Shown: piece by piece, positions 1 to 64,000 of the stretch | Layout of the letters: the number at the start of each line of letters is the position of its first letter | Position numbering within the stretch: position 1 is the first letter of the stretch | DNA from: Cryobacterium sp. Y11 | Lineage (GTDB): Bacteria; Actinomycetota; Actinomycetes; Actinomycetales; Microbacteriaceae | Assembly: GCF_002929535.1 (NCBI RefSeq) | Contig: NZ_PJJO01000048.1 | Coordinates: 1-64,000 of the forward strand | Length of the DNA stretch: 64,000 nt | Reading direction: 5' to 3' | Program-made: the position numbers and the translations under genes | The notes under the pieces: model-generated | Seen by the model: the letters and a program-made list of their open reading frames with translations, nothing else | Told to the model about the DNA's origin: nothing | Database searches by the model: none

Positions 1-667
1 CGCCGATCTGCTCGGCGAGAGCCAGCCGGTCTGGGCGTCGGTCCACGACCCAGACTTTACTGGCGCCCTTGATTGTGGCAGACAGAGCCGCCATGAGCCC
101 GACCGGACCTGCACCGTAGATCACGACCGTGTCGCCGGGAATCACGCCGGCCATTTCGGTAGCGTGGTAGCCGGTCGGAAAGATGTCCGAGAGCATCACG
201 TAATCGTTTTGCTTTTCCACTGCGTCATCACCCAGGCGCAGGCAGTTGCTGTCGCCGTAGGGCACACGCAGCATTTGGGCCTGCCCGCCGGGGTACGGAC
301 CCATTCCGGCGAAGCCGTAGGCGGCGCCGGCGCCGACCGGGTCTGGTTGAGTGGTCATGCAGTAGTTGGTGAAACCGCGTTCGCAATTCTTGCAAAACCC
401 GCAAGATATATTGAACGGCAGCACGACTCGATCGCCGATCTTGACGGCGTCGACGCCGTTTCCGATCTCGATGACCTCGCCCATGTTCTCGTGACCAAAC
501 GTGCGGCCCACCTCAAAATCGGTGCGTCCTTCGTACATGTGCAAATCCGAACCGCAAATATTTGTTGCCGTAATGCGGACGAGAACGTCAGTGGGACGTT
601 CGATCTTGGCATCAGGAACGTCTTCAACACTGACGTCGTTCGGACCCTTGTAAACAACTGCCTTCAT
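1..667 (-). CDS. Zn-dependent alcohol/formaldehyde dehydrogenase (3' end outside window)
   Basis: The first 222 residues of a medium-chain zinc dehydrogenase are visible; the gene runs off the left edge. The start at 667 is an ATG preceded by GAAGAG. Residues C38, H59 and E60 fit the catalytic zinc site, and C89, C92, C95 and C103 fit the structural zinc lobe (CGFCKNC...C). A GAGPVGLMAA dinucleotide-binding motif follows. The insert between the zinc lobe and the Rossmann fold resembles the glutathione-independent formaldehyde dehydrogenase branch, which oxidises aldehydes or alcohols with NAD. The substrate cannot be fixed from sequence. The next gene, on the same strand, is an aldo/keto reductase, so a shared role in carbonyl metabolism is possible. 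Confidence 0.88.
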   Translation of the reverse strand, partial: MKAVVYKGPNDVSVEDVPDAKIERPTDVLVRITATNICGSDLHMYEGRTDFEVGRTFGHENMGEVIEIGNGVDAVKIGDRVVLPFNISCGFCKNCERGFTNYCMTTQPDPVGAGAAYGFAGMGPYPGGQAQMLRVPYGDSNCLRLGDDAVEKQNDYVMLSDIFPTGYHATEMAGVIPGDTVVIYGAGPVGLMAALSATIKGASKVWVVDRRPDRLALAEQIG

Positions 668-905
668 TTCTCTTCACTCCCTGAATGTCATGACCGTGAG
701 AGACGGACGGTCCGTCTTCACTTTCGGAGGTTTTCAATGGATGAATGTCCAGGCAGTCTGATGCTGCGCGGAAAGTGGGAATAACTCAGTTTTATCATGA
801 TCGAAGTTAACCTGCCAGCATTCGTCTCAGGGGCGCGACAGCGCTCTGACCGGATCAATGGAACGCGACTGCGCCAAAACGCTCGTCACGACAGAGTGGA
901 CGGCG

Positions 906-1727
906 TCACAGAATATCGAGCGGCTGCTTGCTGCGGGGCGCCGGAAATGCATTATCCAGGGATGCTAAATCCTCGGCATCGAGAACTACCGCGCCCGCAC
1001 CGACGTTCTGATGTACATGCTCGATCGACGAAGCCTTGGGAATCGCGATGACGCCGGGTTGTCTGATGACCCAGGCCAGTGCAATTTGGGCACCCGTCAC
1101 TCCGTGGCGCTCTCCGATCTCGGTCAATAGTGGATGCTCGAGCAAGGACGGTCCCTGGCCGAGTGGCGAATAAGCCATGAGCGGCATGCCCATGCGTTGC
1201 TGCCAGGGTAGGAGATCAAACTCGATGCCTCGACTGCCCAGGTTGTAGAGCACCTGATTGGTAGCACATCCATGAGGCGCTTGCTTCAGCTCGTCACGAT
1301 CAAAATTCGATACACCCCAGCTCCGAATCTTGCCAGCCGCACGGAGCCGTTCGAACCCGTCGACGGTTTCGAGGAGTGGAAAACTGCCGGACCAATGCAG
1401 CAAATAGACATCGAGTCGATCGGTTCCAAGCCGTCGCAAGCTGCGCTCGCACGCAGCGACAACGCCGCTGCGGCTCGCGTTGTGCGGGTACACCTTGCTG
1501 ACCAGCACGACCTCATCGCGGTGACCGCGGATGGCCTCGCCGACCAATTCCTCGGAGGCGCCGTCGCCATACATTTCGGCGGTGTCGATCACGGTCAGGC
1601 CAGCGTCGATCCCTGCCCGAAGGGCCGCCACTTCCGTGACTCGCTTCGTGGCATCTTCACCGAGATACCAGGTTCCCTGTCCAATGACAGGTACCCGGAT
1701 GCCGTCAAAAAAGTCGGTATCGCGCAT
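906..1727 (-). CDS. Aldo/keto reductase
   Basis: A 273-residue TIM-barrel NAD(P)H-dependent reductase of carbonyl compounds. The family signatures are visible: the N-terminal TWYLGED strand, the catalytic DTAEMYG (Asp and Tyr), the Lys of VLVSK and the His of YLLHW. An AIPKAS stretch near the C-terminus contacts the 2'-phosphate of NADPH in this family. I chose the ATG at 1727 because GGAGGA lies at the right distance upstream; the open frame continues to 1790 but has no better start. It follows no partner closely, and the dehydrogenase at the left edge lies 240 bases downstream. Confidence 0.9.
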   Translation of the reverse strand: MRDTDFFDGIRVPVIGQGTWYLGEDATKRVTEVAALRAGIDAGLTVIDTAEMYGDGASEELVGEAIRGHRDEVVLVSKVYPHNASRSGVVAACERSLRRLGTDRLDVYLLHWSGSFPLLETVDGFERLRAAGKIRSWGVSNFDRDELKQAPHGCATNQVLYNLGSRGIEFDLLPWQQRMGMPLMAYSPLGQGPSLLEHPLLTEIGERHGVTGAQIALAWVIRQPGVIAIPKASSIEHVHQNVGAGAVVLDAEDLASLDNAFPAPRSKQPLDIL

Positions 1728-2088
1728 GCGCTTTCCTCCAAATTGTGTATTTACAGGCGGTCGCTTGACGTTCCTCGATACTTCGTACAATCAGATCTCG
1801 CATCGAGAGTACGGTTCCACTTCGGTTCCGCTTCATGATGATTACCCGTGAACCTGCCAGAGTGCTCTGCACGGCCGCTTCACCTCGGATTTATTGGCAC
1901 CGTAAAGTCTCTCTTCCTGTCATTGGTGACACCACTCGTCATGTGATCAGCGCGAAGCGGCCGACCGGTGCCTCGTCCACAGCGGAGCCGAGACGAACTT
2001 CACCAGTCGCGTGAAAAGGTGGTGCGCATGGGCTGGCGGCGCTGACGAATAAGATTGAAATGTCCACCACGATCCGTATCGGAGCACC
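1728..2088. other. Intergenic region between reductase and gatCAB
   Basis: About 360 bases without a supported gene. It must hold the divergent promoters of the aldo/keto reductase and of gatCAB. I see no clear operator, repeat or RNA structure here. Confidence 0.5.
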
Positions 2089-2385
2089 ATGTCTGAAATC
2101 ACGGCCGAGCAGGTTGCCCATTTGGCGTACCTTGCCCGGATCGACCTCAGCCCCCTTGAGATCACCAATCTCACCCACGACCTCGGGCAGATTGTCGACT
2201 CGATCGCCAAGGTCTCTGAGGTGGCCACCGCTGACACCCCGGCCACGAGTCACCCGATGCCGCTGACCAACGTGTTCCGTGAAGACATTGTCGTGCCGTC
2301 TCTGACGGTCGAGCAAGCTCTCTCCGGTGCCCCAGACCGCGCCGGCGACAAATTCCGTGTGCCCGCTATTTTGGACGAGGAATAA
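2089..2385 (+). CDS. gatC: Aspartyl/glutamyl-tRNA amidotransferase subunit C
   Basis: A 98-residue GatC, the small subunit that clamps GatA to GatB in the amidotransferase that turns Glu-tRNA(Gln) and Asp-tRNA(Asn) into the correctly charged tRNAs. The N-terminal pattern [14 protein letters not shown] and the [12 protein letters not shown] helix are typical, as is a C-terminus ending in RVPAILDEE. The ATG at 2089 has GGAG eight bases upstream. It is followed after 2 nt by gatA, so the three genes form one operon. Confidence 0.97.
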
Positions 2386-2387
2386 CC

Positions 2388-3935
2388 ATGCCCTATCTCA
2401 CCAAACTTTCCGCCGCCGCGCTGAGCGACCTGCTGGTGCGCAAGGAGGTCAGCGCGGTTGAAGCGACCCGCTCCCACCTCGACCACATCACGGCCGTCGA
2501 CGCCGACCTGCACGCTTTTCTACACGTCGCCGCCGACGCCGCCCTTGAGACCGCCGCCCAGGTCGACGCCCGCCGTGCTGCCGGCGAAACGTTGAACCCG
2601 CTCGCCGGAGTGCCGATCGCGATTAAAGATGTGCTCGCTACTCGGGACATGCCCACTACTGCCGGGTCGAAAATTCTCGAGGGCTGGGTTCCGCCCTATG
2701 ACGCGACCGTTGTCGCCCGCCTGCGTGCGGCCGGCCTGGTGCTGCTCGGTAAGACCAACATGGACGAGTTCGCCATGGGGTCATCGACCGAACACTCCGC
2801 CTATGGCGTCACTCGCAACCCCTGGGACCGCGACCGCATCCCGGGTGGTTCCGGTGGCGGTTCAGCCGCGGCCGTCGCCTCCTTTCAAGCACCGCTCGCC
2901 CTCGGCAGCGACACCGGCGGATCGATCCGCCAGCCCGCCGCTGTAACCGGTTCGGTCGGCGTCAAGCCCACTTACGGCGGAGTCTCCCGCTACGGTGCGA
3001 TCGCCCTGGCCTCCAGCCTCGACCAGGTCGGTCCGGTTTCCCGCACGGTCTACGACGCCGCCCTGCTGCACGATGTCATCGGTGGTCACGACCCGCTCGA
3101 CTCGACCTCGCTGACCGAGAGCTGGCCTTCGATGGCCGTCGCCGCCCGCGAAGGACTCAAGGACGGCGCCCTCAAAGGCCTCCGCGTTGGCATCATCAAA
3201 GAACTCTCCGGCGATGGCTTCCAGGCTGGTGTCACGCAACGCTTCAACGAGACCCTCGCGTTGCTCGTCGCCGCCGGCGCCGAGATTACAGAAATTTCGG
3301 CCCCGAACTTCGAGTACGCCGTCGCGGCCTACTACCTTATTTTGCCGGCCGAAGCGTCGAGCAACCTGGCCCGCTTCGACTCGGTGCGCTTTGGCATTCG
3401 GGTTAACCCGCACAGCGGCTCGCTCACCAGCGAGCACGTGATGAGCGCCACCCGCGAGGCGGGTTTTGGCCCCGAGGTCAAGCGCCGCATCATTCTCGGC
3501 ACCTACGCCCTCAGCGCCGGCTATTACGACGCCTACTACGGCAGCGCGCAGAAAGTACGCACGCTCATTCAGCGTGACTTCGCCGCCGCGTTCAGCCAGG
3601 TCGACGTGCTGATGTCACCGAGCGCCCCGACCACCGCGTTCAAGTTCGGTGAGAAGCTCGCCGACCCGATGGCCATGTACATCAACGACGTGACGACCAT
3701 CCCGGCGAATCTTGCCGGAGTGCCCGGCATGAGCATCCCGATGGGCCTCGCACCCGAAGACGGTCTGCCGGTCGGCCTGCAGATCATGGCACCCGCCAAA
3801 GCGGATGCCCGCCTCTACACCGTCGGCGCGGCCATCGAGCAGTTGCTTGAAGAACGCTGGGGGCACACCATGCTCAGCCAGGCACCGGCTCTGACCCCAA
3901 CCGAAATGTTTGCCAGCGAAGAAGGAGCCGTCTGA
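2388..3935 (+). CDS. gatA: Aspartyl/glutamyl-tRNA amidotransferase subunit A
   Basis: A 515-residue amidase-signature enzyme that releases ammonia from glutamine and passes it to GatB. The catalytic triad is visible as K80 (IAIKD), the cis-Ser S155 in GGSGGGSAA and the nucleophile S179 in [12 protein letters not shown]. The length is normal for the family. The stop overlaps the gatB start by one base, which points to translational coupling. Confidence 0.98.
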
Positions 3936-5458
3936 TGCCCAACGCAGAAAAGAAGAACCGGGCTGAATTGATGGACTTCGACACAGCACTCGAACTGTTC
4001 GAGCCGGTGCTCGGCTTCGAGGTACACGTTGAACTGAACACTAAAACCAAAATGTTCTGCGGCTGCGCCAACGAGTTCGGCTCCGGCGCCAACACGAACA
4101 CCTGCCCCACCTGCCTCGGCCTGCCGGGCGGTCTGCCGCAGGTGAACAAGAAGGCGCTGGAATCCAGTATCCGTTTGGGGCTGGCTTTGGGCTGTGAAAT
4201 TGCGGAGCACTCGCGGTTCGCTCGCAAGAACTACTTTTACCCCGACACGGCGAAGAACTTTCAAACCAGCCAGTACGACGACCCGATTGCGCATGACGGA
4301 TCGATCACGATCGAACTCGAGAGCGGCCGTCTGGTCACCGTCGAGATCGAACGCGCCCACATGGAAGACGACGCCGGCAAGCTCACCCACATGGGAGGGG
4401 CGACCGGACGCATCCAAGGGGCCGACTACTCGCTCGTCGACTACAACCGCGGCGGTGTGCCACTGGTTGAGATCGTCACCCAGATGATCGAGGGCGCCGA
4501 ACACGACGCCCCCGAGATCGGCAAAACCTACGTCGCGGCCATTCGCGAGATCGCCAAGGCGCTCGGCGTCTCCAACGCCCGCATGGAAGAGGGCAACGTG
4601 CGCTGCGACGCCAACGTCTCCCTGCGCCCGCGCGGCTCGAACGTGCTCGGCACCCGCACCGAAACCAAGAACGTCAACTCGCTGAGAAGCGTCGAGCGCG
4701 CCGTGCGCTACGAGATCCAGCGTCAGGCGGCCGTGCTGGCCGGCGGCGGAACCATCACGCAGGAGACTCGGCACTGGCACGAAGACACCGGCATCACCAG
4801 TGCCGGGCGGCCCAAGAGCGACGCCGATGACTACCGTTACTTTCCCGAGCCTGACCTGCTGCCGATGGCGCCGTCGCGTGAATGGGTCGAAGAGCTGCGT
4901 CTGACCCTGCCCGAGCCGCCCGCCGCCCGCCGCAAGCGCTTGCAGGCGGCGTGGGGTTTTGCGAACCTTGAATTTCAGGACGTCGTCAACTCCGACCTGC
5001 TCGACGCGGTCGAGGCGACCGTCGCCGCCGGGGCATCCGCTCAGGCCGCGCGCAAGTGGTGGACCGGCGAAATCGCCCGGCTCGCCAACGTGGCCGGTGT
5101 CGCCGCGGACTCGCTGGTGACGCCGGAGCAGCTGGCCGCGCTGATCCAGCTGGTTGAGGCCGGCACCCTCACCGACCGGTTGGCCCGCCAGGTGCTCGAG
5201 GGCGTCATCGCCGGCGAAGGCACCCCAGCCGAGGTCGTCGAGAGCCGCGGCCTGGCCGTGGTCTCCGACGACGGTGCGCTCATCGCTGCCATCGACGCCG
5301 CTCTACTCGGCCAGCCCGATGTGCTGGCCAAGATTCGCGATGGCAAGGTGCAGGCCGCCGGCGCCGTCATCGGCGCGGTTATGAAGGCCATGCGCGGGCA
5401 AGCGGATGCCGCGCGCGTGCGCGAACTCGTGCTCGAACGAGCCCAGGCGATCGAGTAG
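3935..5458 (+). CDS. gatB: Aspartyl/glutamyl-tRNA amidotransferase subunit B
   Basis: A 507-residue GatB, the kinase/amidotransferase subunit that activates the misacylated tRNA and binds it through its C-terminal YqeY-like tail. The N-terminal cradle has the signature [15 protein letters not shown] and the zinc-site cysteines CGC and [20 protein letters not shown] and the [10 protein letters not shown] block are also present. The annotated start at 3935 overlaps the end of gatA. It is the last gene of gatCAB, and a small conserved gene begins 3 nt after its stop. Confidence 0.98.
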
Positions 5459-5461
5459 CAG

Positions 5462-5728
5462 ATGACAATTCAGGCCTTCGGCGTGGGTGTGCAGGTCATC
5501 GTGCACCTGGACCGCACCCGCTTTCCCGACTCCCTGCTCGATGACCCAATCGGCGTCATTGTGGCGGCGGGGGAGTCGGAGGGAGCCGGCCTGTACGCGC
5601 CGACCATGGTGCGTGAGAAATTCTGGGTCGTTCGGTTTGAGGAACCCTTCTTCGGACTCGACGGATCCGGCCCGCACGACTCGGCGCGCATCCCGCAGAG
5701 CTTTCTTGAAGCAGCGCCGGAAGCGTGA
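5462..5728 (+). CDS. Small hypothetical protein, same operon as gatCAB
   Basis: An 88-residue soluble protein of unknown function. It starts 3 nt after gatB and its stop overlaps the GTG of the next gene (GTGA), so it is probably co-translated with both neighbours. The sequence is acidic, with an N-terminal beta-rich part (VQVIVHLDRTRFPDS) and a central WVVRFEEPFFGLDG stretch. I recognise no domain. The tight spacing and coding-like codon use are the main evidence. Confidence 0.7.
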   Translation: MTIQAFGVGVQVIVHLDRTRFPDSLLDDPIGVIVAAGESEGAGLYAPTMVREKFWVVRFEEPFFGLDGSGPHDSARIPQSFLEAAPEA

Positions 5729-6867
5729 GCGGCGAAAGTACGGGGAATGCGGATGGTTCCGGGACGGCGGGCGGCTCCGGGCTCGACGGGCGTGTCGCGT
5801 CGAACCGGGACATCCGTCGCTGGCGCCAATATCTGGCCGACGAACAGGCCGAGGCTGCGGTCTATCGCGACCTCGCCAACCGCCGTGCCGGCGAGGAACG
5901 GCAGATTCTGCTCGCCCTCTCAGACGCCGAGGGGCGGCACGAAGAACACTGGCGCCAATTGCTGGGCAGCGACATCGGCTCGCCTCGCCGTGGTGCGTTT
6001 CGCACCCGGTTTCTCGGGCTCCTCGCCCGACGCTTTGGTTCCGTCTTCGTGCTTGCCCTCGCCCAACGAGCCGAAGGGCGCTCGCCCTACGACGCCGATA
6101 ACGACGCCACCAATGCCATGGCCGCCGACGAAACCGTGCACGAGGAGGTCGTGCGTGGCCTCGCTGCGCGTGGCCGAAAACGCCTCTCGGGAACTTTCCG
6201 GGCCGCCGTTTTCGGCATCAACGACGGACTCGTCAGCAACCTCGCCCTAGTTCTTGGTATCGGAGCTACCGGGGTGCCGGCCGCGACGATTCTATTCACC
6301 GGCATCGCCGGGCTGTTGGCCGGGGCACTGTCGATGGGCGCAGGCGAATACGTTTCGGTGCGCTCCCAGCGGGAACTTCTCGAAGCCTCAACGCCCGCGG
6401 ATCCGACCAAGAGTGTGCTTTCGCACCTCGACCTCGCTGCCAACGAGCTAACTTTGGTCTACCGGGCACGGGGCCTGTCCGAGGAGGACGCAGAGATTCA
6501 CGCTCGCGCCGACCTGGCCACCGCGTACCAGGCGACGGGCCCGGTTACCACTGTCGTCAAGCACGCCATACCCGACGAACACGAGGCCATTGGAACCGGT
6601 GCCGGCGCGGCATTGTCCAGTTTCTGCTTCTTCGCCTCGGGCGCGCTGCTGCCCGTGTTGCCCTATCTGTTCGGTATGACGGGCTTCGCGGCCATCATTC
6701 TGGCGACCGTGCTGGTGAGCGTTGCCCTGCTCGGCACCGGCGCAGTCGTCGGGTTGCTCTCTGGTGGTCCGCCGCTCAAACGGGCCCTGCGCCAGCTGCT
6801 CATCGGACTCGGAGCCGCCGCGGTCACTTACCTGCTCGGCCTGATCTTCGGTACGGCTCTCGGCTAA
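5725..6867 (+). CDS. Rubrerythrin-like/VIT1 fusion, probable iron or manganese transporter
   Basis: A 380-residue two-domain membrane protein. Residues about 28 to 150 form a ferritin-like four-helix part with repeated acidic and His residues (ADEQAEAAVYRDLANRR, EGRHEEHW). Residues about 155 to 380 are a VIT1/CCC1-type transporter with the family opening FGINDGLVSNLALVLG and about five membrane segments. Proteins with this architecture export or store Fe(II) or Mn(II); the N-terminal domain may sense or bind the metal. The start is a GTG overlapping the previous stop. The first 25 residues are a Gly/Ser-rich linker. Confidence 0.88.
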   Translation: MSGESTGNADGSGTAGGSGLDGRVASNRDIRRWRQYLADEQAEAAVYRDLANRRAGEERQILLALSDAEGRHEEHWRQLLGSDIGSPRRGAFRTRFLGLLARRFGSVFVLALAQRAEGRSPYDADNDATNAMAADETVHEEVVRGLAARGRKRLSGTFRAAVFGINDGLVSNLALVLGIGATGVPAATILFTGIAGLLAGALSMGAGEYVSVRSQRELLEASTPADPTKSVLSHLDLAANELTLVYRARGLSEEDAEIHARADLATAYQATGPVTTVVKHAIPDEHEAIGTGAGAALSSFCFFASGALLPVLPYLFGMTGFAAIILATVLVSVALLGTGAVVGLLSGGPPLKRALRQLLIGLGAAAVTYLLGLIFGTALG

Positions 6868-7067
6868 CCTGCTTCGCGAGCTAGTGGTGGCTTTTCGGTG
6901 ACCTAATCAGGAAATCCAGGCCTTTTTCCACGCGGAGCGCTTGTTTTTGGGCCGTGAGGGACTGACTGCCTTGTTCTTCCTGAATCCGCCATGGGAAACT
7001 TGGTGGTGCAGCGGCGTCTGACCGAGGGCGGTAGTGCCGACGCCTGGGATCGGGTTAGGGTTTTTCG

Positions 7068-8285
7068 GTGGGTAGACAGGACGGCAGCGGCAGGCAGGTT
7101 TCGGACGACGACGTCGACGACAGTTCGGCGACCGTTCTGCACGTCGACCTCGATGCGTTCTTCGTGTCGGTCGAGCTGCTCAGCCACCCCGAATTCGTCG
7201 ACCAGCCGGTGATCGTGGGTCATCGCGGTGGCCGTTCGGTGGTCACGGCGGCCAACTACATTGCCCGGCGCTACGGCGTGAACTCAGCCATGCCGATGGT
7301 GCTCGCACTGCGACAGTGTCCAAACGCCATCGTGCTCGAACCGCACATGGGGCTCTATCGTGATTTTTCTACGCGGGTCATGAGAATTTTCGACGACGTG
7401 ACCCCGCTCGTGGAGCGGCTCGGCATCGACGAGGCCTTCCTCGACGTGGCCGGCGCGACCAATCTGTTCGGCTCCCCGGCGGTGATCGGCGAACTCATTC
7501 GGGCGCGGGTGTTTGCCGAGACCGGGCTGGTTTGTTCGGTCGGCGCGGCCTCGACCAAATTCGTCGCCAAGCTGGCCTCCGGCCTGGCCAAACCCGACGG
7601 TCTGCTCGTCGTGCCGGCCGAGGCGACCATCGAGTTTCTGCATCCGCTGCCCGTGACCGATCTCTGGGGCGTTGGCGCGGCCACCGAGCAGGCGCTGACG
7701 CGCCTGGGCTTGAAAGTCATCGGCGATATTGCACACACCCCCCTGGCGGTGCTGCAGAAGTCGCTGGGGGAGGCATCCGGTCACAAACTATTCGAATTGT
7801 CCTGGGGTCGTGATCCGCGCTCGGTGACGCTCGAACGCGAGGAGAAAAGCGTGGGGCACGAGGTCACCTTTGAACACGACGTAACGGATGTCGACCGGTT
7901 GCGCAGTGAATTGCTGCGGCAGTGTGACCTCGTCGCGGCGAGGTTGCGCAGAAGCGGGCTGGTCGGGCGTCGTGTTGCCTTGAAGCTGCGCTACACGGAC
8001 TTCAGCACGGTCACCCGGTCGCGCACGCTTGCCGAACCGACCAACGTTGGGCGGCGCATTTATGAGGAGGCCGTGGCTTCATTCGATCTGCTCGCCGTTT
8101 CTGGCGTTCGGGTGCGCCTGATTGGTGTGCGTGCCGAGCAGCTGGGAACGGCATCCGGGTCGGTGGGTCTGTGGGATCCGGATGAGGATTGGCGCGGCGC
8201 CGAACTCGCCGTTGACACCGTGACGAAACGATTCGGCGCCGGAACAGTGCGCCCGGCCTCGCACTTCACGCCTGACGAGAAGTAG
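7068..8285 (+). CDS. dinB: DNA polymerase IV (Y family)
   Basis: A 405-residue translesion polymerase. The metal-binding carboxylates are visible in HVDLDAFFVSVE (first Asp near residue 27) and in the RLGIDEAFLDVAGA block. The thumb helix-hairpin-helix part (LWGVGAATEQALTRLGL) and a little-finger domain follow. The C-terminus has a GLWDPDEDW segment at the place where family members carry the beta-clamp binding motif. The start is GTG at 7068. I saw no LexA-type CGAAC-N4-GTTCG box in the 200 bases upstream, so damage induction is not supported here. Confidence 0.95.
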   Translation: MGRQDGSGRQVSDDDVDDSSATVLHVDLDAFFVSVELLSHPEFVDQPVIVGHRGGRSVVTAANYIARRYGVNSAMPMVLALRQCPNAIVLEPHMGLYRDFSTRVMRIFDDVTPLVERLGIDEAFLDVAGATNLFGSPAVIGELIRARVFAETGLVCSVGAASTKFVAKLASGLAKPDGLLVVPAEATIEFLHPLPVTDLWGVGAATEQALTRLGLKVIGDIAHTPLAVLQKSLGEASGHKLFELSWGRDPRSVTLEREEKSVGHEVTFEHDVTDVDRLRSELLRQCDLVAARLRRSGLVGRRVALKLRYTDFSTVTRSRTLAEPTNVGRRIYEEAVASFDLLAVSGVRVRLIGVRAEQLGTASGSVGLWDPDEDWRGAELAVDTVTKRFGAGTVRPASHFTPDEK

Positions 8286-8307
8286 CCTTTGCCGGTAGCC
8301 TAGTGGC

Positions 8308-8634
8308 ATGACCAGCCTCCCGGAAAAACTCGCAGAAACATTCCGCTCCGCCGGTGTGAAATCGGCCTACGGCGATCCCGTGCAAATTGACGGCGCGACG
8401 CTGGTACCGGTTGCACTCGTGTATTACGGCTTCGGGGGCGGCGATGCCGGTGAAGCTGGTGGCGGCTCCGGTGGCGGTGGAGGGGGAGTGTCGCTGCCGA
8501 TCGGCGCCTATGTGAAGTCGGGCGGAACCGCACACTTCGAACCCAACGTCATCGCCCTGCTCGCCGTCGGTGTTCCGTTTTTGCTGATTGCCGGGCGCAC
8601 CCTGGCCCGAGTAATTCGAGCCCTCAAGAAGTAG
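8308..8634 (+). CDS. GerW/YtfJ-like small protein
   Basis: A 108-residue protein. The N-terminal half (FRSAGVKSAYGDPVQIDGATLVPVA) fits the GerW/YtfJ family. A glycine-rich run occupies residues about 46 to 61, followed by LPIGAYV and a hydrophobic C-terminal helix. In spore formers such proteins localise to the forespore, but this organism is not expected to sporulate, so the role is unknown. The ATG at 8308 follows dinB by 22 nt on the same strand, so it may share the dinB transcript. Confidence 0.65.
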   Translation: MTSLPEKLAETFRSAGVKSAYGDPVQIDGATLVPVALVYYGFGGGDAGEAGGGSGGGGGGVSLPIGAYVKSGGTAHFEPNVIALLAVGVPFLLIAGRTLARVIRALKK

Positions 8635-8653
8635 CCCCCCTCTCCCTGTTTCC

Positions 8654-8696
8654 GGGCCCGGGTCCGGACACCGGGCCCATGGTAGATCATGGGCCC
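8654..8696. terminator. Two overlapping GC-rich hairpins, possible bidirectional terminator
   Basis: Two perfect inverted repeats share one arm. GGGCCCGG (8654-8661) pairs with CCGGGCCC (8671-8678). GGGCCCATG (8673-8681) pairs with CATGGGCCC (8688-8696). They cannot form together. They lie between two convergent genes, so a bidirectional terminator is the simple reading, but neither side has a clear T run. Confidence 0.55.
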
Positions 8697-8761
8697 GCGG
8701 AGCTCGGGTGGGCCCGGTGAAGTTGACGCTGGAGCGGCGCGCCAGCGCGGGCAGGGAAGGT

Positions 8762-9004
8762 TTAGTGTGGGCGGCCCGGCCGAGTGCGGCGCGGGCGTGG
8801 TTCGCGACGTAATCGACGGCTGCGGCGCGGCGCGCGCGCGAAGCGGCGGCGCAACCAGAGGGGTACTCGCGGGCGCAGCCAATCCGGAAAATGCCACGGG
8901 CCACTCACCGGCAGACCCTGGGCGATGCGTCGACGCCGGAGGATGAAACGGCGCAGGAACAGAAGATACAGCGCCGCCAACACGAGCAAAATTCCGATGC
9001 TCAT
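8762..9004 (-). CDS. Small membrane protein, hypothetical
   Basis: An 80-residue protein with one N-terminal membrane helix (about residues 2 to 17) followed by a strongly basic, Arg-rich cytoplasmic tail. The ATG at 9004 has a weak GGGAA upstream. It is divergent from the riboswitch-controlled thiamine operon. There is no recognisable domain. The Arg bias is partly what a GC-rich non-coding frame would give, so this call is moderate. Confidence 0.45.
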   Translation of the reverse strand: MSIGILLVLAALYLLFLRRFILRRRRIAQGLPVSGPWHFPDWLRPRVPLWLRRRFARAPRRSRRLRREPRPRRTRPGRPH

Positions 9005-9053
9005 GTCATGGTTCCCATGCCGTCAGTCTAGGCGTGGCACTAGACTCGAACTG

Positions 9054-9140
9054 AACACGGGAGTCCGGTACACCGGGCTGAGAGGAAGCTATCGAAGCTT
9101 CGACCGTCGAACCTGATCTGGATCATGCCAGCGCAGGGAG
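9054..9140 (+). promoter_or_regulatory. TPP riboswitch (THI box)
   Basis: The conserved TPP aptamer pieces are present in order: GGCTGAGAGG at 9077-9086, ACCTGATCTGGATCATGCCA at 9110-9129 and GCGCAGGGAG at 9131-9140. The outer stem begins with ACACGGGAG at about 9055. Binding of thiamine pyrophosphate normally shuts off the downstream genes. Here these are the ykoE-ykoD-ykoC transporter genes starting 50 nt later. Confidence 0.95.
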
Positions 9141-9189
9141 GCTTCTCGATCCCGTGCCCTGTATTCACCTACGGAAAGGGCACGTCACA

Positions 9190-9837
9190 GTGCACGCAAC
9201 AACGGCATCACTCAAGCAATCCGTTCCACTACGACCCACGAAACGCAACTACCGCTGGCGTGTCGTCGACATCGTCGTCGCGAGCGTCATCGGTGTCGCC
9301 AGCGGCATCATCTTCTGGGCCTGGGGCCTCGCCTGGTCGCCGCTCAGCGCAATTCTCGCCTTCACGCCCGGCCTCGAAGGCCTCTTGGCCGGGGGCTGGT
9401 TGTTTGCTGGGGTGCTCGGCGGTCTCATCATCCGCAAGCCAGGCGCCGCCGTGTACACCGAGGTCGTCGCGGCCGTCGTGTCGATGCTCATTGGCACCCA
9501 GTGGGGCTTTTCCACGCTGATCTGGGGCGTTGTTGAGGGCTTGGGCGCCGAAATAATTCTCGCCCTGTTCCTGTATAGCAACTGGCGCCTCGGCGTTGCG
9601 CTGCTCGCCGGCGCCGGCGCCGGTGTGGCGGTCGGCCTGCTCGATACGACCTTCACGAGCTATGCGGCACTGGACTTTGGCTACAAGGCCGTCTACTTCG
9701 TCTCCGCTGTGGTATCGGGAACCATACTGGCCGGGCTTTTGTCCTGGCTCGCCGTGCGCGGCCTGGCCCGCACCGGCGCCCTGAGCAGGTTCGCTGCCGG
9801 TCGGGAGGGTTCGCGGGCGGCGTCCGCGCTGAGCTAA
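9190..9837 (+). CDS. ykoE: ECF transporter substrate-binding subunit for thiamine precursor
   Basis: A 215-residue integral membrane protein with about five to six helices, of the YkoE family that binds hydroxymethylpyrimidine or thiamine for an ECF transporter. Visible family stretches are IFWAWGLAWSPLSA, GGWLFAGVLGGLIIRKPGAA and EIILALFLYSNWR. I prefer the GTG at 9190, which has GGAAAGGG nine bases upstream, over the longer frame from 9154. The TPP riboswitch directly upstream supports the role. ykoD and ykoC follow without gaps. Confidence 0.93.
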   Translation: MHATTASLKQSVPLRPTKRNYRWRVVDIVVASVIGVASGIIFWAWGLAWSPLSAILAFTPGLEGLLAGGWLFAGVLGGLIIRKPGAAVYTEVVAAVVSMLIGTQWGFSTLIWGVVEGLGAEIILALFLYSNWRLGVALLAGAGAGVAVGLLDTTFTSYAALDFGYKAVYFVSAVVSGTILAGLLSWLAVRGLARTGALSRFAAGREGSRAASALS

Positions 9838-9840
9838 CGG

Positions 9841-11370
9841 ATGCCTGCTCCATCGTCATTCACACCCGGTCGCGCCTCCCACATCCGCGCCGCGCAGATT
9901 CGTGCACGTGCCTGGGGCTGGCGCCACGCTGGTCGGCACACCCAGGCAGTATCCGGCCTCGACCTCGTGATCGAGCCCGGCGAACGGGTACTGCTACTCG
10001 GTGCCAGCGGGGCGGGTAAGAGCACCCTGGTGCACGCGCTTGCCGGGGTGCTCGGCGACGCCGAAGACGGCGACGAGACGGGCTCGCTGCTCATCGACGG
10101 TCACCGCGCAGCGGAAGCTCGTGGACGGGTCGGCTTGGTACTGCAAGACCCGGACTCCCAGGTCGTGCTCGCCCGAATCGGCGACGACGTAGCGTTCGGC
10201 TGCGAGAATCTCGCCGTACCCCGCGCCGAGATCTGGCCACGGGTGCGACAGGCCCTGGCCGAGGTCGGCCTGGACCTGCCCCTCGACCACCCCACCTCGA
10301 GCCTGAGCGGCGGGCAGAAACAGCGCCTCGCCCTGGCCGGCGTGTTAGCCATGCAGCCGGGGCTGCTGCTGCTCGACGAACCGACCGCGAACCTCGACCC
10401 CGCTGGTGTCATCGAGGTGCGCGACGCCGTCGTGCGTTCCCTCGACCATTCCGGGGCGACGTTCGTCGTGATCGAGCACCGAGTGGAGGTGTGGCAGCAC
10501 ATCGTCGACCGTGTGATCGTGCTCGATCCGGCCGGAGGTGTGCTCGCCGACGGCCCGACGCGCGAGATTCTGGCGAGCCAGGGTGAAAGACTGGCGCACG
10601 CCGGAGTGTGGGTGCCGGCCCTTCCGCCACGGTTCCCAACGCGCCACCAGGTCACGGCCTCCGAGACTCTGCTATGGGCCGAGGGGCTGGCGGTCGGTCG
10701 CGTTCCGTTTGCTCGGCGCGCGGCATCCGTTGTCGCCGATGGAATTACCCTCGCCGTCGCCGCCGGCACGGCTACCGTCGTGACCGGCCCGAACGGCGCC
10801 GGCAAATCAACCCTCGCGCTCACCCTCGCCGGGTTGCTCGCTCCGGCCGGCGGATCGCTGCGTGCGAGCGATTTTTTCGCGGCCGGCATCAACTCCGAGC
10901 CACATCGGTGGCGCTCGAAACAGCTGTTGAACCGTATCGGTACCGTCTTTCAGGACCCGGAGCACCAGTTTCTGGCCGCTACCGTGCGAGACGACCTGCT
11001 GATCGGGCCGCGCGCCCTCGGGCTCAGTCTGGCCGAGCAGACCAGTCGGGTCGACGAATTGATGCACCGGCTGCGCCTCGATCACCTCGCCGACGCCAAC
11101 CCATTCACCCTGTCAGGCGGCGAAAAGAGACGGATGTCCGTCGCCACCGTTATCGCCACCCGTCCCCGCCTGCTCGTGCTCGACGAGCCAACCTTCGGGC
11201 AGGACTCTCGCACCTGGCAGGAGCTGGTGGCATTTCTGGCCGAATTGCTCGACGCTGGCACGGCGCTCGTCGCGGTGACCCACGATGCCCAGTTTGTCAG
11301 CGCCCTCGCCGACGAGGAATATCGGCTGGCCTCGACCGACCCAATCAGACTCGGGGTGGGAACATCATGA
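9841..11370 (+). CDS. ykoD: ECF transporter ATPase, two ABC domains fused
   Basis: A 509-residue protein with two ABC ATPase domains that together power thiamine-precursor uptake. Domain 1 has Walker A GASGAGKST, signature LSGGQKQR and Walker B LLLLDEPTANLD. Domain 2 has GPNGAGKST, LSGGEKRR and LVLDEPTFGQD. It starts 3 nt after ykoE and its stop overlaps the ATG of ykoC (ATGA). In most ECF systems the two ATPases are separate genes; the fusion is typical of YkoD. Confidence 0.94.
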   Translation: MPAPSSFTPGRASHIRAAQIRARAWGWRHAGRHTQAVSGLDLVIEPGERVLLLGASGAGKSTLVHALAGVLGDAEDGDETGSLLIDGHRAAEARGRVGLVLQDPDSQVVLARIGDDVAFGCENLAVPRAEIWPRVRQALAEVGLDLPLDHPTSSLSGGQKQRLALAGVLAMQPGLLLLDEPTANLDPAGVIEVRDAVVRSLDHSGATFVVIEHRVEVWQHIVDRVIVLDPAGGVLADGPTREILASQGERLAHAGVWVPALPPRFPTRHQVTASETLLWAEGLAVGRVPFARRAASVVADGITLAVAAGTATVVTGPNGAGKSTLALTLAGLLAPAGGSLRASDFFAAGINSEPHRWRSKQLLNRIGTVFQDPEHQFLAATVRDDLLIGPRALGLSLAEQTSRVDELMHRLRLDHLADANPFTLSGGEKRRMSVATVIATRPRLLVLDEPTFGQDSRTWQELVAFLAELLDAGTALVAVTHDAQFVSALADEEYRLASTDPIRLGVGTS

Positions 11371-12161
11371 GCCTCTTGACCCCCACGATTCGCCCAAGCG
11401 TTGTCGCCCGACTCAACCCGGTCGCCAAGCTCGCCGTCGCCCTCATCGTGAGCTGTGCCCTGCTGCTCTCGATCGACTGGGTGTCGGCGGGCGTTGCTCT
11501 GCTACTCGAAGCCGTGCTGCTGATCTGGTGCGGCCTGAGTGCCCGCCAATTCTGGCTGCGCACCGCACCGGTCTGGATCGCCGCCCCGATGGCATCGATC
11601 ACCACGATTCTCTACGGCGAAGACTCCGGCCCGCTGCTTGGGCAATTCGGATTCATCTCGGTGACGGAGGGGTCGGCGCTGCTCGGGCTGGCAATTGGCC
11701 TGCGCGTGCTCGCCATCGGCCTGCCGGGTATCGTGCTGTTAGCCACGACCGATCCGACCGATCTGGCCGACGGACTGGCCCAGGTGCTGCGGCTACCGGC
11801 CCGATTTGTGCTCGGCGGCCTGGCGGGGCTTCGCCTGGTGGGAATGTTCATCGAAGACTGGCACTCGCTCTCCCTCGCCCGCCGGGCCCGCGGGGTCGGT
11901 GACGGCGGCGGAGTGCGCGGTGCGGCCCGGCGTTTCTTCGGCCCAGCATTCGCTCTGCTTGTGATCTCGGTTCGTCGGGGCAGCAAACTCGCCACCGCCA
12001 TGGAAGCACGCGGATTCGGCAGCGACGAACCGCGCACCTGGGCCAGGCCGTCGCGGGTTCGAACCGCCGACGCCGTTCTCGTGGGCATGGGCTTCGCCAT
12101 CGCCGGCATCGCCATTGCCGTAGCGGTGTGGGCCGAAACCTGGAGCTTTGTTCTTGCCTGA
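11367..12161 (+). CDS. ykoC: ECF transporter transmembrane coupling subunit
   Basis: A 264-residue EcfT-type protein. It has four to five membrane helices and the two coupling-helix motifs, RRARGV and MEARGFGS, whose Ala-Arg-Gly cores contact the ATPase domains. The ATG at 11367 overlaps the ykoD stop. It completes the TPP-regulated operon. A longer open frame in the same phase starts at 10608, but it overlaps ykoD and is not real upstream of 11367. Confidence 0.93.
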   Translation: MSLLTPTIRPSVVARLNPVAKLAVALIVSCALLLSIDWVSAGVALLLEAVLLIWCGLSARQFWLRTAPVWIAAPMASITTILYGEDSGPLLGQFGFISVTEGSALLGLAIGLRVLAIGLPGIVLLATTDPTDLADGLAQVLRLPARFVLGGLAGLRLVGMFIEDWHSLSLARRARGVGDGGGVRGAARRFFGPAFALLVISVRRGSKLATAMEARGFGSDEPRTWARPSRVRTADAVLVGMGFAIAGIAIAVAVWAETWSFVLA

Positions 12162-12735
12162 TCGTGGGATGCCTGATCGCAACGTTTCGCACGGGGCACT
12201 GTTGGCGCCGGTGCTGCACGCCATCGCCGCTGCAGGGCCGAACCCGACGGTCCTCATCGACGGGCCGAGCGGCGCGGGCAAGAGTACCCTAGCCGATGCC
12301 CTCCTGGCCCAGTGGCCGAGCAATCAAACGCCGCAACTTGTGCGCATGGACGATATCTACCCCGGCTGGGACGGCCTCGACGCGGCGATCCGGCAGTTGC
12401 GCCGGTATGTGCTCGGGCCCCGGCATGCCGGGCAGCCCGCGTCCTGGCAGCGCTACGACTGGTCCGAGAACCAGCCGGCGGAGTGGCATCCGCTTGATAC
12501 CGCCCGACCGCTCATCGTGGAAGGCTGCGGAACCCTCGCGGCAGCGCCGGCGGCGTTCAGCGACGTGCGGGTGTGGCTGGGCGCCGACGACGACCTGCGC
12601 AAACAACGAGCGCTTGACCGCGACGGCGATGCGTTCCGCACGCACTGGGATCAGTGGCAGCAGGAATGGGCGACCTACCTTGAGCAGGGCAGACCAGAAC
12701 GTCGTGCGACTGTACGCGTACGAGCCAGCACGTGA
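12148..12735 (+). CDS. P-loop kinase-like ATP-binding protein
   Basis: A protein of about 195 residues resembling uridine kinase/AAA family phosphotransferases. Walker A is GPSGAGKST, an acidic RMDDIYPGWDG follows, and LIVEGCGTL is the Walker B region. It ends with an Arg-rich lid (KQRALDRDGD). The substrate is unknown. The start is uncertain: a TTG at 12148 has TGGAG just upstream and overlaps the ykoC end, while an ATG at 12169 gives a shorter N-terminus. Tight spacing suggests it is read from the thiamine operon, but that does not prove a thiamine-related role. Confidence 0.8.
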   Translation: MFLPDRGMPDRNVSHGALLAPVLHAIAAAGPNPTVLIDGPSGAGKSTLADALLAQWPSNQTPQLVRMDDIYPGWDGLDAAIRQLRRYVLGPRHAGQPASWQRYDWSENQPAEWHPLDTARPLIVEGCGTLAAAPAAFSDVRVWLGADDDLRKQRALDRDGDAFRTHWDQWQQEWATYLEQGRPERRATVRVRAST

Positions 12736-12856
12736 TCGGCGGATGCCCACGGTACGCCTGTGGCCCTCGTGGGAACGCGCGCCAACTTCTCAAATACGCG
12801 CCGCGACGTGCGAGTATGCCGGGCGCCGCAGGCCGCAGGGGACTAGATTGGCTGCC

Positions 12857-13129
12857 ATGACCAGTTCCAACCGTGACGATGCCGGTGAACCCACCCTGTA
12901 TATCGCCGAGTTCATCGACGGCCCGCTCGAAGGGCACACCGATTCGCGCTCGCTCCTGCACGGCAAACACGCGCCCCGCATCAGCATGGTCGCCGCTGTC
13001 GCCGGTCTCGAGTCGGTGTTCTGGTACGACGAGGTCGACGAACGTGACGTGAGCGGGCAACGCCGCGTACGCTACGCCTTCGACGAGGGCGAGAGCGACC
13101 CGGTCGAGGCGGAGATCGATCCGATCTAG
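12857..13129 (+). CDS. Small acidic hypothetical protein
   Basis: A 90-residue acidic soluble protein (LYIAEFIDGPLEGHTDSR at the start, YDEVDERDVSGQRRVRYAF in the middle). It has no recognised domain. I chose the ATG at 12857; the open frame extends to 12296, but that part overlaps the kinase gene and has no coding character. The pattern of beta strands with conserved-looking charged residues and good codon use argues for a real gene. Confidence 0.65.
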   Translation: MTSSNRDDAGEPTLYIAEFIDGPLEGHTDSRSLLHGKHAPRISMVAAVAGLESVFWYDEVDERDVSGQRRVRYAFDEGESDPVEAEIDPI

Positions 13130-13135
13130 GCCGGT

Positions 13136-14437
13136 TCAGCTCCGGGAATCCAGTAGCGCCGTGATCATCATGACCGGATGCAGCAGGCGCCAGCCCGTTC
13201 CCGGGTCGTTAATGGGTTGGTCGAGTTTCAGCGCCGCCGAGAGCTCTTCACCGGCGACGGTGAGCCGTACCTGTCCGACGTTTGCGCCCGTGCGGGACGT
13301 GGCGAAGTCTTTGAGCGTGACCGTCGCCGCCTCGGGGGTGGTGGCCTGCCAGGCATACCGGGTGCGGGAAACGCCGACCACGGCCGCAGCCTCATCGCCC
13401 CACGCGGATTCAAACGTCGCGTAGGTGTCGCCGGCGGCCAGCACGGGCAGCGGTCCGATGCCAGCGCGGGCGCTGGCCATGAGGGCCGTCACGTCGGCGG
13501 ACAGGTCATCGTAGGTCGGCTCGCCGATAAAAGCGCCGGAGAACGTGAAACTCGACGCGCCGTCGCTGACCGTGGCGGTGAATAGAAAACAGACGCCGGC
13601 GGCATCCGTGTAGCTGCGCGAAATACCGGTGATACCTTCTTCTGGCAGATAGGACGTGGTGTTTTCAACACCGCGGCGGTTCGCCAGAGCGGATGCGGGA
13701 CTCGCCAGTATCGCAGAGACGATCGGGTCGGTCGCGGCGAGGCCCGCGAGCCGAGCCAGATCGGTAGCGGTCCCGGCGCTCGCATCGTGCAGTCCGGTCG
13801 CGTCCACAACGGCGGAGCCGGTCAGCCCGTTTTCGACGAGCCAGGTGTTGGCGGCCTCAACGTAGGCGTCAACCGAACCGAACGCCCAGCGGGCCACGGT
13901 GTCGGCGTGATTGTTGCTCGAGCCGAGCAGCAACGCCTGCAACAATTCCAGCTCGGTCCATTGTTCGTCAGCGAAGACCGCCACCGAGCGGGCACCGATC
14001 TGGTCGTAGTCCAGGTAGCTCTGAAAGTCGGCAGCGGTGAGGTCCACGATGGGCCCGGTCTCGCCCGCCACGATCGGCTTGAAGTCGAGAACGACGAGGG
14101 CGGTCACCACCTTGGCTACCGAAGCCATCGGCAGGGCTTCGGCGGTACCAGCAACCGCGATCGGCTCCGCAGCACCCGTCGAGCCAGTGCCCGCACCGAT
14201 CGATGTCGTCCCCGACGTATCGCTCGTCGTGGCCGCCACCACGGCGATGGCGCTCGCGCCGTTAACCGGCAGTACCGGGGGAGTGGGGGCCGCGGCGCCA
14301 ACGGGAGGCGTGACCGTCGTGGCCGTAACGGCGGGCAGGGGCCCGAGTAGTGTGGCCGGACCGTACACCCCGATACCCAGAATCACGACGGTTCCGACCA
14401 GGATTCCGACAAGACGGCCAGGACGGAAGGAGCTCAT
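13136..14437 (-). CDS. D-alanyl-D-alanine carboxypeptidase-like protein with altered KTG box
   Basis: A 433-residue exported protein: one N-terminal membrane helix (about residues 8 to 32), a Pro/Thr/Ala linker, then an S11-type penicillin-binding domain. The nucleophile motif SVAK is at residues 106-109 and the SSNN motif at 173-176. Where the third motif KTG should stand (GIKTGHTDAAG in typical members), this protein has GISRSYTDAAG, residues 271-281. So the KTG triad is replaced by SRS. Either catalysis is lost and it binds peptidoglycan only, or this subfamily uses another residue. Confidence 0.82.
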   Translation of the reverse strand: MSSFRPGRLVGILVGTVVILGIGVYGPATLLGPLPAVTATTVTPPVGAAAPTPPVLPVNGASAIAVVAATTSDTSGTTSIGAGTGSTGAAEPIAVAGTAEALPMASVAKVVTALVVLDFKPIVAGETGPIVDLTAADFQSYLDYDQIGARSVAVFADEQWTELELLQALLLGSSNNHADTVARWAFGSVDAYVEAANTWLVENGLTGSAVVDATGLHDASAGTATDLARLAGLAATDPIVSAILASPASALANRRGVENTTSYLPEEGITGISRSYTDAAGVCFLFTATVSDGASSFTFSGAFIGEPTYDDLSADVTALMASARAGIGPLPVLAAGDTYATFESAWGDEAAAVVGVSRTRYAWQATTPEAATVTLKDFATSRTGANVGQVRLTVAGEELSAALKLDQPINDPGTGWRLLHPVMMITALLDSRS

Positions 14438-14461
14438 CCCCCCAGGGTAGTCCGCGAGGCG

Positions 14462-14812
14462 TCAGCTCCAGCCGAGCTCGTGCAGCCTGTCGTCGTCAAT
14501 GCCATAGAAATGCGCGATTTCGTGCACGAGGGTGATGTGAATTTCCTCGTGCAGATCCTCGAGGGTGTCACAGATGGCGAGCAGCGGCTCCCGGTACAGC
14601 ACGATGCGATCGGGCATCTCACCGAAGCCGTACTGCCCGCGTTCGGTGAGCGCGACCCCGTCATACAGGCCCAGGGTGTCGAGGGTGCCGTCCTCTGGGC
14701 GATCCTCAACCACGAAGATGATGTTATCGAGGCCGTCAACCATGTCATCAGGAAGCAGGTCGAGCTCGTCAACGACGAGCCGCTCAAATTCGGACGCGTC
14801 GAGGTCAAACAT
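14462..14812 (-). CDS. Zincin-like metallopeptidase family protein
   Basis: A 116-residue cytoplasmic protein of the small zincin family common in actinobacteria. The zinc motif HEXXH is present as VHEIAHFYGID near the C-terminus, and the N-terminal DASEFERLVVDELDLLP is typical. Its substrate is unknown. It lies between the carboxypeptidase-like gene and a tRNA-His gene on the same strand. Confidence 0.88.
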   Translation of the reverse strand: MFDLDASEFERLVVDELDLLPDDMVDGLDNIIFVVEDRPEDGTLDTLGLYDGVALTERGQYGFGEMPDRIVLYREPLLAICDTLEDLHEEIHITLVHEIAHFYGIDDDRLHELGWS

Positions 14813-14837
14813 CGAGGTTTCGCTTGCGATATTTCAT

Positions 14838-14913
14838 TGGGGTGAGTAACGGGGATTGAACCCGCGACCTCCTGGACCACAACCAGGCGCTCTGCCAACT
14901 GAGCTATACCCAC
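14838..14913 (-). tRNA. tRNA-His (GTG)
   Basis: A 76-nt tRNA including an encoded CCA. The anticodon loop reads GTTGTGGTC on the minus strand, with anticodon GTG. The base at 14914 is G and can serve as the extra G-1 that pairs with discriminator C73, the hallmark of tRNA-His. The acceptor, D, anticodon and T stems all close. Confidence 0.97.
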
Positions 14914-14957
14914 CATGCGTCCCCACGCTTACAACGCGGGGCAACTCAGCAATCCTA

Positions 14958-15662
14958 TTACACCTCGGAGGCGAATAAGTGCACGACCTCGGCGGCCTGC
15001 GACTTGGCTTCGTCGCTCGAGGGGCCGGGATCGGCGACAAATACCGTCTGACGGTAGTAGGCGAGCTCCCGAATGGACTCGAGAATATCGGCTAGTGCGC
15101 GGTGGCCGCCGTCTTTGGTGGGGGCGTTGAAGTAAACGCGCGGGTACCAGCGACGGGCCAGTTCTTTGATCGACGACACGTCGACATTGCGGTAGTGCAG
15201 CTGGTTGTCGAGGCGCGGCATGTAGCGGGTGAGGAAGGCACGATCGGTGCCGATAGAGTTGCCAGCCAGGGGAGCCCGCTGCTCAGCCGGAATGAACTTC
15301 AAGACGTACTCGAGAACCTGGTATTCCGCTTCCGCGGCGCTCACGCCGCCCGGAATCTCCGTAATGAGGCCCGAGGAGGTGTGCATGTTGCGCACAAAAT
15401 CGCCCATGTTTTCTAGGGCAGAATCGTTGGGCTTGATGATGATATCGAGACCAGGGTCAAGCACATTGAGGTCGTAGTCGGTGATGACGACGGCGATCTC
15501 GACAAGCTCGTCGCGGTCAAGGTCGAGCCCGGTCATCTCGCAGTCGATCCAGACCAGGCGATCGGGACTCTTGGAGGTCGGGGCCTTCGCCGCCGCAGTG
15601 GTTGGGGTCTCGACGGGCGTGGGGGCGGTCGTCGGTGCTGTACCAGTCGTGCTGTTCGTCAT
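14958..15662 (-). CDS. orn: Oligoribonuclease
   Basis: A 234-residue DEDDh exonuclease that degrades RNA two to five nucleotides long, including pGpG from c-di-GMP turnover. The first catalytic pair is in [11 protein letters not shown] (residues about 38 to 48), and the later His/Asp are in [17 protein letters not shown]. It carries an unusual N-terminal extension of about 33 Thr/Ala/Pro-rich residues. The true start may therefore be further downstream, but no good internal start with a ribosome site was found. Confidence 0.95.
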
Positions 15663-15744
15663 GCAACGAGTCTACCGGTGGCCCCCGACAGGGCCTGTAA
15701 ACTTGAACGACACTGTTTTTTTGCGCGTTATCTGCGAGGCCCTG

Positions 15745-16005
15745 ATGGAATTTACCCTGTATTCGTCGTCATTCTGCGAACCGTGCATGCAGACGCGTGC
15801 CGTGCTCGCCGAGGCGAAACGGCTCGTGCCCGGCTCGACCGTTCGCGAGATTGATGTGGCCAGTGCCCCCGAAGAAGCCGAGGCGCTGCTCATTCGTAAC
15901 ACCCCCACCGTCATCATTACCAACGGTGTTGGTACCGAGGTTTTTCGGGCGGCCGGCGTTCCGACCCTGGCTCAGGTTCTCGTAGCCGCCGCTAAAGCGC
16001 TCTGA
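15745..16005 (+). CDS. Thioredoxin/glutaredoxin-like protein
   Basis: An 86-residue thioredoxin-fold protein. The redox motif is FCEPC (CxxC) in YSSSFCEPCMQ, and the cis-Pro is in NTPTVIIT. The start is an ATG at 15745 in a frame that is open further upstream, but the upstream part overlaps orn. It is divergent from orn and ends 3 nt before the peptide-binding protein gene. Confidence 0.85.
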   Translation: MEFTLYSSSFCEPCMQTRAVLAEAKRLVPGSTVREIDVASAPEEAEALLIRNTPTVIITNGVGTEVFRAAGVPTLAQVLVAAAKAL

Positions 16006-16008
16006 CTG

Positions 16009-17520
16009 ATGAGGGCCCACACTCGTCGCCCGGTTCTCGCTGGCATCGCGACAGCCGTGATGGCGTCGCTGGCCCTGGTCGGGTGCTCTACCGGGTCTGC
16101 GTCCACCGACGACGCGGTCAACACCGCATTGACCGTTGGGCTGCTGGCCACGCCCAGCAACCTCGATTACACGACGACCGCCGGTGCGGCCATTCCGCAG
16201 GCGCTGCTCTACAACGTGTACGAGGGACTAGTCAAACTCGACAACGACGGCACCATCCACCCCCTGTTGGCACAGTCGTGGACGGTCAGCGGTGATGGCC
16301 TGGTCTATGACTTTGTGCTCCAGGAGGGCGTGACATTCTCGGACGGCTCACCGTTCACGGCCGACAGCGTCAAGTTCAGCCTCGAACGCGTGAAGGCCAA
16401 CTGGACCGCGAACGGCCCGGCCTACCTGGATTCGATTGCCAGCATCGAGGCCGTCAGTGACACCCAGGCTCGGATTACGTTGTCCAAGCCGAGCAACAGC
16501 TGGCTGTTCAACATGACCGGTCCGGTCGGCACGATGTTCACCGAATCTGGTGTTGCCAACCTGGCCACCGACGCGATTGGTACCGGGCCGTACACGGTGG
16601 CTTCTTTCCAGACCGGCGACAGCCTGGTGCTCGCAGCCAACACTGAGTATTGGGGCGAGGCGCCGTATCTGACCGATGTCCGGCTGCGCTATTTCACCGA
16701 TACGACGGCGCAGACCAACGCCCTACTGAGCGGTGACATCAACCTCATCTCGGGCATCTCGCAGTTTCAGCTGGTCGACCAGTTCAAGTCGAACGCCGAC
16801 TTTCAGGTGCTCGAGGGTACCAGCACCGGTGAAGTCACCTTGTCAATGAATAATGCCAGCGAGGCCTTCAGCGACGTTCGCGTGCGGCAGGCAGTCATGT
16901 ACGCCATCGATCGATCGGCCGTCATGGATACGGTGAGCAGCGGCTACGGTCTGTTGATCGGCTCCATGGTTGCGCCAACTGACCCCTGGTACGACGCCAG
17001 CCTGGCCGACCTGTACCCCTATGATCCCGACAAGGCCACCGAACTGCTCGATGCGGCCGGAGTCCGTGACCTGAGTGTGGCGTTCAAGATCCCCAACCTT
17101 CCGTACGCCGTCGCTGGCGCTCAGGTGGTCAAAGACCAGCTTGCCCAGGTGGGAATCACCGCCAACGTGACAACGCTGGAATTTCCCGCGCTGTGGCTTG
17201 ACGAGGTCTTCGCCCAGCACGACTACGACATGTCGCTCATCATGCACAGCGAGCCGCGCGACGTGACCGCCTTCGCCGCACGCAGCTACTACGCCGGCTA
17301 CGATTCGCCCGAGGTGATGGCGCAATTCGCTCAAGCGGATGCTGCCGACCCGGCCACGTACATCGACCTCATGAAGCAGGCCACGACAACCATGGCCGAA
17401 GAAGCCGCCGCCGATTGGCTCTACCTGCAGCCGGCCATCTCCATCGGCGAGGCGGATCTACTCGGCGTGCCGAAGAATACCCCGAGCCTGGCGCTGGATC
17501 TGTCCAACATCTCCCGGTAG
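16009..17520 (+). CDS. ABC transporter substrate-binding lipoprotein (peptide/nickel family 5)
   Basis: A 503-residue extracytoplasmic solute-binding protein. The signal peptide ends in the lipobox ALVGC (residues about 22 to 26). The family 5 signatures LAQSWTVSGDGLVYDFVLQ and VTFSDGSPFTADSVKFSLER follow. It probably captures oligopeptides or a similar compound for the permeases encoded next. Start ATG at 16009. It is the first gene of a complete importer operon: binding protein, two permeases, fused ATPase. Confidence 0.93.
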   Translation: MRAHTRRPVLAGIATAVMASLALVGCSTGSASTDDAVNTALTVGLLATPSNLDYTTTAGAAIPQALLYNVYEGLVKLDNDGTIHPLLAQSWTVSGDGLVYDFVLQEGVTFSDGSPFTADSVKFSLERVKANWTANGPAYLDSIASIEAVSDTQARITLSKPSNSWLFNMTGPVGTMFTESGVANLATDAIGTGPYTVASFQTGDSLVLAANTEYWGEAPYLTDVRLRYFTDTTAQTNALLSGDINLISGISQFQLVDQFKSNADFQVLEGTSTGEVTLSMNNASEAFSDVRVRQAVMYAIDRSAVMDTVSSGYGLLIGSMVAPTDPWYDASLADLYPYDPDKATELLDAAGVRDLSVAFKIPNLPYAVAGAQVVKDQLAQVGITANVTTLEFPALWLDEVFAQHDYDMSLIMHSEPRDVTAFAARSYYAGYDSPEVMAQFAQADAADPATYIDLMKQATTTMAEEAAADWLYLQPAISIGEADLLGVPKNTPSLALDLSNISR

Positions 17521-17588
17521 CGCCGGTGAGCGCCGGTACCGGTACGGTGGTCTTCGATCGGTCGAATCAGTCAGTGGAAAGTCCGGGT

Positions 17589-18536
17589 ATGGTCCTTGTG
17601 GTTCTGCGCCGCGTCGGCGTCTTCGCAGCCACGGTGATCGTGGCCTCGATCGTGACCTTTCTGATGCTGTCGATCCTGCCCGGCAACGCCGCACGCATCG
17701 CCCTGGGCGTGCACGCAACCGAAGCGGATGTCGCGGCACAGGCCACGGCCATGGGTCTCGATCGCCCGGCGATCGTGCGCTATCTGGCTTGGTTCGGACA
17801 TGTACTCGTCGGTGATTTCGGCACCTCCACCGTGTCGCGTCAACCGATCGGACCCGACATAGCGGATGCCCTCGGCATCACGGTGATCCTGGTACTGACC
17901 AGCGTCGTGCTGGCCCTTGTCTTCGCGATCCCGTTTGGAATATTGACCGCGGTCAGGCAGCGAAAGCCCGACGGCGCGATTCTGTCTGGTATCAGCCAGA
18001 TCGGCGTCGCCGTGCCGGGATTTCTGGCCGGAATGCTTCTCGTCACCGTCTTCGCCGTGACCCTGCGCTGGCTTCCGGCGGGCGGCTGGGTTGACCCGGC
18101 CGAGGACTTCGGCGGGTTCCTCGAGCACCTCATTTTGCCAGCGATCGCCCTCGGCAGCGTGCAGGGCGCCGTGCTCAGCCGCTACGTGCGCGCGTCGGTG
18201 CTGGAGGTTATGCGGGACGACTTCATTCGCACGGCCAGGGCCAAGGGCCTCGGTGCTGGCCGGGCGCTATTTCGGCACGGACTGCGGAACGCGGCCGTTC
18301 CGGTGATGACCGTGCTCGGCCTGCAGATCGCCACACTTTTGGTCGGCGCCGTCGTGATCGAGCGGGTGTTTAGCATTCCGGGTCTCGGCAGCTTGCTGCT
18401 CGACAAGGTTGCCCTGCGCGACCTGCCGGCCGTGCAGGGCATCGTGCTGGTACTTGTCGTGTTCGTGCTGCTGCTGAACTTTCTCGTCGACCTCGCATTC
18501 ACGGTTATCGATCCGCGACTGCGGAGCGCAGCATGA
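17589..18536 (+). CDS. ABC transporter permease, DppB/OppB type
   Basis: A 315-residue inner-membrane permease with six helices. The EAA-loop motif is RTARAKGLGAGRALFRHGLRNA. The ATG at 17589 has GGAAAG seven bases upstream and gives the usual length; a GTG at 17526, just after the binding-protein gene, would add 21 residues. The stop overlaps the next permease start by four bases. Confidence 0.92.
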   Translation: MVLVVLRRVGVFAATVIVASIVTFLMLSILPGNAARIALGVHATEADVAAQATAMGLDRPAIVRYLAWFGHVLVGDFGTSTVSRQPIGPDIADALGITVILVLTSVVLALVFAIPFGILTAVRQRKPDGAILSGISQIGVAVPGFLAGMLLVTVFAVTLRWLPAGGWVDPAEDFGGFLEHLILPAIALGSVQGAVLSRYVRASVLEVMRDDFIRTARAKGLGAGRALFRHGLRNAAVPVMTVLGLQIATLLVGAVVIERVFSIPGLGSLLLDKVALRDLPAVQGIVLVLVVFVLLLNFLVDLAFTVIDPRLRSAA

Positions 18537-19387
18537 CGGCTATCAAGCCCAGGCCGGGTCGTGTCGTCGGTCGTGGTGGGGGCGCAACGCTGTGGGCTGG
18601 CGTCGTGCTGATTGGGCTGGTCGTGCTGGCCGCCGTCGTGTCAGTGTGGTGGACCCCGTTCGACCCGGAAGGGGTCTTCTCTGATTCGATCCTGCTCCCG
18701 CCGGGATCAGAGCACCTGCTCGGCACCGATAGTTTCGGGCGGGATGTCTTCAGCTCCCTCCTGCGTGGCGCGCAAATCTCACTGCTCGTTGGCACCGTTG
18801 CGGTCGGGATCGCGGCCGTGCTCGGCGTGCCGTTCGGTATCGTGGCCGGCATGAGTCCGGGCCGGCTGGACACGTTCATGATGCGCAGCAACGACATCTC
18901 GCTCGCCTTCCCCGCCTTGCTGCTCGCGATTATTTTCGGTGCCATCTTCGGTGCCGGCACGGTCACCGCGATGGTGGCGCTTGGCATCGGCACGGCGCCA
19001 GCGTTCGCACTCATCGCCCGCAGCGGCACCAGGCAGATCATGAGCCGGGAGTACGTACAGGCCGCGCGGGCATCCGGTAAGAGCGGCCTGTTCATTGGGG
19101 CACGGCACGTTCTGCCCAATATCAGCGGCATGCTCATCGTGCAGGCCTCGGTCTCGTTCGGCATCGCGGTTTTGGCCGAGGCAGCCCTGTCATACCTGGG
19201 GCTTGGCACCCCGCCGCCGACGCCGTCCTGGGGGCGAATGCTGCAGGATGCCCAGGGTTACCTGTTCATCGAGCCGCTGCTCATCGTCTGGCCAGGAATC
19301 GCCATTGCCAGTGCCGTGCTCGGCTTCAACCTGCTCGGTGACGGCCTCCGCGATCGCCTGGACCCCCGAATGCAGGTGAAACGATGA
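18533..19387 (+). CDS. ABC transporter permease, DppC/OppC type
   Basis: A 284-residue permease partner with an N-terminal helix, a periplasmic PPGSEHLLGTDSFGRDVFS segment that is the hallmark of DppC/OppC, and an EAA loop (EYVQAARASGKSGLFIGARH). It overlaps both neighbours by a few bases, which implies coupled translation. Together with the upstream permease it forms the transmembrane channel. Confidence 0.93.
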   Translation: MTAIKPRPGRVVGRGGGATLWAGVVLIGLVVLAAVVSVWWTPFDPEGVFSDSILLPPGSEHLLGTDSFGRDVFSSLLRGAQISLLVGTVAVGIAAVLGVPFGIVAGMSPGRLDTFMMRSNDISLAFPALLLAIIFGAIFGAGTVTAMVALGIGTAPAFALIARSGTRQIMSREYVQAARASGKSGLFIGARHVLPNISGMLIVQASVSFGIAVLAEAALSYLGLGTPPPTPSWGRMLQDAQGYLFIEPLLIVWPGIAIASAVLGFNLLGDGLRDRLDPRMQVKR

Positions 19388-21150
19388 CCGCGCCAACGCT
19401 GCGCGTGCGTGACCTGCGGGTCGCTTCACCCTTTACCGAGCTGCTGCACGGCATCAGTTTCGACATTGCTCCCGGCGAGCGGGTCGGCCTCATTGGCGAG
19501 TCCGGGTCGGGAAAATCGCTCACCGCGACATCCGTTATGGGGCTGCTTCCGCAGACTCTGACGGCCACAGGGTCGGTACTGGTGAGCGGTATCGACACGA
19601 ACCTGCTCGCCGCACCAGAGCGCCGCCTGAACAAGGTGCGTGGCAACACCATGGCGATGGTCTTTCAGGAGCCGATGACCGCCCTGAACCCACTCATGCG
19701 CGTCGGCGCCCAGGTGGCCGAAATCATGACGATACATCGAACCGAACCCGGCCGACGCCAGGCCAGGGAGCGCGCCATCGACCTGCTGGAACAGGTCAAA
19801 TTGCCAAGCCCCGCCCAGGTTGCTCTCGCCTTTCCGCACCAGCTTTCCGGCGGACAGCGCCAGCGCGTGCTGCTCGCGATGGCGATGGCGAACAACCCCC
19901 AGCTGCTGCTCTGCGATGAACCGACCACAGCGCTCGACGTGACCGTTCAGGCCGAGGTTCTAAAACTCATCAAAAATCTCGTGATCGACCGGGGCTCCTC
20001 CCTGCTCCTGATCACCCACGACATTGCGGTGATCGCCGAGGTCTGCCAGCGGGTGCTCGTTCTGCATCAGGGCACGATCGTCGAAGACGGTCCGGTGGGG
20101 CGCGTGTTGACGGCGCCGCAGCATCCGTATACCCAGAAACTCATCGCGGCCTCCAATCTCGCCGCAGTCGATCATCGTGGCCGCCTGCACACCCTCGCGC
20201 TCCCCGCGCCGGTACCCAGCTCACCTGTACCCAGCTCGGTTGTACCGAGCCGGGTCGAAACGGATGCCGCGGCGCCGCCGATCCTGCCGCCTTACCGCGC
20301 CGCCCACCAGAGCCTTGACCTGGGCGGCCTACCGACAATTTTTAACGAGGTGGCCGGTGTGCCCGTCATTTCGGTGCGGGGCCTCAGCCGGCAGTATCGG
20401 CGGCGCGGCGGCGGCCTGTTTTCCCCGGTACCGATCGTGCACGGCCTGCGGGAGGTGTCGTTCGACGTGGCCGAGGGCCAGCGGTTCGGCATCGTCGGCG
20501 AATCCGGTTCCGGCAAGTCCACCCTCCTGCGCATGCTCTGTGCCCTGGACCAGCCCAGTTCCGGCACGGTCGACGTGCTAGGGCAACCGATCGCTGGTGC
20601 CGCGGAACGGCACCTGCGTGACTTTCGCAGCCAGGTGCAGATTGTCTTTCAGGACCCGATGGGGTCACTGGATCCCCGCATGAAGGTGCGCGATATCGTC
20701 GCAGAACCCCTGCATCACGTCGATCGCACCGAGGCCCTCGCCCGGGTCGAGGCCCAACTGGCCGCCGTCGGACTCGATGCCGACGCGATGGACCGGCATC
20801 CGCATCAGTTCTCTGGCGGCCAACGGCAACGCATTTCGATTGCGCGAGCACTCATCACCCGGCCGCGGGTTTTGGTGGCCGACGAAGCGGTCAGCGCCCT
20901 CGACGTATTGGTACGGGCCCAGGTGCTCAACCTGCTCGCCGACCTGGTCGACGAATATCGGCTCACCCTCGTGTTTGTCTCCCACGATCTCGGCGTCATC
21001 CGTCACCTCTGCGACACGGTCGCCGTCGTTTCCGGTGGACGCATCGTCGAGTGCGGGCCCACCGGCGACGTCTACGACCACCCGCTTCATCCGTACACGC
21101 GGCAGCTGGTCAGCGCGACACCCTCCATCCACGAACTAACCGGCGCGTAG
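19384..21150 (+). CDS. Peptide ABC transporter ATPase, DppD and DppF fused
   Basis: A 588-residue protein with two ABC domains joined by a Pro/Val/Ser-rich linker at about residues 275 to 305. Domain 1 has GESGSGKS, LSGGQRQR and LLLCDEPTTALD. Domain 2 has GESGSGKST, FSGGQRQR and VLVADEAVSALD. Domain 2 has Ala where the Walker B Asp-Glu-Pro normally has Pro (DEAVSA), which is common in this family. It energises the importer encoded by the preceding three genes. Confidence 0.94.
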   Translation: MTAPTLRVRDLRVASPFTELLHGISFDIAPGERVGLIGESGSGKSLTATSVMGLLPQTLTATGSVLVSGIDTNLLAAPERRLNKVRGNTMAMVFQEPMTALNPLMRVGAQVAEIMTIHRTEPGRRQARERAIDLLEQVKLPSPAQVALAFPHQLSGGQRQRVLLAMAMANNPQLLLCDEPTTALDVTVQAEVLKLIKNLVIDRGSSLLLITHDIAVIAEVCQRVLVLHQGTIVEDGPVGRVLTAPQHPYTQKLIAASNLAAVDHRGRLHTLALPAPVPSSPVPSSVVPSRVETDAAAPPILPPYRAAHQSLDLGGLPTIFNEVAGVPVISVRGLSRQYRRRGGGLFSPVPIVHGLREVSFDVAEGQRFGIVGESGSGKSTLLRMLCALDQPSSGTVDVLGQPIAGAAERHLRDFRSQVQIVFQDPMGSLDPRMKVRDIVAEPLHHVDRTEALARVEAQLAAVGLDADAMDRHPHQFSGGQRQRISIARALITRPRVLVADEAVSALDVLVRAQVLNLLADLVDEYRLTLVFVSHDLGVIRHLCDTVAVVSGGRIVECGPTGDVYDHPLHPYTRQLVSATPSIHELTGA

Positions 21151-21247
21151 CCACCTAACGAGATGGCACCTCTGGTAGTAGCGCAGCGATGATCTTCGCT
21201 GCCGCGACCGGACCACCCACCCAAGACCTGTAACCTTGAACAGTCCC

Positions 21248-21320
21248 GCCCCCGTAGCTCAGTGGATAGAGCACCGGCCTTCTAATCCGATTGTCGTAGG
21301 TTCGATTCCTACCGGGGGCA
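21248..21320 (+). tRNA. tRNA-Arg (TCT)
   Basis: A 73-nt tRNA without encoded CCA. The acceptor stem GCCCCCG pairs with CGGGGGC, and the T arm GTAGG-TTCGATT-CCTAC closes. The anticodon loop CTTCTAA gives anticodon TCT, which reads AGA/AGG. The first pair of the anticodon stem is a C-A mismatch (CCGGC against TCCGA), a small oddity. Confidence 0.96.
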
Positions 21321-21381
21321 CAGCAGACGCGTCTCGATGGATGCTGGCAGCGCACTTTCTCGAGGATTGCTAGATTCAAGT

Positions 21382-22203
21382 ATGCGAGAACAACAGGTGC
21401 GAATCATCAAGGAACTCAACGTTTCACCCACCATTGACCCGGCCACCGAGGTTCGCCGCCGGGTAAAATTTCTCAAGGACTACCTCAAGCACACCGGCGC
21501 TGCGGGCCTGGCGCTCGGTATCAGCGGAGGTCAGGACTCCACTCTCGCCGGCCGGCTCTGCGCGCTCGCGATCGATGAACTGGTCGCCGAGGGGTATCCG
21601 GTTACGTTTGTGGCCATGCGCCTGCCGTACGCGGTGCAACGCGACGAAGTGGATGCCCAACTCGCGTTAAAATTCATCCGCCCGCAGTCGCAGGCCTCCT
21701 TCAACATCGAGCTCGCCGTCGACGGCTTCGAAAGCGAGTTTCTAGCGAGCCTGGACGTGGCGATGACCGACTTCACCAAGGGCAACGTCAAGGCACGTTC
21801 GCGCATGATCGCGCAGTACGCCCTGGCCGGTCAACTGGGTCTGCTCGTGGTCGGCACCGACCATGCGGCTGAAGCCGTCACCGGATTCTTCACCAAGTAC
21901 GGCGATGGCGGCTCCGATATTCTGCCGCTCACCGGTCTGACCAAGCGCCAGGGGCGCGCCCTGTTGGTGGAACTGGGAGCCCCCGAACAGCTCTACTTGA
22001 AGGACCCCACCGCCGACCTGCTCGACCATGCGCCGGGCCAGACCGACGAGGCCAACCTGGGGCTGCAGTACGAGCACATCGACGACTTTCTCGAGGGCCG
22101 ACCGGTCGAAGACGAAGTAGCCGAGGCGATCGAAGCGCGCTACCGCAATACCGAGCACAAGCGCCGAGTTCCGGCCTCGCTGTTCGATGACTGGTGGAAG
22201 TAA
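21382..22203 (+). CDS. nadE: Ammonia-dependent NAD synthetase
   Basis: A 273-residue enzyme making NAD from deamido-NAD, ATP and ammonia. The ATP-pyrophosphatase loop GISGGQDST and the [21 protein letters not shown] block are diagnostic. The size matches the short, E. coli-like form without a glutaminase domain, so an external ammonia source is needed. I chose the ATG at 21382; a TAGATT box ends about 9 nt upstream and no ribosome site is seen, so the message may be leaderless. Confidence 0.96.
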
Positions 22204-22252
22204 GCGCTTGGCGATCGTGCAGCCCGGCGCTGTCAAAAGTTAAAAAGATAAA

Positions 22253-22281
22253 CCGGTCAGCGCTGCACTAGCGCCGACCGG
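22253..22281 (-). terminator. Rho-independent terminator of the gene at 22299-23063
   Basis: CCGGTCAGCGCT at 22253-22264 pairs with AGCGCCGACCGG at 22270-22281 with one mismatch and a 5-nt loop. On the minus strand it is followed by a T-rich run (complement of 22233-22252). It lies just beyond the end of the minus-strand gene and can also stop nadE readthrough. Confidence 0.8.
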
Positions 22282-22298
22282 CTCGTTCGTGATGTGGG

Positions 22299-23063
22299 CT
22301 AGAGCGTCGGGTCCGCCGAGGAGCGCGTGAGCGGATCGCTGCTGCGCACCTCGAGCTTGTTCACGTCGTCGAGCAGGCGCTGCGTCTCCGTTGACGGAGA
22401 CGCCGGCGAACTAGCCGACGCCGATCCGGGAGCACGGTTGACAGCTGCGGGAGTCAGCGGCGCAGCCCGCACCGGTGTGGGCGCGGAATCGGCCGGCTGG
22501 TACTGGTCGTGGTGCTGCTGAGCGACCCACGCTTCTTGCTCGGCGAGCAGGCTCTTCTCCGTCGACGAATTCTGGGTCTTCCAGCGGTCCAGATCGCCCT
22601 GAAAAATCTTGCGGGCCCGCGCCGGCTTGTTCTGCCATTCAACCAGACGGTCGCGAAACTCCACCAGCGCCGGTTCCAGCTGGTAGCCGAACGTGGCGGA
22701 GGTGCGCTTGAGTTCGTACAGCTCATGGGCGGCCCAGTTCGCGGCGATGCCCGATCCGCGAATGGGAAGCAGCCGAACCTGAATATCGGCCTGCCCGACG
22801 GCACGGTCGCTCATGACCTGTTCCTGTGGCGTGAGCGAGTTCCAGACGGATGCCTCGGTGGCGGCATCGACCAGGGTCGCGATCGCGGCCACCTTGATCT
22901 CGCGATCACGCTGGGTAATGAGCCGCTTGACGGCCCCGCGGGAGATCAACGCCGTCAGCACGCTGGCCACGATGATCGCACCGATAAAGACGACCGCACT
23001 GAAAACCACCGGTTCAGTACTGACATCTGTGAGCCAGGTCACGAAGTTATTCCACCATTCCAT
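22299..23063 (-). CDS. Single-pass membrane protein of unknown function
   Basis: A 254-residue protein with one N-terminal membrane helix (about residues 15 to 40, VVFSAVVFIGAIIVASVLTAL). A helical cytoplasmic part follows, then a Pro/Ala/Ser-rich C-terminal tail. The start ATG at 23063 opens with MEWWNN; the frame is open to 23126. No ribosome site precedes it, but ATAAAAT lies about 8 nt upstream, so a leaderless transcript is likely. No domain is recognised. Confidence 0.72.
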   Translation of the reverse strand: MEWWNNFVTWLTDVSTEPVVFSAVVFIGAIIVASVLTALISRGAVKRLITQRDREIKVAAIATLVDAATEASVWNSLTPQEQVMSDRAVGQADIQVRLLPIRGSGIAANWAAHELYELKRTSATFGYQLEPALVEFRDRLVEWQNKPARARKIFQGDLDRWKTQNSSTEKSLLAEQEAWVAQQHHDQYQPADSAPTPVRAAPLTPAAVNRAPGSASASSPASPSTETQRLLDDVNKLEVRSSDPLTRSSADPTL

Positions 23064-23189
23064 GTGGAGGATTTTATCCGCGCACTTTCTGTTCTGCGGG
23101 ACCAGCCTCGGCGTGCCTCCACCCAATTGGCACCAATGGGTGCAGCGCTAGCGACAACAAACTAGCGAAAGCACGCTATCGAAAACACG

Positions 23190-23465
23190 CTATCGAAAAC
23201 AATCGACGGCGTCTTCGATGCGGCAGAACACGCCGAGGTCGCGGGTTCGGGTCGCAAAGACAACCCGGCGAGCACTGAACCGGTCGCCGTCGACGCCAGC
23301 GTGACGCTCGAGATAGCCGATCACCACCCCGGCCGGATCGACGATGCGCCACAGACCGTCGCGCACGAGAATAAAAGTGCGGCCGCGAATGGTGGGAATT
23401 GCTGGGCCGCGCCGTTCTGGAAGGACTGCGGGCGGGACGGGAATCGGTGCGATGAGAGTGGTCAT
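23190..23465 (-). CDS. Conserved small hypothetical protein
   Basis: A 91-residue soluble protein. The ATG at 23465 is preceded by GAGGAG at a good distance, which supports it as a real gene. The sequence predicts a small beta-rich fold (RGRTFILVRDGLWRIVDPAG, VIGYLERH). It contains the pair FATRTRD and FCRIEDAV. The function is unknown and no partner genes are evident. Confidence 0.68.
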   Translation of the reverse strand: MTTLIAPIPVPPAVLPERRGPAIPTIRGRTFILVRDGLWRIVDPAGVVIGYLERHAGVDGDRFSARRVVFATRTRDLGVFCRIEDAVDCFR

Positions 23466-23622
23466 TCGCGCTCCTCATATGGTCAGCCGCCTGAGAAACT
23501 CAGCTGGCCGCGGGTGTTTCTTTTACCGTATGGGTGACCACCGACATCCGCTTTGGGCGAACATTTGGCAGCGTTGCTGGATCTGCCCGTGGCAGGGGGC
23601 AACGACGAGTTAGTGTGGAAGG

Positions 23623-24147
23623 GTGAATACTTTTGTGATCGCAGGTGGTTGTTTCTGGTGTCTCGATGCTGTCTATCGGGTGCTACGCGGAGTGAGCGAA
23701 GTGGTGTCGGGGTACACCGGCGGTACGACCTCCGACCCGGACTATGAGTCGGTCTGCACCGGACGCACCGGGCACGCCGAAGCCGTCGCGGTGACCTTCG
23801 ACCCGGATGTTATTCCGGCTAGCGTCATTCTCGACGTGTTCTTCACCCTGCACGACCCCACCCAGGTGGGCCGTCAGGGCAACGACATCGGTACCCAGTA
23901 CCGGTCGGCCATGTTCTACACCGATGACGAGCAGAAGCAGATCTTTGAAACGGCTCGCGATCGAGCGAGCGAGTGGTGGGGGTCGGGAATTACGACCACG
24001 ATCGAGCCGCTTGGCGACTACCACGAGGCCGAGGATTACCACCAAGACTTCTTCAACAAGAACCCCGGGCAGGGCTACTGCATGGCCGTTGCCGTGCCGA
24101 AGGTCAACAAGATTCGCAAGTCGTACTCCGAATACTTGATTAACTAA
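23623..24147 (+). CDS. msrA: Peptide-methionine (S)-S-oxide reductase
   Basis: A 174-residue MsrA that repairs oxidised methionine. The catalytic Cys10 sits in GGCFWCLDAVY. Other family blocks are VVSGYTGG, THP-region equivalent FFTLHDPTQVGRQGNDIGTQYRS and EDYHQDF. The start is GTG at 23623 after AAGGGT. It is a stand-alone gene. Confidence 0.96.
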   Translation: MNTFVIAGGCFWCLDAVYRVLRGVSEVVSGYTGGTTSDPDYESVCTGRTGHAEAVAVTFDPDVIPASVILDVFFTLHDPTQVGRQGNDIGTQYRSAMFYTDDEQKQIFETARDRASEWWGSGITTTIEPLGDYHEAEDYHQDFFNKNPGQGYCMAVAVPKVNKIRKSYSEYLIN

Positions 24148-24210
24148 CCGCTCCTCCACAGGTACGCATCACCGGAATACTCCACTGATCCGCACCGCCT
24201 CGCACCACCT

Positions 24211-24293
24211 CGTCGTTCTGGGCCACACACTCTTTGTGTGCGACCCGGGAACGACGAAGACTGGCACGAGTTGTCGTTCCCGGGCCGTGTGCG
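24211..24293 (+). terminator. Long GC-rich hairpin region with alternative partner arm
   Basis: CGTCGTTC at 24211-24218 pairs with GAACGACG at 24249-24256, with further pairing inside (GGCCACACA against TGTGTGCG). A third segment at 24273-24293 (GTCGTTCCCGGGCCGTGTGCG) repeats the left arm, so it can pair with the same right arm. The region separates msrA from the SSB gene. It may act as msrA terminator or as an attenuator for the next gene. Confidence 0.5.
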
Positions 24294-24353
24294 CGGGCTC
24301 TCTGCCTAGCGCCTCGTGATCGTGTTCTCACGAAAACCGTGCCGGGAGAGATT

Positions 24354-24884
24354 ATGAGTGAGCGCATCACGGTATTCGGGGTCATCGGCACCGATCCGCA
24401 CACGAGCGTGGGTAAAAACGGGGCACCGATCACCTCGTTTCGGCTGGCATCGCGCCAGAGTCATTTTGACCAGGCGAAGAAAGAGTGGGTCGATGACCCG
24501 ACCAGCTGGTTTTCGGTCTCGACGTTTCGTCGTCTAGCTCAAAACGCGGCGCAGTCGCTGCATAAGGGCGAGCATGTCATCGTCAGCGGCAAGTTATTGG
24601 TGCGCAACTGGAGCAACGCGGAACGTTCCGGAACGGATGTCGACATACTTGCTGACGTCGTCGGCCACGATCTGACGTGGTACACCACGACGCCGGTGCG
24701 AAGCGCGCAGCCTTCCAAAGCCAACGCGAGTCCGGAGGCACCGGACCCGGTCGAATCAGCCGAATCCGTCGAGTCGGCCACAGCCTATGAGTCGGACAGC
24801 GGGCACATCGACCGCTTTGATGATGGCTTTGTTCCCGCCCCGACCGGCGCTGACCAGGATACGTTTGCCCGTTTAGACTCGTAG
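24354..24884 (+). CDS. ssb: Single-stranded DNA-binding protein paralogue
   Basis: A 176-residue protein with an N-terminal OB fold (residues 1 to about 115; ITVFGVIGTDP, DPTSWFSVSTFRRLAQNAAQSLHKGEHVIVSG). An acidic, Ala/Glu/Ser-rich tail follows. The tail ends in DTFARLDS and lacks the usual acidic DDxxPF tip that binds partner proteins, so this is likely an accessory SSB. I chose the ATG at 24354 because GGGAGAG lies four bases upstream. Confidence 0.88.
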   Translation: MSERITVFGVIGTDPHTSVGKNGAPITSFRLASRQSHFDQAKKEWVDDPTSWFSVSTFRRLAQNAAQSLHKGEHVIVSGKLLVRNWSNAERSGTDVDILADVVGHDLTWYTTTPVRSAQPSKANASPEAPDPVESAESVESATAYESDSGHIDRFDDGFVPAPTGADQDTFARLDS

Positions 24885-24927
24885 CATCGTCCACGCGCGT
24901 GGACCGGGGGAGAGGTAGTTCGTCAGC

Positions 24928-25467
24928 GTGACAGAACCAATGCGACAGGATCAGAGTTCTTCGGTTCAGTGGCGCGCCCGCCGCTCGCGGTTGACCGTGG
25001 CTATGGTCGGCGCGGCGCTGCTGCTCGGCGTCACCATGACGGGTTGCGCGGGTGGTGTGGCGGAGCCCCCGGCTACCAGCGCAGCGCCGGCGCCCGTGGT
25101 CTCGGCGGAGCCCTCGGCCACACCAGCACCAGTAGCGACGCTGCTGCCCGAAGGTTCGGCCGGTGAGAACCTCGCATATTTCAACGTTCTGGCCGCCGCC
25201 GTTACCAAGGCCAACCCCGCGGCTGACGGCCGTGCCTACATCGATGCCCTCGTCGCGGGCGGATTCGACCGCGCCGCGATGGAAGTTACCTTCGATCGCA
25301 CCCAGGCCAATCTCGTGGCCGACTCCGTGCAGTTTTCGGTTCGCTTCGCCGAGGAATGCCTGATTGGTCAGATCGGCCCGGCTAGCGACGGTTTCCACAG
25401 CGTGGTTGCACCGATTTTGTCGACCGGTTTGTGTCTCGTCGGGGTCACCCGGCAAATAGACTGGTAA
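24928..25467 (+). CDS. Lipoprotein of unknown function (possibly DUF6993)
   Basis: A 179-residue secreted protein. After a basic n-region and a hydrophobic helix, the lipobox VTMTGC (about residue 38) marks it as a lipoprotein. A Pro/Ala linker leads to a C-terminal domain with the pair ECLIGQ and GLCLVG. This resembles the actinobacterial DUF6993 family, but I cannot confirm that. The start is GTG at 24928 with GGGAGAGG upstream. It ends 5 nt before ettA. Confidence 0.75.
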   Translation: MTEPMRQDQSSSVQWRARRSRLTVAMVGAALLLGVTMTGCAGGVAEPPATSAAPAPVVSAEPSATPAPVATLLPEGSAGENLAYFNVLAAAVTKANPAADGRAYIDALVAGGFDRAAMEVTFDRTQANLVADSVQFSVRFAEECLIGQIGPASDGFHSVVAPILSTGLCLVGVTRQIDW

Positions 25468-25472
25468 ACACT

Positions 25473-27155
25473 ATGGCCGAATTTATTTACTCAATGGTCC
25501 GCGCTCGCAAGGCGATCGGTGAAAAGCTGATTCTTGACGACGTCACCATGTCCTTCTTCCCCGGCGCCAAGATTGGAGTGGTCGGCCCGAACGGTGCCGG
25601 AAAGTCCACCATTCTTAAGATCATGGCGGGACTGGATACCCCCAGCAACGGCGAGGCGAGGCTGTCTCCCGGCTACACCGTTGGCATCCTGATGCAGGAA
25701 CCGCAGCTTGACGAGAGCAAGACCGTGCTCGAAAACGTGCAGGAGGGCGTGGGGCCGATCAAGGCCAAGGTCGACCGCTTCAACGAAATCAGCCTCGCTC
25801 TCGGCGAACCCGACGCCGATTTTGACACCCTGCTCGCCGAAATGGGTATCCTGCAAGAAGCTATCGACGCAGCGGATGCCTGGGACCTCGACTCCCAGCT
25901 CGAACAGGCTATGGACGCCCTGCGTACCCCGCCGGGTGACTCCGAAGTCGCCAACCTCTCCGGTGGCGAGAAGCGCCGCGTTGCGCTGACCAAACTTCTG
26001 CTGCAGAAGCCCGACCTGCTCCTGCTCGATGAGCCCACTAACCACCTCGACGCCGAGAGCGTGCTGTGGCTCGAGCAGCACCTCGCCAAGTACCCCGGCG
26101 CCGTACTCGCCGTCACCCACGACCGGTACTTTCTCGACCACGTTGCCGAGTGGATCGCCGAGATCGACCGTGGACACCTGTATCCCTATGAGGGCAACTA
26201 CTCCACCTACCTGGAGAAGAAGCAGGAACGTCTGCTCGTGCAGGGCAAGAAGGATGCGAAGCTGTCGCGTCGTCTCGCCGACGAGCTGGAGTGGGTGCGC
26301 TCCAACGCCAAGGGCCGCCAGGTGAAGTCGAAGGCCCGCCTGGCCCGCTACGAAGAGATGGTCACCGCAGCCGAGAGCACCCGCAAGCTCGACTTCGAAG
26401 AAATCGTGATCCCGGTTGGCCCGCGCCTCGGAGCTCAGGTTATCGACGCGACCAAGCTCAACAAGGGTTTCGATGGGCGTGTGCTCATCGACAATCTCAG
26501 CTTCACCCTGCCGCGCAACGGCATCGTCGGCATCATCGGCCCGAACGGCGTGGGAAAGAGCACCCTGTTCAAAACCATTGTCGGCCAGGAGCCGCTCGAT
26601 GGCGGTGAGCTCAAGATTGGCGAAACGGTTGATATTTCCTACGTCGACCAGGACCGCGGCGGCATTGACCCGAACAAAACGCTGTGGGAGGTTGTCTCCG
26701 ACGGTCAGGACTACATTCAGGTCGGCAAGACCGAGATTCCCTCGCGCGCCTACGTATCGACCTTCGGGTTCAAGGGCCCGGACCAGCAGAAGAAGGCCGG
26801 AGTGCTCTCCGGTGGTGAGCGCAACCGCCTCAACCTGGCCCTCACCCTGAAACAGGGCGGAAACCTGCTCCTGCTCGACGAACCGACTAACGACCTCGAC
26901 GTGGAAACCCTCGGTTCGCTCGAGAACGCGCTGCTTGAGTTTCCCGGCTGCGCCGTGGTGATCACCCACGATCGGTGGTTCCTTGACCGGGTGGCCACGC
27001 ACATCCTCTCGTATGAAGGCACCGACGATAACCCAGCCAACTGGTACTGGTTCGAGGGCAACTTCGAATCGTATGAGCAGAACAAGATCGAGCGTCTCGG
27101 CCCTGACGCGGCCAAGCCGCACCGTTCCGCCTACCGCAAGCTCACTCGCGATTAG
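25473..27155 (+). CDS. ettA: Energy-dependent translational throttle protein EttA
   Basis: A 560-residue ABC-F protein that binds the ribosomal E site and tunes elongation to the ATP/ADP ratio. It has two ABC domains (GPNGAGKST with LSGGEKRR, and GPNGVGKST with LSGGERNR). An arm insertion and the EttA-specific signature at the start (MAEFIYSMVRARKAIGEK) are also seen. Start ATG at 25473; the frame is open to 25431 but that part overlaps the lipoprotein gene. Confidence 0.97.
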   Translation: MAEFIYSMVRARKAIGEKLILDDVTMSFFPGAKIGVVGPNGAGKSTILKIMAGLDTPSNGEARLSPGYTVGILMQEPQLDESKTVLENVQEGVGPIKAKVDRFNEISLALGEPDADFDTLLAEMGILQEAIDAADAWDLDSQLEQAMDALRTPPGDSEVANLSGGEKRRVALTKLLLQKPDLLLLDEPTNHLDAESVLWLEQHLAKYPGAVLAVTHDRYFLDHVAEWIAEIDRGHLYPYEGNYSTYLEKKQERLLVQGKKDAKLSRRLADELEWVRSNAKGRQVKSKARLARYEEMVTAAESTRKLDFEEIVIPVGPRLGAQVIDATKLNKGFDGRVLIDNLSFTLPRNGIVGIIGPNGVGKSTLFKTIVGQEPLDGGELKIGETVDISYVDQDRGGIDPNKTLWEVVSDGQDYIQVGKTEIPSRAYVSTFGFKGPDQQKKAGVLSGGERNRLNLALTLKQGGNLLLLDEPTNDLDVETLGSLENALLEFPGCAVVITHDRWFLDRVATHILSYEGTDDNPANWYWFEGNFESYEQNKIERLGPDAAKPHRSAYRKLTRD

Positions 27156-27167
27156 GTAGTTAGACAG

Positions 27168-27638
27168 GTGAAGCTGCATGTACCGATCCGCCTGCGCTGG
27201 TCAGACCTCGATGCCTACGGTCACGTCAACAATTCCGAGATGCTGCGCCTGCTCGAAGAGGCGCGCATCCTGGCATTCTGGGTGACCGAAGACAGTGGGG
27301 CGGTCGGTGCGAGCACCGCGGTGCTCGACGGGCGCCCGGGCGCCGACACGTTGACGCTCATTGCGCGGCAGGAGATCGAGTACCTGGCGCCGGTGCCGTA
27401 CCTGCGTCAGCCGCTCGACGTGCGGCTTTGGCTCGGCAAGCTGGGTGGTGCGAGCCTCGACGTCTGCTACGAGGTCTACAGCCCCGAGGGTGTCGCGCCG
27501 GAGGTGCTCTACGCCAGGGCGAATGCCACCATCGTGCTCGTCGATGCGGCAAGCGAACGTCCGCGCCGCATCAACGACACGGAACGTGCGGCCTGGACTC
27601 CGTATCTCGATGACCCGATCGTGTTCGCCCGGCGATAA
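27168..27638 (+). CDS. Acyl-CoA thioesterase, hot-dog fold (4HBT)
   Basis: A 156-residue single hot-dog protein of the YbgC/FadM type. The active-site region RLRWSDLDAYGHVNNSEMLRLLEEAR has the catalytic Asp and the HVNN motif. It hydrolyses acyl-CoA thioesters. The start is a GTG at 27168, 12 nt after ettA. It is convergent with a second, unrelated thioesterase gene. Confidence 0.93.
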   Translation: MKLHVPIRLRWSDLDAYGHVNNSEMLRLLEEARILAFWVTEDSGAVGASTAVLDGRPGADTLTLIARQEIEYLAPVPYLRQPLDVRLWLGKLGGASLDVCYEVYSPEGVAPEVLYARANATIVLVDAASERPRRINDTERAAWTPYLDDPIVFARR

Positions 27639-27644
27639 TCCGAG

Positions 27645-28520
27645 CTACTCAAGCACGATGGGCACGCGCAGCATGCCCTCCTGTGCAACGGTGGCCAAGA
27701 GCACGCCGTCGCGGCTAAAGATGCTGCCCGTGGCGAGGCCGCGACCGCCCTGGGCGCTCGGCGAATCCTGCACGTAGAGTAGCCATTCGTCGACCCGGCC
27801 GAAGCGGTGCCACCACATGGCGTGGTCAAGGCTTGCGACCTTGAGGCCCGGCGAGGACCAGGCGATACCGTGCCGGCGCATGATGGGTTCCATGATCGAG
27901 TAATCGCTCGCGTAGGCCAGCGCAGCGCGGTGCAGGTCGGGATCGTCGGGCAGCGGTGAAAAAGTTTTCATCCACACGGCCTGCCGTGAGGTGTGCTCGC
28001 CATTGACCTTGAGATAAATGGGGGAGGGTACGTGACGCATGTCGAACGGGCGTTCGCTGGCCCAGTACCGCGCCACTGAATGGTCGATGTGCGAGAGCGA
28101 ATCGGATGCCGTCGGCAGGCTTTCCGGGTCGGGAATGCCGGTCGGCATGTCAATGTGGTGCTCTAGGCCTTCGTCGGCGTCCTGGAACGAGGCGATCATC
28201 GACAGGATCGGCACGCCGTCCTGGTAACACTGGGTGCGGCGGGTGGAGAATGAGCGGCCGTCATGGATGCGTTCGACCGAGAAAGTGATCGGCTGGTTGA
28301 CATCACCGGGGCGCAGAAAGTAACCGTGCATGGAGTGCACGCTGCGTTCGTCCGGCACCGTGCGCATGGCTGCGACGAGCGACTGGGCGAGCACCTGCCC
28401 GCCGAACACGCGGCCGAGCGGCATCCACTGGGATGGCCCGGTAAAGATGTCCTCGTTGGTTCGAGCACCGGTGTCGGTCAGATCGAGGGCGGCCAGGAGG
28501 CCTTCCGTCGGCTTGTGCAT
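27645..28520 (-). CDS. tesB: Acyl-CoA thioesterase II
   Basis: A 291-residue double hot-dog thioesterase. The family signature GRVFGGQVLAQSLVAAMRT is near residues 35 to 55, followed by HSMHGYFLRPGD and SFSTRRTQCYQDG. The active-site Asp is expected in the LDHAMWWH region. I chose the ATG at 28520, which has GAGGAG nearby; the frame is open to 28538. It removes CoA from medium and long acyl chains. Confidence 0.95.
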   Translation of the reverse strand: MHKPTEGLLAALDLTDTGARTNEDIFTGPSQWMPLGRVFGGQVLAQSLVAAMRTVPDERSVHSMHGYFLRPGDVNQPITFSVERIHDGRSFSTRRTQCYQDGVPILSMIASFQDADEGLEHHIDMPTGIPDPESLPTASDSLSHIDHSVARYWASERPFDMRHVPSPIYLKVNGEHTSRQAVWMKTFSPLPDDPDLHRAALAYASDYSIMEPIMRRHGIAWSSPGLKVASLDHAMWWHRFGRVDEWLLYVQDSPSAQGGRGLATGSIFSRDGVLLATVAQEGMLRVPIVLE

Positions 28521-28584
28521 GATGTCTCCTCGGCACATTCGCTTCCGCGGCCTGCGGTCGTGGCGTACCTTGATAGTTTAGAAG

Positions 28585-29268
28585 GTGATGAGCCAGTCAT
28601 TTACTCTTACAGATTCCCAGTCCCTCAGCGACCTTGTGGTCTTTCTTTCGCGGTCGCGGCGTGTGCTTGACGGTTCAGCCCGACTGATTGCGGCCGACGG
28701 CGTGCTGGCGGTGTACACCGCGATTCTCTACCCGCGGGGCCTGCTCGACACGAGCCCGACCGTGCTCGGGCTGCGCACCTTCGCCCTGACCGAGGCGGTC
28801 GAGCTCGACAAAGTCGTGCCGGTGCGTTCCCTGATCGAGCGTCTCAAACGCCTTGAATCCACCGCGCACGATGCAACCGTGCCCGTCACGGTGACCGTTC
28901 CCCTCGAGGTGAACACCGTGACCTGGGCCGGTATCTCGCCACCGAAGGGCGGCTGGGAGCCGAACGGACAGACCTCGGCCGCACGGCTGGAGGAGGCGGC
29001 CCGGCAAGGAATCGACGAGGTGGCCGCGACCATTCCGCAGGGTACCGGGGAAATGATCGTCGAGCGCGTGCGCGCCGAAGTCTGGGGTCGCACGGTTGGT
29101 GGCCTGGAGTTTGTGCCGGCCGGTGCCGGTTTCGCGGCGTTCAGCCTCGGTTTTCTCTCCGACGACGAGCCGGTGCGGCTTTACGAGTCTGGGCTCTGGG
29201 CTCGGCTCAGCACGAGCCGGGGCCATGTTCTTGTGCGGCGTAAGCCGTGGACCCTGCAGGCGAAGTAG
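28585..29268 (+). CDS. Conserved actinobacterial hypothetical protein
   Basis: A 227-residue soluble protein without a domain I can name. It starts at GTG 28585 or ATG 28588. No ribosome site is seen, and a GATAGTTT box lies about 9 nt upstream, which fits a leaderless transcript. The middle part has mixed alpha/beta character (VTWAGISPPKGGWEPNG). Codon use is that of the chromosome. It is divergent from tesB and convergent with the PucR-type regulator. Confidence 0.75.
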   Translation: MMSQSFTLTDSQSLSDLVVFLSRSRRVLDGSARLIAADGVLAVYTAILYPRGLLDTSPTVLGLRTFALTEAVELDKVVPVRSLIERLKRLESTAHDATVPVTVTVPLEVNTVTWAGISPPKGGWEPNGQTSAARLEEAARQGIDEVAATIPQGTGEMIVERVRAEVWGRTVGGLEFVPAGAGFAAFSLGFLSDDEPVRLYESGLWARLSTSRGHVLVRRKPWTLQAK

Positions 29269-29271
29269 CCC

Positions 29272-30804
29272 TCACGCGGCCGAATCGGTGGCCAGCAGGG
29301 CGGCCCACACATCGGCGCGGGCCGGAAACGAGCCAAGATCGCGGGCAAGCAGGTGCTCTGCCTGCTGAATGCGGGTGCGCACCGTGTGACGGTGTACGCC
29401 CAGCTGATCGGCGGTGGCACCGAAATGGCCGTTGCTCTGAAGCCAGACCCGCAGCGTCGCGAGCAGTTCGGTGCCGTGCGACAGATCGTAGCTGAGCACC
29501 GGCGCGAGAGTGGCCAGGCCGACCTCGCGGGCATCCGTTCTCGCCAGGAGCGCTAGCACGCCCTGCTGGGCAACATCGGCAAAGGCCGTGACCCCCGGTG
29601 CGCTCTCCCGAGATCGAGCCAGCGCCTGCTGCCCCTGGTTGAGGGCACGCGGCAGCTGGCGGTACTCGGTCGGCTCGGAGAGTCCAGCGTGCACCTGAAA
29701 CAATGCGCACAGATCCGAGAGGATGCCGTGGGCCGACCGGTCGAGACACAGTACGACGGTGTCCTCCTGGCGGGCAAAAAACAGCTGCCCGGGGGAATCC
29801 TCGACGCGAAGTTCCAGATACTCGGTGATGGCGTCCCGGCGGAGGGCGGGAGCATCGACGACGGCCACCAGCACCGGCGCCTCCGGGAGCGCACCCCACA
29901 TTTGCCGGGAGATCTGGTCGACCAGTTTCTGGTCGCCGCCGAGCAGGGTGTGCATCAGGCCGGATCGCAGCAGCCCCTGCGCCCGGTCAAGGGCGTTGTT
30001 TTGTTCGAGGGCGAGACCGGCCAGGGCGATCACGCTCGTGACAACCTCGGTGCTGGCCTGGTCGAGGGCACGCGGACCGCCGAGGGCGAGCACGCCGCGC
30101 AGGTGATCGTGGCCGCCGAGGGTTTGCAAGGTGAGCGTCTCGCCGCCGACGTCGACGGTGCTGCTCGAACGCTGTCCGCGCGCCAGCAAGCGCCGAGATT
30201 CCTGCTGCACTGTGCGCAGCGTGTCGGGGGCGGCAGCGAAGGTGGCGGCGGGAAAGACCCGATCGAGAGTGCCGCTGGCGTCGAAAAGGGCAACCCAGTG
30301 GCCCAACTGGTTGGAGAGCTCGGCCAGGGTGGCACTCAAGCCGTCTGGACGAAGGGCGGCGAGCGCGATAGCACGCTGGGCCCGCAATGCCCAGGTGGCG
30401 CGCGCGAAACGATCCTCGGCCACGAGGTCGCCGGCCACCCTCGCCACGGCAATGAACGGGGTGCGATAGGGCACCTCGAAAAGGGGCAGTCCGAGTAGTT
30501 GGCAGGCCGCGAGCAGTGCGTCGGGCGTGCCGTGTCGAATAACCTCTGTACCGAAACCAAGTGCGGTGATGCCGTGGTGACGCAGACGCTGGACGTAGGC
30601 GAGGAAGTCGGCATCCGTTGTCACATTGAACTGGGTGCCGGTCGTGAGCAGCACCTGATCGGCGGAGAGAAACGGGGTCGGGTCGACCAGATCGGAGCTG
30701 TGCACCCACTCCACTGGTGCATCGAGCGCGGCCGGGTCGATGTCGCCGCGCAGGGTGAGGGCGAGGTTCGGATCGGCGAGGAGGCGGCGCAGGGTGGGAA
30801 GCAC
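29272..30804 (-). CDS. PucR-family transcriptional regulator
   Basis: A 510-residue regulator. The N-terminal PucR ligand domain begins LPTLRRLLADPNLALTL. A central GGDEF-like region follows, and the C-terminal helix-turn-helix is NGHFGATADQLGVHRHTVRTRIQQAEHLL (residues about 460 to 490). The start is uncertain: I use the GTG at 30804, while a GTG at 30843 would add 13 residues; the frame is open to 31608 but overlaps gabT. It is divergent from gabT, with a 15-bp palindrome between them, so it probably controls the GABA/polyamine genes. Confidence 0.9.
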   Translation of the reverse strand: MLPTLRRLLADPNLALTLRGDIDPAALDAPVEWVHSSDLVDPTPFLSADQVLLTTGTQFNVTTDADFLAYVQRLRHHGITALGFGTEVIRHGTPDALLAACQLLGLPLFEVPYRTPFIAVARVAGDLVAEDRFARATWALRAQRAIALAALRPDGLSATLAELSNQLGHWVALFDASGTLDRVFPAATFAAAPDTLRTVQQESRRLLARGQRSSSTVDVGGETLTLQTLGGHDHLRGVLALGGPRALDQASTEVVTSVIALAGLALEQNNALDRAQGLLRSGLMHTLLGGDQKLVDQISRQMWGALPEAPVLVAVVDAPALRRDAITEYLELRVEDSPGQLFFARQEDTVVLCLDRSAHGILSDLCALFQVHAGLSEPTEYRQLPRALNQGQQALARSRESAPGVTAFADVAQQGVLALLARTDAREVGLATLAPVLSYDLSHGTELLATLRVWLQSNGHFGATADQLGVHRHTVRTRIQQAEHLLARDLGSFPARADVWAALLATDSAA

Positions 30805-30893
30805 GGGGTACCTATACAGATTGTCTAAGAATGTACGCGCCACTATACCGCTGGGACATGGTGTCGCGCGCCGGTTCTGCCTAGCCTTGCCCA

Positions 30894-30908
30894 GTGTTGA
30901 ATCAACAC
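30894..30908. promoter_or_regulatory. Palindromic operator candidate between pucR-type gene and gabT
   Basis: GTGTTGA-A-TCAACAC is a perfect 7-bp inverted repeat around one central base, placed 49 nt before the gabT start and 90 nt before the divergent regulator start. Position and symmetry fit a dimeric regulator site, most simply for the adjacent PucR-family protein. Confidence 0.6.
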
Positions 30909-30957
30909 AGCGGCATCGTGGCCGCGATACCGCACGTCGCATCGAACGGAAACTCTT

Positions 30958-32325
30958 ATGACACTCGTTGATACTGCTCCCTCCACCGGTATACCGCTGG
31001 GTGGCCCAACCCTGGCGCAGGAACGCACACTGGTGACGAGCATTCCCGGACCGAAGTCGCGGGCACTGAGTGAACGCAAGGCGCGAGCCGTGTCGGCGGG
31101 CGTCGGCATCACGCTGCCGGTCTACGTGGTGGCCGCCGGCGGAGGCGTTCTGGTCGACGTTGACGGTAACTCGCTGATCGACCTTGGTTCTGGCATCGCC
31201 GTCACCGGTGTCGGCAATAGCGCTCCGCGGGTGGTTGCGGCCGTCGCCGCCCAGCTCGCCCAGTTCACCCACACTTGCTTCACCGTAGCCCCTTACGACT
31301 CCTACATCGAGGTAGCCGAAGCCCTGAACCGGCTCACCCCTGGTGACCACGAGAAGCGCAGCGTGTTGTTCAACTCCGGCGCCGAGGCGGTGGAGAACGC
31401 CGTTAAGATTGCTCGTCACTTCACCGGCAGGCAGGCCGTCGTGGCCTTCGATCACGCGTACCACGGCCGGACCAACCTGACCATGGGCCTGACGGCCAAG
31501 AACCAGCCATACAAGAACGGTTTCGGGCCCTTCGCTCCCGAGGTGTACCGGGCGCCCATGTCGTACCCGTTGCGTGATGGTCGACTTGACGGTGTCGTGG
31601 CAGCACACCGGGCCATCTCCCAGATCGAGAAGCAGATCGGCGCCAGCAACCTCGCCGCCATCATCATCGAACCCATCCAGGGCGAGGGCGGCTTCATCGT
31701 TCCAGCTCCGGGCTTTCTGGCCACCCTGCTCGCCTGGTGCCGCGTCAACGAGGTCGTGTTCATTGCCGACGAGATTCAGACCGGATTCGCCCGCACCGGA
31801 CAGATGTTTGCCTGCGAATACGAGGGCATCGTTCCCGACCTCATCTGCACGGCCAAGGGCATCGCTGGCGGCCTACCGCTATCGGCCGTCACCGGACGCG
31901 CCGACATTATGGACGCGCCGCAGGCCGGCGGGCTCGGCGGCACCTACGGCGGCAACCCGCTCGCCTGCGCCGCAGCCCTCGCCACCATCGACAGCTATGA
32001 GAGCGACCACTTGGTTGAACGGGCCGCCGCCATTGGCCAGATCATGGGCGAGCGCCTCGGCGCGCTCGCCGCAGCCGACAGCCGCATCGCCGAGGTGCGC
32101 GGCCGCGGAGCCATGATGGCCATCGAACTCGTCGACCCCGCCACCGGGGAGCCGGATGCCGCGCTGACCGGCCGGGTCATCGCGGCCGTCCACGCCCAGG
32201 GCGTCATTCTGCTCGGCTGCGGAACCTACGGCAACGTCATCCGCTTTCTGCCGCCGCTGAGCATCTCCGACCACCTGCTGCTCGAGGGCCTGCAAGTTCT
32301 CGCCGACGCCCTGGCCGGCGCATGA
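30958..32325 (+). CDS. gabT: 4-aminobutyrate aminotransferase
   Basis: A 455-residue class III PLP aminotransferase that converts GABA plus 2-oxoglutarate to succinic semialdehyde and glutamate. The PLP-binding Lys is in CTAKGIAGGLPLSAV, the phosphate region in FNSGAEAVENAVKIAR, and GGTYGGNPLACAAAL is typical of GabT. ATG at 30958 after AACGGA. It is followed by a wrecked gabD, so the usual next step is missing here. Confidence 0.94.
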   Translation: MTLVDTAPSTGIPLGGPTLAQERTLVTSIPGPKSRALSERKARAVSAGVGITLPVYVVAAGGGVLVDVDGNSLIDLGSGIAVTGVGNSAPRVVAAVAAQLAQFTHTCFTVAPYDSYIEVAEALNRLTPGDHEKRSVLFNSGAEAVENAVKIARHFTGRQAVVAFDHAYHGRTNLTMGLTAKNQPYKNGFGPFAPEVYRAPMSYPLRDGRLDGVVAAHRAISQIEKQIGASNLAAIIIEPIQGEGGFIVPAPGFLATLLAWCRVNEVVFIADEIQTGFARTGQMFACEYEGIVPDLICTAKGIAGGLPLSAVTGRADIMDAPQAGGLGGTYGGNPLACAAALATIDSYESDHLVERAAAIGQIMGERLGALAAADSRIAEVRGRGAMMAIELVDPATGEPDAALTGRVIAAVHAQGVILLGCGTYGNVIRFLPPLSISDHLLLEGLQVLADALAGA

Positions 32326-32368
32326 GCGCCGTAGCCCTCACCGGCTAGTCGGTAGCGCTGCTCGCCGC

Positions 32369-32710
32369 GTTCCCGACCAGCTTTACATCAACGGCCAGTG
32401 GGTGAACGCAACCGGGGAGCCGTTCGTGGTGACCGCCCGACAATCGGACGGAAACAGACGAAGAGACCATTCAAATGGTAAATGACACCGAATATGATCT
32501 GACAGGTTACGTTTGTACCACTGATATCACCCGTGGCACCGTATGATCGGCAGTATCAATACCGGAATGATGGGGCTGAACACCGGCCTGGTTTCTAATG
32601 CCGCAGCGCCATTCGGCGGTGTCAAGCAGTCGGGCCGGGGTCGTGAGGTCGGTCGTGAGGGCATCAACGCATACCTCTCGGCCACGTGCACCCTCATTCC
32701 CGCGTCCTAA
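32369..32710 (+). pseudogene. gabD: Remnant of succinate-semialdehyde dehydrogenase gene
   Basis: Two ends of a gabD-type aldehyde dehydrogenase are recognisable with the whole catalytic middle missing. The 5' end encodes PDQLYINGQWVNATGEPFVV (about 32372-32430). From about 32462 the C-terminal part is seen as MVNDTEYDLTGYVCTTDITRG and then NTGLVSNAAAPFGGVKQSGR, with a frame change near 32540. The stop is at 32708-32710. Roughly 1.1 kb of a normal 1.45-kb gene is gone, including the Cys and Glu of the active site. It sits exactly where gabD is expected after gabT. Confidence 0.88.
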
Positions 32711-32735
32711 TTCACCACTCAACACAGGAGCAACC

Positions 32736-34097
32736 ATGACCACGATTGATCGTGACGTCGTCATTATCGGCGCGGGGGCATCCGGTCTCACCGCAGCCAC
32801 CGCACTGCAGAAGGCCGGCCTGACCGTTGCCGTGCTTGAAGCCCGCGACCGCGTCGGCGGGCGGCTGTGGACCGACCAGATCGAGGGTGCCATGCTCGAG
32901 ATTGGTGGCCAGTGGGTCTCACCCGACCAACACGCCCTCAAGAACACGCTGACCGAGCTAGGCCTGGCCACCTACCCGCGCTACCGGGCCGGTCGGAACG
33001 TCTACATCAACGGCGCCGGCGTTGTGAGCCGGTTCGACGGCGAAATCTTTCCCGTTCCGGCCGGCACCGAGGCGCAAATCGTCGGCCTGATCGAGAAACT
33101 TGACGCCCTCGTGGCCGAAATCAACCCGGATTGCCCGTGGGAGCATCCGCTCGCTAAAGAACTCGACGAGGTGTCGTTCAGCCGTTGGCTCGAGACGCAA
33201 ACCGACGACCAGGAAGCCCGCGACAACATTGGCATGTTTATTGCCGGGGCCATGCTCACCAAGCCGGCTCACGCCTTCTCGGCCTTGCAAGCCCTGCTGA
33301 TGGCCGCCAGTGCCGGCTCGTTCAGCAACCTCGTCGACGCCGACTTCATTCTTGACGAGCGTGTGATTGGCGGGCTGCAGCAGGTACCGCTGTTGCTGGC
33401 CGAAAAACTCGGCAGCGACGTTTACCTGGGGCAGCCGGTGCGCAGCCTGGCCTGGGACGAGGCCGGAGTCACGGTCGTCGCGGACGGTATGACGGTGACC
33501 GCCCGGCACGCCATCGTGGCCGTTCCGCCGCCCCTGATCAGCCGGATCAGCTTCAATCCGCCGCTGCCGCGCCGGCAGCAGCAGCTGCACCAGCACCTGT
33601 CCATGGGCTTCGTAATCAAGGTGCATGCCGTTTACGAGACGCCGTTCTGGCGGGCCGACGACCTCTCCGGCACCGCGTTTAGTCCCTACGAGCTCGTGCA
33701 CGAGGCCTATGACAACACCAACTTCGACGACCCGCGCGGCACCCTGGTGGGTTTCGTCTCCGATGAAGAAGCGGATGCCGTCTTCGCTCTGACGGCCGAC
33801 GAGCGCAAGAAGCGAATCCTCGCGTCGTTGTCGCATTATTACGGCGAGCAGGCGCTGCACCCCGTCGTCTATTACGAAAGCGACTGGGGCTCCGAAGAAT
33901 GGACCCGCGGAGCCTACGCCGCAAGTTTCGACATGGGCGGATTGGCCCGGTACGGCGCCGAACTGCGCAGCCCCGTCGGCCCGATCTCCTTCTCGTGCAG
34001 CGACATGGCAGGTAAGGGCTACCAGCACGTTGACGGCGCCATCCGGGTTGGACAGGACACCGCAGCGGCGATCCTCGAGGCCCGGGTGAGTGTGTGA
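32736..34097 (+). CDS. FAD-dependent amine oxidase, probable putrescine oxidase
   Basis: A 453-residue flavoprotein of the monoamine/putrescine oxidase family. The FAD-binding motif VVIIGAGASGLTAATALQKAG is at residues 8 to 28, with RDRVGGRLWT after it. The C-terminal FAD contact is DMAGKGYQHVDGAIRVG. Such enzymes oxidise putrescine to 4-aminobutanal, which leads to GABA, the substrate of the upstream gabT. ATG at 32736 with CAGGAG upstream. The stop overlaps the next gene. Confidence 0.9.
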   Translation: MTTIDRDVVIIGAGASGLTAATALQKAGLTVAVLEARDRVGGRLWTDQIEGAMLEIGGQWVSPDQHALKNTLTELGLATYPRYRAGRNVYINGAGVVSRFDGEIFPVPAGTEAQIVGLIEKLDALVAEINPDCPWEHPLAKELDEVSFSRWLETQTDDQEARDNIGMFIAGAMLTKPAHAFSALQALLMAASAGSFSNLVDADFILDERVIGGLQQVPLLLAEKLGSDVYLGQPVRSLAWDEAGVTVVADGMTVTARHAIVAVPPPLISRISFNPPLPRRQQQLHQHLSMGFVIKVHAVYETPFWRADDLSGTAFSPYELVHEAYDNTNFDDPRGTLVGFVSDEEADAVFALTADERKKRILASLSHYYGEQALHPVVYYESDWGSEEWTRGAYAASFDMGGLARYGAELRSPVGPISFSCSDMAGKGYQHVDGAIRVGQDTAAAILEARVSV

Positions 34098-34966
34098 GGT
34101 TTCTGGTCGGATACACCGCGACGCCAGCGGGCGCGGATGCCCTCGCCCTCGGCGTGCGCCTCGCTCGCGCGCCCGGCGCCGAACTCGATATCGTGCTCGT
34201 GCTCAACGGGGGAGAGCGCGCCACGCTGACACCGACCGATCCCGGCTACGACCGGCTGCTGCTGGAAACGGCCGAGGGCTGGCTGGCCGAGGCGCTCACC
34301 CTGGTACCCGCGGGCATGTCGGTGCACACGCATCTCGAGCACGCCGACTCGTTTACCCAGGGGCTGCTCCATGCTGCCGCCCGGTTGCACTCGAACCTGA
34401 TCGTGGTCGGCGCGGCCACTCACGGCCTGCTTGGGCGATTCGCGATCGGCAGCGTCGCCAGCGGCCTGTTGCACTCCTCTCCGGTTCCCGTGGCGCTCGC
34501 GCCGGAGGGTACCCGAGTCATGGGCACCGACGAAACGATCGGCCGGGTCACCTGCGCCGTTGGCACCAAGCCGGGCGCCGACGGACTGCTGGCGGCCGGC
34601 ATCCGCTTGGCGCGCAGAATGGATGCCCAGCTTCGGCTGGTCTCCCTCGTCGCGATCGATCACCCCGGCGCCGACGAGCACACCGTAGCTCTGGCCGCCG
34701 ACCACGCCCAGGCGGTTCTTGACTTTGCCACCGAGAACCTGATGGACGGGCTGGAGGTGACGGCCAGCGTCGCCTCCGGCAGTAGCATCGAGCAGGCCGT
34801 GCGCGGTCTGCACTGGGATCCGACCGAGGTAGCCCTCGTCGGCTCCAGCCGGCTGGCGCAACCTCATCGACTTTTTCTGGGTTCGATCGCGGCCAAGATG
34901 TTGCGCGAACTGCCCGTGCCACTCATTGTGGTGCCGCGAGATTTTGCCCTCACAGTGGAGGAATAA
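34094..34966 (+). CDS. Universal stress protein with two UspA domains
   Basis: A 290-residue tandem UspA protein (domains about 1-145 and 150-290). The first domain has an ATP-binding G-2X-G-9X-G(S) pattern in GAATHGLLGRFAIGSVASG. The second has GSSRLAQPHRLFLGSIA, which fits less well. The start is GTG at 34094, overlapping the amine oxidase stop, and a permease gene follows after 6 nt. It is probably co-expressed with the polyamine genes. Confidence 0.9.
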   Translation: MRFLVGYTATPAGADALALGVRLARAPGAELDIVLVLNGGERATLTPTDPGYDRLLLETAEGWLAEALTLVPAGMSVHTHLEHADSFTQGLLHAAARLHSNLIVVGAATHGLLGRFAIGSVASGLLHSSPVPVALAPEGTRVMGTDETIGRVTCAVGTKPGADGLLAAGIRLARRMDAQLRLVSLVAIDHPGADEHTVALAADHAQAVLDFATENLMDGLEVTASVASGSSIEQAVRGLHWDPTEVALVGSSRLAQPHRLFLGSIAAKMLRELPVPLIVVPRDFALTVEE

Positions 34967-34972
34967 GAGAAC

Positions 34973-36517
34973 ATGACTCAACAAATCAACGCCAGAGTAG
35001 TCGTTGACCAGAAGGCCGGAGGCATCTCCACGAAGGGCCTCAGCGCCGGCTCGGTCGGGCTGGTCGGGGCCGTCATTATTGGCATCTCCTGCATCGCCCC
35101 GGCATACACACTGACCGGAGCGCTCGGCCCCACAGTTGCCGAGGTGGGGTTGCAGTTGCCGGCGATCTTCGTGGCCGGGTTCATCCCGATGCTGCTGGTC
35201 GCCCTCGGCTACCGAGAGCTGAACAAGGCCATGCCAGACAGCGGAACCAGCTTCACCTGGGCGACACGGGCCTTCGGGCCGTGGATTGGCTGGATGGCCG
35301 GCTGGGGCTTGATCGCCGCGACCGTCGTGGTGCTCAGTAACCTGGCCGGTATCGCGGTTGATTTCTTCTATCTGATGCTCTCGCAGATCTTTGGCAATAG
35401 TGCCGAGATTGCGGGACTCGCCGGCAATCCCTTCATCAACGTCGGTACCTGTCTGGTATTTATTTTAATTGCCACCTGGATTAGCTACCGGGACATGCAG
35501 ACCACCCAAAAGGTGCAGTACTGGCTGGTCGGGTTTCAACTGATCGTGCTGGTCGGCTTTGGCATCATGGCCTTCGTGCATATTGCCAACGGTTCCGCGT
35601 TCGATCCGACGCCGGTCTCGCTGTCGTGGTTCAACCCCTTCGCCGTCACCTCTTTCTCCGCCTTTGCGGCCGGACTGAGCCTGTCGATCTTCATCTTTTG
35701 GGGCTGGGACGTCACCCTGACCATGTCGGAGGAGACCAAGGGCTCCCGCTCGACGCCGGGGCGGGCCGCGACCCTGACCGTGATCATCGTCATGGTGCTC
35801 TACCTGTTCGTCGCCATCGCGGCCGTCTCCTTCGCCGGCGTCGGCGGTGTGGGCGTAGGCCTCGGCAACCCGGAGATTCAGGGCAACGTGTTCTTCGCCC
35901 TGGCCGGCCCGGCGCTCGGCCCCTTCGCGGTGCTCATGTCGATCGCCGTGCTCTCCAGCTCGGCCGCCTCGCTGCAGTCCACCTTCGTCTCGCCAGCTCG
36001 CACCCTCCTCGCAATGGGCCACTACGGCGCATTGCCGCCGGCCTACGCCAAGGTCAGCCCGCGCTTCTTCACCCCCGGCTATGCGACCATCGCGTCAGCG
36101 GTCGTCGCAGCCGGGTTCTACACGATCATGCGGTTCGTCAGCGAAGACGTGCTGTGGGACACCATCACGACCCTCGGCATGATGATCTGCTTCTATTACG
36201 CGCTGACCGCGTTCGCTTGCGTCTGGTACTTTCGGCTCCAGTGGTTCGCTACCGTGCGCAACGCCTTCTTCACCTTTGTGTTTCCGCTGATCGGCGGCAT
36301 TATTTTGACGGTGCTGTTCTGCACCACCCTGGTCGACAGCATGGATCCGAACTACGGCAGCGGCTCCGAGATCTTCGGCTTGGGTCTGGTCTTCGTGCTG
36401 GGCATGGCGATTCTGCTGATTGGTGTTGTCATCATGATCGTGCAGTCCCAGGTGCGCCCTGCGTTCTTTCGCGGCGAGACGCTCAGCCTGGCCGCGCCGC
36501 GCTACGGCGAGGAGTAG
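34973..36517 (+). CDS. APC-family amino acid/polyamine permease
   Basis: A 514-residue membrane protein with about twelve helices. The APC opening GLVGAVIIGISCIAPAYTLTGALGP and the GWMAGWG and FIFWGWDVT motifs are visible. Its place after putrescine oxidase suggests uptake of putrescine or GABA, though amino acids are equally possible from sequence. RBS GGAGG lies nine bases before the ATG. A 13-bp perfect hairpin follows the gene. Confidence 0.9.
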   Translation: MTQQINARVVVDQKAGGISTKGLSAGSVGLVGAVIIGISCIAPAYTLTGALGPTVAEVGLQLPAIFVAGFIPMLLVALGYRELNKAMPDSGTSFTWATRAFGPWIGWMAGWGLIAATVVVLSNLAGIAVDFFYLMLSQIFGNSAEIAGLAGNPFINVGTCLVFILIATWISYRDMQTTQKVQYWLVGFQLIVLVGFGIMAFVHIANGSAFDPTPVSLSWFNPFAVTSFSAFAAGLSLSIFIFWGWDVTLTMSEETKGSRSTPGRAATLTVIIVMVLYLFVAIAAVSFAGVGGVGVGLGNPEIQGNVFFALAGPALGPFAVLMSIAVLSSSAASLQSTFVSPARTLLAMGHYGALPPAYAKVSPRFFTPGYATIASAVVAAGFYTIMRFVSEDVLWDTITTLGMMICFYYALTAFACVWYFRLQWFATVRNAFFTFVFPLIGGIILTVLFCTTLVDSMDPNYGSGSEIFGLGLVFVLGMAILLIGVVIMIVQSQVRPAFFRGETLSLAAPRYGEE

Positions 36518-36524
36518 CCGAGTT

Positions 36525-36555
36525 GCGGCATCCGCTTGTTGAAAGCGGATGCCGC
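36525..36555 (+). terminator. Perfect 13-bp hairpin after the permease gene
   Basis: GCGGCATCCGCTT (36525-36537) and AAGCGGATGCCGC (36543-36555) form a perfect stem with a 5-nt loop, eight bases past the permease stop. There is no T run, so it may be a Rho-assisted or weak terminator. It is built from two facing copies of the GCGGATGC word that is frequent in this chromosome. Confidence 0.6.
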
Positions 36556-36606
36556 CGCCACGACGGCGACACGAGTGGGCACACTCGCTGCCTCTAGGCT
36601 GTGGGC

Positions 36607-37254
36607 ATGCCCACACTGTTGCATCTTGACTCGTCCGCCGACCTGACGACCTCGCGCTCGCGCGCGATTACCGCTACCTTCGCCGATGCCTGGCGCAGCC
36701 TCGGCGCCGACCACACCGTCATTCACCGTGACCTGCATCGCGAGCCGCTGCCCCACCTGACGGATGCCGCGCTGCACTTTCCGCCCCGGCTGCGCCCGGA
36801 GGGTGCCAGTCCCAGCGCTGAGCAGGAAGCGCTGCAGCAGCAACTCATCGCAGAACTCGTCGCGGCCGATGTGCTAGTGATCGGTGTCCCGCTCTACAAC
36901 TACTCGATGCCATCGACCTTGAAGGCGTGGATCGACTACATCCACCTGCCGGCAGTGACCGCTTCATTTGACGATCCCGCCACACAGCAGCCGCTGGCCG
37001 CACGCCCGGCCGTGCTGATCTCGACCCGCGGCGGGGTCTATGACTCGGGAACCGCCACCGAGTTCGACGACCACGCGCTTCCCGCGCTTCGCCTCATTCT
37101 GGGCAACGCCCTTGGAATGACGGTCGAAACCATCGTGGCCACCCGCACACTCAGCGAACGATTCGGTGCCCCCGCCGACGAGGTCGCCAAGCAACACGCC
37201 GAACTGGCCGCCGCCCACGAATCCGCGGCCCAGACCGCCCGCCGCCTGGGCTGA
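36607..37254 (+). CDS. azoR: FMN-dependent NADH-azoreductase
   Basis: A 215-residue flavodoxin-fold quinone/azo reductase. The FMN-binding loop is LHLDSSADLTTSRSR near the N-terminus, and the flavin-stacking block is PLYNYSMPSTLKAWIDYI. STRGGVYDSG is the third FMN contact. ATG at 36607; a GTG two codons upstream is possible. It is a stand-alone gene. Confidence 0.92.
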   Translation: MPTLLHLDSSADLTTSRSRAITATFADAWRSLGADHTVIHRDLHREPLPHLTDAALHFPPRLRPEGASPSAEQEALQQQLIAELVAADVLVIGVPLYNYSMPSTLKAWIDYIHLPAVTASFDDPATQQPLAARPAVLISTRGGVYDSGTATEFDDHALPALRLILGNALGMTVETIVATRTLSERFGAPADEVAKQHAELAAAHESAAQTARRLG

Positions 37255-37303
37255 TTCGATCTCAAACGGCAGACCGCTGGATGCGGTGGACGGAACGCCG
37301 ACT

Positions 37304-38425
37304 TCATTCCAAAGCGGATGCGACGTGCCCGGCTAGCTCCAGTACCTGGTCCCGGTCGGGGGCTTCAATCGGCCGTTGGCCGTTGATGAACGTGCCCAGT
37401 CGCACCCAATCATCGCCGACAATGAAGTCGACCGCGCAGGCCGAGACCGCACCGATCGGGCACAAAAGGTAGGCCGGTTCGGTGACTCCCGCGACGCTCA
37501 CAACCTCGTGGTTCTTCCATACGCCGCTCTGCACCTGGGCGGGATCAAAGGCCCACGCACCGTGCGGCAGCATTTCCAGGTTGGCAAGGGACACGTCCGA
37601 ACCGGCCGGGCCCACGATGCAGCGCGTCACACCAGCGAGTGTTGCCGCTCCGGTCATGACGCCCCAGCCGCCGCTGTGATAGGTGGTGTACACGGGCAGC
37701 TCGGCCGACCGGAAGACGGACTGCACGGTCGCAGCGGGCAGGATTATGTCGCAGTCGGTGCGTGCAGCGACTGCGACAACGGCTGGCGCAGTGTTCGAGG
37801 CCGCGGCGGTGGAGACCCGTTCGGCGACCGTGTTCAATATCGGCGAGACGAGCGCCAGAACGTCGGCGTCGGATGCCGGATCGGCAACGTTCGCCCCCTG
37901 CAGAAACACCTCGATCCAGGCCTCACCGACGACGATGTTAGAGGTGCACAGGCTGGCGTGCGCGAAACAGGTCGTGCCGGACGAGTCTCCAAACGGCTGG
38001 GCGTCACCGAGCGGATGATCCCCGACATGCAATTCGATCTGCGCGGCCGTGGCATCGGGCAGTACCTGTACGGTCAGTTCGTCATATGCCGGATTGGGAA
38101 TGCCAGCGACGGGCGCGTCGTCATTGCCCCAGGTGCAGTTCACCCCACCGGTGTTTTGCACGGCATATTTCACCGGGGACACGGATGGCGCCCAGTTCGA
38201 TCGCGGTTCGTAGTCGTTCGCACCGAAAAGAGTCTCCAGCTCGACGCTCGACACCAAGTCGGCGCAGGTCACGTCGAACCGCGAAGCGGGCGCTGACGAG
38301 AGCTCGGCTGCTGGTGCTGTCGTCGATGGCGTTGGCTCCGAGGCGGCTGGCGTTGCCGGGCTCGAACACCCCGTCAGCGCAAGGATTAAGGCAACGGTAA
38401 TCGGAACGACGCTTTTTTTCCCCAT
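37304..38425 (-). CDS. Large secreted lipoprotein of unknown function
   Basis: A 373-residue protein. The signal peptide starts MGKKSVVPITVALIL and ends in the lipobox ALTGC (Cys near residue 20). A Pro/Thr/Ala linker leads to two apparently related halves, each with a DVTCADLV or RTDCDIILP start and several Cys that could form disulfides. I recognise no family. The ATG at 38425 is chosen over the longer frame to 38542 because it gives a correct lipoprotein signal. Confidence 0.75.
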   Translation of the reverse strand: MGKKSVVPITVALILALTGCSSPATPAASEPTPSTTAPAAELSSAPASRFDVTCADLVSSVELETLFGANDYEPRSNWAPSVSPVKYAVQNTGGVNCTWGNDDAPVAGIPNPAYDELTVQVLPDATAAQIELHVGDHPLGDAQPFGDSSGTTCFAHASLCTSNIVVGEAWIEVFLQGANVADPASDADVLALVSPILNTVAERVSTAAASNTAPAVVAVAARTDCDIILPAATVQSVFRSAELPVYTTYHSGGWGVMTGAATLAGVTRCIVGPAGSDVSLANLEMLPHGAWAFDPAQVQSGVWKNHEVVSVAGVTEPAYLLCPIGAVSACAVDFIVGDDWVRLGTFINGQRPIEAPDRDQVLELAGHVASALE

Positions 38426-38813
38426 GCTGGCAACGTACCAACACGTGCGGACATACCGCCAATCAGCGGCCGGCAGCCCGAGCTCAAGGCGAGCCGCATC
38501 TGGGATATTGCCGCTGGACTTTGAACGGGAGAGTGGCGGCATCCGCTGTTTTGTCGAGGGCTCGCCTGCGACACAGGTTCCATGAGTAGGAGCAACGGTT
38601 GGGGAGCATTCGTGACGAAGAATCGCTCACTTCTTCGAAAGCGCACGCAGGACATCAAACCGTTGTGGCCGTGAAACGGCTTGTGCTGTCGAGGGGAAGC
38701 GACAGCGAAGTTGACGAAAATTGAACCAGTCAGTCAATTTTGTTCCCGAAAATCTCTCTGAGCATCTCTCGCTTTTATATTCGATTTCCGGTAGAATCGT
38801 TGTGAAGGAGGCA
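38426..38813. other. Intergenic region upstream of the DUF222 gene
   Basis: About 390 bases without a supported gene. It contains the 38717-38741 inverted repeat. A likely promoter of the next gene, TAGAAT at 38792-38797, lies 17 nt before the ATG, and AAGGAGG lies in front of that ATG. Confidence 0.5.
38717..38741. promoter_or_regulatory. AT-rich inverted repeat upstream of DUF222 gene
   Basis: AAAATTGA at 38717-38724 and TCAATTTT at 38734-38741 are perfect inverted arms around a 9-nt spacer. AT-rich symmetry stands out in this GC-rich DNA and fits an operator or the stem of a leader hairpin. It lies about 75 nt before the DUF222 start codon. Confidence 0.5.
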
Positions 38814-40721
38814 ATGGCGCCCATGTTCATGGAAAACCCCGGTGAGGCCAGTTCGAACCCCGTCATTGTGGCGGTGGAGCAGGCTCGGGATGCGTTGTTG
38901 GCGGCGTTGGGTGGGGTGTCATTCGGGTCGCTGGGCGATGAAGAATCTCTGAGCATGTTGCTCGCGCTAGAGAGTGTCGGCCGGGTTGTCGATGGGGCCC
39001 GGGTAGTCTCCACGACGGATGTGCTGCGCCGCTCCGAATATTTCGATGTGGCCATGGCGAAAGCTACTGCCAAGGAGGTCGCCGCAGAGAAATTCACGGC
39101 GAAGACTGCTGCGGCGACGTTTCCGGCGGTGATGAGCACCGAGCAGGGTGATGCGGCCGCGGCGGGTGCGGTGTCGCTGGCGCGCCGGCTCGGCTGCCGC
39201 AGTGGCCTCGTGCTGGTCTGCACCCTGGCGCGGTTGTCGCGCAGTGAGGTGCGGCAGCGTGCGAGCCTGGGCAAGACTGCGGGTGAGCGGATGCTGCTCG
39301 GCCGGCCCCTCGCGCCGACCTACCCCGTCGTCGGTGAGGCATTGCAGGGCGGGGAGCTCGGTGTAGAGCAGGCCCGGGTAATCGTGAAGGTTCTCGACGA
39401 ACTGCGCCCCTCCGTCCTGGTCGATGACCTCGACCGCGTGGAACGTTCCCTGGTGGCGAGTGGGTCCGGGGCCATCACGCCCGAAACCGAAGCACTCCCC
39501 GGCGCCGGCATTGCCTTCGCGCCAGAGCTGCTGCGGCAGCAAGGCATTGCGTGGCAGGCGCGCCTCGCGCCCGACGGGTGCGCGCCCGGCGAGTCCACCG
39601 CCGAACGACGCAGCTGGTTCGCCTTCGGTGGGCTGGCGAACGGCGGCTACAGCCTGAACGGCTGGATGACTACCCTTGACCGCGCCATTATCGGCACGGT
39701 TTTCGACGCGTACCTCTCCTCCGCTGCCGCAAACCCGGTTCCCGGAGCCGCTCCGCGTGCTACGGTCGCGTTTCGCGAGACCGAGCCGTGCGAACGGTCC
39801 GATGCGGACAGCACGGACAGCACGAACAGCACCGGCAGCCATGACTCCGATGGCAGCCATGGCAGTGCCAGCGACGTCCTCGCGACTGGCGCCAACGCTG
39901 ACGGTGGCGAGCAGGCCGCAAACGACGCTCAGGCCGAGCGCTGCGAAAGTGGCGAGCAGGCCGAGGGACAGCACGCCCAGAACGAGCAGGCCGACGGCCA
40001 GAAAGGCCAGAAAGGCCAGAAAGGCCAGAACGGCCAGAACATCCAGAACGAAGGCTGCGACGAGCAGACCGGAGCAAACGCGGGCCAGGTACTCAGCCCC
40101 TGCCCGCAGGAACCGGGCGACACTCGATCGATCGGTGAGAAGCAGGCAGGCATCCTCCGCGCGGTGTTCGAAGCGGCTGCCCGGCAGCCAGGCACCCCGA
40201 CGATGGGCGGGGCGGCACCGACGGTGCTGGTGCACATCAATATCAACGACCTGCTCGCTGGGCGCGGAGCCGGCTGGATCGACGGCATCGACGGTCCCCT
40301 CACCGTGAAACAAGTCGATGAACTCATCTGCGCCGGCGGGTATCAACCCATACTGTTCGGCCACAACGGCAAAATTCTGCACCTCGGCAGCACCAATCGA
40401 TTCTTCAACGCCACCCAACGCCGAGCATTGGCCGCCCGCGATGGCGGCTGCATCATCCCTGGCTGCACCGTGCCACCCCAATTCACACAGGTACATCACC
40501 TGAAAGGCTGGCGCCAGGGCGGACCCACCGATATCGACAACGCCGTTCTCCTCTGCAACCCAGCGCATGCCAGTATCGAAACCTCGGGCTGGGACATCGA
40601 CATGAAAGACGGCCGCCCCTGGGTCCGCGGCCCCCTCATCTTCGACCCCACCCAAACGTGGCGGCCCGGCGGTCAAAACCGCGCCGCCACACCCGCCGAG
40701 AAACCAAACTGGGAAAAGTAG
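38814..40721 (+). CDS. DUF222 domain protein with C-terminal HNH nuclease domain
   Basis: A 635-residue protein of the DUF222-HNH family, which is multi-copy in many actinobacteria. The DUF222 domain covers about residues 20 to 320. A 95-residue low-complexity insert (Ser/Asp/Thr, then Gln/Gly/Lys repeats) follows, then the HNH part with DGGCIIPGCTVPP, QVHHLKGWRQGG and NAVLLCNPAH. It probably cuts DNA; the biological role is unknown. ATG at 38814 has AAGGAGG at ideal spacing; the frame is open to 38721 but has no such site. Confidence 0.92.
   Translation: MAPMFMENPGEASSNPVIVAVEQARDALLAALGGVSFGSLGDEESLSMLLALESVGRVVDGARVVSTTDVLRRSEYFDVAMAKATAKEVAAEKFTAKTAAATFPAVMSTEQGDAAAAGAVSLARRLGCRSGLVLVCTLARLSRSEVRQRASLGKTAGERMLLGRPLAPTYPVVGEALQGGELGVEQARVIVKVLDELRPSVLVDDLDRVERSLVASGSGAITPETEALPGAGIAFAPELLRQQGIAWQARLAPDGCAPGESTAERRSWFAFGGLANGGYSLNGWMTTLDRAIIGTVFDAYLSSAAANPVPGAAPRATVAFRETEPCERSDADSTDSTNSTGSHDSDGSHGSASDVLATGANADGGEQAANDAQAERCESGEQAEGQHAQNEQADGQKGQKGQKGQNGQNIQNEGCDEQTGANAGQVLSPCPQEPGDTRSIGEKQAGILRAVFEAAARQPGTPTMGGAAPTVLVHININDLLAGRGAGWIDGIDGPLTVKQVDELICAGGYQPILFGHNGKILHLGSTNRFFNATQRRALAARDGGCIIPGCTVPPQFTQVHHLKGWRQGGPTDIDNAVLLCNPAHASIETSGWDIDMKDGRPWVRGPLIFDPTQTWRPGGQNRAATPAEKPNWEK
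40007..40045 (+). repeat. Tandem 9-bp repeat inside the DUF222 gene
   Basis: The unit GGCCAGAAA/C is repeated four to five times head to tail and encodes a Gly-Gln-Lys/Asn run in the linker of the DUF222-HNH protein. It is a likely site of length variation by slippage, in steps of three codons, so the frame would be kept. Confidence 0.85.
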
Positions 40722-40801
40722 GTCCACCCCGAGCTGGCGGGTCGATCGCTCGTTCCTCGCGCCTCGACCAGCGAGTGGCTGTTTGCGCTTGACTGGGTGC
40801 C

Positions 40802-41386
40802 ATGACTGGCACACTGATTCTTGGCGGGACGGGCTGGCTCGGTCGCGAGATCGCCGAGCAGCTGGTGGCGCACGGCGACGACGTGACCTGCCTGGCCCGA
40901 GGCGAGTCAGGAGCTGTCCCCGACGGCGTGACGTTTATCCGATTTGACCGGCGAACACCCGGCGCCTACGACCTGGCCGCCTGGCTAATCGGTGCCGGAA
41001 ATCGAGGCCTCACCGGCATCTACAACGCCGTTGGCAGCGAACATGATCTCTCCACGGTTCTGCTGGCGGCCGCCAAGGTGGCCGGCCATACTGGCAACCT
41101 CATCTCGGTCGACGATGACTGGCTGATCGAACACAACGTCAACTATTGGGCCGGACCCCGCTCGCTGCCCTTATGGCTTCCCCGTAGTGACTCCGCCTTT
41201 GCGCAGCGCAGCCGCAGTCGATTCGTCGCCGCTGGAGGAACCGAGCGAAACCTGAAGGAAGTCCTTGAGGACGTTCTTGCTGACGAACGAAAGCGCGGAC
41301 TCGACCGGCAGCGCCGATCAGGCGTCACTCGAGAAGAAGAGAACCTTCTTCTGAATGAAATCGCACGGCAGATAGCGAGTGACTAG
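40802..41386 (+). CDS. NAD-dependent reductase/epimerase with internal deletion
   Basis: A 194-residue protein whose ends match an extended SDR reductase of about 330 residues, but whose middle is missing. Residues 1 to 55 form the nucleotide-binding start (LILGGTGWLGREIAEQLV). From about residue 56 the sequence jumps to the C-terminal LAAWLIGAGNRGLTGIYNAVG, then WAGPRSLPLWLP and a helical end. The catalytic Tyr-Lys segment is absent. The frame is intact, so a shortened protein could be made, but it should lack activity. Confidence 0.75.
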   Translation: MTGTLILGGTGWLGREIAEQLVAHGDDVTCLARGESGAVPDGVTFIRFDRRTPGAYDLAAWLIGAGNRGLTGIYNAVGSEHDLSTVLLAAAKVAGHTGNLISVDDDWLIEHNVNYWAGPRSLPLWLPRSDSAFAQRSRSRFVAAGGTERNLKEVLEDVLADERKRGLDRQRRSGVTREEENLLLNEIARQIASD

Positions 41387-41497
41387 AGCGGCGTTGGTGA
41401 TCGGTCACTGCAGTCTCAAGTCGATACTGGGCCTGGCACAAATCGATAGGGGCCAGTTCGCGGTTTCTTCCAATCGTGATCGAATCGTGCGTGACGG

Positions 41498-42478
41498 TTA
41501 GTCGCGCTTGAGCTGTCCCAGCTCTGCCCCGCCTGCATCCAGTAGCCGCAGCACTCCGTCGTCGAGGCTGGCCAATCGGGCCTGCGCCACCCACGATGGC
41601 ACTGGCGCGCCCTCGCACGCCATCAAGGTCGAGGCGCCAGCCGTGGCCAGGAGCGCTCCCTGCCCGTCGACGGCCCAGCGGCCCTGGCCGCCATTGCAGC
41701 CATCGGAGCCGGCCCAGGTACCGTCCGCTGCGAAAAGTACGTGCGGATCGGTTGTGCTGCTGGCTGAAACCGGGACCCACCGCCCGACCAGGTCGTCGGA
41801 CGTTGCCGGGGTGAGCTCTGGCGCCAGGGAGACTGGTTGTCGCAACGTCTCGCGCATCGCCGCGGTGATGACGGGTGGCTGGGTGTAGAGCTCTGCCGCA
41901 GTCGGGATCGCCTCGGGATTGCCATCGATGGTGAGGGTAGCGACTACCGCACCGTTCGCATCGGTGAGTTCCCAGCCCGCACCGGCGGCCCGATACCCGG
42001 TGACGGATTCGAGCCAGGCCACTCGCGGCAGGGTCGCTCCCGTGACGCACTCACCGCTGGCGGCGTACGTCGAAGCAAGAAACAGGGTTTCGCTCGCCCG
42101 CCACGAACCGTCGATCATTCCGCAGTCTCGCCAGAGCTGGAACTCCGGTGCGTCCAACCGCAACCAGGTGTCGGGTTTTTCGTCTGCTGCGCCCGAGACG
42201 CGCCAGATGTTGACCAATCCAATCGCGGCAGATTCCGCGCTGGTGGGAGGGCTGGCCGGGGGTGGTGAATCTAGCGTGGGACCAATGTCCCCACGTGGGG
42301 CCGGCGCGCAGGCCGTCAGCGTGAGGACCAACACGGCCGCCAGGCTTGCAACCACACGCCCGCGTCGCCGTTTGGTTGCGTACCAAGTCGACCAAAACCG
42401 CTCTCGCCCTCGACTGGTCGCCCCCGTCAAGGCGGTTCCGTTCGCAATTTTTAACCTAGTCCCCATGTGTTTGATCAT
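41498..42478 (-). CDS. META/HslJ-type lipoprotein
   Basis: Up to 326 residues. A lipobox (LTLTAC) lies after a hydrophobic helix at about residues 42 to 57. The C-terminal part has a META/HslJ pattern: DDLVGRWVPVS, then FAADGTWAGSDGCNGGQGRW and STLMACEG. The N-terminus before the helix is unusually long; starts at 42466 (ATG) or at a GTG just before VVASLAAVL would give a normal signal peptide. It is secreted and anchored; the function is unknown. Confidence 0.78.
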   Translation of the reverse strand: MIKHMGTRLKIANGTALTGATSRGRERFWSTWYATKRRRGRVVASLAAVLVLTLTACAPAPRGDIGPTLDSPPPASPPTSAESAAIGLVNIWRVSGAADEKPDTWLRLDAPEFQLWRDCGMIDGSWRASETLFLASTYAASGECVTGATLPRVAWLESVTGYRAAGAGWELTDANGAVVATLTIDGNPEAIPTAAELYTQPPVITAAMRETLRQPVSLAPELTPATSDDLVGRWVPVSASSTTDPHVLFAADGTWAGSDGCNGGQGRWAVDGQGALLATAGASTLMACEGAPVPSWVAQARLASLDDGVLRLLDAGGAELGQLKRD

Positions 42479-42603
42479 GGCCGAGTGTCAGCGGGATTGT
42501 CCAATGCAGCAGATGCTCCTACCGGACGTGAAAAGAAACCTCTCCTGCCTGCGTGTATCCGTTGCATCAGATAAGACTGCTCCTCAAACAGTTCGATGTA
42601 TAG

Positions 42604-42629
42604 ATGTCGAGTGTGTATATACTCGACAT
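42604..42629. promoter_or_regulatory. PadR-type operator overlapping a promoter
   Basis: ATGTCGAGT (42604-42612) and ACTCGACAT (42621-42629) are perfect 9-bp inverted arms around an 8-nt spacer that contains TATAT. The outer ATGT and ACAT ends are the known core of PadR family operators. A TATACT -10 box (42618-42623) lies inside it, 40 nt before the PadR start codon, so the protein would repress its own operon. Confidence 0.85.
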
Positions 42630-42662
42630 GCAAACACCGCGTAGGTGAATAGAGGAGTTGTC

Positions 42663-43301
42663 GTGTCGGTACGTCAGAGCATTCTTGCCATTCTTGATCA
42701 AGGGTCGAGCTATGGGTATCGGCTGCGCGCCGAGTTCGAGCGACGCACCGGCTCGACTTGGCCGATCAATGTCGGTCAGATCTACAACACGTTGGAGCGC
42801 CTGGAACGCGACGGCCTGATCGTGAAGGGTGACACCGACACCGACGGGCACGTGTTCTACTCAATCACCGGTGCGGGCCACGCCGAGGTGATTGCGTGGC
42901 TGCGTTCCCCGGTGCCGCGCCCGGCGACGACTCGAGACGAACTCGCGATCAAGCTGGCTGTTGCCGTGACCCTGCCGGGTGTTGATATTGCTGAAATCGT
43001 TCGGGTGCAGCGGATGTCCACGATGACGACCCTGCAGCAGCTCACCCGGGCGAAGAACAGCGGCGATGACCCCGAATCCACCGACGAACTCGCCTGGCTG
43101 CTCGTGATCGACTCGTTGATCTTTCAAGCTGAGGCGGAGATTCGCTGGCTGGACCACTCCAGCTCCCGGCTAGCCCAGGCAAAATCCCGGGGATTGGCGG
43201 CGAGCGAACCGCTCGCCGAGCCGCGCAGGCGTGGTCGGCCAGCGCGAACCGACTTGCCCACGACTGCCCAAGCTGCGGCTGACGGGGCGGCCGTGCGATG
43301 A
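42663..43301 (+). CDS. PadR-family transcriptional repressor
   Basis: A 212-residue regulator. The winged helix is at residues about 1 to 80 (SVRQSILAILDQGSSYGYRL, INVGQIYNTLERLERDGLI) and a Vir-type helical dimerisation domain follows. The GTG at 42663 has AGAGGAG six bases upstream. The stop overlaps the start of the ABC ATPase gene, so regulator, ATPase and permease form one operon controlled by the palindrome at 42604. This is the usual arrangement for an inducible exporter. Confidence 0.93.
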   Translation: MSVRQSILAILDQGSSYGYRLRAEFERRTGSTWPINVGQIYNTLERLERDGLIVKGDTDTDGHVFYSITGAGHAEVIAWLRSPVPRPATTRDELAIKLAVAVTLPGVDIAEIVRVQRMSTMTTLQQLTRAKNSGDDPESTDELAWLLVIDSLIFQAEAEIRWLDHSSSRLAQAKSRGLAASEPLAEPRRRGRPARTDLPTTAQAAADGAAVR

Positions 43302-44017
43302 GCGCCGAGCTGTTGCGCCTCGACGGTGTGTCGCGTCAATACGGACACGGCGAAACCGCCGTCACCGCGCTGGCCGGAATCGATTTGACCATCGTGCCGG
43401 GCGAGATGGTGGCCGTGATGGGTTCCTCGGGCTCGGGTAAATCGACCCTGCTCACCATCGCGGGCGGCCTGACCACACCGACCTCGGGTGAGGTCGTCAT
43501 TGATGGCCAATGGATCAGCGCCATGACCGCCAAGCAGCTCGCGGTTCTGCGCCGCCGCACCCTGGGCTTCGTCTTTCAGGATTTCAATCTGATTCCCGCC
43601 CTGACCGCCCTCGAAAACGTCACGCTGCCCCTGGAACTGGACAGTTGGCGCAGCCGCGACTCGCGACGCGCCGGTCTCGACGCCCTCGCCTCCGTCGACC
43701 TGGCAAGCCGGGCCGGGAACTACCCTGATGATCTCTCGGGAGGCCAGCAGCAACGCGTCGCGATTGCCCGCGCCATCGTCGGCACGCGCAAGCTGATCCT
43801 GGCCGATGAACCCACCGGCGCCCTGGACAGCCACACCGGCGAAGTCGTGCTGCGGATGCTGCGGCACCGTGTCGACGCCGGTGCCGGCGCGATTTTGGTC
43901 ACCCACGATGCCCGGCACGCCGCCTGGGCCGATCGCATCGTCTACCTCGAAGACGGTCGCATCGTGGGCCAAACGTCGACCGGATCAGCCGAAGAGCTCC
44001 TCGAAGCTGGCCGCTAA
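43298..44017 (+). CDS. ABC transporter ATPase, MacB/LolD type
   Basis: A 239-residue ATPase. Walker A is GSSGSGKST, signature [14 protein letters not shown], Walker [13 protein letters not shown], and the family Q-loop is [17 protein letters not shown]. It pairs with the FtsX-like permease encoded directly downstream; its last base overlaps the permease start. Such systems move lipids, peptides or antibiotics outward or act mechanically. Confidence 0.95.
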
Positions 44018-46809
44018 TGCCCGGCCGTATGAGGGGTCGCAGCCGCATCGCGCCGTTTCGTGCCGCCCTGAGATTCGCCCGGCGCGATGCGTGGGCCGCG
44101 AAGGGGCGCAGCGCACTGATCATTGCCATGGTCGCCATTCCCGTCGCCGGTCTCAGCGGCGTTGCCCTGGTTGGGTTGAGCATGGTGCCCACCGCCGACG
44201 AGACGATAGCCGCCGCGCTCGGCCAGGCCGACGCTCGCATTAATATCGTCAGCAGCCCCGATCCGTCGATGATTCAGAGCCCCTCGCGGCCCGACTGGTA
44301 TCAGGTCGACCTGGACTCGTCCGGCGTGCCGGTCAACTCGCAGCCGGATGGTGCCCTGGTCGATCCGGCCACCCTAGTTTCAGCTGATTCGACTCTCATC
44401 GCCCTGCGTTCGGCCGACGTGACGATAGAAACCGCGACCGGTATCACCGGGATGCCCGCAGTCGAGGGCGAGACCTGGAACGCCGGTTTCGAACCCAAGT
44501 ACGTTCTCCTCGACGGGCGCGCGCCCGAGGCCAACGATGAAATCCTGGTCACTGCTGCCGCCCTTGACCGGCTCGGCGTGCGAATCGGCGACGGGGCAAC
44601 CTTGCTCGATCCAGAACGCTCAGTCACCGTGGTCGGTGTGCAGGATGCCGCGGAATTTCCCGACTCCCAACCTGTCGTCTTCGGCCGTCTCGGTGCGTTC
44701 ACGGGCGACACCGAGCAACGAGTGAGCCAGGACGATTTCTACCTCTTCGGCCACGTTCTGGATTGGCCGGCCGTGCAGCAGCTGAACCAGTCGGGGGCCG
44801 TCGTTCTGTCGCGGTCGGTGCTGCTGAAGCCTCCGCCAGCTGGCAGCTACCAGCTGCAGACATCCACTGAATTGCAGGGGGTTGCGACCACGGTCGTGAC
44901 GCTGACGGCAGCGGGCGTTGCCTTTGCCGTACTGGAGGTTGTACTGCTGGCCGGCGCAGCCTTCACCGTCGGTGCCCGGCAACAGCAGCGCATGCTGGCG
45001 ACCGTCGCGAGCGTCGGCGGCCACCGGCGCACCCTCTTTCATATTGTTACCGCGAGTGGTCTCGTGCTCGGATTCGCCGGAGGTATTGTCGGTGCCGCGA
45101 TCGGCGTTCTCGCTGGCTCGCTGTTCATGGCGATCACCGGTGACGGCAGCGCCGTGCAGTACTGGGGCTACCACCTGTCGATCCCCATTCTGGTCGGCAT
45201 CGCCCTCTTCGCGATGGTGATCGGCTGGATCGCCGCGCTGCTACCGGCCTGGAGGGCATCGCGCATGGACGTGCTGGCCGCGCTGCGCGGAGCACGGCGT
45301 GCCCAGACCGTGCGCCACACCGGGCGACGCTGGATCGGACTATCGATCATTGTGGCCGGAGTCGCCATGACAGCGGGCGGCGCGCTCGCGGGGGCTGCGA
45401 GTTTTGCCGCGCCCGGCAAGATCGGTAACAGTTCGCTTTATCAACTGTCCATCATGCTCGTGCTGGCCGGTCCGGTGCTGGCGCAGGTGGGGGCGCTCCT
45501 TGTGGCGCCGCGCATCCTCGCGGTTGTCGCTGCCCTCGTGGCTCGCCTCGGCATGGGGGCTCGGCTGGCCGCCCGTGATTCCGTGCGCAACCGGTCCCGC
45601 TCGTTGCCCGTACTCGCGGCGATCATGACCACGGTATTTCTCGGCACTATGCTGCTGGCCTTCTTCGGTGGCGCCGATGAATCCAACAGGGCAACCTACG
45701 AACGGTGGAACGCCGAGGGTCAGATCATGGTGGACCTGAACGGCTGGACGGACGAGAATACGCAGGTCATCTATCCGATTGCACCCGAAGTGACGAGGAT
45801 GCTCCGTGCGCAGTTCGGCGCGGAGAAAATCAGCGTCCTGTCCGGTGTGCGGCCGGCGTCACCCGGAGTAACGGACACCTCACCCAAGCCGCTACTCGCA
45901 TTGCGCCCCGAGGTTCGGTGTGAACTCGTGAGCGGTTCGAACCCGGCCGGCGCCTGCGACGCACCATTCTGGTTGTTCTCGAACGGAACTGAACCCCAGA
46001 TATGGACCGGAACCGTCGACGACCTTGCACTGATTCTTGATAAGAAAGTCTCCGCAGACGCCCAGCGTGCGTTGCGCGCTGGGGGAGCGGTCTCCCTCTA
46101 CTCCGAGTATGTGCAGGATGACGGGACTATCCAGATCGAGTGGATGTCGGCATCCACTTCTATCGGCGCAAACCAAGAGGCGACGCCCCTGTCGACCACG
46201 ACGATCGATGCTGTGGTGCAGGAGCCGGCGCATCCGATTCATTTCAGTGTCTTCATGCTGGAATCAACCGCGACAGCGCACGGCCTGGAGCCAGTCACAT
46301 ACCGAGTGCTCGCCTCCCTGTCCGCGCCTATAAAAGACGCAGATTACGGCCAGCTGTGGGGATCCCTGCGCTCTCTCACGGGCGGCACCGACCTCCTAGC
46401 CCGCTACGAGGCGGGGCCAGGTAGCACGATTGGAACCGCAGGATGGGCGTTGGTGGCTGTCGCTGCACTGGTCGCCTTCGGCGCGGCAGCTGTCGCGCTG
46501 GGACTCGCCCGGGTCGATGGCCGGCGCGATGACGTGACCCTGAGCGCGGTGGGCGCCCATCCGGGCCTGCGCCGCAGCGTCGCGTTCTGGCAAGCCGTGT
46601 TGCTCACCGGCACCGGAGCTGTTCTGGGCGGAATCCTCGGCTTGCTGGGTCCCACGATGCTGGGGCTGGTCGGCCTGCTGCCCTTTGCACCACCGTGGCC
46701 ACAGGTAGCCTTGCTCGTTCTTGGGCTTCCCGTGATCATCGCGGTCGGCAGCTGGCTCATGACTCGCCCGGCGTACTTCGACGAACGCCTGCAACGCACG
46801 CTCGCCTAA
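44017..46809 (+). CDS. FtsX-like permease of an ABC exporter
   Basis: A 930-residue membrane protein with the duplicated FtsX/MacB layout. It has one N-terminal helix, a large extracytoplasmic domain, three helices (about residues 290 to 420), further helices, a second large extracytoplasmic domain (about 555 to 805) and three C-terminal helices. The partner ATPase precedes it. The substrate is unknown; PadR-controlled exporters of this type often answer to antimicrobial peptides or drugs. Confidence 0.93.
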   Translation: MPGRMRGRSRIAPFRAALRFARRDAWAAKGRSALIIAMVAIPVAGLSGVALVGLSMVPTADETIAAALGQADARINIVSSPDPSMIQSPSRPDWYQVDLDSSGVPVNSQPDGALVDPATLVSADSTLIALRSADVTIETATGITGMPAVEGETWNAGFEPKYVLLDGRAPEANDEILVTAAALDRLGVRIGDGATLLDPERSVTVVGVQDAAEFPDSQPVVFGRLGAFTGDTEQRVSQDDFYLFGHVLDWPAVQQLNQSGAVVLSRSVLLKPPPAGSYQLQTSTELQGVATTVVTLTAAGVAFAVLEVVLLAGAAFTVGARQQQRMLATVASVGGHRRTLFHIVTASGLVLGFAGGIVGAAIGVLAGSLFMAITGDGSAVQYWGYHLSIPILVGIALFAMVIGWIAALLPAWRASRMDVLAALRGARRAQTVRHTGRRWIGLSIIVAGVAMTAGGALAGAASFAAPGKIGNSSLYQLSIMLVLAGPVLAQVGALLVAPRILAVVAALVARLGMGARLAARDSVRNRSRSLPVLAAIMTTVFLGTMLLAFFGGADESNRATYERWNAEGQIMVDLNGWTDENTQVIYPIAPEVTRMLRAQFGAEKISVLSGVRPASPGVTDTSPKPLLALRPEVRCELVSGSNPAGACDAPFWLFSNGTEPQIWTGTVDDLALILDKKVSADAQRALRAGGAVSLYSEYVQDDGTIQIEWMSASTSIGANQEATPLSTTTIDAVVQEPAHPIHFSVFMLESTATAHGLEPVTYRVLASLSAPIKDADYGQLWGSLRSLTGGTDLLARYEAGPGSTIGTAGWALVAVAALVAFGAAAVALGLARVDGRRDDVTLSAVGAHPGLRRSVAFWQAVLLTGTGAVLGGILGLLGPTMLGLVGLLPFAPPWPQVALLVLGLPVIIAVGSWLMTRPAYFDERLQRTLA

Positions 46810-46855
46810 CCGCAGTAAAGGTGGACACTGCGAGCGGGCTGAGTACGCTGGGACC

Positions 46856-47530
46856 ATGGTCGACACAAAGACGTTGAGTGGCCCTGAAACGGATGCCCCA
46901 CTCACCTGGTTCATCGGGGGAGCGTTGCTGCTTGCAACGGTGATCGTCGGCGTGGTCCAGCCAGCGATTTCCCAGATCGTCTTCGGGGGCAGCATCCGAA
47001 CGGTGTTGTTCAGTGTGGCCCTGCTGTTCTTCGCCTGGGGAATTCACCGTTCGGGCAGCGTCACGGCCCGCCGCCCACTCGGGACCACCGCGCTGACGGC
47101 GCTCGCCGCCTGGCTGCTTTTGGGATCGGTGTTTGAGGGCGTCATCGCCGAAAGCTTTTCGAACGATCCCGCGCCGGGGGCACTGCAGGTCTTTAGCTAC
47201 CTTGACTCGTTCGTGCGATTCGCCTTGGCGTTCGTCGCCGTCATGCAGATCGCTCGCGCTGGCGTCGTGCCGGCGCCGTGGAACTGGGCGCCGGCGTGGG
47301 TCGTGGGGGCAGCATCCGCTTCGTGGCTGGTGATGGCCATCGTGGCCGTTGGTACTTCCCAGGACTACGTCATCTTCACGATGCTCTTATTAAGTGTGGA
47401 CGGGCTCGTGCGCGTCGGCGGCACCGTGTTGCTTGGGGTGCTCGCGATTGTGCTCGCGGATCGAGCACGTCGCCCGAAGACTGTCACGGCGGCACGGGTT
47501 GCCAACCCGTTGCGGGCGGACGCCGAGTAA
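46856..47530 (+). CDS. Multi-pass membrane protein, hypothetical
   Basis: A 224-residue protein with six predicted membrane helices and short loops, ending in a basic cytoplasmic tail. The ATG at 46856 is used. No family is recognised. It follows the exporter operon by 46 nt on the same strand but has no overlap, so co-transcription is possible but not shown. Confidence 0.78.
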   Translation: MVDTKTLSGPETDAPLTWFIGGALLLATVIVGVVQPAISQIVFGGSIRTVLFSVALLFFAWGIHRSGSVTARRPLGTTALTALAAWLLLGSVFEGVIAESFSNDPAPGALQVFSYLDSFVRFALAFVAVMQIARAGVVPAPWNWAPAWVVGAASASWLVMAIVAVGTSQDYVIFTMLLLSVDGLVRVGGTVLLGVLAIVLADRARRPKTVTAARVANPLRADAE

Positions 47531-47612
47531 TCTCCCATGCCGTTTCATGGATGAGGTGGCTTGGACGCTTGGGCCGTGAGCCAGGCGGACCGGTCGCGGT
47601 GTGATCACTGAC

Positions 47613-48308
47613 CTAGGTGAGCGAGAAGAGAAAAATCGGCGCGACGATCCGGGTGATATCGCTTGACCCCTGATCGGATTGGGCAATGACGCCGTAAGGC
47701 AATTCCATCCCGACGTCGGCGATGATGCCCGGGAATGACGTTGGCAGGTCGAGCGCCACGGAGCGCTGGCCGAACGCATCGTCAACGTGCACGCGGTTCG
47801 CATCTTGCCCGCTCGCGACAAAATCAAACGAATCTCCGACGCTTGTGCCGTCGACCGAGGCGATGGCGAGGCCGCCGTCTGTGGTGGCCGCCGTCACCCA
47901 AACGCTGAATGCGGGCTTATAGAGGCTTACCGCCCCGGTGGGCATTGCCTCGCTCGAGTACCGGTTTACCACGATGTCGAACCCACCCCACGACGTCCCC
48001 TCCATCTCGGGGTAGTGATTCGAGCCGTCTTGGTGATGCGTGGTCAGGGGCTCGCCGAGTATCTCGATGGCGGCAGCAACGGCTTCGTCACCGTTCTCGG
48101 AATATCGAAGCGCGAGAAGCACGGTGCCGTTCTCATCGACGACGTCGGTCGTCTCCGCTCCAAGACGGATGCTGGTGGGCTCGGCTGGTGCCGTCGCTTC
48201 GGACGAAACCGGGTTGACAGATGGGGGAGTAACGGGCGGCGTGCCCGCGCAGGCAGACAATGAAGCCACCAAAACGATCATGGAGATCACAGCGAGTGGT
48301 TTACGGAT
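47613..48308 (-). CDS. Lipoprotein of unknown function, apparent ATC start
   Basis: The first canonical start in this frame is a GTG at 48290, but starting there cuts off the basic n-region of the signal peptide. Starting at the ATC at 48308 gives Met-Arg-Lys-Pro, a hydrophobic core and a lipobox SLSAC with Cys at residue 20. A run of six G lies exactly 5 nt upstream of the ATC. The mature 212-residue part is Thr/Ala/Val-rich with no recognised domain. The start is my inference; if wrong, the gene is damaged at its 5' end. Confidence 0.6.
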   Translation of the reverse strand: MRKPLAVISMIVLVASLSACAGTPPVTPPSVNPVSSEATAPAEPTSIRLGAETTDVVDENGTVLLALRYSENGDEAVAAAIEILGEPLTTHHQDGSNHYPEMEGTSWGGFDIVVNRYSSEAMPTGAVSLYKPAFSVWVTAATTDGGLAIASVDGTSVGDSFDFVASGQDANRVHVDDAFGQRSVALDLPTSFPGIIADVGMELPYGVIAQSDQGSSDITRIVAPIFLFSLT

Positions 48309-48472
48309 AGCGTCCCCCCAAAATAGTCAAGGTGAACAAATTCTCCTCACCCACGACTCACGCTATCGTGCTGTGAAGAAATCCATATCGTTTGCGCCCC
48401 ACTCGGGACCGGCGCCAAACGAGGCGACTATCGTCACGATCCACACGGCCAACGGCCGCGCCGGCAACCGGA

Positions 48473-49126
48473 TTACCGTTCGACGTCGACCCATTCGTGG
48501 CCGAGAGACTCCAATTCCGCAGTTCCGGCCGTGACGTGGGCGACGATCGCGGCGAGCCGCGTGGCGTCGTCATCGGCAATCTGCAACACCGCCTCACGCC
48601 CATAGTCCGTGCGCAGGACGAGCACCCCACGCTGGCGCAACTCGGCCTCGATGCGGCCGGCATTCGCGTGGGCCAGGGCCAGCGTGAACAGTTCACGGCG
48701 TTCGCGCTCCACGACTAGTCTCTGGGAATGAGCAGCGTCGATCGCGGTCAGAACGGCCTCCGAGTATGCGCGCACGAGGCCGCCGGCCCCGAGAAGCGTG
48801 CCACCGAAATAGCGGGTGACGACGGCCACGCAGTCGACGAAGCCGCGCCCGGACAGCGCCTCGAGCATGGGTCGACCCGCAGTTCCCGACGGTTCACCAT
48901 CGTCATTGGTACGCCGCACCTGATCGGGAGTTCCGGTCGGTCCGAGTACGAATGCCGAGCAGTGGTGGCGAGCGCTGAAGTGCTCCTTACGGGCATCGTC
49001 AATCGCAGCCCGCGCAGCATTCTCTGTCTCGGTTCTAACTAGGCGGCAGAGAAATTTGGATCGTTTTACTTCGATCTCGGCGTCAACGCGGCTGCCGACG
49101 CCGCCGTACAAGGTGAGATCGGCCAT
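48473..49126 (-). CDS. YigZ/IMPACT family protein
   Basis: A 217-residue protein. The N-terminal IMPACT domain shows EVKRSKFLCRLVR, HHCSAFVLG, NDDGEPSGTAGRPML and VTRYFGGTLLGAGGLVRAY. A smaller C-terminal DUF1949-like part follows. Bacterial members are of uncertain function, with links to translation and stress. ATG at 49126; the open frame to 49333 has no coding character. Confidence 0.92.
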   Translation of the reverse strand: MADLTLYGGVGSRVDAEIEVKRSKFLCRLVRTETENAARAAIDDARKEHFSARHHCSAFVLGPTGTPDQVRRTNDDGEPSGTAGRPMLEALSGRGFVDCVAVVTRYFGGTLLGAGGLVRAYSEAVLTAIDAAHSQRLVVERERRELFTLALAHANAGRIEAELRQRGVLVLRTDYGREAVLQIADDDATRLAAIVAHVTAGTAELESLGHEWVDVER

Positions 49127-49506
49127 ACGTCTAGTCTCGCGCATCCGTCCGCAGGCACCTGCGCTAACGCTGGGCTGGGCAGGGGAGTGGGGTGGAGTTC
49201 CTATCTCCGCTCGCGAGGACGTTGGCGCATCGGTGGTCGCTTTCGCTGACGCGCCCGAGCACCCAATTCCACCGTCGGCAGCATACTTATGGCCATCATT
49301 CTGTGTACCATTTATCCCCCCTTCACCGGGCATTTTCTCGGGCGGGTGTTATGGGAATCGAGCGTTCCCGGAACTATGTGGAACGTCTTCGATGCTCCGT
49401 CAGTGTTCGGGTGTCTCGGTGGTTGTCCGGCTTGCGGGCTGCAGGGCTACGCGAAAAGCTCCGCTGTTCTTGCTGGATGAAAGCAGTCCGGTGGGTGTAT
49501 CCGAAT
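49127..49506. other. Gene-poor stretch at the start of the variable region
   Basis: About 380 bases with no supported gene in any frame. The base use is more even than in neighbouring genes. A sequence GAGCGTTCCC at 49360-49369 resembles the right half of the 18-nt elements found from 52.9 kb onwards. This stretch looks like the boundary between core chromosome and the patchy region. Confidence 0.4.
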
Positions 49507-50181
49507 TTATCGTCTTCCGTGTGCGGCAAGGAAAAACCGAACGCCTTCGGCGACGTGACTGTGGAGCTGGGCTGTGTTCGGTATAGCTGCATCACCGAGC
49601 AGCATGGCCTCGTTGAGCGGCGCGGACATTATCAGCCAGTTGAACTGTGATGCGGTGACGGACGGGTCGTCAATCTCGAGCAGGCCGCGATCGGCCAGGC
49701 GCTCGAAAACCATTGCGAGTGCTGACGTTGCCCGCTGTGGCCCGCTCTCGTAGAGTGCCGTTGCTAGTGCGGGAAACCTGCCGACCTCGCCGATGACGAG
49801 CCGCCGAAGCTGCAGCAGCCGCGGGGTCATGACGATGGCAAGCTGCCGTTCGGCGTAGCTCTGGAGATAGTTCGCTAGTTCCGTCTCATCTGCAGGATCG
49901 GGGACCTCGTTGTGCACGCGGTCACCCGCCTCGTTTGTCATGGTCGTCACTAGCTCGACGAATAGCGCCTCTTTGCTGCCGAAGTGTTTATAGACAGTCT
50001 GTTTCGACACCCCGGACTGAGCGGCCAATTCGTCCATGTTTGTACCGAGGTAGCCACCCTTGAGGAATGCATCCTCCGCTGCGCCAAGGATCGCTTGACG
50101 CTTAAGCGCCGATCGTTGGCCACCCTCGGGCGCACCCGACGCAAGGTTCCGTGCGGTGGCCTGTGCCATGGACAATCCCAT
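49507..50181 (-). CDS. TetR-family transcriptional regulator
   Basis: A 224-residue regulator. The DNA-binding part is KRQAILGAAEDAFLKGGYLGTNMDELAAQSGVSKQTVYKHFGSK (residues about 28 to 71), followed by a TetR C-terminal ligand domain. The start may be the ATG at 50181 or at 50169. It is divergent from a DUF1905 gene and an alpha/beta hydrolase gene, with a pair of 17-bp repeats between them that are probably its operator. Confidence 0.93.
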   Translation of the reverse strand: MGLSMAQATARNLASGAPEGGQRSALKRQAILGAAEDAFLKGGYLGTNMDELAAQSGVSKQTVYKHFGSKEALFVELVTTMTNEAGDRVHNEVPDPADETELANYLQSYAERQLAIVMTPRLLQLRRLVIGEVGRFPALATALYESGPQRATSALAMVFERLADRGLLEIDDPSVTASQFNWLIMSAPLNEAMLLGDAAIPNTAQLHSHVAEGVRFFLAAHGRR

Positions 50182-50210
50182 TCAGGGTCGGGTATTGCTT
50201 GATTTCGCGT

Positions 50211-50255
50211 ACTGCACAGTCTAGTCTTTGCCTATAGTACTGAACGGTCTAGTCT
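50211..50255. promoter_or_regulatory. Two 17-bp direct repeats flanking a -10 box, TetR operator candidate
   Basis: ACTGCACAGTCTAGTCT (50211-50227) and ACTGAACGGTCTAGTCT (50239-50255) differ at two positions and are 28 bp apart. A TATAGT box (50233-50238) lies between them. The repeats are 30 to 75 bp upstream of the TetR start and before the DUF1905 gene, so binding would block both divergent promoters. Confidence 0.7.
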
Positions 50256-50284
50256 GATCAGCGGTTTAGGGAGTATTGACTATC

Positions 50285-50581
50285 GTGATTGCTTCAGAAG
50301 ATTCCTCCCGGCACATCGACGCTGTGTTCAGCGCTGTGATTCGCAGGAATATCGGTCCTAGCGGCTGGACCATCGTGGTCATGCTGGACTCAGGCGAGTT
50401 CTTCGGTACCCGGAAGCCGGTCAAGGTAGCCGGCACCATGGACGGTCATGCCTTTCACGCGACACTGCTGCCTGTGGGAGCTGGCACGCACATGGTGCCG
50501 ATCAAAGCTGAGCTGCGAAAAGTCGTCGGCAAAGACGAGGGTGATCAGGTGATCGTGCACCTACGACAGCGACTGAGCTGA
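50285..50581 (+). CDS. DUF1905 domain protein
   Basis: A 98-residue beta-barrel protein of the DUF1905 type, seen as a separate domain or with YdeI-like proteins. Visible blocks are GPSGWTIVVMLDSGEFFGTRKPVKVAG and the C-terminal GKDEGDQVIVHLRQR. The start may be GTG 50285 (GGGAG eleven bases upstream) or TTG 50276. It is followed by a hydrolase gene 42 nt later and probably belongs to the TetR regulon. Confidence 0.82.
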   Translation: MIASEDSSRHIDAVFSAVIRRNIGPSGWTIVVMLDSGEFFGTRKPVKVAGTMDGHAFHATLLPVGAGTHMVPIKAELRKVVGKDEGDQVIVHLRQRLS

Positions 50582-50623
50582 CAATGACAACCGATAGGGC
50601 ACACACAGACAAGGAACATTCGC

Positions 50624-51412
50624 ATGAGTGAATTCGTAACAACATCCGAGGGCGATCGGGTCGCCTTCGACCGACGGGGATCCGGTCCCGCGCTGATCTT
50701 TATTGCCGGAGCCGGACCCTTCCGGGCCATCGACCCGTCAACAACGACGACCGAGGAGTTGGCGGCACAGTTAGGCATCAGGACGATCGTCTATGACCGC
50801 TTGGGTCGCGGCGAAAGCATGGTTGACGGGCGGATCGACCTCGAGCGGGAACTTGCTGCTGTTGTGGCGCTTCTCGAAATCGCTGGCGGAAGTGCTGTAT
50901 TGTGTGGGCACTCCTCCGGCTGCTCGATCGCTTTGGCGGCTGCCGTATCAGGCCTGCCGGTCGACGGACTTGTCCTCTGGGAGGCACCGCTTGGGCCACA
51001 GGACGGCGAGGCGCGGGAGTGGGCCGACGAAGTGGACCGACGAATCTCCGCAGGTGACCTTGAGGGTGCCTTGATCCACTACATGAAAGACATGCCGCCG
51101 GAGTTCCTCGCCGGTGTGCGCACCTCTCCGATGTGGCCGGGCCTGGTTGCCCAAGTTGGTAGCCTCCGCCCCGACGGGGAATCGCTCGCGTGGGCCGAGT
51201 CTGCGCCGCTCCCAGAATTGTTTGCCAGCATCAGGGTTCCCGTTGAGGTGCTGATTGGTGAGGAGACTTTCCCGGTGATGATCACGGCGGCCGACGCGAT
51301 CGTCGCGGCGATACCCGGTGCGACACAGAAGCGGATGGCAGGCGCCAACCACTCGTGGGAGCCCGGGCCGATGGCCGTCGAACTTGCCGCGTTCGTCACA
51401 TCGTCGAAATGA
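50624..51412 (+). CDS. Alpha/beta hydrolase
   Basis: A 262-residue hydrolase. The nucleophile elbow is LCGHSSGCSIALAAA, the oxyanion region lies near FIAGAGPF, and the catalytic His is in MAGANHSWEPG near the C-terminus. The substrate is unknown. The ATG at 50624 has AAGGAA upstream. It is probably in one operon with the DUF1905 gene and regulated by the divergent TetR protein. Confidence 0.92.
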   Translation: MSEFVTTSEGDRVAFDRRGSGPALIFIAGAGPFRAIDPSTTTTEELAAQLGIRTIVYDRLGRGESMVDGRIDLERELAAVVALLEIAGGSAVLCGHSSGCSIALAAAVSGLPVDGLVLWEAPLGPQDGEAREWADEVDRRISAGDLEGALIHYMKDMPPEFLAGVRTSPMWPGLVAQVGSLRPDGESLAWAESAPLPELFASIRVPVEVLIGEETFPVMITAADAIVAAIPGATQKRMAGANHSWEPGPMAVELAAFVTSSK

Positions 51413-51454
51413 CATCCATGCACGTTGAGATAAGCCACCGTATCGAAGGAGAGG

Positions 51455-51803
51455 TCCATTGATATTTCCTGCTGACGCTTTACAACAATGCCAACACGAT
51501 AGCAGCCATCGAAGGTCCTGATCGGGAGGAGTTCCGAAAGGTTCACGACGACACCCAGAAAGAGCTCACGGCCGAGGGAGCGCTCATCGACAACAGCGAG
51601 TTGAGCGTGGTCGAGGCAACGGTCGTCCGCACACACGAAGGAGCGACGACCCGCACCGATGGCCCATTCACGGAAGGCCAGGACTTTGTCGGTGGCTACT
51701 ACCTGATCGAGTGCGGTCATCTTGAGCGAGCCGCCGAACTCGCCGGTCGATTCGTCGAGGCGAGGTTCGCACCGATAAAGTGCGCGCCCCCGTGCATGGC
51801 TGA
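51455..51803 (+). pseudogene. Broken YCII-related domain gene
   Basis: A good ribosome site AAGGAGAGG (51446-51454) is followed not by ATG but by ATTGATATTTCC. The YCII-type reading YFLLTLYNNAN begins in a frame that opens with a TGA instead of a start. The core is intact: GPFTEGQDFVGGYYLIECGH and RFVEARFAPIK. Near 51780 one base is lost, after which the expected ending VRAPVHG plus stop is found in another frame (stop at 51801-51803). With both ends damaged the gene should be dead. YCII proteins often accompany sigma factors or act as small enzymes. Confidence 0.78.
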
Positions 51804-51943
51804 TCGAAAACCACTTCGTCCTCAGCACCGCCCGCTCAGGGTTCGGCTTATGGGACGATGCGGTGGCAGGGTCAGGTCGTTCAGCTGGGAAGGCCAGGCA
51901 GCGTTGAGCCCTCAGTACCCGCGGGGTCCACGGGACGAACACC

Positions 51944-52387
51944 TTAGGGAAGCGTTATCTCCCGAAGCTGCTGGCCTACTGCCTTCCAGCCGCCCAGTTG
52001 CTGCTGAGTGATAGGACGTTCCGGGCTCGTAGCCCAGTCTTCGACGTCCCTTCCGCCGATAGATTTCGCCAAATACCTTATGACGCCCTTCTTCGACTCG
52101 GTGGACATCGCAGCACCCGTCTGCTCAGCGCCTGGAACGTCGGCGATTTCCGTGAGGTACGCCTGGGCGAACCAGTCAGCGGCTTCAGCACGTAAGTACG
52201 CGCTCGTCAGTGAGGTGTACCAGCGAGAGATAAATTCTCCGTAGGGTGCTGAATTCGTCATGAAACCGTCGCCGCTGAAGAGGAGTTCCCGGACTCTTTT
52301 AGGGGTTAGCCCTCTCGCTGCAAGGAGGGCGCCGTCGATATCTCCTCGGTCTACGAGTTTACCAAGTTCGTTGCTCATCACACCCAT
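51944..52387 (-). CDS. Hypothetical protein
   Basis: A 147-residue soluble, mainly helical protein (KLVDRGDIDGALLAARGLTPKRVREL at the start). The likely start is the ATG at 52378 (MSNELGK); the frame opens at 52387. No domain is recognised. It is flanked by the broken YCII gene and an IS3 remnant, so it may be accessory DNA. Confidence 0.6.
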   Translation of the reverse strand: MGVMSNELGKLVDRGDIDGALLAARGLTPKRVRELLFSGDGFMTNSAPYGEFISRWYTSLTSAYLRAEAADWFAQAYLTEIADVPGAEQTGAAMSTESKKGVIRYLAKSIGGRDVEDWATSPERPITQQQLGGWKAVGQQLREITLP

Positions 52388-52539
52388 CCGTTACTGATAC
52401 GGCCACCCGAAGACGTCGGCACGGCGACGGTCCCCCCTTGTCTACCCACGTGAGTTGCTGCGGGCATTTCGAACAGCGGAATTAGTGGACTCTTCCGCGT
52501 TGCCAATGTTGGCTGTTGATAACCATAGTGGACGTCACT

Positions 52540-52830
52540 AAAGTCGGCGGTAACCCGGCGCGGAGTGCCGGCGTCGGCTGTTGTCGAAGCCTTCTACATA
52601 CCGGATGACATCGCTGCGGGCCTGTGATTTCGTCGCGTATGCGGTGCGGTAAACGCGTTCGTTCTTGAGCATCGAGAAAAACTTTCGGCCAAACTGTTGT
52701 CCCAACACGCCGGGCGGCCCATCGAGGAGCGCAACCGGAGGCTGGTCACCAGCGCCCGGAACTCGGCCGACGTGAAAACGCTGCCGCGGTCCTGACCGCG
52801 TCGGCAATTTCCGTGTGTACGGTGCGGCGC
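52540..52830 (-). pseudogene. Degenerate 3' end of an IS3-family transposase
   Basis: Pieces of the DDE integrase core can be read in two frames. One has PRQRFHVGRVPG and FSMLKNERVYRTAY, then ATKSQARSDVIRYVEGFDNS with RRRHSAPGYRRL. The other has SVFTSAEFRALVTSLRLRSS and DNSLAESFS, whose Glu is the catalytic one. At least one frameshift separates them and the 5' three quarters are missing. No terminal repeats were found. Confidence 0.85.
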
Positions 52831-52916
52831 AGTGGCTGCGGGAGAGCTTCTGGGCCGCGACAGGAATTGTGCCCCGCGACCCCAACAAATCCACCCGAAG
52901 GTGCATCTAGCACGCG

Positions 52917-52934
52917 ATCCCGTAGGACGTTCCC
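52917..52934 (+). repeat. 18-nt element copy A
   Basis: ATCCCGTAGGACGTTCCC; first base differs from the consensus. It lies 72 nt before the gene at 53007. Confidence 0.6.
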
Positions 52935-53006
52935 TATAAGATGCGGCTGCGAGTCTCACTGGAGGTGTCGCTACCGGTTCAATCCGATACTGGATACTCT
53001 GAGCCC

Positions 53007-53414
53007 ATGTCGCCCAAGGTTGCCGGTTGGTTCGGAATGGCTGCCGCCGCCGTGATTGCAGCTGCCGCGGGGTTCCTGATCGCCAACGCGGCGACGAGTA
53101 TTCTTGGTGCGTTGGTTCTGGTCGGCGCCACCATCTTCTTTTCCATCGCTGCGGTGTGGACGCTGCGGAAGACTTGGGCCGACACAGTGTGGCCACCGGG
53201 AGTGCCCACCAGCGCGTCCCGGCTTCGACGCAGACAGCGCATCGGGGCCATCGTTCAGTGCGTTCTGTCACCACTCATGATTGCCTTAAGCGTCGTCCTC
53301 ATCGTCGCTGGGAGCACCTGGGCGGTCGTCTACATTCTCCTCGGGGTGATAAATGGTGTGATAGCGCTGTGGACCCTCAAGGTTTTGCGCGACTCCGCGC
53401 CGAGATCTGAGTGA
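53007..53414 (+). CDS. Small four-helix membrane protein
   Basis: A 135-residue protein with four predicted membrane helices arranged as two pairs (about 8-28, 32-52, 85-105, 108-125). The ATG at 53007 is used; a GATACT box ends 12 nt upstream, so the message may be leaderless. The frame to 52941 is open but lies in the element-bearing spacer. Its stop overlaps the next gene, so the two form a unit. The function is unknown. Confidence 0.72.
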   Translation: MSPKVAGWFGMAAAAVIAAAAGFLIANAATSILGALVLVGATIFFSIAAVWTLRKTWADTVWPPGVPTSASRLRRRQRIGAIVQCVLSPLMIALSVVLIVAGSTWAVVYILLGVINGVIALWTLKVLRDSAPRSE

Positions 53415-53749
53415 TCACAGATCTCGAGGCGGACCCGCATATTGAAGACCGGGCTCGCGAGGCACTCGTAAGTGGCCGGTGTACAGTCCAAGCCATGTCC
53501 TCGCTCATTCAGCAGAGAATGGCAATAGAGCGTATCCGCACCCCCGCCATCGCGTGGACGCTATTCGGCGGGATTTGGGGGCTGCTTGCACTCGCCCAAG
53601 TGGTCGTGGGAACGGAGCCGACGCGAGCGGCCGTGTTCTTCGGTATCACGGGAGGGATAATCATCGTCGGGTTCGTCAAATTGAGGCGGTACCGTCGGGC
53701 AATTGCAGCGTTTACCGCCGAGAACGGCGTAGAGGCTGGCAAGCGCTGA
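53411..53749 (+). CDS. Small membrane protein, duplicated at 58391
   Basis: A 112-residue protein with an acidic N-terminus and two membrane helices (about 48-65 and 72-88), then a basic helix (VKLRRYRRAIAAF). The GTG start overlaps the previous stop (GTGA). A truncated, mutated copy of the last 80 codons, together with the downstream 18-nt element, exists at 58391-58673. The function is unknown. Confidence 0.72.
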   Translation: MITDLEADPHIEDRAREALVSGRCTVQAMSSLIQQRMAIERIRTPAIAWTLFGGIWGLLALAQVVVGTEPTRAAVFFGITGGIIIVGFVKLRRYRRAIAAFTAENGVEAGKR

Positions 53750-53762
53750 CGGACCCCCGGCC

Positions 53763-53780
53763 GTCCCATTAGGCGTTCGG
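53763..53780 (+). repeat. 18-nt element copy B with near-perfect hairpin
   Basis: GTCCCATTAGGCGTTCGG. CCCATTAG (53765-53772) pairs with CTAACGGG (53781-53788) except one A-C pair. It starts 13 nt after the stop of the gene at 53411, as does copy G relative to the duplicated gene. Confidence 0.6.
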
Positions 53781-54299
53781 CTAACGGGCGCTCAACCCAT
53801 GTAAATCGAGGACATACGCCTGGGTCGGGCGTCTCAACAGAGAATGCTGGAATGGTTCACCCAGCTGTCTCCATCCCATTTTCTCGTAGAGGTGCACCGC
53901 CGCATGGTGATCGGCGAGTACGTGGAGTACGGATTGGTCGTAGCCCCGTAGGGCTAGCTGGGTGGTGAGAGCCATGAGCAGACTTGCACCGAGCCTGCGA
54001 CCTTGAGCGTCCGGAGCGACGGCGAGGAGGCCGACCACCGGCGCGGCCGGCGGATCACCCACCAGACCGCTGCCCGGTTTTGTGGCGAGCCCGAATCCGA
54101 CGATTCCTGTGGATGTGTCCTCGGCCACGATCCAACACTCTGAGTCGTCGAATTTCGGTCGCGCGCGCTCTGCTACGCCGACGACTGCCGCGCCGTCGCG
54201 CGCGAGGCAAGCTGCGACCCACAGTGAAAGACATTCCTCTGTATCCGCCTCATCCCCGTCGCGATATTCAATCTTGCTCATTGCGCCCGGATTCTTCAT
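53781..54299 (-). CDS. GNAT-family N-acetyltransferase
   Basis: A 172-residue (or 166 from the ATG at 54281) acetyltransferase. The acetyl-CoA binding region is VGLLAVAPDAQGRRLGASLLMALTTQL, preceded by an acidic strand SECWIVAED. The end VHLYEKMGWRQLG is typical of GNAT. The substrate is unknown. It is a lone minus-strand gene between two 18-nt elements. Confidence 0.9.
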   Translation of the reverse strand: MKNPGAMSKIEYRDGDEADTEECLSLWVAACLARDGAAVVGVAERARPKFDDSECWIVAEDTSTGIVGFGLATKPGSGLVGDPPAAPVVGLLAVAPDAQGRRLGASLLMALTTQLALRGYDQSVLHVLADHHAAVHLYEKMGWRQLGEPFQHSLLRRPTQAYVLDLHGLSAR

Positions 54300-54351
54300 G
54301 CGTCGAGTTTCTCACCCGGTTTGGTAACGGAAGAATCGCGTCTCGTTCCAA

Positions 54352-54369
54352 TTCCCGTATGGGGTTCCG
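54352..54369 (+). repeat. 18-nt element copy C with perfect hairpin
   Basis: TTCCCGTATGGGGTTCCG. CCCGTA (54354-54359) pairs perfectly with TACGGG (54372-54377), leaving a 12-nt loop with the conserved GGTTCC. Confidence 0.6.
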
Positions 54370-54539
54370 CTTACGGGCAACTCGCCCCGCCAATCGACTT
54401 GAGCGGAATCACGTTTCAACGGGCCCGCTGGAGGTCCGGCTTGCGGGCATCAGATCGCGTGGATGATCACGGCCGACGCAGAGTTCGTACCGAAGACAGC
54501 TACACCTCATGGGTGCGTTGCTTCCTTCCCTCCGCCCGG

Positions 54540-55169
54540 TCAGTGCAGCGGCGATGTCGAACCGCTGATGGAGATGGTGTTGCCCCCGCGCTCGCCCCTG
54601 AATCGGTACTCGCCCCAGCGGATCGATTGCGACTGCTCGTGCTCGACTGCGGCCCAATCCCATCCGGTAATAGCAGGCGAGTCGGCGCCGCATTGGGGCG
54701 GGTAGGACTCCATGATCGTCGTGCAGAACACCGGTCCGTCTCCGTCATCGAGCACCATGCCGGCGAACGATTCCTCGGCGGGGCCGCTCAACGCGATCAG
54801 CAGCGCGAGGATCGCGAGCGCGAGGGCGACCGGTGTCATCGCATACCGCTCCGGTTTGGACCGGGAGATCGCATTCATCAGCACGCCGAGGGTGAGGTAT
54901 CCAAAGACCACCCAGATCCCCACTGTCGAGAACGCGTTCGGAAACACGTCAGCGACACCCGCCCGGTCGAGGGCGAGCAGGGCGATGAACCCGTAGATCA
55001 GGATGGAGACGCCGGAGGCGATCCGATACCCGAGCGGCAGCACGCCGGGATGCTGCCCGCCCCACGCGAATCGTCCCCACGGCGCACCGAAGGCGAGGGA
55101 AAGCTGGAAGAGAATCAGCAGTCCAATCAGTGTGACGAAGGCGATGGCGGCGATCACGGATGCAAGCAT
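54540..55169 (-). CDS. Four-helix membrane protein, hypothetical
   Basis: A 209-residue protein. Four membrane helices occupy about residues 4 to 135, and a C-terminal extracytoplasmic domain carries two Cys (FCTT and PPQCGAD). The ATG at 55169 (MLASVIAAIAF) is chosen over the longer frame to 55262. No family is recognised. It is a lone minus-strand gene between elements C and D. Confidence 0.72.
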   Translation of the reverse strand: MLASVIAAIAFVTLIGLLILFQLSLAFGAPWGRFAWGGQHPGVLPLGYRIASGVSILIYGFIALLALDRAGVADVFPNAFSTVGIWVVFGYLTLGVLMNAISRSKPERYAMTPVALALAILALLIALSGPAEESFAGMVLDDGDGPVFCTTIMESYPPQCGADSPAITGWDWAAVEHEQSQSIRWGEYRFRGERGGNTISISGSTSPLH

Positions 55170-55486
55170 ACGGGGCGCGCAGGTCAACCCACCCTTGCCA
55201 GCAGGGAGCACCTCTGCCGCGCTGTGCTTGGGTGCGCTGCCAATATGCACGCAACTGATCAACCGAAGGGACCCCAGCAGAGCCGAGATCGATCAGCTAA
55301 CTAATGCGTGGCGAGAAGAGGGCGCCCACTCTATGGCGGTGCGATTGAGCACTACGCTGACGCGATCATCGTCCCACTGTTGTCACCAGCGTTCGTCCCG
55401 GTGAGCGTTCCCAACTGACACGGCATCGGTTCCTCTTTCCACCGCCCGCCTCGTTCCGTGCAACGCACTATCGACTCTGGGCCCTT
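55170..55486. other. Intergenic region with element D and a possible gene relic
   Basis: About 320 bases without an intact gene. On the plus strand a short run reads GAIEHYADAIIVPLLSPAF and continues VPVSVPN to a stop at about 55418, with no start. This may be the 3' end of a lost gene. Element D lies inside that end. Confidence 0.4.
55395..55412 (+). repeat. 18-nt element copy D (exact consensus)
   Basis: GTCCCGGTGAGCGTTCCC, followed by AACTGACACGG, which can pair weakly with CCGGTG. Confidence 0.65.
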
Positions 55487-56038
55487 TTAATCGACGAACC
55501 CAGCCCATAGATCCTTCGTGATGGCGTAGTCGACGTTGCCTTGATCGGAACCGGGAATCGGGCCAGCAATTCCCTCGCGCCGAGTGCCTAAATAGGTCAG
55601 GCCCAGTCGACTCATTACCGCTCGAGATCCTGCGTTGACCGCCATCGTTTCGGCGAAAATTTGGGTCAGCCCCATGTCGTCGAAGCCGTATGCGAGCAGT
55701 GCGGCGGCACCTTCAGAGGCCAATCCTTGGCGCCAGAAATCCGGTAACAGTCGATACCCCAGTTCTGCTTGTCCTCGCTCGTCATTGTCCTCCAGCGTGA
55801 GGAGCCACCAGCCGACGAAGTCTGCTCCAGCAAAACCTGCCCAGAAACCGAGACCGTTTCGCGCTTCGTCGATACGTTCTTGATGGTGTTTCTCAACTTC
55901 CAATCGCTCCCGCGGTTCGCCAGTACCGAGGTAACGCATGACGTCGGGATGTGCGTCCAGGGTGACCTCGAATTCGAGGTGCTCCTCTCCCAAGGGAACA
56001 AGAGTCAACCGTTTGGTCTGAAGAGTGCGTTGGATCAT
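55487..56038 (-). CDS. RimJ/RimL-type N-acetyltransferase
   Basis: A 183-residue GNAT protein. Family features are LQTKRLTLVPLGEEHLEF at the start, the acetyl-CoA site LLPDFWRQGLASEGAAALLAYGFD and the VNAGSRAVMSRLGLTYLG end. The start ATG at 56038 has GGAG almost touching it, so a slightly different start is possible; the frame is open to 56074. It is alone between elements D and L. Confidence 0.92.
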   Translation of the reverse strand: MIQRTLQTKRLTLVPLGEEHLEFEVTLDAHPDVMRYLGTGEPRERLEVEKHHQERIDEARNGLGFWAGFAGADFVGWWLLTLEDNDERGQAELGYRLLPDFWRQGLASEGAAALLAYGFDDMGLTQIFAETMAVNAGSRAVMSRLGLTYLGTRREGIAGPIPGSDQGNVDYAITKDLWAGFVD

Positions 56039-56143
56039 CTCCTGACTATTGCAGCCAGGCATGTCCAGGGCCAATCTGACCGCGGGCGGCCAACGTAAAC
56101 GCCCGCGATGGCCACCAACTGCTCGTTCATTTTGGCCAGCAAC

Positions 56144-56161
56144 GTCCCGTTGAGGGTTGGC
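56144..56161 (+). repeat. 18-nt element copy L
   Basis: GTCCCGTTGAGGGTTGGC. GTCC (56144-56147) can pair with GGAC (56162-56165). It lies 75 nt before the toxin-antitoxin pair. Confidence 0.55.
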
Positions 56162-56235
56162 GGACTCAGTCGGTCGTTCCCCCTGCGGTCACATCTGGGA
56201 TTGAATTCAGAACACGTTCGGAATAGAGTGACTCT

Positions 56236-56703
56236 ATGACGACAACACTCAACCTCGCGGGGCAACGCATCGTGCAATCCTCAGAGCTGTCCCGCAACTC
56301 GGCAGCAGTTTTCGCTGCCGCGGAGGAAGCGCCTGTCGAAGTCTCTCGGCGTGATGGCGAATCCCTGATCCTCACGACCAAGCGGGAGGCAGCTGCCCAC
56401 GAGCGGATCCTCGAGATCGCCGCGCAGCTAATCGCTGTGTCGCTGGACGACAACGGCACGTTGGAGGACCGCCTCGCACGCCCTTTCCCATGGATTAAAC
56501 TTCTCAGCGTTCAGGATCAGCGCACATGCGCAAGGGACATCATCGACACTGCCCGCGGTGCCTTCGTCGTCAATCAGCCCGGGCGGATACTCACGGAGAT
56601 CAAGGCCTGGCAGAACACTGCGGAAGCGGTCGCTGCCGGCTGGGGCCAGGATAAACCAGAGTGGCTGCGCGAACCGGTGACGGTCACGAAGCCCCGCCTC
56701 TAG
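56236..56703 (+). CDS. Antitoxin, Phd/YefM-like
   Basis: A 155-residue protein. Its N-terminus fits the antitoxin fold in which a short strand and helix precede a conserved beta pair (QRIVQSSELSRNSAAVFAAA, VEVSRRDGESLILTTK). The longer C-terminal part probably wraps the toxin. The stop overlaps the GTG of the next gene, the standard layout of a type II toxin-antitoxin pair. It probably represses its own promoter. Confidence 0.85.
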   Translation: MTTTLNLAGQRIVQSSELSRNSAAVFAAAEEAPVEVSRRDGESLILTTKREAAAHERILEIAAQLIAVSLDDNGTLEDRLARPFPWIKLLSVQDQRTCARDIIDTARGAFVVNQPGRILTEIKAWQNTAEAVAAGWGQDKPEWLREPVTVTKPRL

Positions 56704-57041
56704 TGCCTCCGAAGAAGGGTTTTGTTGCTCGGCCACTCAAATCGACAGAATTCGTGATCGAGCACGCCACGAGTCAAGCTGCCGCTGGATGGCGCGACAT
56801 CGTCGCAACGCAGAAAAGCTCCGCCGCGGATGCCTGGGACCGGCTCACGAAGGCCCCCAACCAATCAGATCCCAAGTGCCACCAGCTCAAGGGCCAACTG
56901 GCAACTGTTGTTCGCGACGGCACCGCCCACGATCAATGGCAGTACGAACTCTCGGGTGGGGCACGCATCTGGTTCTACATTGATGGCAAAACAGTAAAGA
57001 TTGTCAACGTGTTCACGAAGCACCCCAACCAAACGAAGTAG
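56703..57041 (+). CDS. RelE/ParE-like toxin
   Basis: A 112-residue basic protein with the RelE/ParE end pattern: a helix pair, then QLKGQLATVV, WQYELSGGARIWFYID and KTVKIVNVFTKHPNQTK. RelE members cut mRNA on the ribosome and ParE members poison gyrase; sequence alone does not decide. The GTG start overlaps the antitoxin stop by one base. Confidence 0.85.
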   Translation: MPPKKGFVARPLKSTEFVIEHATSQAAAGWRDIVATQKSSAADAWDRLTKAPNQSDPKCHQLKGQLATVVRDGTAHDQWQYELSGGARIWFYIDGKTVKIVNVFTKHPNQTK

Positions 57042-57085
57042 GTGCCGGCGTTCACGACCGCCACCTCAACAACTTTCCATCACCC

Positions 57086-57103
57086 GTCCCGTGAGAGGTT
57101 CCC
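57086..57103 (+). repeat. 18-nt element copy E (exact consensus)
   Basis: GTCCCGTGAGAGGTTCCC, 45 nt after the toxin stop. GTCC-CGTG can pair with CATGCGGAC (57104-57112) with one bulge. Confidence 0.65.
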
Positions 57104-57219
57104 CATGCGGACGTCCCGTCTGTCGCGAACATTGCGTTCCCTGCAGACGATCTCCGACCGTTCTCTGCGTTCACGCGTCTTCACTAGAGTGAGCATGACC
57201 ACCGGGAGAAGGGGCAACG

Positions 57220-57852
57220 ATGCAATACACCGTGTCGCGTCATCGCTGGCTCGCGCTGGCCGCAATAGGGCTGTGCGCGGCGGTCGCGTTGAGTGGCTGC
57301 GCGGCACCTGTTCCACTCTCGGATGGGTCGCAGATCGAGGCGGAGATGCTGCCGCTAAAGGATTCTTTGGTAATCGACGAGCAGTTGCGGGAGGAGTTAG
57401 CGTTGCCTCCAGTCGATTTAAAGACGAGGCAATGGCTCGATCGACTGCAGGGTGAACTGATGGGGGACGCGAACTTTGGTTCTCCGGCGATTTCGCCGGA
57501 TCGAAGCACGGTCACTATTGTTTGGTACGGCGCGCCCAGTGCGCGGCTTAGAGAGTTGGTCGCTGAGGCCCCGGAGAAGCTGACCGTGGTCATCCAGCCA
57601 GCCGTGTTTCGGCCGGCCGAGTTGAACGAACTCGCCCAGAGGGCAGTGACCACTCAAGGGCTGGTTCCGGGCGTGCAAGTAGCTATGAGCAGTGCCGCCC
57701 CGGACGCGGCCGGGGTAACGATCGGAATCGTCGAGCTTCCCGCTGGGCGCACCCTCGATCAACTCGGCACTGCGTACGGGCAGGCATTGAAGCGACTTGA
57801 TGTCCCGATTACCGTGGAAGTCAGTGGCATGCTTGTGCCATTCAACAGCTGA
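57220..57852 (+). CDS. Lipoprotein of unknown function
   Basis: A 210-residue lipoprotein. The lipobox ALSGC puts the Cys near residue 27. The mature part has an alpha/beta pattern with repeated short strands (TVTIVWYGAPSARL, VVIQPAVFRPAEL). The ATG at 57220 has GAGAAGGGG upstream. Half element F begins 7 nt after the stop. No family is recognised. Confidence 0.78.
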   Translation: MQYTVSRHRWLALAAIGLCAAVALSGCAAPVPLSDGSQIEAEMLPLKDSLVIDEQLREELALPPVDLKTRQWLDRLQGELMGDANFGSPAISPDRSTVTIVWYGAPSARLRELVAEAPEKLTVVIQPAVFRPAELNELAQRAVTTQGLVPGVQVAMSSAAPDAAGVTIGIVELPAGRTLDQLGTAYGQALKRLDVPITVEVSGMLVPFNS

Positions 57853-57922
57853 GCAACAAGGGTTCCCCAGCGATCGTTCGGTTTCTTACGTCAGCGCAAT
57901 CACCGTGCTTGAGAAGAGAACC

Positions 57923-58180
57923 TCAACGCGAGACTGCCCGTCGCAAGAATCGATGTGCGAAGTAGGCCAGAGCGAAGAGGCTGAGGATCCCCAACGCCCA
58001 CGTCCCCGGGTATCCCAGGAAAGGGCCGCTGACACAGGTGCTCACCGCACCCGATTCCGCTGCGTAGTCCTTGCACTCGCCTACGGTAAGTCCGAAGAGC
58101 AAGACGTTGACCACGACGACAAGCAGGCTCGCGATGACCCATCGCGTCCTCGGCTCAGGTTTCCGCAGCGTTGTCGACAT
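57923..58180 (-). CDS. Small two-helix membrane protein
   Basis: An 85-residue protein with two membrane helices (about 15-33 and 60-76) and a short extracytoplasmic loop containing two Cys (GECKDYAAES, STCVSG) that could form a disulfide. The ATG at 58180 is used. A perfect 7-bp hairpin lies 29 nt upstream. The function is unknown. Confidence 0.7.
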   Translation of the reverse strand: MSTTLRKPEPRTRWVIASLLVVVVNVLLFGLTVGECKDYAAESGAVSTCVSGPFLGYPGTWALGILSLFALAYFAHRFLRRAVSR

Positions 58181-58208
58181 GCCGAAAGACTAGTCCCCGC
58201 TCTGCCCA

Positions 58209-58229
58209 GATGCCCGCCGTTAGGGCATC
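58209..58229. repeat. Perfect 7-bp hairpin
   Basis: GATGCCC (58209-58215) and GGGCATC (58223-58229) pair perfectly around the loop GCCGTTA. It lies between the small membrane gene and the duplicated pseudogene and may be a regulatory or structural site. Confidence 0.5.
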
Positions 58230-58390
58230 GAGACCGAATTGTGCGTCGCGGAAAGACGAGGTGGAGTACCCCGGTTCCGGCGACACTCCCTGACAGTTTC
58301 GTGTAGTGCTGCGACGGGAAGGCGCCGCGGCCGAGCGCGCGACGTGAGCAACGCAACGTCGAGCGAACGTGGCTCGACGCGGCAAGAGTC

Positions 58391-58642
58391 GTCATTCAGC
58401 AGAAAATGGCAATCGACCGTATCCGCACGTCCGCGATTGTGTAGGCGCTGTTCGGCGGGTTAGGGGCACTGCTTGCAATCGCCAATCGCCAATGGGTTGT
58501 GGGAACGGAGCCGACCCGAGCGGCCGTGTACTTCGGCGTCGCGGGAGGGTTGATTATCGTCGGGCTCGTCAAATTGAGGCGATATCGTCGGGCACTGGCG
58601 GCGTTTACCGTCGAGAACGGCGTAGATGCTGGCGAGCGTTGA
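58391..58642 (+). pseudogene. Truncated copy of the small membrane protein gene at 53411
   Basis: From the codons for VIQQKMAIDRIRTSAIV to the stop, this is a clear diverged copy of codons 32 to 112 of the gene at 53411. A TGG codon has become TAG at 58443-58445, two codons are gained through an AATCGCC repeat at about 58480, and the first 31 codons are missing. The region beyond the stop, up to and including element G, is also similar, so gene and element were copied together. Confidence 0.88.
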
Positions 58643-58655
58643 TGGAATTCCGGTC

Positions 58656-58673
58656 GTCCCATTGGGGGTTCCT
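58656..58673 (+). repeat. 18-nt element copy G
   Basis: GTCCCATTGGGGGTTCCT, 13 nt after the stop of the duplicated pseudogene, the same spacing as copy B after the intact gene. Confidence 0.6.
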
Positions 58674-58845
58674 CTTGTGGATGTTTGTACAACGGTCACG
58701 ACAGCGCCGAGAAGCCTGAATCAGCAGCCTCGTTGGGAGGGATTGGCTCTCGAACGAGCCGGCTGGAAAGAGGCAGTCCCGCGATCGATGAACGTGGCCG
58801 CCATACCCACGATGCGACCGCCAATAAGAATGGGGCGCCGCCGGA

Positions 58846-59316
58846 TTACTTCGATTCGAAGAAGGGCGAATCTGCCGGCCAAAGTTCTCCGCCCATATCC
58901 GTCTGGGCCGTCAGGAGATCTTTGGGGTTTTCGCTTCCAACAACCCACAGGTCACCGACGAGGAAAAGGCCAGTCTCGGGGCTGGCCGCGTTGAGTTGCA
59001 GGAGACCGTCCAAATCGGCTTGAGTAGCGAAAGTATTCAGACCGTTTTCACTGTTGCGGCACACGCCCGATTCAAACGAACCGGACATGACGTTCTCCGT
59101 GACTACCCATTCACAGGGCAGACCCGTAGCGATGTAGGCCTCGTGCAGTTCATCCAAGGTGAGCGTCCCTTTAGGAGCGACAGTATCCGGCGCTGTCGTT
59201 TGGGTTTCTGGCGTTGCTACGGCGGTCTCGGATGATTCCGGCAGTGACGACGCTGTGCAGCCTGCGAGAGCGGCGACGACGATCGTTATAACGGCTAACG
59301 CAAGTGACGTGCGGAT
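58846..59316 (-). CDS. Lipoprotein of unknown function, apparent ATC start
   Basis: The frame has no ATG or GTG before residue 54, and the only TTG (59157) lies after the signal peptide. Starting at the ATC at 59316 gives Met-Arg-Thr-Ser, a hydrophobic core and the lipobox ALAGC with Cys at residue 20. A GGGGG run lies exactly 5 nt upstream. The mature part (136 residues) has two Cys (LPCEWVV, GVCRNSENG). No family is recognised. The alternative is that a GTG two codons upstream mutated to GTC. Confidence 0.6.
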   Translation of the reverse strand: MRTSLALAVITIVVAALAGCTASSLPESSETAVATPETQTTAPDTVAPKGTLTLDELHEAYIATGLPCEWVVTENVMSGSFESGVCRNSENGLNTFATQADLDGLLQLNAASPETGLFLVGDLWVVGSENPKDLLTAQTDMGGELWPADSPFFESK

Positions 59317-59402
59317 GGTGACCCCCAGAGCAGATGAGGACGCCTTGAGCGCCCGACTCAGTTAAGACACTATCGCGCCATCAATGTTGGCGGCGCTGCG
59401 GT

Positions 59403-59417
59403 GGCGACATTGTCGCC
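59403..59417. repeat. Perfect 7-bp palindrome
   Basis: GGCGACA-T-TGTCGCC, a perfect inverted repeat around one base, about 90 nt upstream of the ATC-start lipoprotein gene. It may be an operator. Confidence 0.5.
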
Positions 59418-59455
59418 GCGGGTTAGCCAGCTCCGACTGACTAGAGGCGAACCAT

Positions 59456-59473
59456 GTCCCGTAGAGCGTTCCC
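59456..59473 (+). repeat. 18-nt element copy H (exact consensus)
   Basis: GTCCCGTAGAGCGTTCCC; differs from copy D only in the N6 part. Confidence 0.65.
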
Positions 59474-59914
59474 CAAACGAAACGGATGAAAGTCGCCGAT
59501 CGACCGTTTGCGTGTCCCACTCGCCGTCCGGCTTGCGGGACGCGCAAAACGGATCACCTGACAGCACCATGCCTAAGCAGCTATGTCGTCAAACGCTCAT
59601 TCATTTCGGGCGAAGGTCCCAGACCGAGGCTGACGAATAATTTTCCACGTTTGTGGGGTAAACCGGATACTGAGGCGCCTCGGCGCACGTTCGCTGAAAG
59701 TGCTGATCTTGGGTTGCAGGCTGGTAACGCTGATTTATCCACGGTGGAGAAATGCGAGGAGGACATTTCGCTCGATCTCGGGCGGTCTCAGTTAGGGCTT
59801 GGACATCGGTCAACAGCCTGTCACCGCGCACAGTGGCCTCAAGGTTCGGATTCGCTGCCGAAGGGATCGAACGGCAACAGCTTCGCTACAGAAGCGTGCG
59901 CTTACGCGCGCCGG

Positions 59915-60316
59915 TCAGCGTGGCTTTTCGTCGGTAGTGGGAATGACGACTACGCCAACGCCTAGGATCGTGTGGCAGTCGAATCCGGCGTTGTTCTCTT
60001 CCCGGTCGAGCTGCCAGTAGGCTCGGCCGAACCGGTCGCAAATGAGGCCGCCCACGTCGCCTGCGACCGTCGTATAGCGGATAGTGCCCTCGGCATCCGT
60101 CTCGGTTTCCCCCATCGCTCCCTTTGCCGGCCCGGTGTCGATGATCGGGTCGGGCGTTGGCGTGGGGATCGGGACTGTCGTTGGGCTCGCTGGCGGCATG
60201 GCCGGCGGAGCAGTGGTGGGGAAGGTGCAGCCTGCCAAGAGAAGGGCGCCAATCAGCGCGACCCCCGCGACGCTCAGCTGACGGAGCGACATCGTGCAGG
60301 ATGAGAGGCGAGGCAT
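59915..60316 (-). CDS. Small lipoprotein of unknown function
   Basis: A 133-residue (or 125 from the ATG at 60292) lipoprotein. The lipobox LLAGC is followed by a Pro/Thr linker and a small domain with two Cys (GLICDRFGRAYWQ, AGFDCHTILGVGVVV). The ATG at 60316 has GAAAG upstream. It is alone between elements H and I. Confidence 0.72.
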   Translation of the reverse strand: MPRLSSCTMSLRQLSVAGVALIGALLLAGCTFPTTAPPAMPPASPTTVPIPTPTPDPIIDTGPAKGAMGETETDAEGTIRYTTVAGDVGGLICDRFGRAYWQLDREENNAGFDCHTILGVGVVVIPTTDEKPR

Positions 60317-60492
60317 AGCACTTTCGTGTCTTGAGTAGTCATCAGAATAAGCCGTGACCGCTACGCAACCACGTACTCTCAGCTTGCCAAAGGACGCCGA
60401 GCAGCGCGAGTCGGCTGTTCGGAGGACACGGCCTCGTCATCGTCTTAAACCGCGATGGCCTGAGCCAGTTGAACGCGCTTTAACTGCAGGTG

Positions 60493-60510
60493 GGTACGTG
60501 GGGCGTTCCC
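60493..60510 (+). repeat. 18-nt element copy I
   Basis: GGTACGTGGGGCGTTCCC; the left part is degenerate, the right GGCGTTCCC is conserved. It lies 24 nt before the gene at 60535. Confidence 0.5.
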
Positions 60511-60534
60511 AAGTGCGCAGTCTTTCTGGAAGTC

Positions 60535-60804
60535 ATGCCTTCCGAACGCGCCCCGGAAACTTCCCTAGCCCCCAATCAACGCCTTGAACCCGTTCATATC
60601 CACGGCGTCTCGGACACGAGCCTGCACCTCTGCCTTCCAGCGTCACGAGGGAAGGAGCTCACCGCACAGGTGTGGGCGGAGCCACACCCGTACGAGGATT
60701 TCGGAACAGAGTTCATGATCTACGGACCCCGCACCGAGGAAGAACTCGGCATTGTTCTTAGCATCGTCGACGAAAGCTTGGTTTTCGCGCGCACCGGTAA
60801 CTAA
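60535..60804 (+). CDS. Small hypothetical protein
   Basis: An 89-residue acidic protein (HIHGVSDTSLHLCLPASRGKE, WAEPHPYEDFGTEFMIYG). The ATG at 60535 has TGGAAG just upstream. No domain is recognised; it may be an immunity-type or accessory gene. It is alone between elements I and J. Confidence 0.6.
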   Translation: MPSERAPETSLAPNQRLEPVHIHGVSDTSLHLCLPASRGKELTAQVWAEPHPYEDFGTEFMIYGPRTEEELGIVLSIVDESLVFARTGN

Positions 60805-60887
60805 GAGAGCATCGCCGTCGCCGATACGTCCCCGTCGAAGTGGCCATCGGGCCAGACGGCCATCAGCGATGAACTCGAAGTTTCAGC

Positions 60888-60905
60888 GTCCCGCACGACG
60901 TTCCC
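60888..60905 (+). repeat. 18-nt element copy J (exact consensus, hairpin)
   Basis: GTCCCGCACGACGTTCCC. CCCGC (60890-60894) pairs perfectly with GCGGG (60909-60913). Confidence 0.65.
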
Positions 60906-60954
60906 CTCGCGGGCGCGACGGTCTAAATGTGCAGGCGGCGGCGCGGATCAAATT

Positions 60955-61480
60955 GTGTCCGTTGACGTCCGCCTCCTCGCCGAATGCGACGACCGGGACC
61001 GGCGCTCCTCCGTCCGCCGCGGGAAACCCCTCTGCCTCATCGGCGACTCCGGCACGGGGAAGTCCCACCTCCTCATCGGGCTCGGCACCGCTGCGGCCGA
61101 GAAGGGGTTCCGGGTGAAATACACCCTCGCCCCGAGGCTTGTGAACGAGCTCGTGGAAGCCGCGGACGAGAAGAACCTCGCTCGCACCATCGCCCGCTAC
61201 GGCAGCGTCGACCTCCTCATGATCGACGAGCTCGGATACATGGAATTGGACCGCCGCGGCGCCGAGCTGCTCTTCCAGATTCTGACTGAGAGGGAGGAGA
61301 ACAACTCCATCGCGATCGCCTCGAAACGAGTCCTTCTCCGGCTGGACGAAGACCTTCACCGACCCCAGACTGTGTGCTGCGATCGTGGACCGCCTCACGT
61401 TCAACGGCACCATCATCGAAACGGGACCGACTCCTACCGACTCGCCCACACCCGCCAGCAGCGGAGCAACAGCCTCTGAT
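60955..61480 (+). pseudogene. istB: Remnant of IS21-family helper ATPase gene
   Basis: A truncated IstB. Walker A GDSGTGKSH, then KYTLAPRLVNELVEAADEKN, Walker B DLLMIDELGYMELDRRGAELL and [17 protein letters not shown] are intact. One extra base near 61327 shifts the frame; the expected [19 protein letters not shown] and [15 protein letters not shown] are read in another phase. The N-terminal DNA-binding part is unrecognisable. No istA or terminal repeats are present. Confidence 0.9.
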
Positions 61481-61515
61481 CTGAGAAGAAGTTGGCGGGT
61501 ACATCAGTAACGAGA

Positions 61516-62118
61516 CTATTTACAGATGTTGGAATTGGTAGAGGTCGCGACCAATTCCTTCAACCCAGTAATCGATCCATCCGAAACGAGAGCACCGCCG
61601 TCCGAGACGCTATAAGCCGCTTGGGTCGGATTTAGCGGGCTGGCTGGTACGGCATTCGGCCACACGTCGAGGAAGACAACACTTTGGCTACTGCGGCCAA
61701 AATCGAAAAAGTCCGCCTCATAGATCACGTCTTCCAGGACGCCTCCGGGCTGCCCGACCTCAAGCTCTGATCCAGGTTTAATGTCCCCCTTGAACACTGC
61801 ATCCACGCGGACGGTAGTGATCGTTTGAACGATAAGCACGGGCGTCGGCTTACCTCCCCCAGCTGAGTCATCAACGCCCAAACTGGGGTTCTCCACCTCC
61901 GTGTCCCCAGCAGGTCCCGCGACATCGACCTCCCGGACGTCGCTGCCGAGCGGCGACACGAGAGCCACGATCTCCGCCTCATTGCACAGATCCTCCACGC
62001 TCGAGTAAGACGGGTAATCACCCGCATACTCCACAACTTCTGGAGTATCGGTACTGCTGCAAGCCGTCAGCCCCACTGCGGCACACATGATCATCAAAAC
62101 CGGAGCGATCCTTTGCAT
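61516..62118 (-). CDS. Lipoprotein of unknown function
   Basis: A 200-residue lipoprotein. The ATG at 62118 starts a signal peptide that ends in GLTAC (Cys near residue 20). The mature domain is beta-rich with a Cys pair possible between VEDLCNEAE and the terminal NSNICK. It lies 11 nt after the metallopeptidase gene on the same strand, so the two are likely one unit. Confidence 0.75.
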   Translation of the reverse strand: MQRIAPVLMIMCAAVGLTACSSTDTPEVVEYAGDYPSYSSVEDLCNEAEIVALVSPLGSDVREVDVAGPAGDTEVENPSLGVDDSAGGGKPTPVLIVQTITTVRVDAVFKGDIKPGSELEVGQPGGVLEDVIYEADFFDFGRSSQSVVFLDVWPNAVPASPLNPTQAAYSVSDGGALVSDGSITGLKELVATSTNSNICK

Positions 62119-62129
62119 AATGACCTGTC

Positions 62130-62687
62130 TCAGAGGTAGTTGTTCGTCTCGTTGATGTCGTAGGTCCGCGGAGACCGCATAATCGTAGAATTCCGATCGC
62201 GGTCCCCACGCATGATTGAGCAGGAGCTGCAAACCGGCGGCTGGTCAGCATTGTAGAAAGCGTGCCCGAACTCATGCACCAAGACCGCAGTAATGCAGTT
62301 CGAAGCATTTGAGCAAGAACTCGAGATCTTCGTAGCGTTCAGATCAATCCTGAAGCTTGTGGAATAACGCGTGTAATACCCGTACCAGCTAGCGGAATTG
62401 GCCCCTGCTGCGACGACATTCCCACCGCCGATCTTCTGGATATCGGCAGGCGTCGGCGTCGCGTTCCAGTTCGCCACGGCCAGGTTCATGGCAGGCTGAT
62501 ATGTCGTGTTGTAGCTGTAGCTGTAGCTGTAGTTGTTGATGTATAGGAGACCCGTGCCGAACCCACCTGAGTAGTAAGTGGCCTGGGCAGGGAGCGCTGT
62601 TCCTAGAACCAGGCCACCCGCGGCAAGCACCGCAAGGAACGCACGCTTCCGCCGTGGGCGCCGGTTACTAAGCGAGAACAGATTCAT
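62130..62687 (-). CDS. Secreted zinc metallopeptidase (matrixin-like)
   Basis: A 185-residue exported protein. A basic n-region (RRPRRKR) and hydrophobic core end at an AQA-T signal-peptidase site near residue 36. The zinc motif HEXXH is present as VLVHEFGHAFYNAD, with the third ligand expected at the Asp or a nearby His. Several Cys (SSCSNASNC, PVCSSCS) suggest disulfides. A Tyr-Ser repeat (YSYSYSYN) follows the signal. It probably cleaves a substrate outside the cell. Confidence 0.85.
   Translation of the reverse strand: MNLFSLSNRRPRRKRAFLAVLAAGGLVLGTALPAQATYYSGGFGTGLLYINNYSYSYSYNTTYQPAMNLAVANWNATPTPADIQKIGGGNVVAAGANSASWYGYYTRYSTSFRIDLNATKISSSCSNASNCITAVLVHEFGHAFYNADQPPVCSSCSIMRGDRDRNSTIMRSPRTYDINETNNYL
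62508..62533 (-). repeat. 6-bp tandem repeat coding for Tyr-Ser
   Basis: The unit TAGCTG (plus strand) is repeated about four times within the metallopeptidase gene and encodes the Tyr-Ser run after the signal peptide. Its length could vary in steps of two codons. Confidence 0.75.
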
Positions 62688-62960
62688 GAAATCTCTCTGT
62701 CGCCGACGGCCCCTTGAACCGTTCGAAAACTCATCACCAAGTTGGTGCCTCGGAACCTAGCACGGACTTCGGCACGCTGTCTACGACAAATGTTCACGAT
62801 GCCTCCGCATCCCCGCATTGGGTCAGTAACGAAAGCCACACTTCAAGTGCTCATCAGGGTCCTGCGGCTCTCCCGAGTCGAGGATGTAGTCGTGACCCCG
62901 CTCTCAGACCTCGAGCCAACTGAGGCCGATGCGATTTTTCAGGGTTGCCGATGCTGAGGG

Positions 62961-63236
62961 TCAAACCGAGGAGGTCGTATACGCCTCCTTCACAGCCTCA
63001 TGTGGGTCCGGCTTAGATTGCCCCAGTGGGTCCCATTGGGGTTGACATAGCGATCGAGTGGCACCTGGTGTTTTCTGGTCACGATAAACGCACCCTGTCC
63101 CCAGTGAGAACTTGCTGATTGTGAGCTGTGCACCGTAGCCCCATATTAACCCAAGAGGCCCTGAGTGTTCTAGAAGACATGAATATCCTTCGTCGGGGAC
63201 GTAGATGAAATTGTCAGGGCTACCATTTGCCGTCAT
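62961..63236 (-). CDS. Weak hypothetical gene
   Basis: A frame of 91 residues from an ATG at 63236 (frame open to 63257). It has protein-like composition (NFIYVPDEGYSCLLEHSGP, GYGAQLTISKFSLGTGCVY) with two Cys, but no ribosome site or known domain. It may be a real orphan gene or chance. Confidence 0.3.
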   Translation of the reverse strand: MTANGSPDNFIYVPDEGYSCLLEHSGPLGLIWGYGAQLTISKFSLGTGCVYRDQKTPGATRSLCQPQWDPLGQSKPDPHEAVKEAYTTSSV

Positions 63237-63453
63237 CGGGCAGACAGACAACCGCAACTATTTGCTTTTGGACTCCGGCCATCACCACGGTATCGGACAC
63301 GTGTTGTGTCGATGATCCACCCCGGCGGCGTCACGGAGCGGCTGCCCACATCGGGCAACCGGTTCGACGGATGAGGAAGCCCGAGAAGCAGGAGACGTCG
63401 TGGGGAAGCATCGCTTTGGTCCTGTCCACACAGCCGACTCGCTGGCACACGTC

Positions 63454-63471
63454 GTCCCGCAAGGGGTTCCC
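63454..63471 (+). repeat. 18-nt element copy K (exact consensus, hairpin)
   Basis: GTCCCGCAAGGGGTTCCC. GTCCC (63454-63458) pairs perfectly with GGGAC (63477-63481). It lies 86 nt before the end of the EamA gene. Confidence 0.65.
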
Positions 63472-63556
63472 TGACTGGGACTGGAAAGCGCGCTGGATGA
63501 CGCGGATGTGCCGATCGCGGACTAGCGTTTCAGACAGTTCCCGCTGCTCGTCCCCT

Positions 63557-64000
63557 TCATTTTGTAGTCGACACTCGTGACTCTTGGCGGTTGGGTGGGT
63601 TGACGTTGAGGCGGTGCCTTTGCTCGAGGGAGCGGCCCCACGTTGTTCCGGCGAGGATAAGGGCGATACCGAAATATCCGGCGGGGGCCACGCTGTCGTG
63701 AGCGATCATGATTCCGACGATTGCGGCCCAGATTGGCTCGGTTCCGAGGAGGAGGCTGACTCTGGATGGCGATGTGCGCCGGACCGCCCAGGTCTGTACG
63801 AGAAAAGCGAAAACTGTGCAGGCGAGTACGAGGTAGAGGAAGAGAACCGCACGTCCGGGGTCGAGCTGGGCAAGGAAGTGCGGGATCGAGTCGCCGTAGA
63901 ACAGTGACGTCGCCGAGAAGAGCGTCGCGCAGGTGGCCAGTTGCACCGTGGTGAGGTGAAGCGAGTCCATCGGTCTGTTGATCGTGAGTTTGAACATCGT
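63557..64000 (-). CDS. EamA/DMT-family transporter (5' end outside window)
   Basis: The C-terminal 147 residues of a drug/metabolite transporter are visible and the gene runs off the right edge. Four membrane helices can be seen, with family stretches DSLHLTTVQLATCATLFS, AFLVQTWAVRRTSPSRVSLL and GTEPIWAAIVGIM. Members export metabolites or import nucleotide sugars and amino acids; the substrate is unknown. The Met at 63997 is internal, not the start. Confidence 0.85.
   Translation of the reverse strand, partial: TMFKLTINRPMDSLHLTTVQLATCATLFSATSLFYGDSIPHFLAQLDPGRAVLFLYLVLACTVFAFLVQTWAVRRTSPSRVSLLLGTEPIWAAIVGIMIAHDSVAPAGYFGIALILAGTTWGRSLEQRHRLNVNPPNRQESRVSTTK

Follow-up and report, generated by a model that had tools for sequence, protein, structure and literature searches.

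Where does translation begin in a lipoprotein gene that has no canonical start codon before its lipobox? The question is raised by two genes lying 11 kb apart in the window (the whole stretch of DNA analysed, 64,000 nucleotides from Cryobacterium sp. Y11), each of which reads ATC at the place where its signal peptide would begin. To our knowledge, proof of a start at AUC or AUU exists for few bacterial genes, and genes of this kind are overlooked by gene finders limited to ATG, GTG, and TTG. The present pair of unrelated lipoprotein genes, of which one keeps the codon in ten genomes, provides clean test cases.

Two Lipoprotein Genes With ATC at the Proposed Start

The features of the two loci are as follows, with coordinates given in the window.

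47613 to 48308, minus strand: lipoprotein gene 1, 231 codons plus stop, with Cys20
48306 to 48308, minus strand: ATC, proposed start codon of gene 1, from sequence and orthologue comparison
48314 to 48319, minus strand: GGGGGG, proposed Shine-Dalgarno (SD) of gene 1, calculated duplex of -9.3 kcal/mol
48360 to 48371, minus strand: GCACGATAGCGT, putative promoter-like box upstream of gene 1, from sequence
58846 to 59316, minus strand: lipoprotein gene 2, 156 codons plus stop, with Cys20
59314 to 59316, minus strand: ATC, proposed start codon of gene 2, from sequence and orthologue comparison
59322 to 59326, minus strand: GGGGG, proposed SD of gene 2, calculated duplex with the anti-SD of -9.1 kcal/mol
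59367 to 59379, minus strand: GGCGCGATAGTGT, putative promoter-like box of gene 2, with TAGTGT as a possible -10, from sequence

A preliminary description of this DNA had stated that gene 2 lacks a canonical start before its lipobox, that ATC at 59316 would make the lipobox Cys residue 20, and that both genes share five or six G, a 5-nt spacer, and ATC-CGY; all of this was confirmed on the sequence. On the minus strand, gene 2 reads GGGGG (59326 to 59322), TCACC, ATC (59316 to 59314), and CGC, and gene 1 reads GGGGGG, ACGCT, ATC (48308 to 48306), and CGT. Counted from ATC, Cys is residue 20 both in the LAGC lipobox of gene 2 and in the LSAC lipobox of gene 1. In gene 2, 15 codons separate the upstream stop from ATC; neither these nor the codons from ATC to the lipobox Cys include ATG, GTG, or TTG. 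In gene 1, the corresponding stretch after the upstream TGA has six codons, none of them a canonical start. A GTG and an ATG do lie inside the gene 1 signal peptide; a start at either would leave the protein with no basic n-region.

The alignment between the two proteins is confined to the signal peptide, and neither protein has a Pfam or NCBIfam family above cut-off. Their structure models, with a mean pLDDT of 30.0 for gene 1 (4 rows) and 42.9 for gene 2 (sequence alone), were too poor for use. Near gene 2, on the plus strand, lies a frame (60805 to 61479) that appears, from a motif, to resemble the ATPase of an IS21-type element.

Orthologues of the Two Genes

Gene 1 was searched for in 57 genomes of the genus, 19 of which gave a match (33 rows). 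Twelve full-length copies, from 10 genomes and with identities of 56% or more, entered the count; the 21 rows excluded were either fragments (e.g., L011, L021, and L022) or else homologues and paralogues at a greater distance (at most 43% identity). At the start place, behind GGGGG, seven copies read ATC and five read ATT, each codon confined to its own subclade, and the frames are open. The three full-length copies in a single genome (L008, L020, and L029 in G022) all read ATT. Residues 1 to 3 (I/M-R-K), at the N-terminus of the signal peptide, are invariant among the copies, as is Cys20 in all 12, and the codon directly before ATY varies between Ala, Arg, Leu, His, and Pro. Between the window copy and the 11 others, dN/dS is 0.17 to 0.33 (dS 0.44 to 1.62), and gene 1 is under purifying selection. 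Taken by itself, the kept third-base pyrimidine carries no significance, since only C or T also occurs in 9 of the gene's 52 invariant fourfold columns, and it could be due to passive retention.

Outside this set, canonical codons appear among the loci read. Distant homologues within the genus read ATG (L012, L013, and L014; L015 is unclear), and paralogues have ATG (L016, L017, L024, L028, and L030) or GTG (L023) near the start place. The family search, in which 6 of 249 family genomes matched, the own genome included, gave L087 to L093 outside the genus, and of the four read among these, L087 and L093 have ATG and L092 has TTG (L088 is unclear). With canonical codons (ATG, GTG, or TTG) in these deeper homologues, the ATY of gene 1 looks derived.

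The genus search with gene 2 matched 14 of the 57 genomes in 16 rows, and the start was read in eight copies, the other eight rows being fragments or weak matches. Four copies read ATC (G000, G034, G047, and G026), one reads GTG (G048), and three read ATG (G007, G021, and G013). ATC is limited to copies of 95 to 96% identity and to the interrupted copy of G026, and the copies with GTG or ATG are more distant. At the aligned place, the G007 homologue has GGGGG, 5 nt, and ATG, and the G048 homologue has GGGGGAGG followed by GTG; a homologue from the family search, L096, has ATG (L095 is unclear). Cys20 is invariant in the seven copies aligned, and the G026 copy, which stands outside the alignment, has Tyr. 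The G026 gene is split into parts about 1.5 kb apart (L034 and L045, contig 1, 733486 to 735510), with the arrangement of five G, 5 nt, and ATC intact.

These comparisons bear on the reading that the start codons were lost by mutation, so that both genes are undergoing silencing and ATC is a dead ATG. The canonical codons of the deeper homologues speak for such a loss, as does the G026 copy of gene 2, split and without its lipobox Cys. Against it stand the ATY of every gene 1 copy, divided by subclade between ATC and ATT, together with the open frames and low dN/dS of this gene. The preliminary description had proposed that a pattern found only twice, with ATG or GTG in orthologues, would mark simple start-codon loss: for gene 1 neither codon is found in the 12 copies, and for gene 2 they are found in four of the eight. 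Loss of the start is accordingly improbable as an account of both genes. It may apply to gene 2 taken by itself, because ATC is seen only in close or split copies and the codon-usage score of the gene is low (0.04). The shared non-canonical start that the preliminary description had offered as one interpretation gains support from the ATY found in all 12 copies of gene 1 (10 genomes) and in 4 of the 8 gene 2 copies read; its other interpretation, a shared leader cassette, fared differently (see below).

Frequency of the Pattern in the Window, Genome, and Genus

The window holds two occurrences of GGGGGNNNNNATCCGY against 0.18 expected, and 2 of 100 shuffles reach this number. Across the genome, where the preliminary description had called for a search, 13 sites were found against about 11 expected when the shuffle rate of the window is scaled to 4.03 Mb. 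The other 11 sites were all read, without a signal peptide being found behind any of them; L070, one of these sites, heads a putative coding frame of 93 codons without an upstream canonical codon. Since the count is near chance, the pattern is not enriched, and the anomaly lies in the missing canonical start.

The G-run itself is unexceptional. Runs of five G stand 4 to 8 nt before the ATG of other lipoprotein genes in the genus (L102, L109, L016, L017, L024, and L036 to L038), and G5 at this distance is an ordinary SD in Cryobacterium. The G-run and its spacing therefore need no special cause.

How rarely a lipoprotein gene lacks a canonical start was surveyed in 644 kb of the 4.03-Mb genome, comprising the window and 29 stretches of 20 kb. 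A canonical start heads 24 of the 27 lipobox ORFs; the three exceptions are gene 1, gene 2, and an ORF resembling a multi-helix membrane protein, in which the lipobox looks like a chance occurrence. A stricter version of the survey also returned 27 lipobox ORFs, of which gene 1 and the membrane-protein-like ORF are startless, gene 2 having failed its codon-usage filter. Lipoproteins may be a good hunting ground for unusual starts, as the lipobox constrains where the protein can begin.

A wider class of such genes was considered and rejected, as neither of two pattern searches gave further sites with a signal peptide. The pattern GGGGGN{4,6}ATYCGNAAR matches 22 times in the 57 genomes, against 7 for the backward control; gene 1 accounts for 12 of the 22, and none of the remaining 10 leads into a signal peptide. 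A pattern with a looser SD has two matches in the own genome, gene 1 and one internal site. Both patterns require AAR at codon 3 and are thus blind to gene 2.

Strength of the Proposed Shine-Dalgarno and Candidate Starts Upstream

Calculated SD pairing with the 16S tail ranges from -6.8 to -9.9 kcal/mol across all 16 ATY copies of the two genes. Canonical lipoprotein starts have a median of -6.2 kcal/mol (21 of 24 scored), and -8.4 kcal/mol is reached by 2.2% of 3000 random sites and by 2.4% of 543 ATYCGY sites.

Upstream of ATY, the gene 1 copies offer no consistent canonical start. TTG or GTG lies in frame within 15 codons in 8 of the 12 copies, at -4, -5, -10, -11, -14, or -15, with no single place common to them, and the window copy and L029 have no canonical codon at all before the upstream stop. 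The leaders also contain indels of 1 to 3 nt, so there is no common frame that begins further upstream.

A more regular candidate is an in-frame CTG at -4 (TTG in one copy), from which translation would run through CTG GGG GCT NNN ATY and Ile would be an ordinary residue 5. Of the 12 copies of gene 1, 10 have CTG there and one more has TTG, and three of the four gene 2 copies that bear ATC also have CTG; all 12 gene 1 copies keep GGG at -3, and 10 keep GCT at -2. The letters kept before the gene 1 ATY are those expected of an SD, and they are compatible with a CTG start as well. However, the window copy of gene 1 reads TGG at -4 and the G026 copy of gene 2 reads TCG. No SD lies ahead of this codon, where the calculated energy is +1.2 to -3.3 kcal/mol, and the residue before Ile varies freely whereas Ile-Arg-Lys is invariant. 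CTG is itself non-canonical, so the anomaly would persist. Initiation at -4 is thus unlikely, though less so than a loss of the start codon.

Leader and Promoter-Like Box

The interpretation of a leader cassette supposes that a promoter box, leader, CTGGGGG, and ATCCG were moved between gene 1 and gene 2 as a shared cassette or recombination site. Its basis is a GGCRCGATAGYGT-like box before both window genes, with a gap to the start codon of 51 nt in gene 1 and 50 nt in gene 2; among orthologues, the box of gene 1 is the upstream limit of leader conservation. The stretch between box and SD (39 to 40 nt) argues otherwise, since that of gene 2 is no nearer to the three gene 1 leaders compared, out of 12, than shuffled sequence is (p 0.15 to 0.78). 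The proteins align solely across the signal peptide, and the consensus fold of the leader has only four pairs. The exact box has 26 matches in the 57 genomes (9 with the backward control), of which 4 belong to gene 1, 3 to gene 2, and 19 lie elsewhere. A cassette, for which the preliminary description had allowed, is therefore very improbable and was rejected, and the box is read as a putative promoter-like element.

One further site of the box may be mentioned. In L196 (G053, contig 13, 264778 to 264790), the 25 bases before the gene 2 box, the box itself, and a few bases after it recur, followed by divergence. The gene 2 search gave no match in G053.

Three other candidates were rejected. 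Phase variation through the G-run was set aside with at least five G present in 12 of 12 gene 1 copies; the length from TTGTTCACC to ATC is the same in the window copy of gene 1, which has six G, as in the copy of its nearest orthologue, which has five. Assembly error was dismissed as the ATY codon recurs across 10 separate genomes, and a leader RNA structure on account of the four-pair fold.

A Probable Weak Start Codon Behind a Strong Shine-Dalgarno

Most likely, judging from the sequence comparisons, ATY is a real and derived start and the G-run is its ordinary SD. AUC or AUU would be decoded as Met by the initiator tRNA, which would yield the signal peptides MRKPLAVISMIVLVASLSAC and MRTSLALAVITIVVAALAGC. 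The run of five or six G at ordinary spacing would serve as a strong SD that makes the weak codon usable, and the weak codon would in turn cap expression. By analogy with infC, sigR, and ccpN, both genes would also be sensitive to IF3. Taken together, it is quite probable that both lipoprotein genes start at AUC (AUU in some orthologues), with a strong SD compensating for a weak codon that limits output and renders the genes IF3-sensitive. Initiation at AUY, low output, control by IF3, and any benefit of such an arrangement are what we infer here, and the conserved odd start of gene 1 points to a start kept weak on purpose and perhaps regulated, and not to a gene in decay.

Cryobacterium is a genus known for cold habitats. 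A broader and rather doubtful extension is that it places a small set of lipoproteins under IF3 by means of AUC or AUU and strong SDs, so that the cell surface tracks the state of translation, for example in the cold.

Comparison With Known Non-Canonical Starts

A search of open PMC papers naming Cryobacterium gave two, neither of which, by its title, deals with non-canonical starts, and parallels come from other genes and genera. In E. coli, the AUU start of pcnB reportedly limits expression; pcnB is a poly(A) polymerase gene and differs in this from the lipoprotein genes.

The nearest parallel within the genus is infC. The infC search matched 55 of the 57 genomes, and in all 31 loci read (L117 to L147; L117 of the own genome lies at C40:23112-23321, minus strand) the aligned start is ATC, preceded by AGAGGAG or a sequence close to it. 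That infC can have a non-canonical start is no novelty: it is ATC in Streptomyces and ATT in E. coli (PMC5472188) and AUA in S. aureus (PMC13009471), and IF3 discriminates against non-canonical starts (PMC5472188). Like gene 1 and gene 2, infC has AUY behind a clear SD; unlike these lipoprotein genes, it encodes an essential translation factor with self-feedback (IF3 autoregulation).

Streptomyces sigR starts at GTC in 32 and GTT in 2 of 34 species, has a strong SD, and is repressed by IF3 (PMC5472188). It is likewise actinobacterial and combines a conserved non-canonical start with a strong SD, but its codon is GTC rather than ATC, and its regulation is experimental whereas that of the Cryobacterium genes is one we infer. 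The S. aureus genes cvfC1 (AUU) and ccpN (AUA) pair conserved non-canonical starts with strong SDs, and together with citZ (AUA) they reach, in poor medium, about 10% of the expression seen with AUG (PMC13009471). These staphylococcal genes share the conserved AUN start with a strong SD; they differ in belonging to another phylum, in their extended SD, and in having been proven by ribosome profiling and reporters. Because the anatomy of gene 1 and gene 2 is the same as that of infC, sigR, and cvfC1/ccpN, both lipoprotein genes may by analogy be taken as weakly translated and open to control by IF3.
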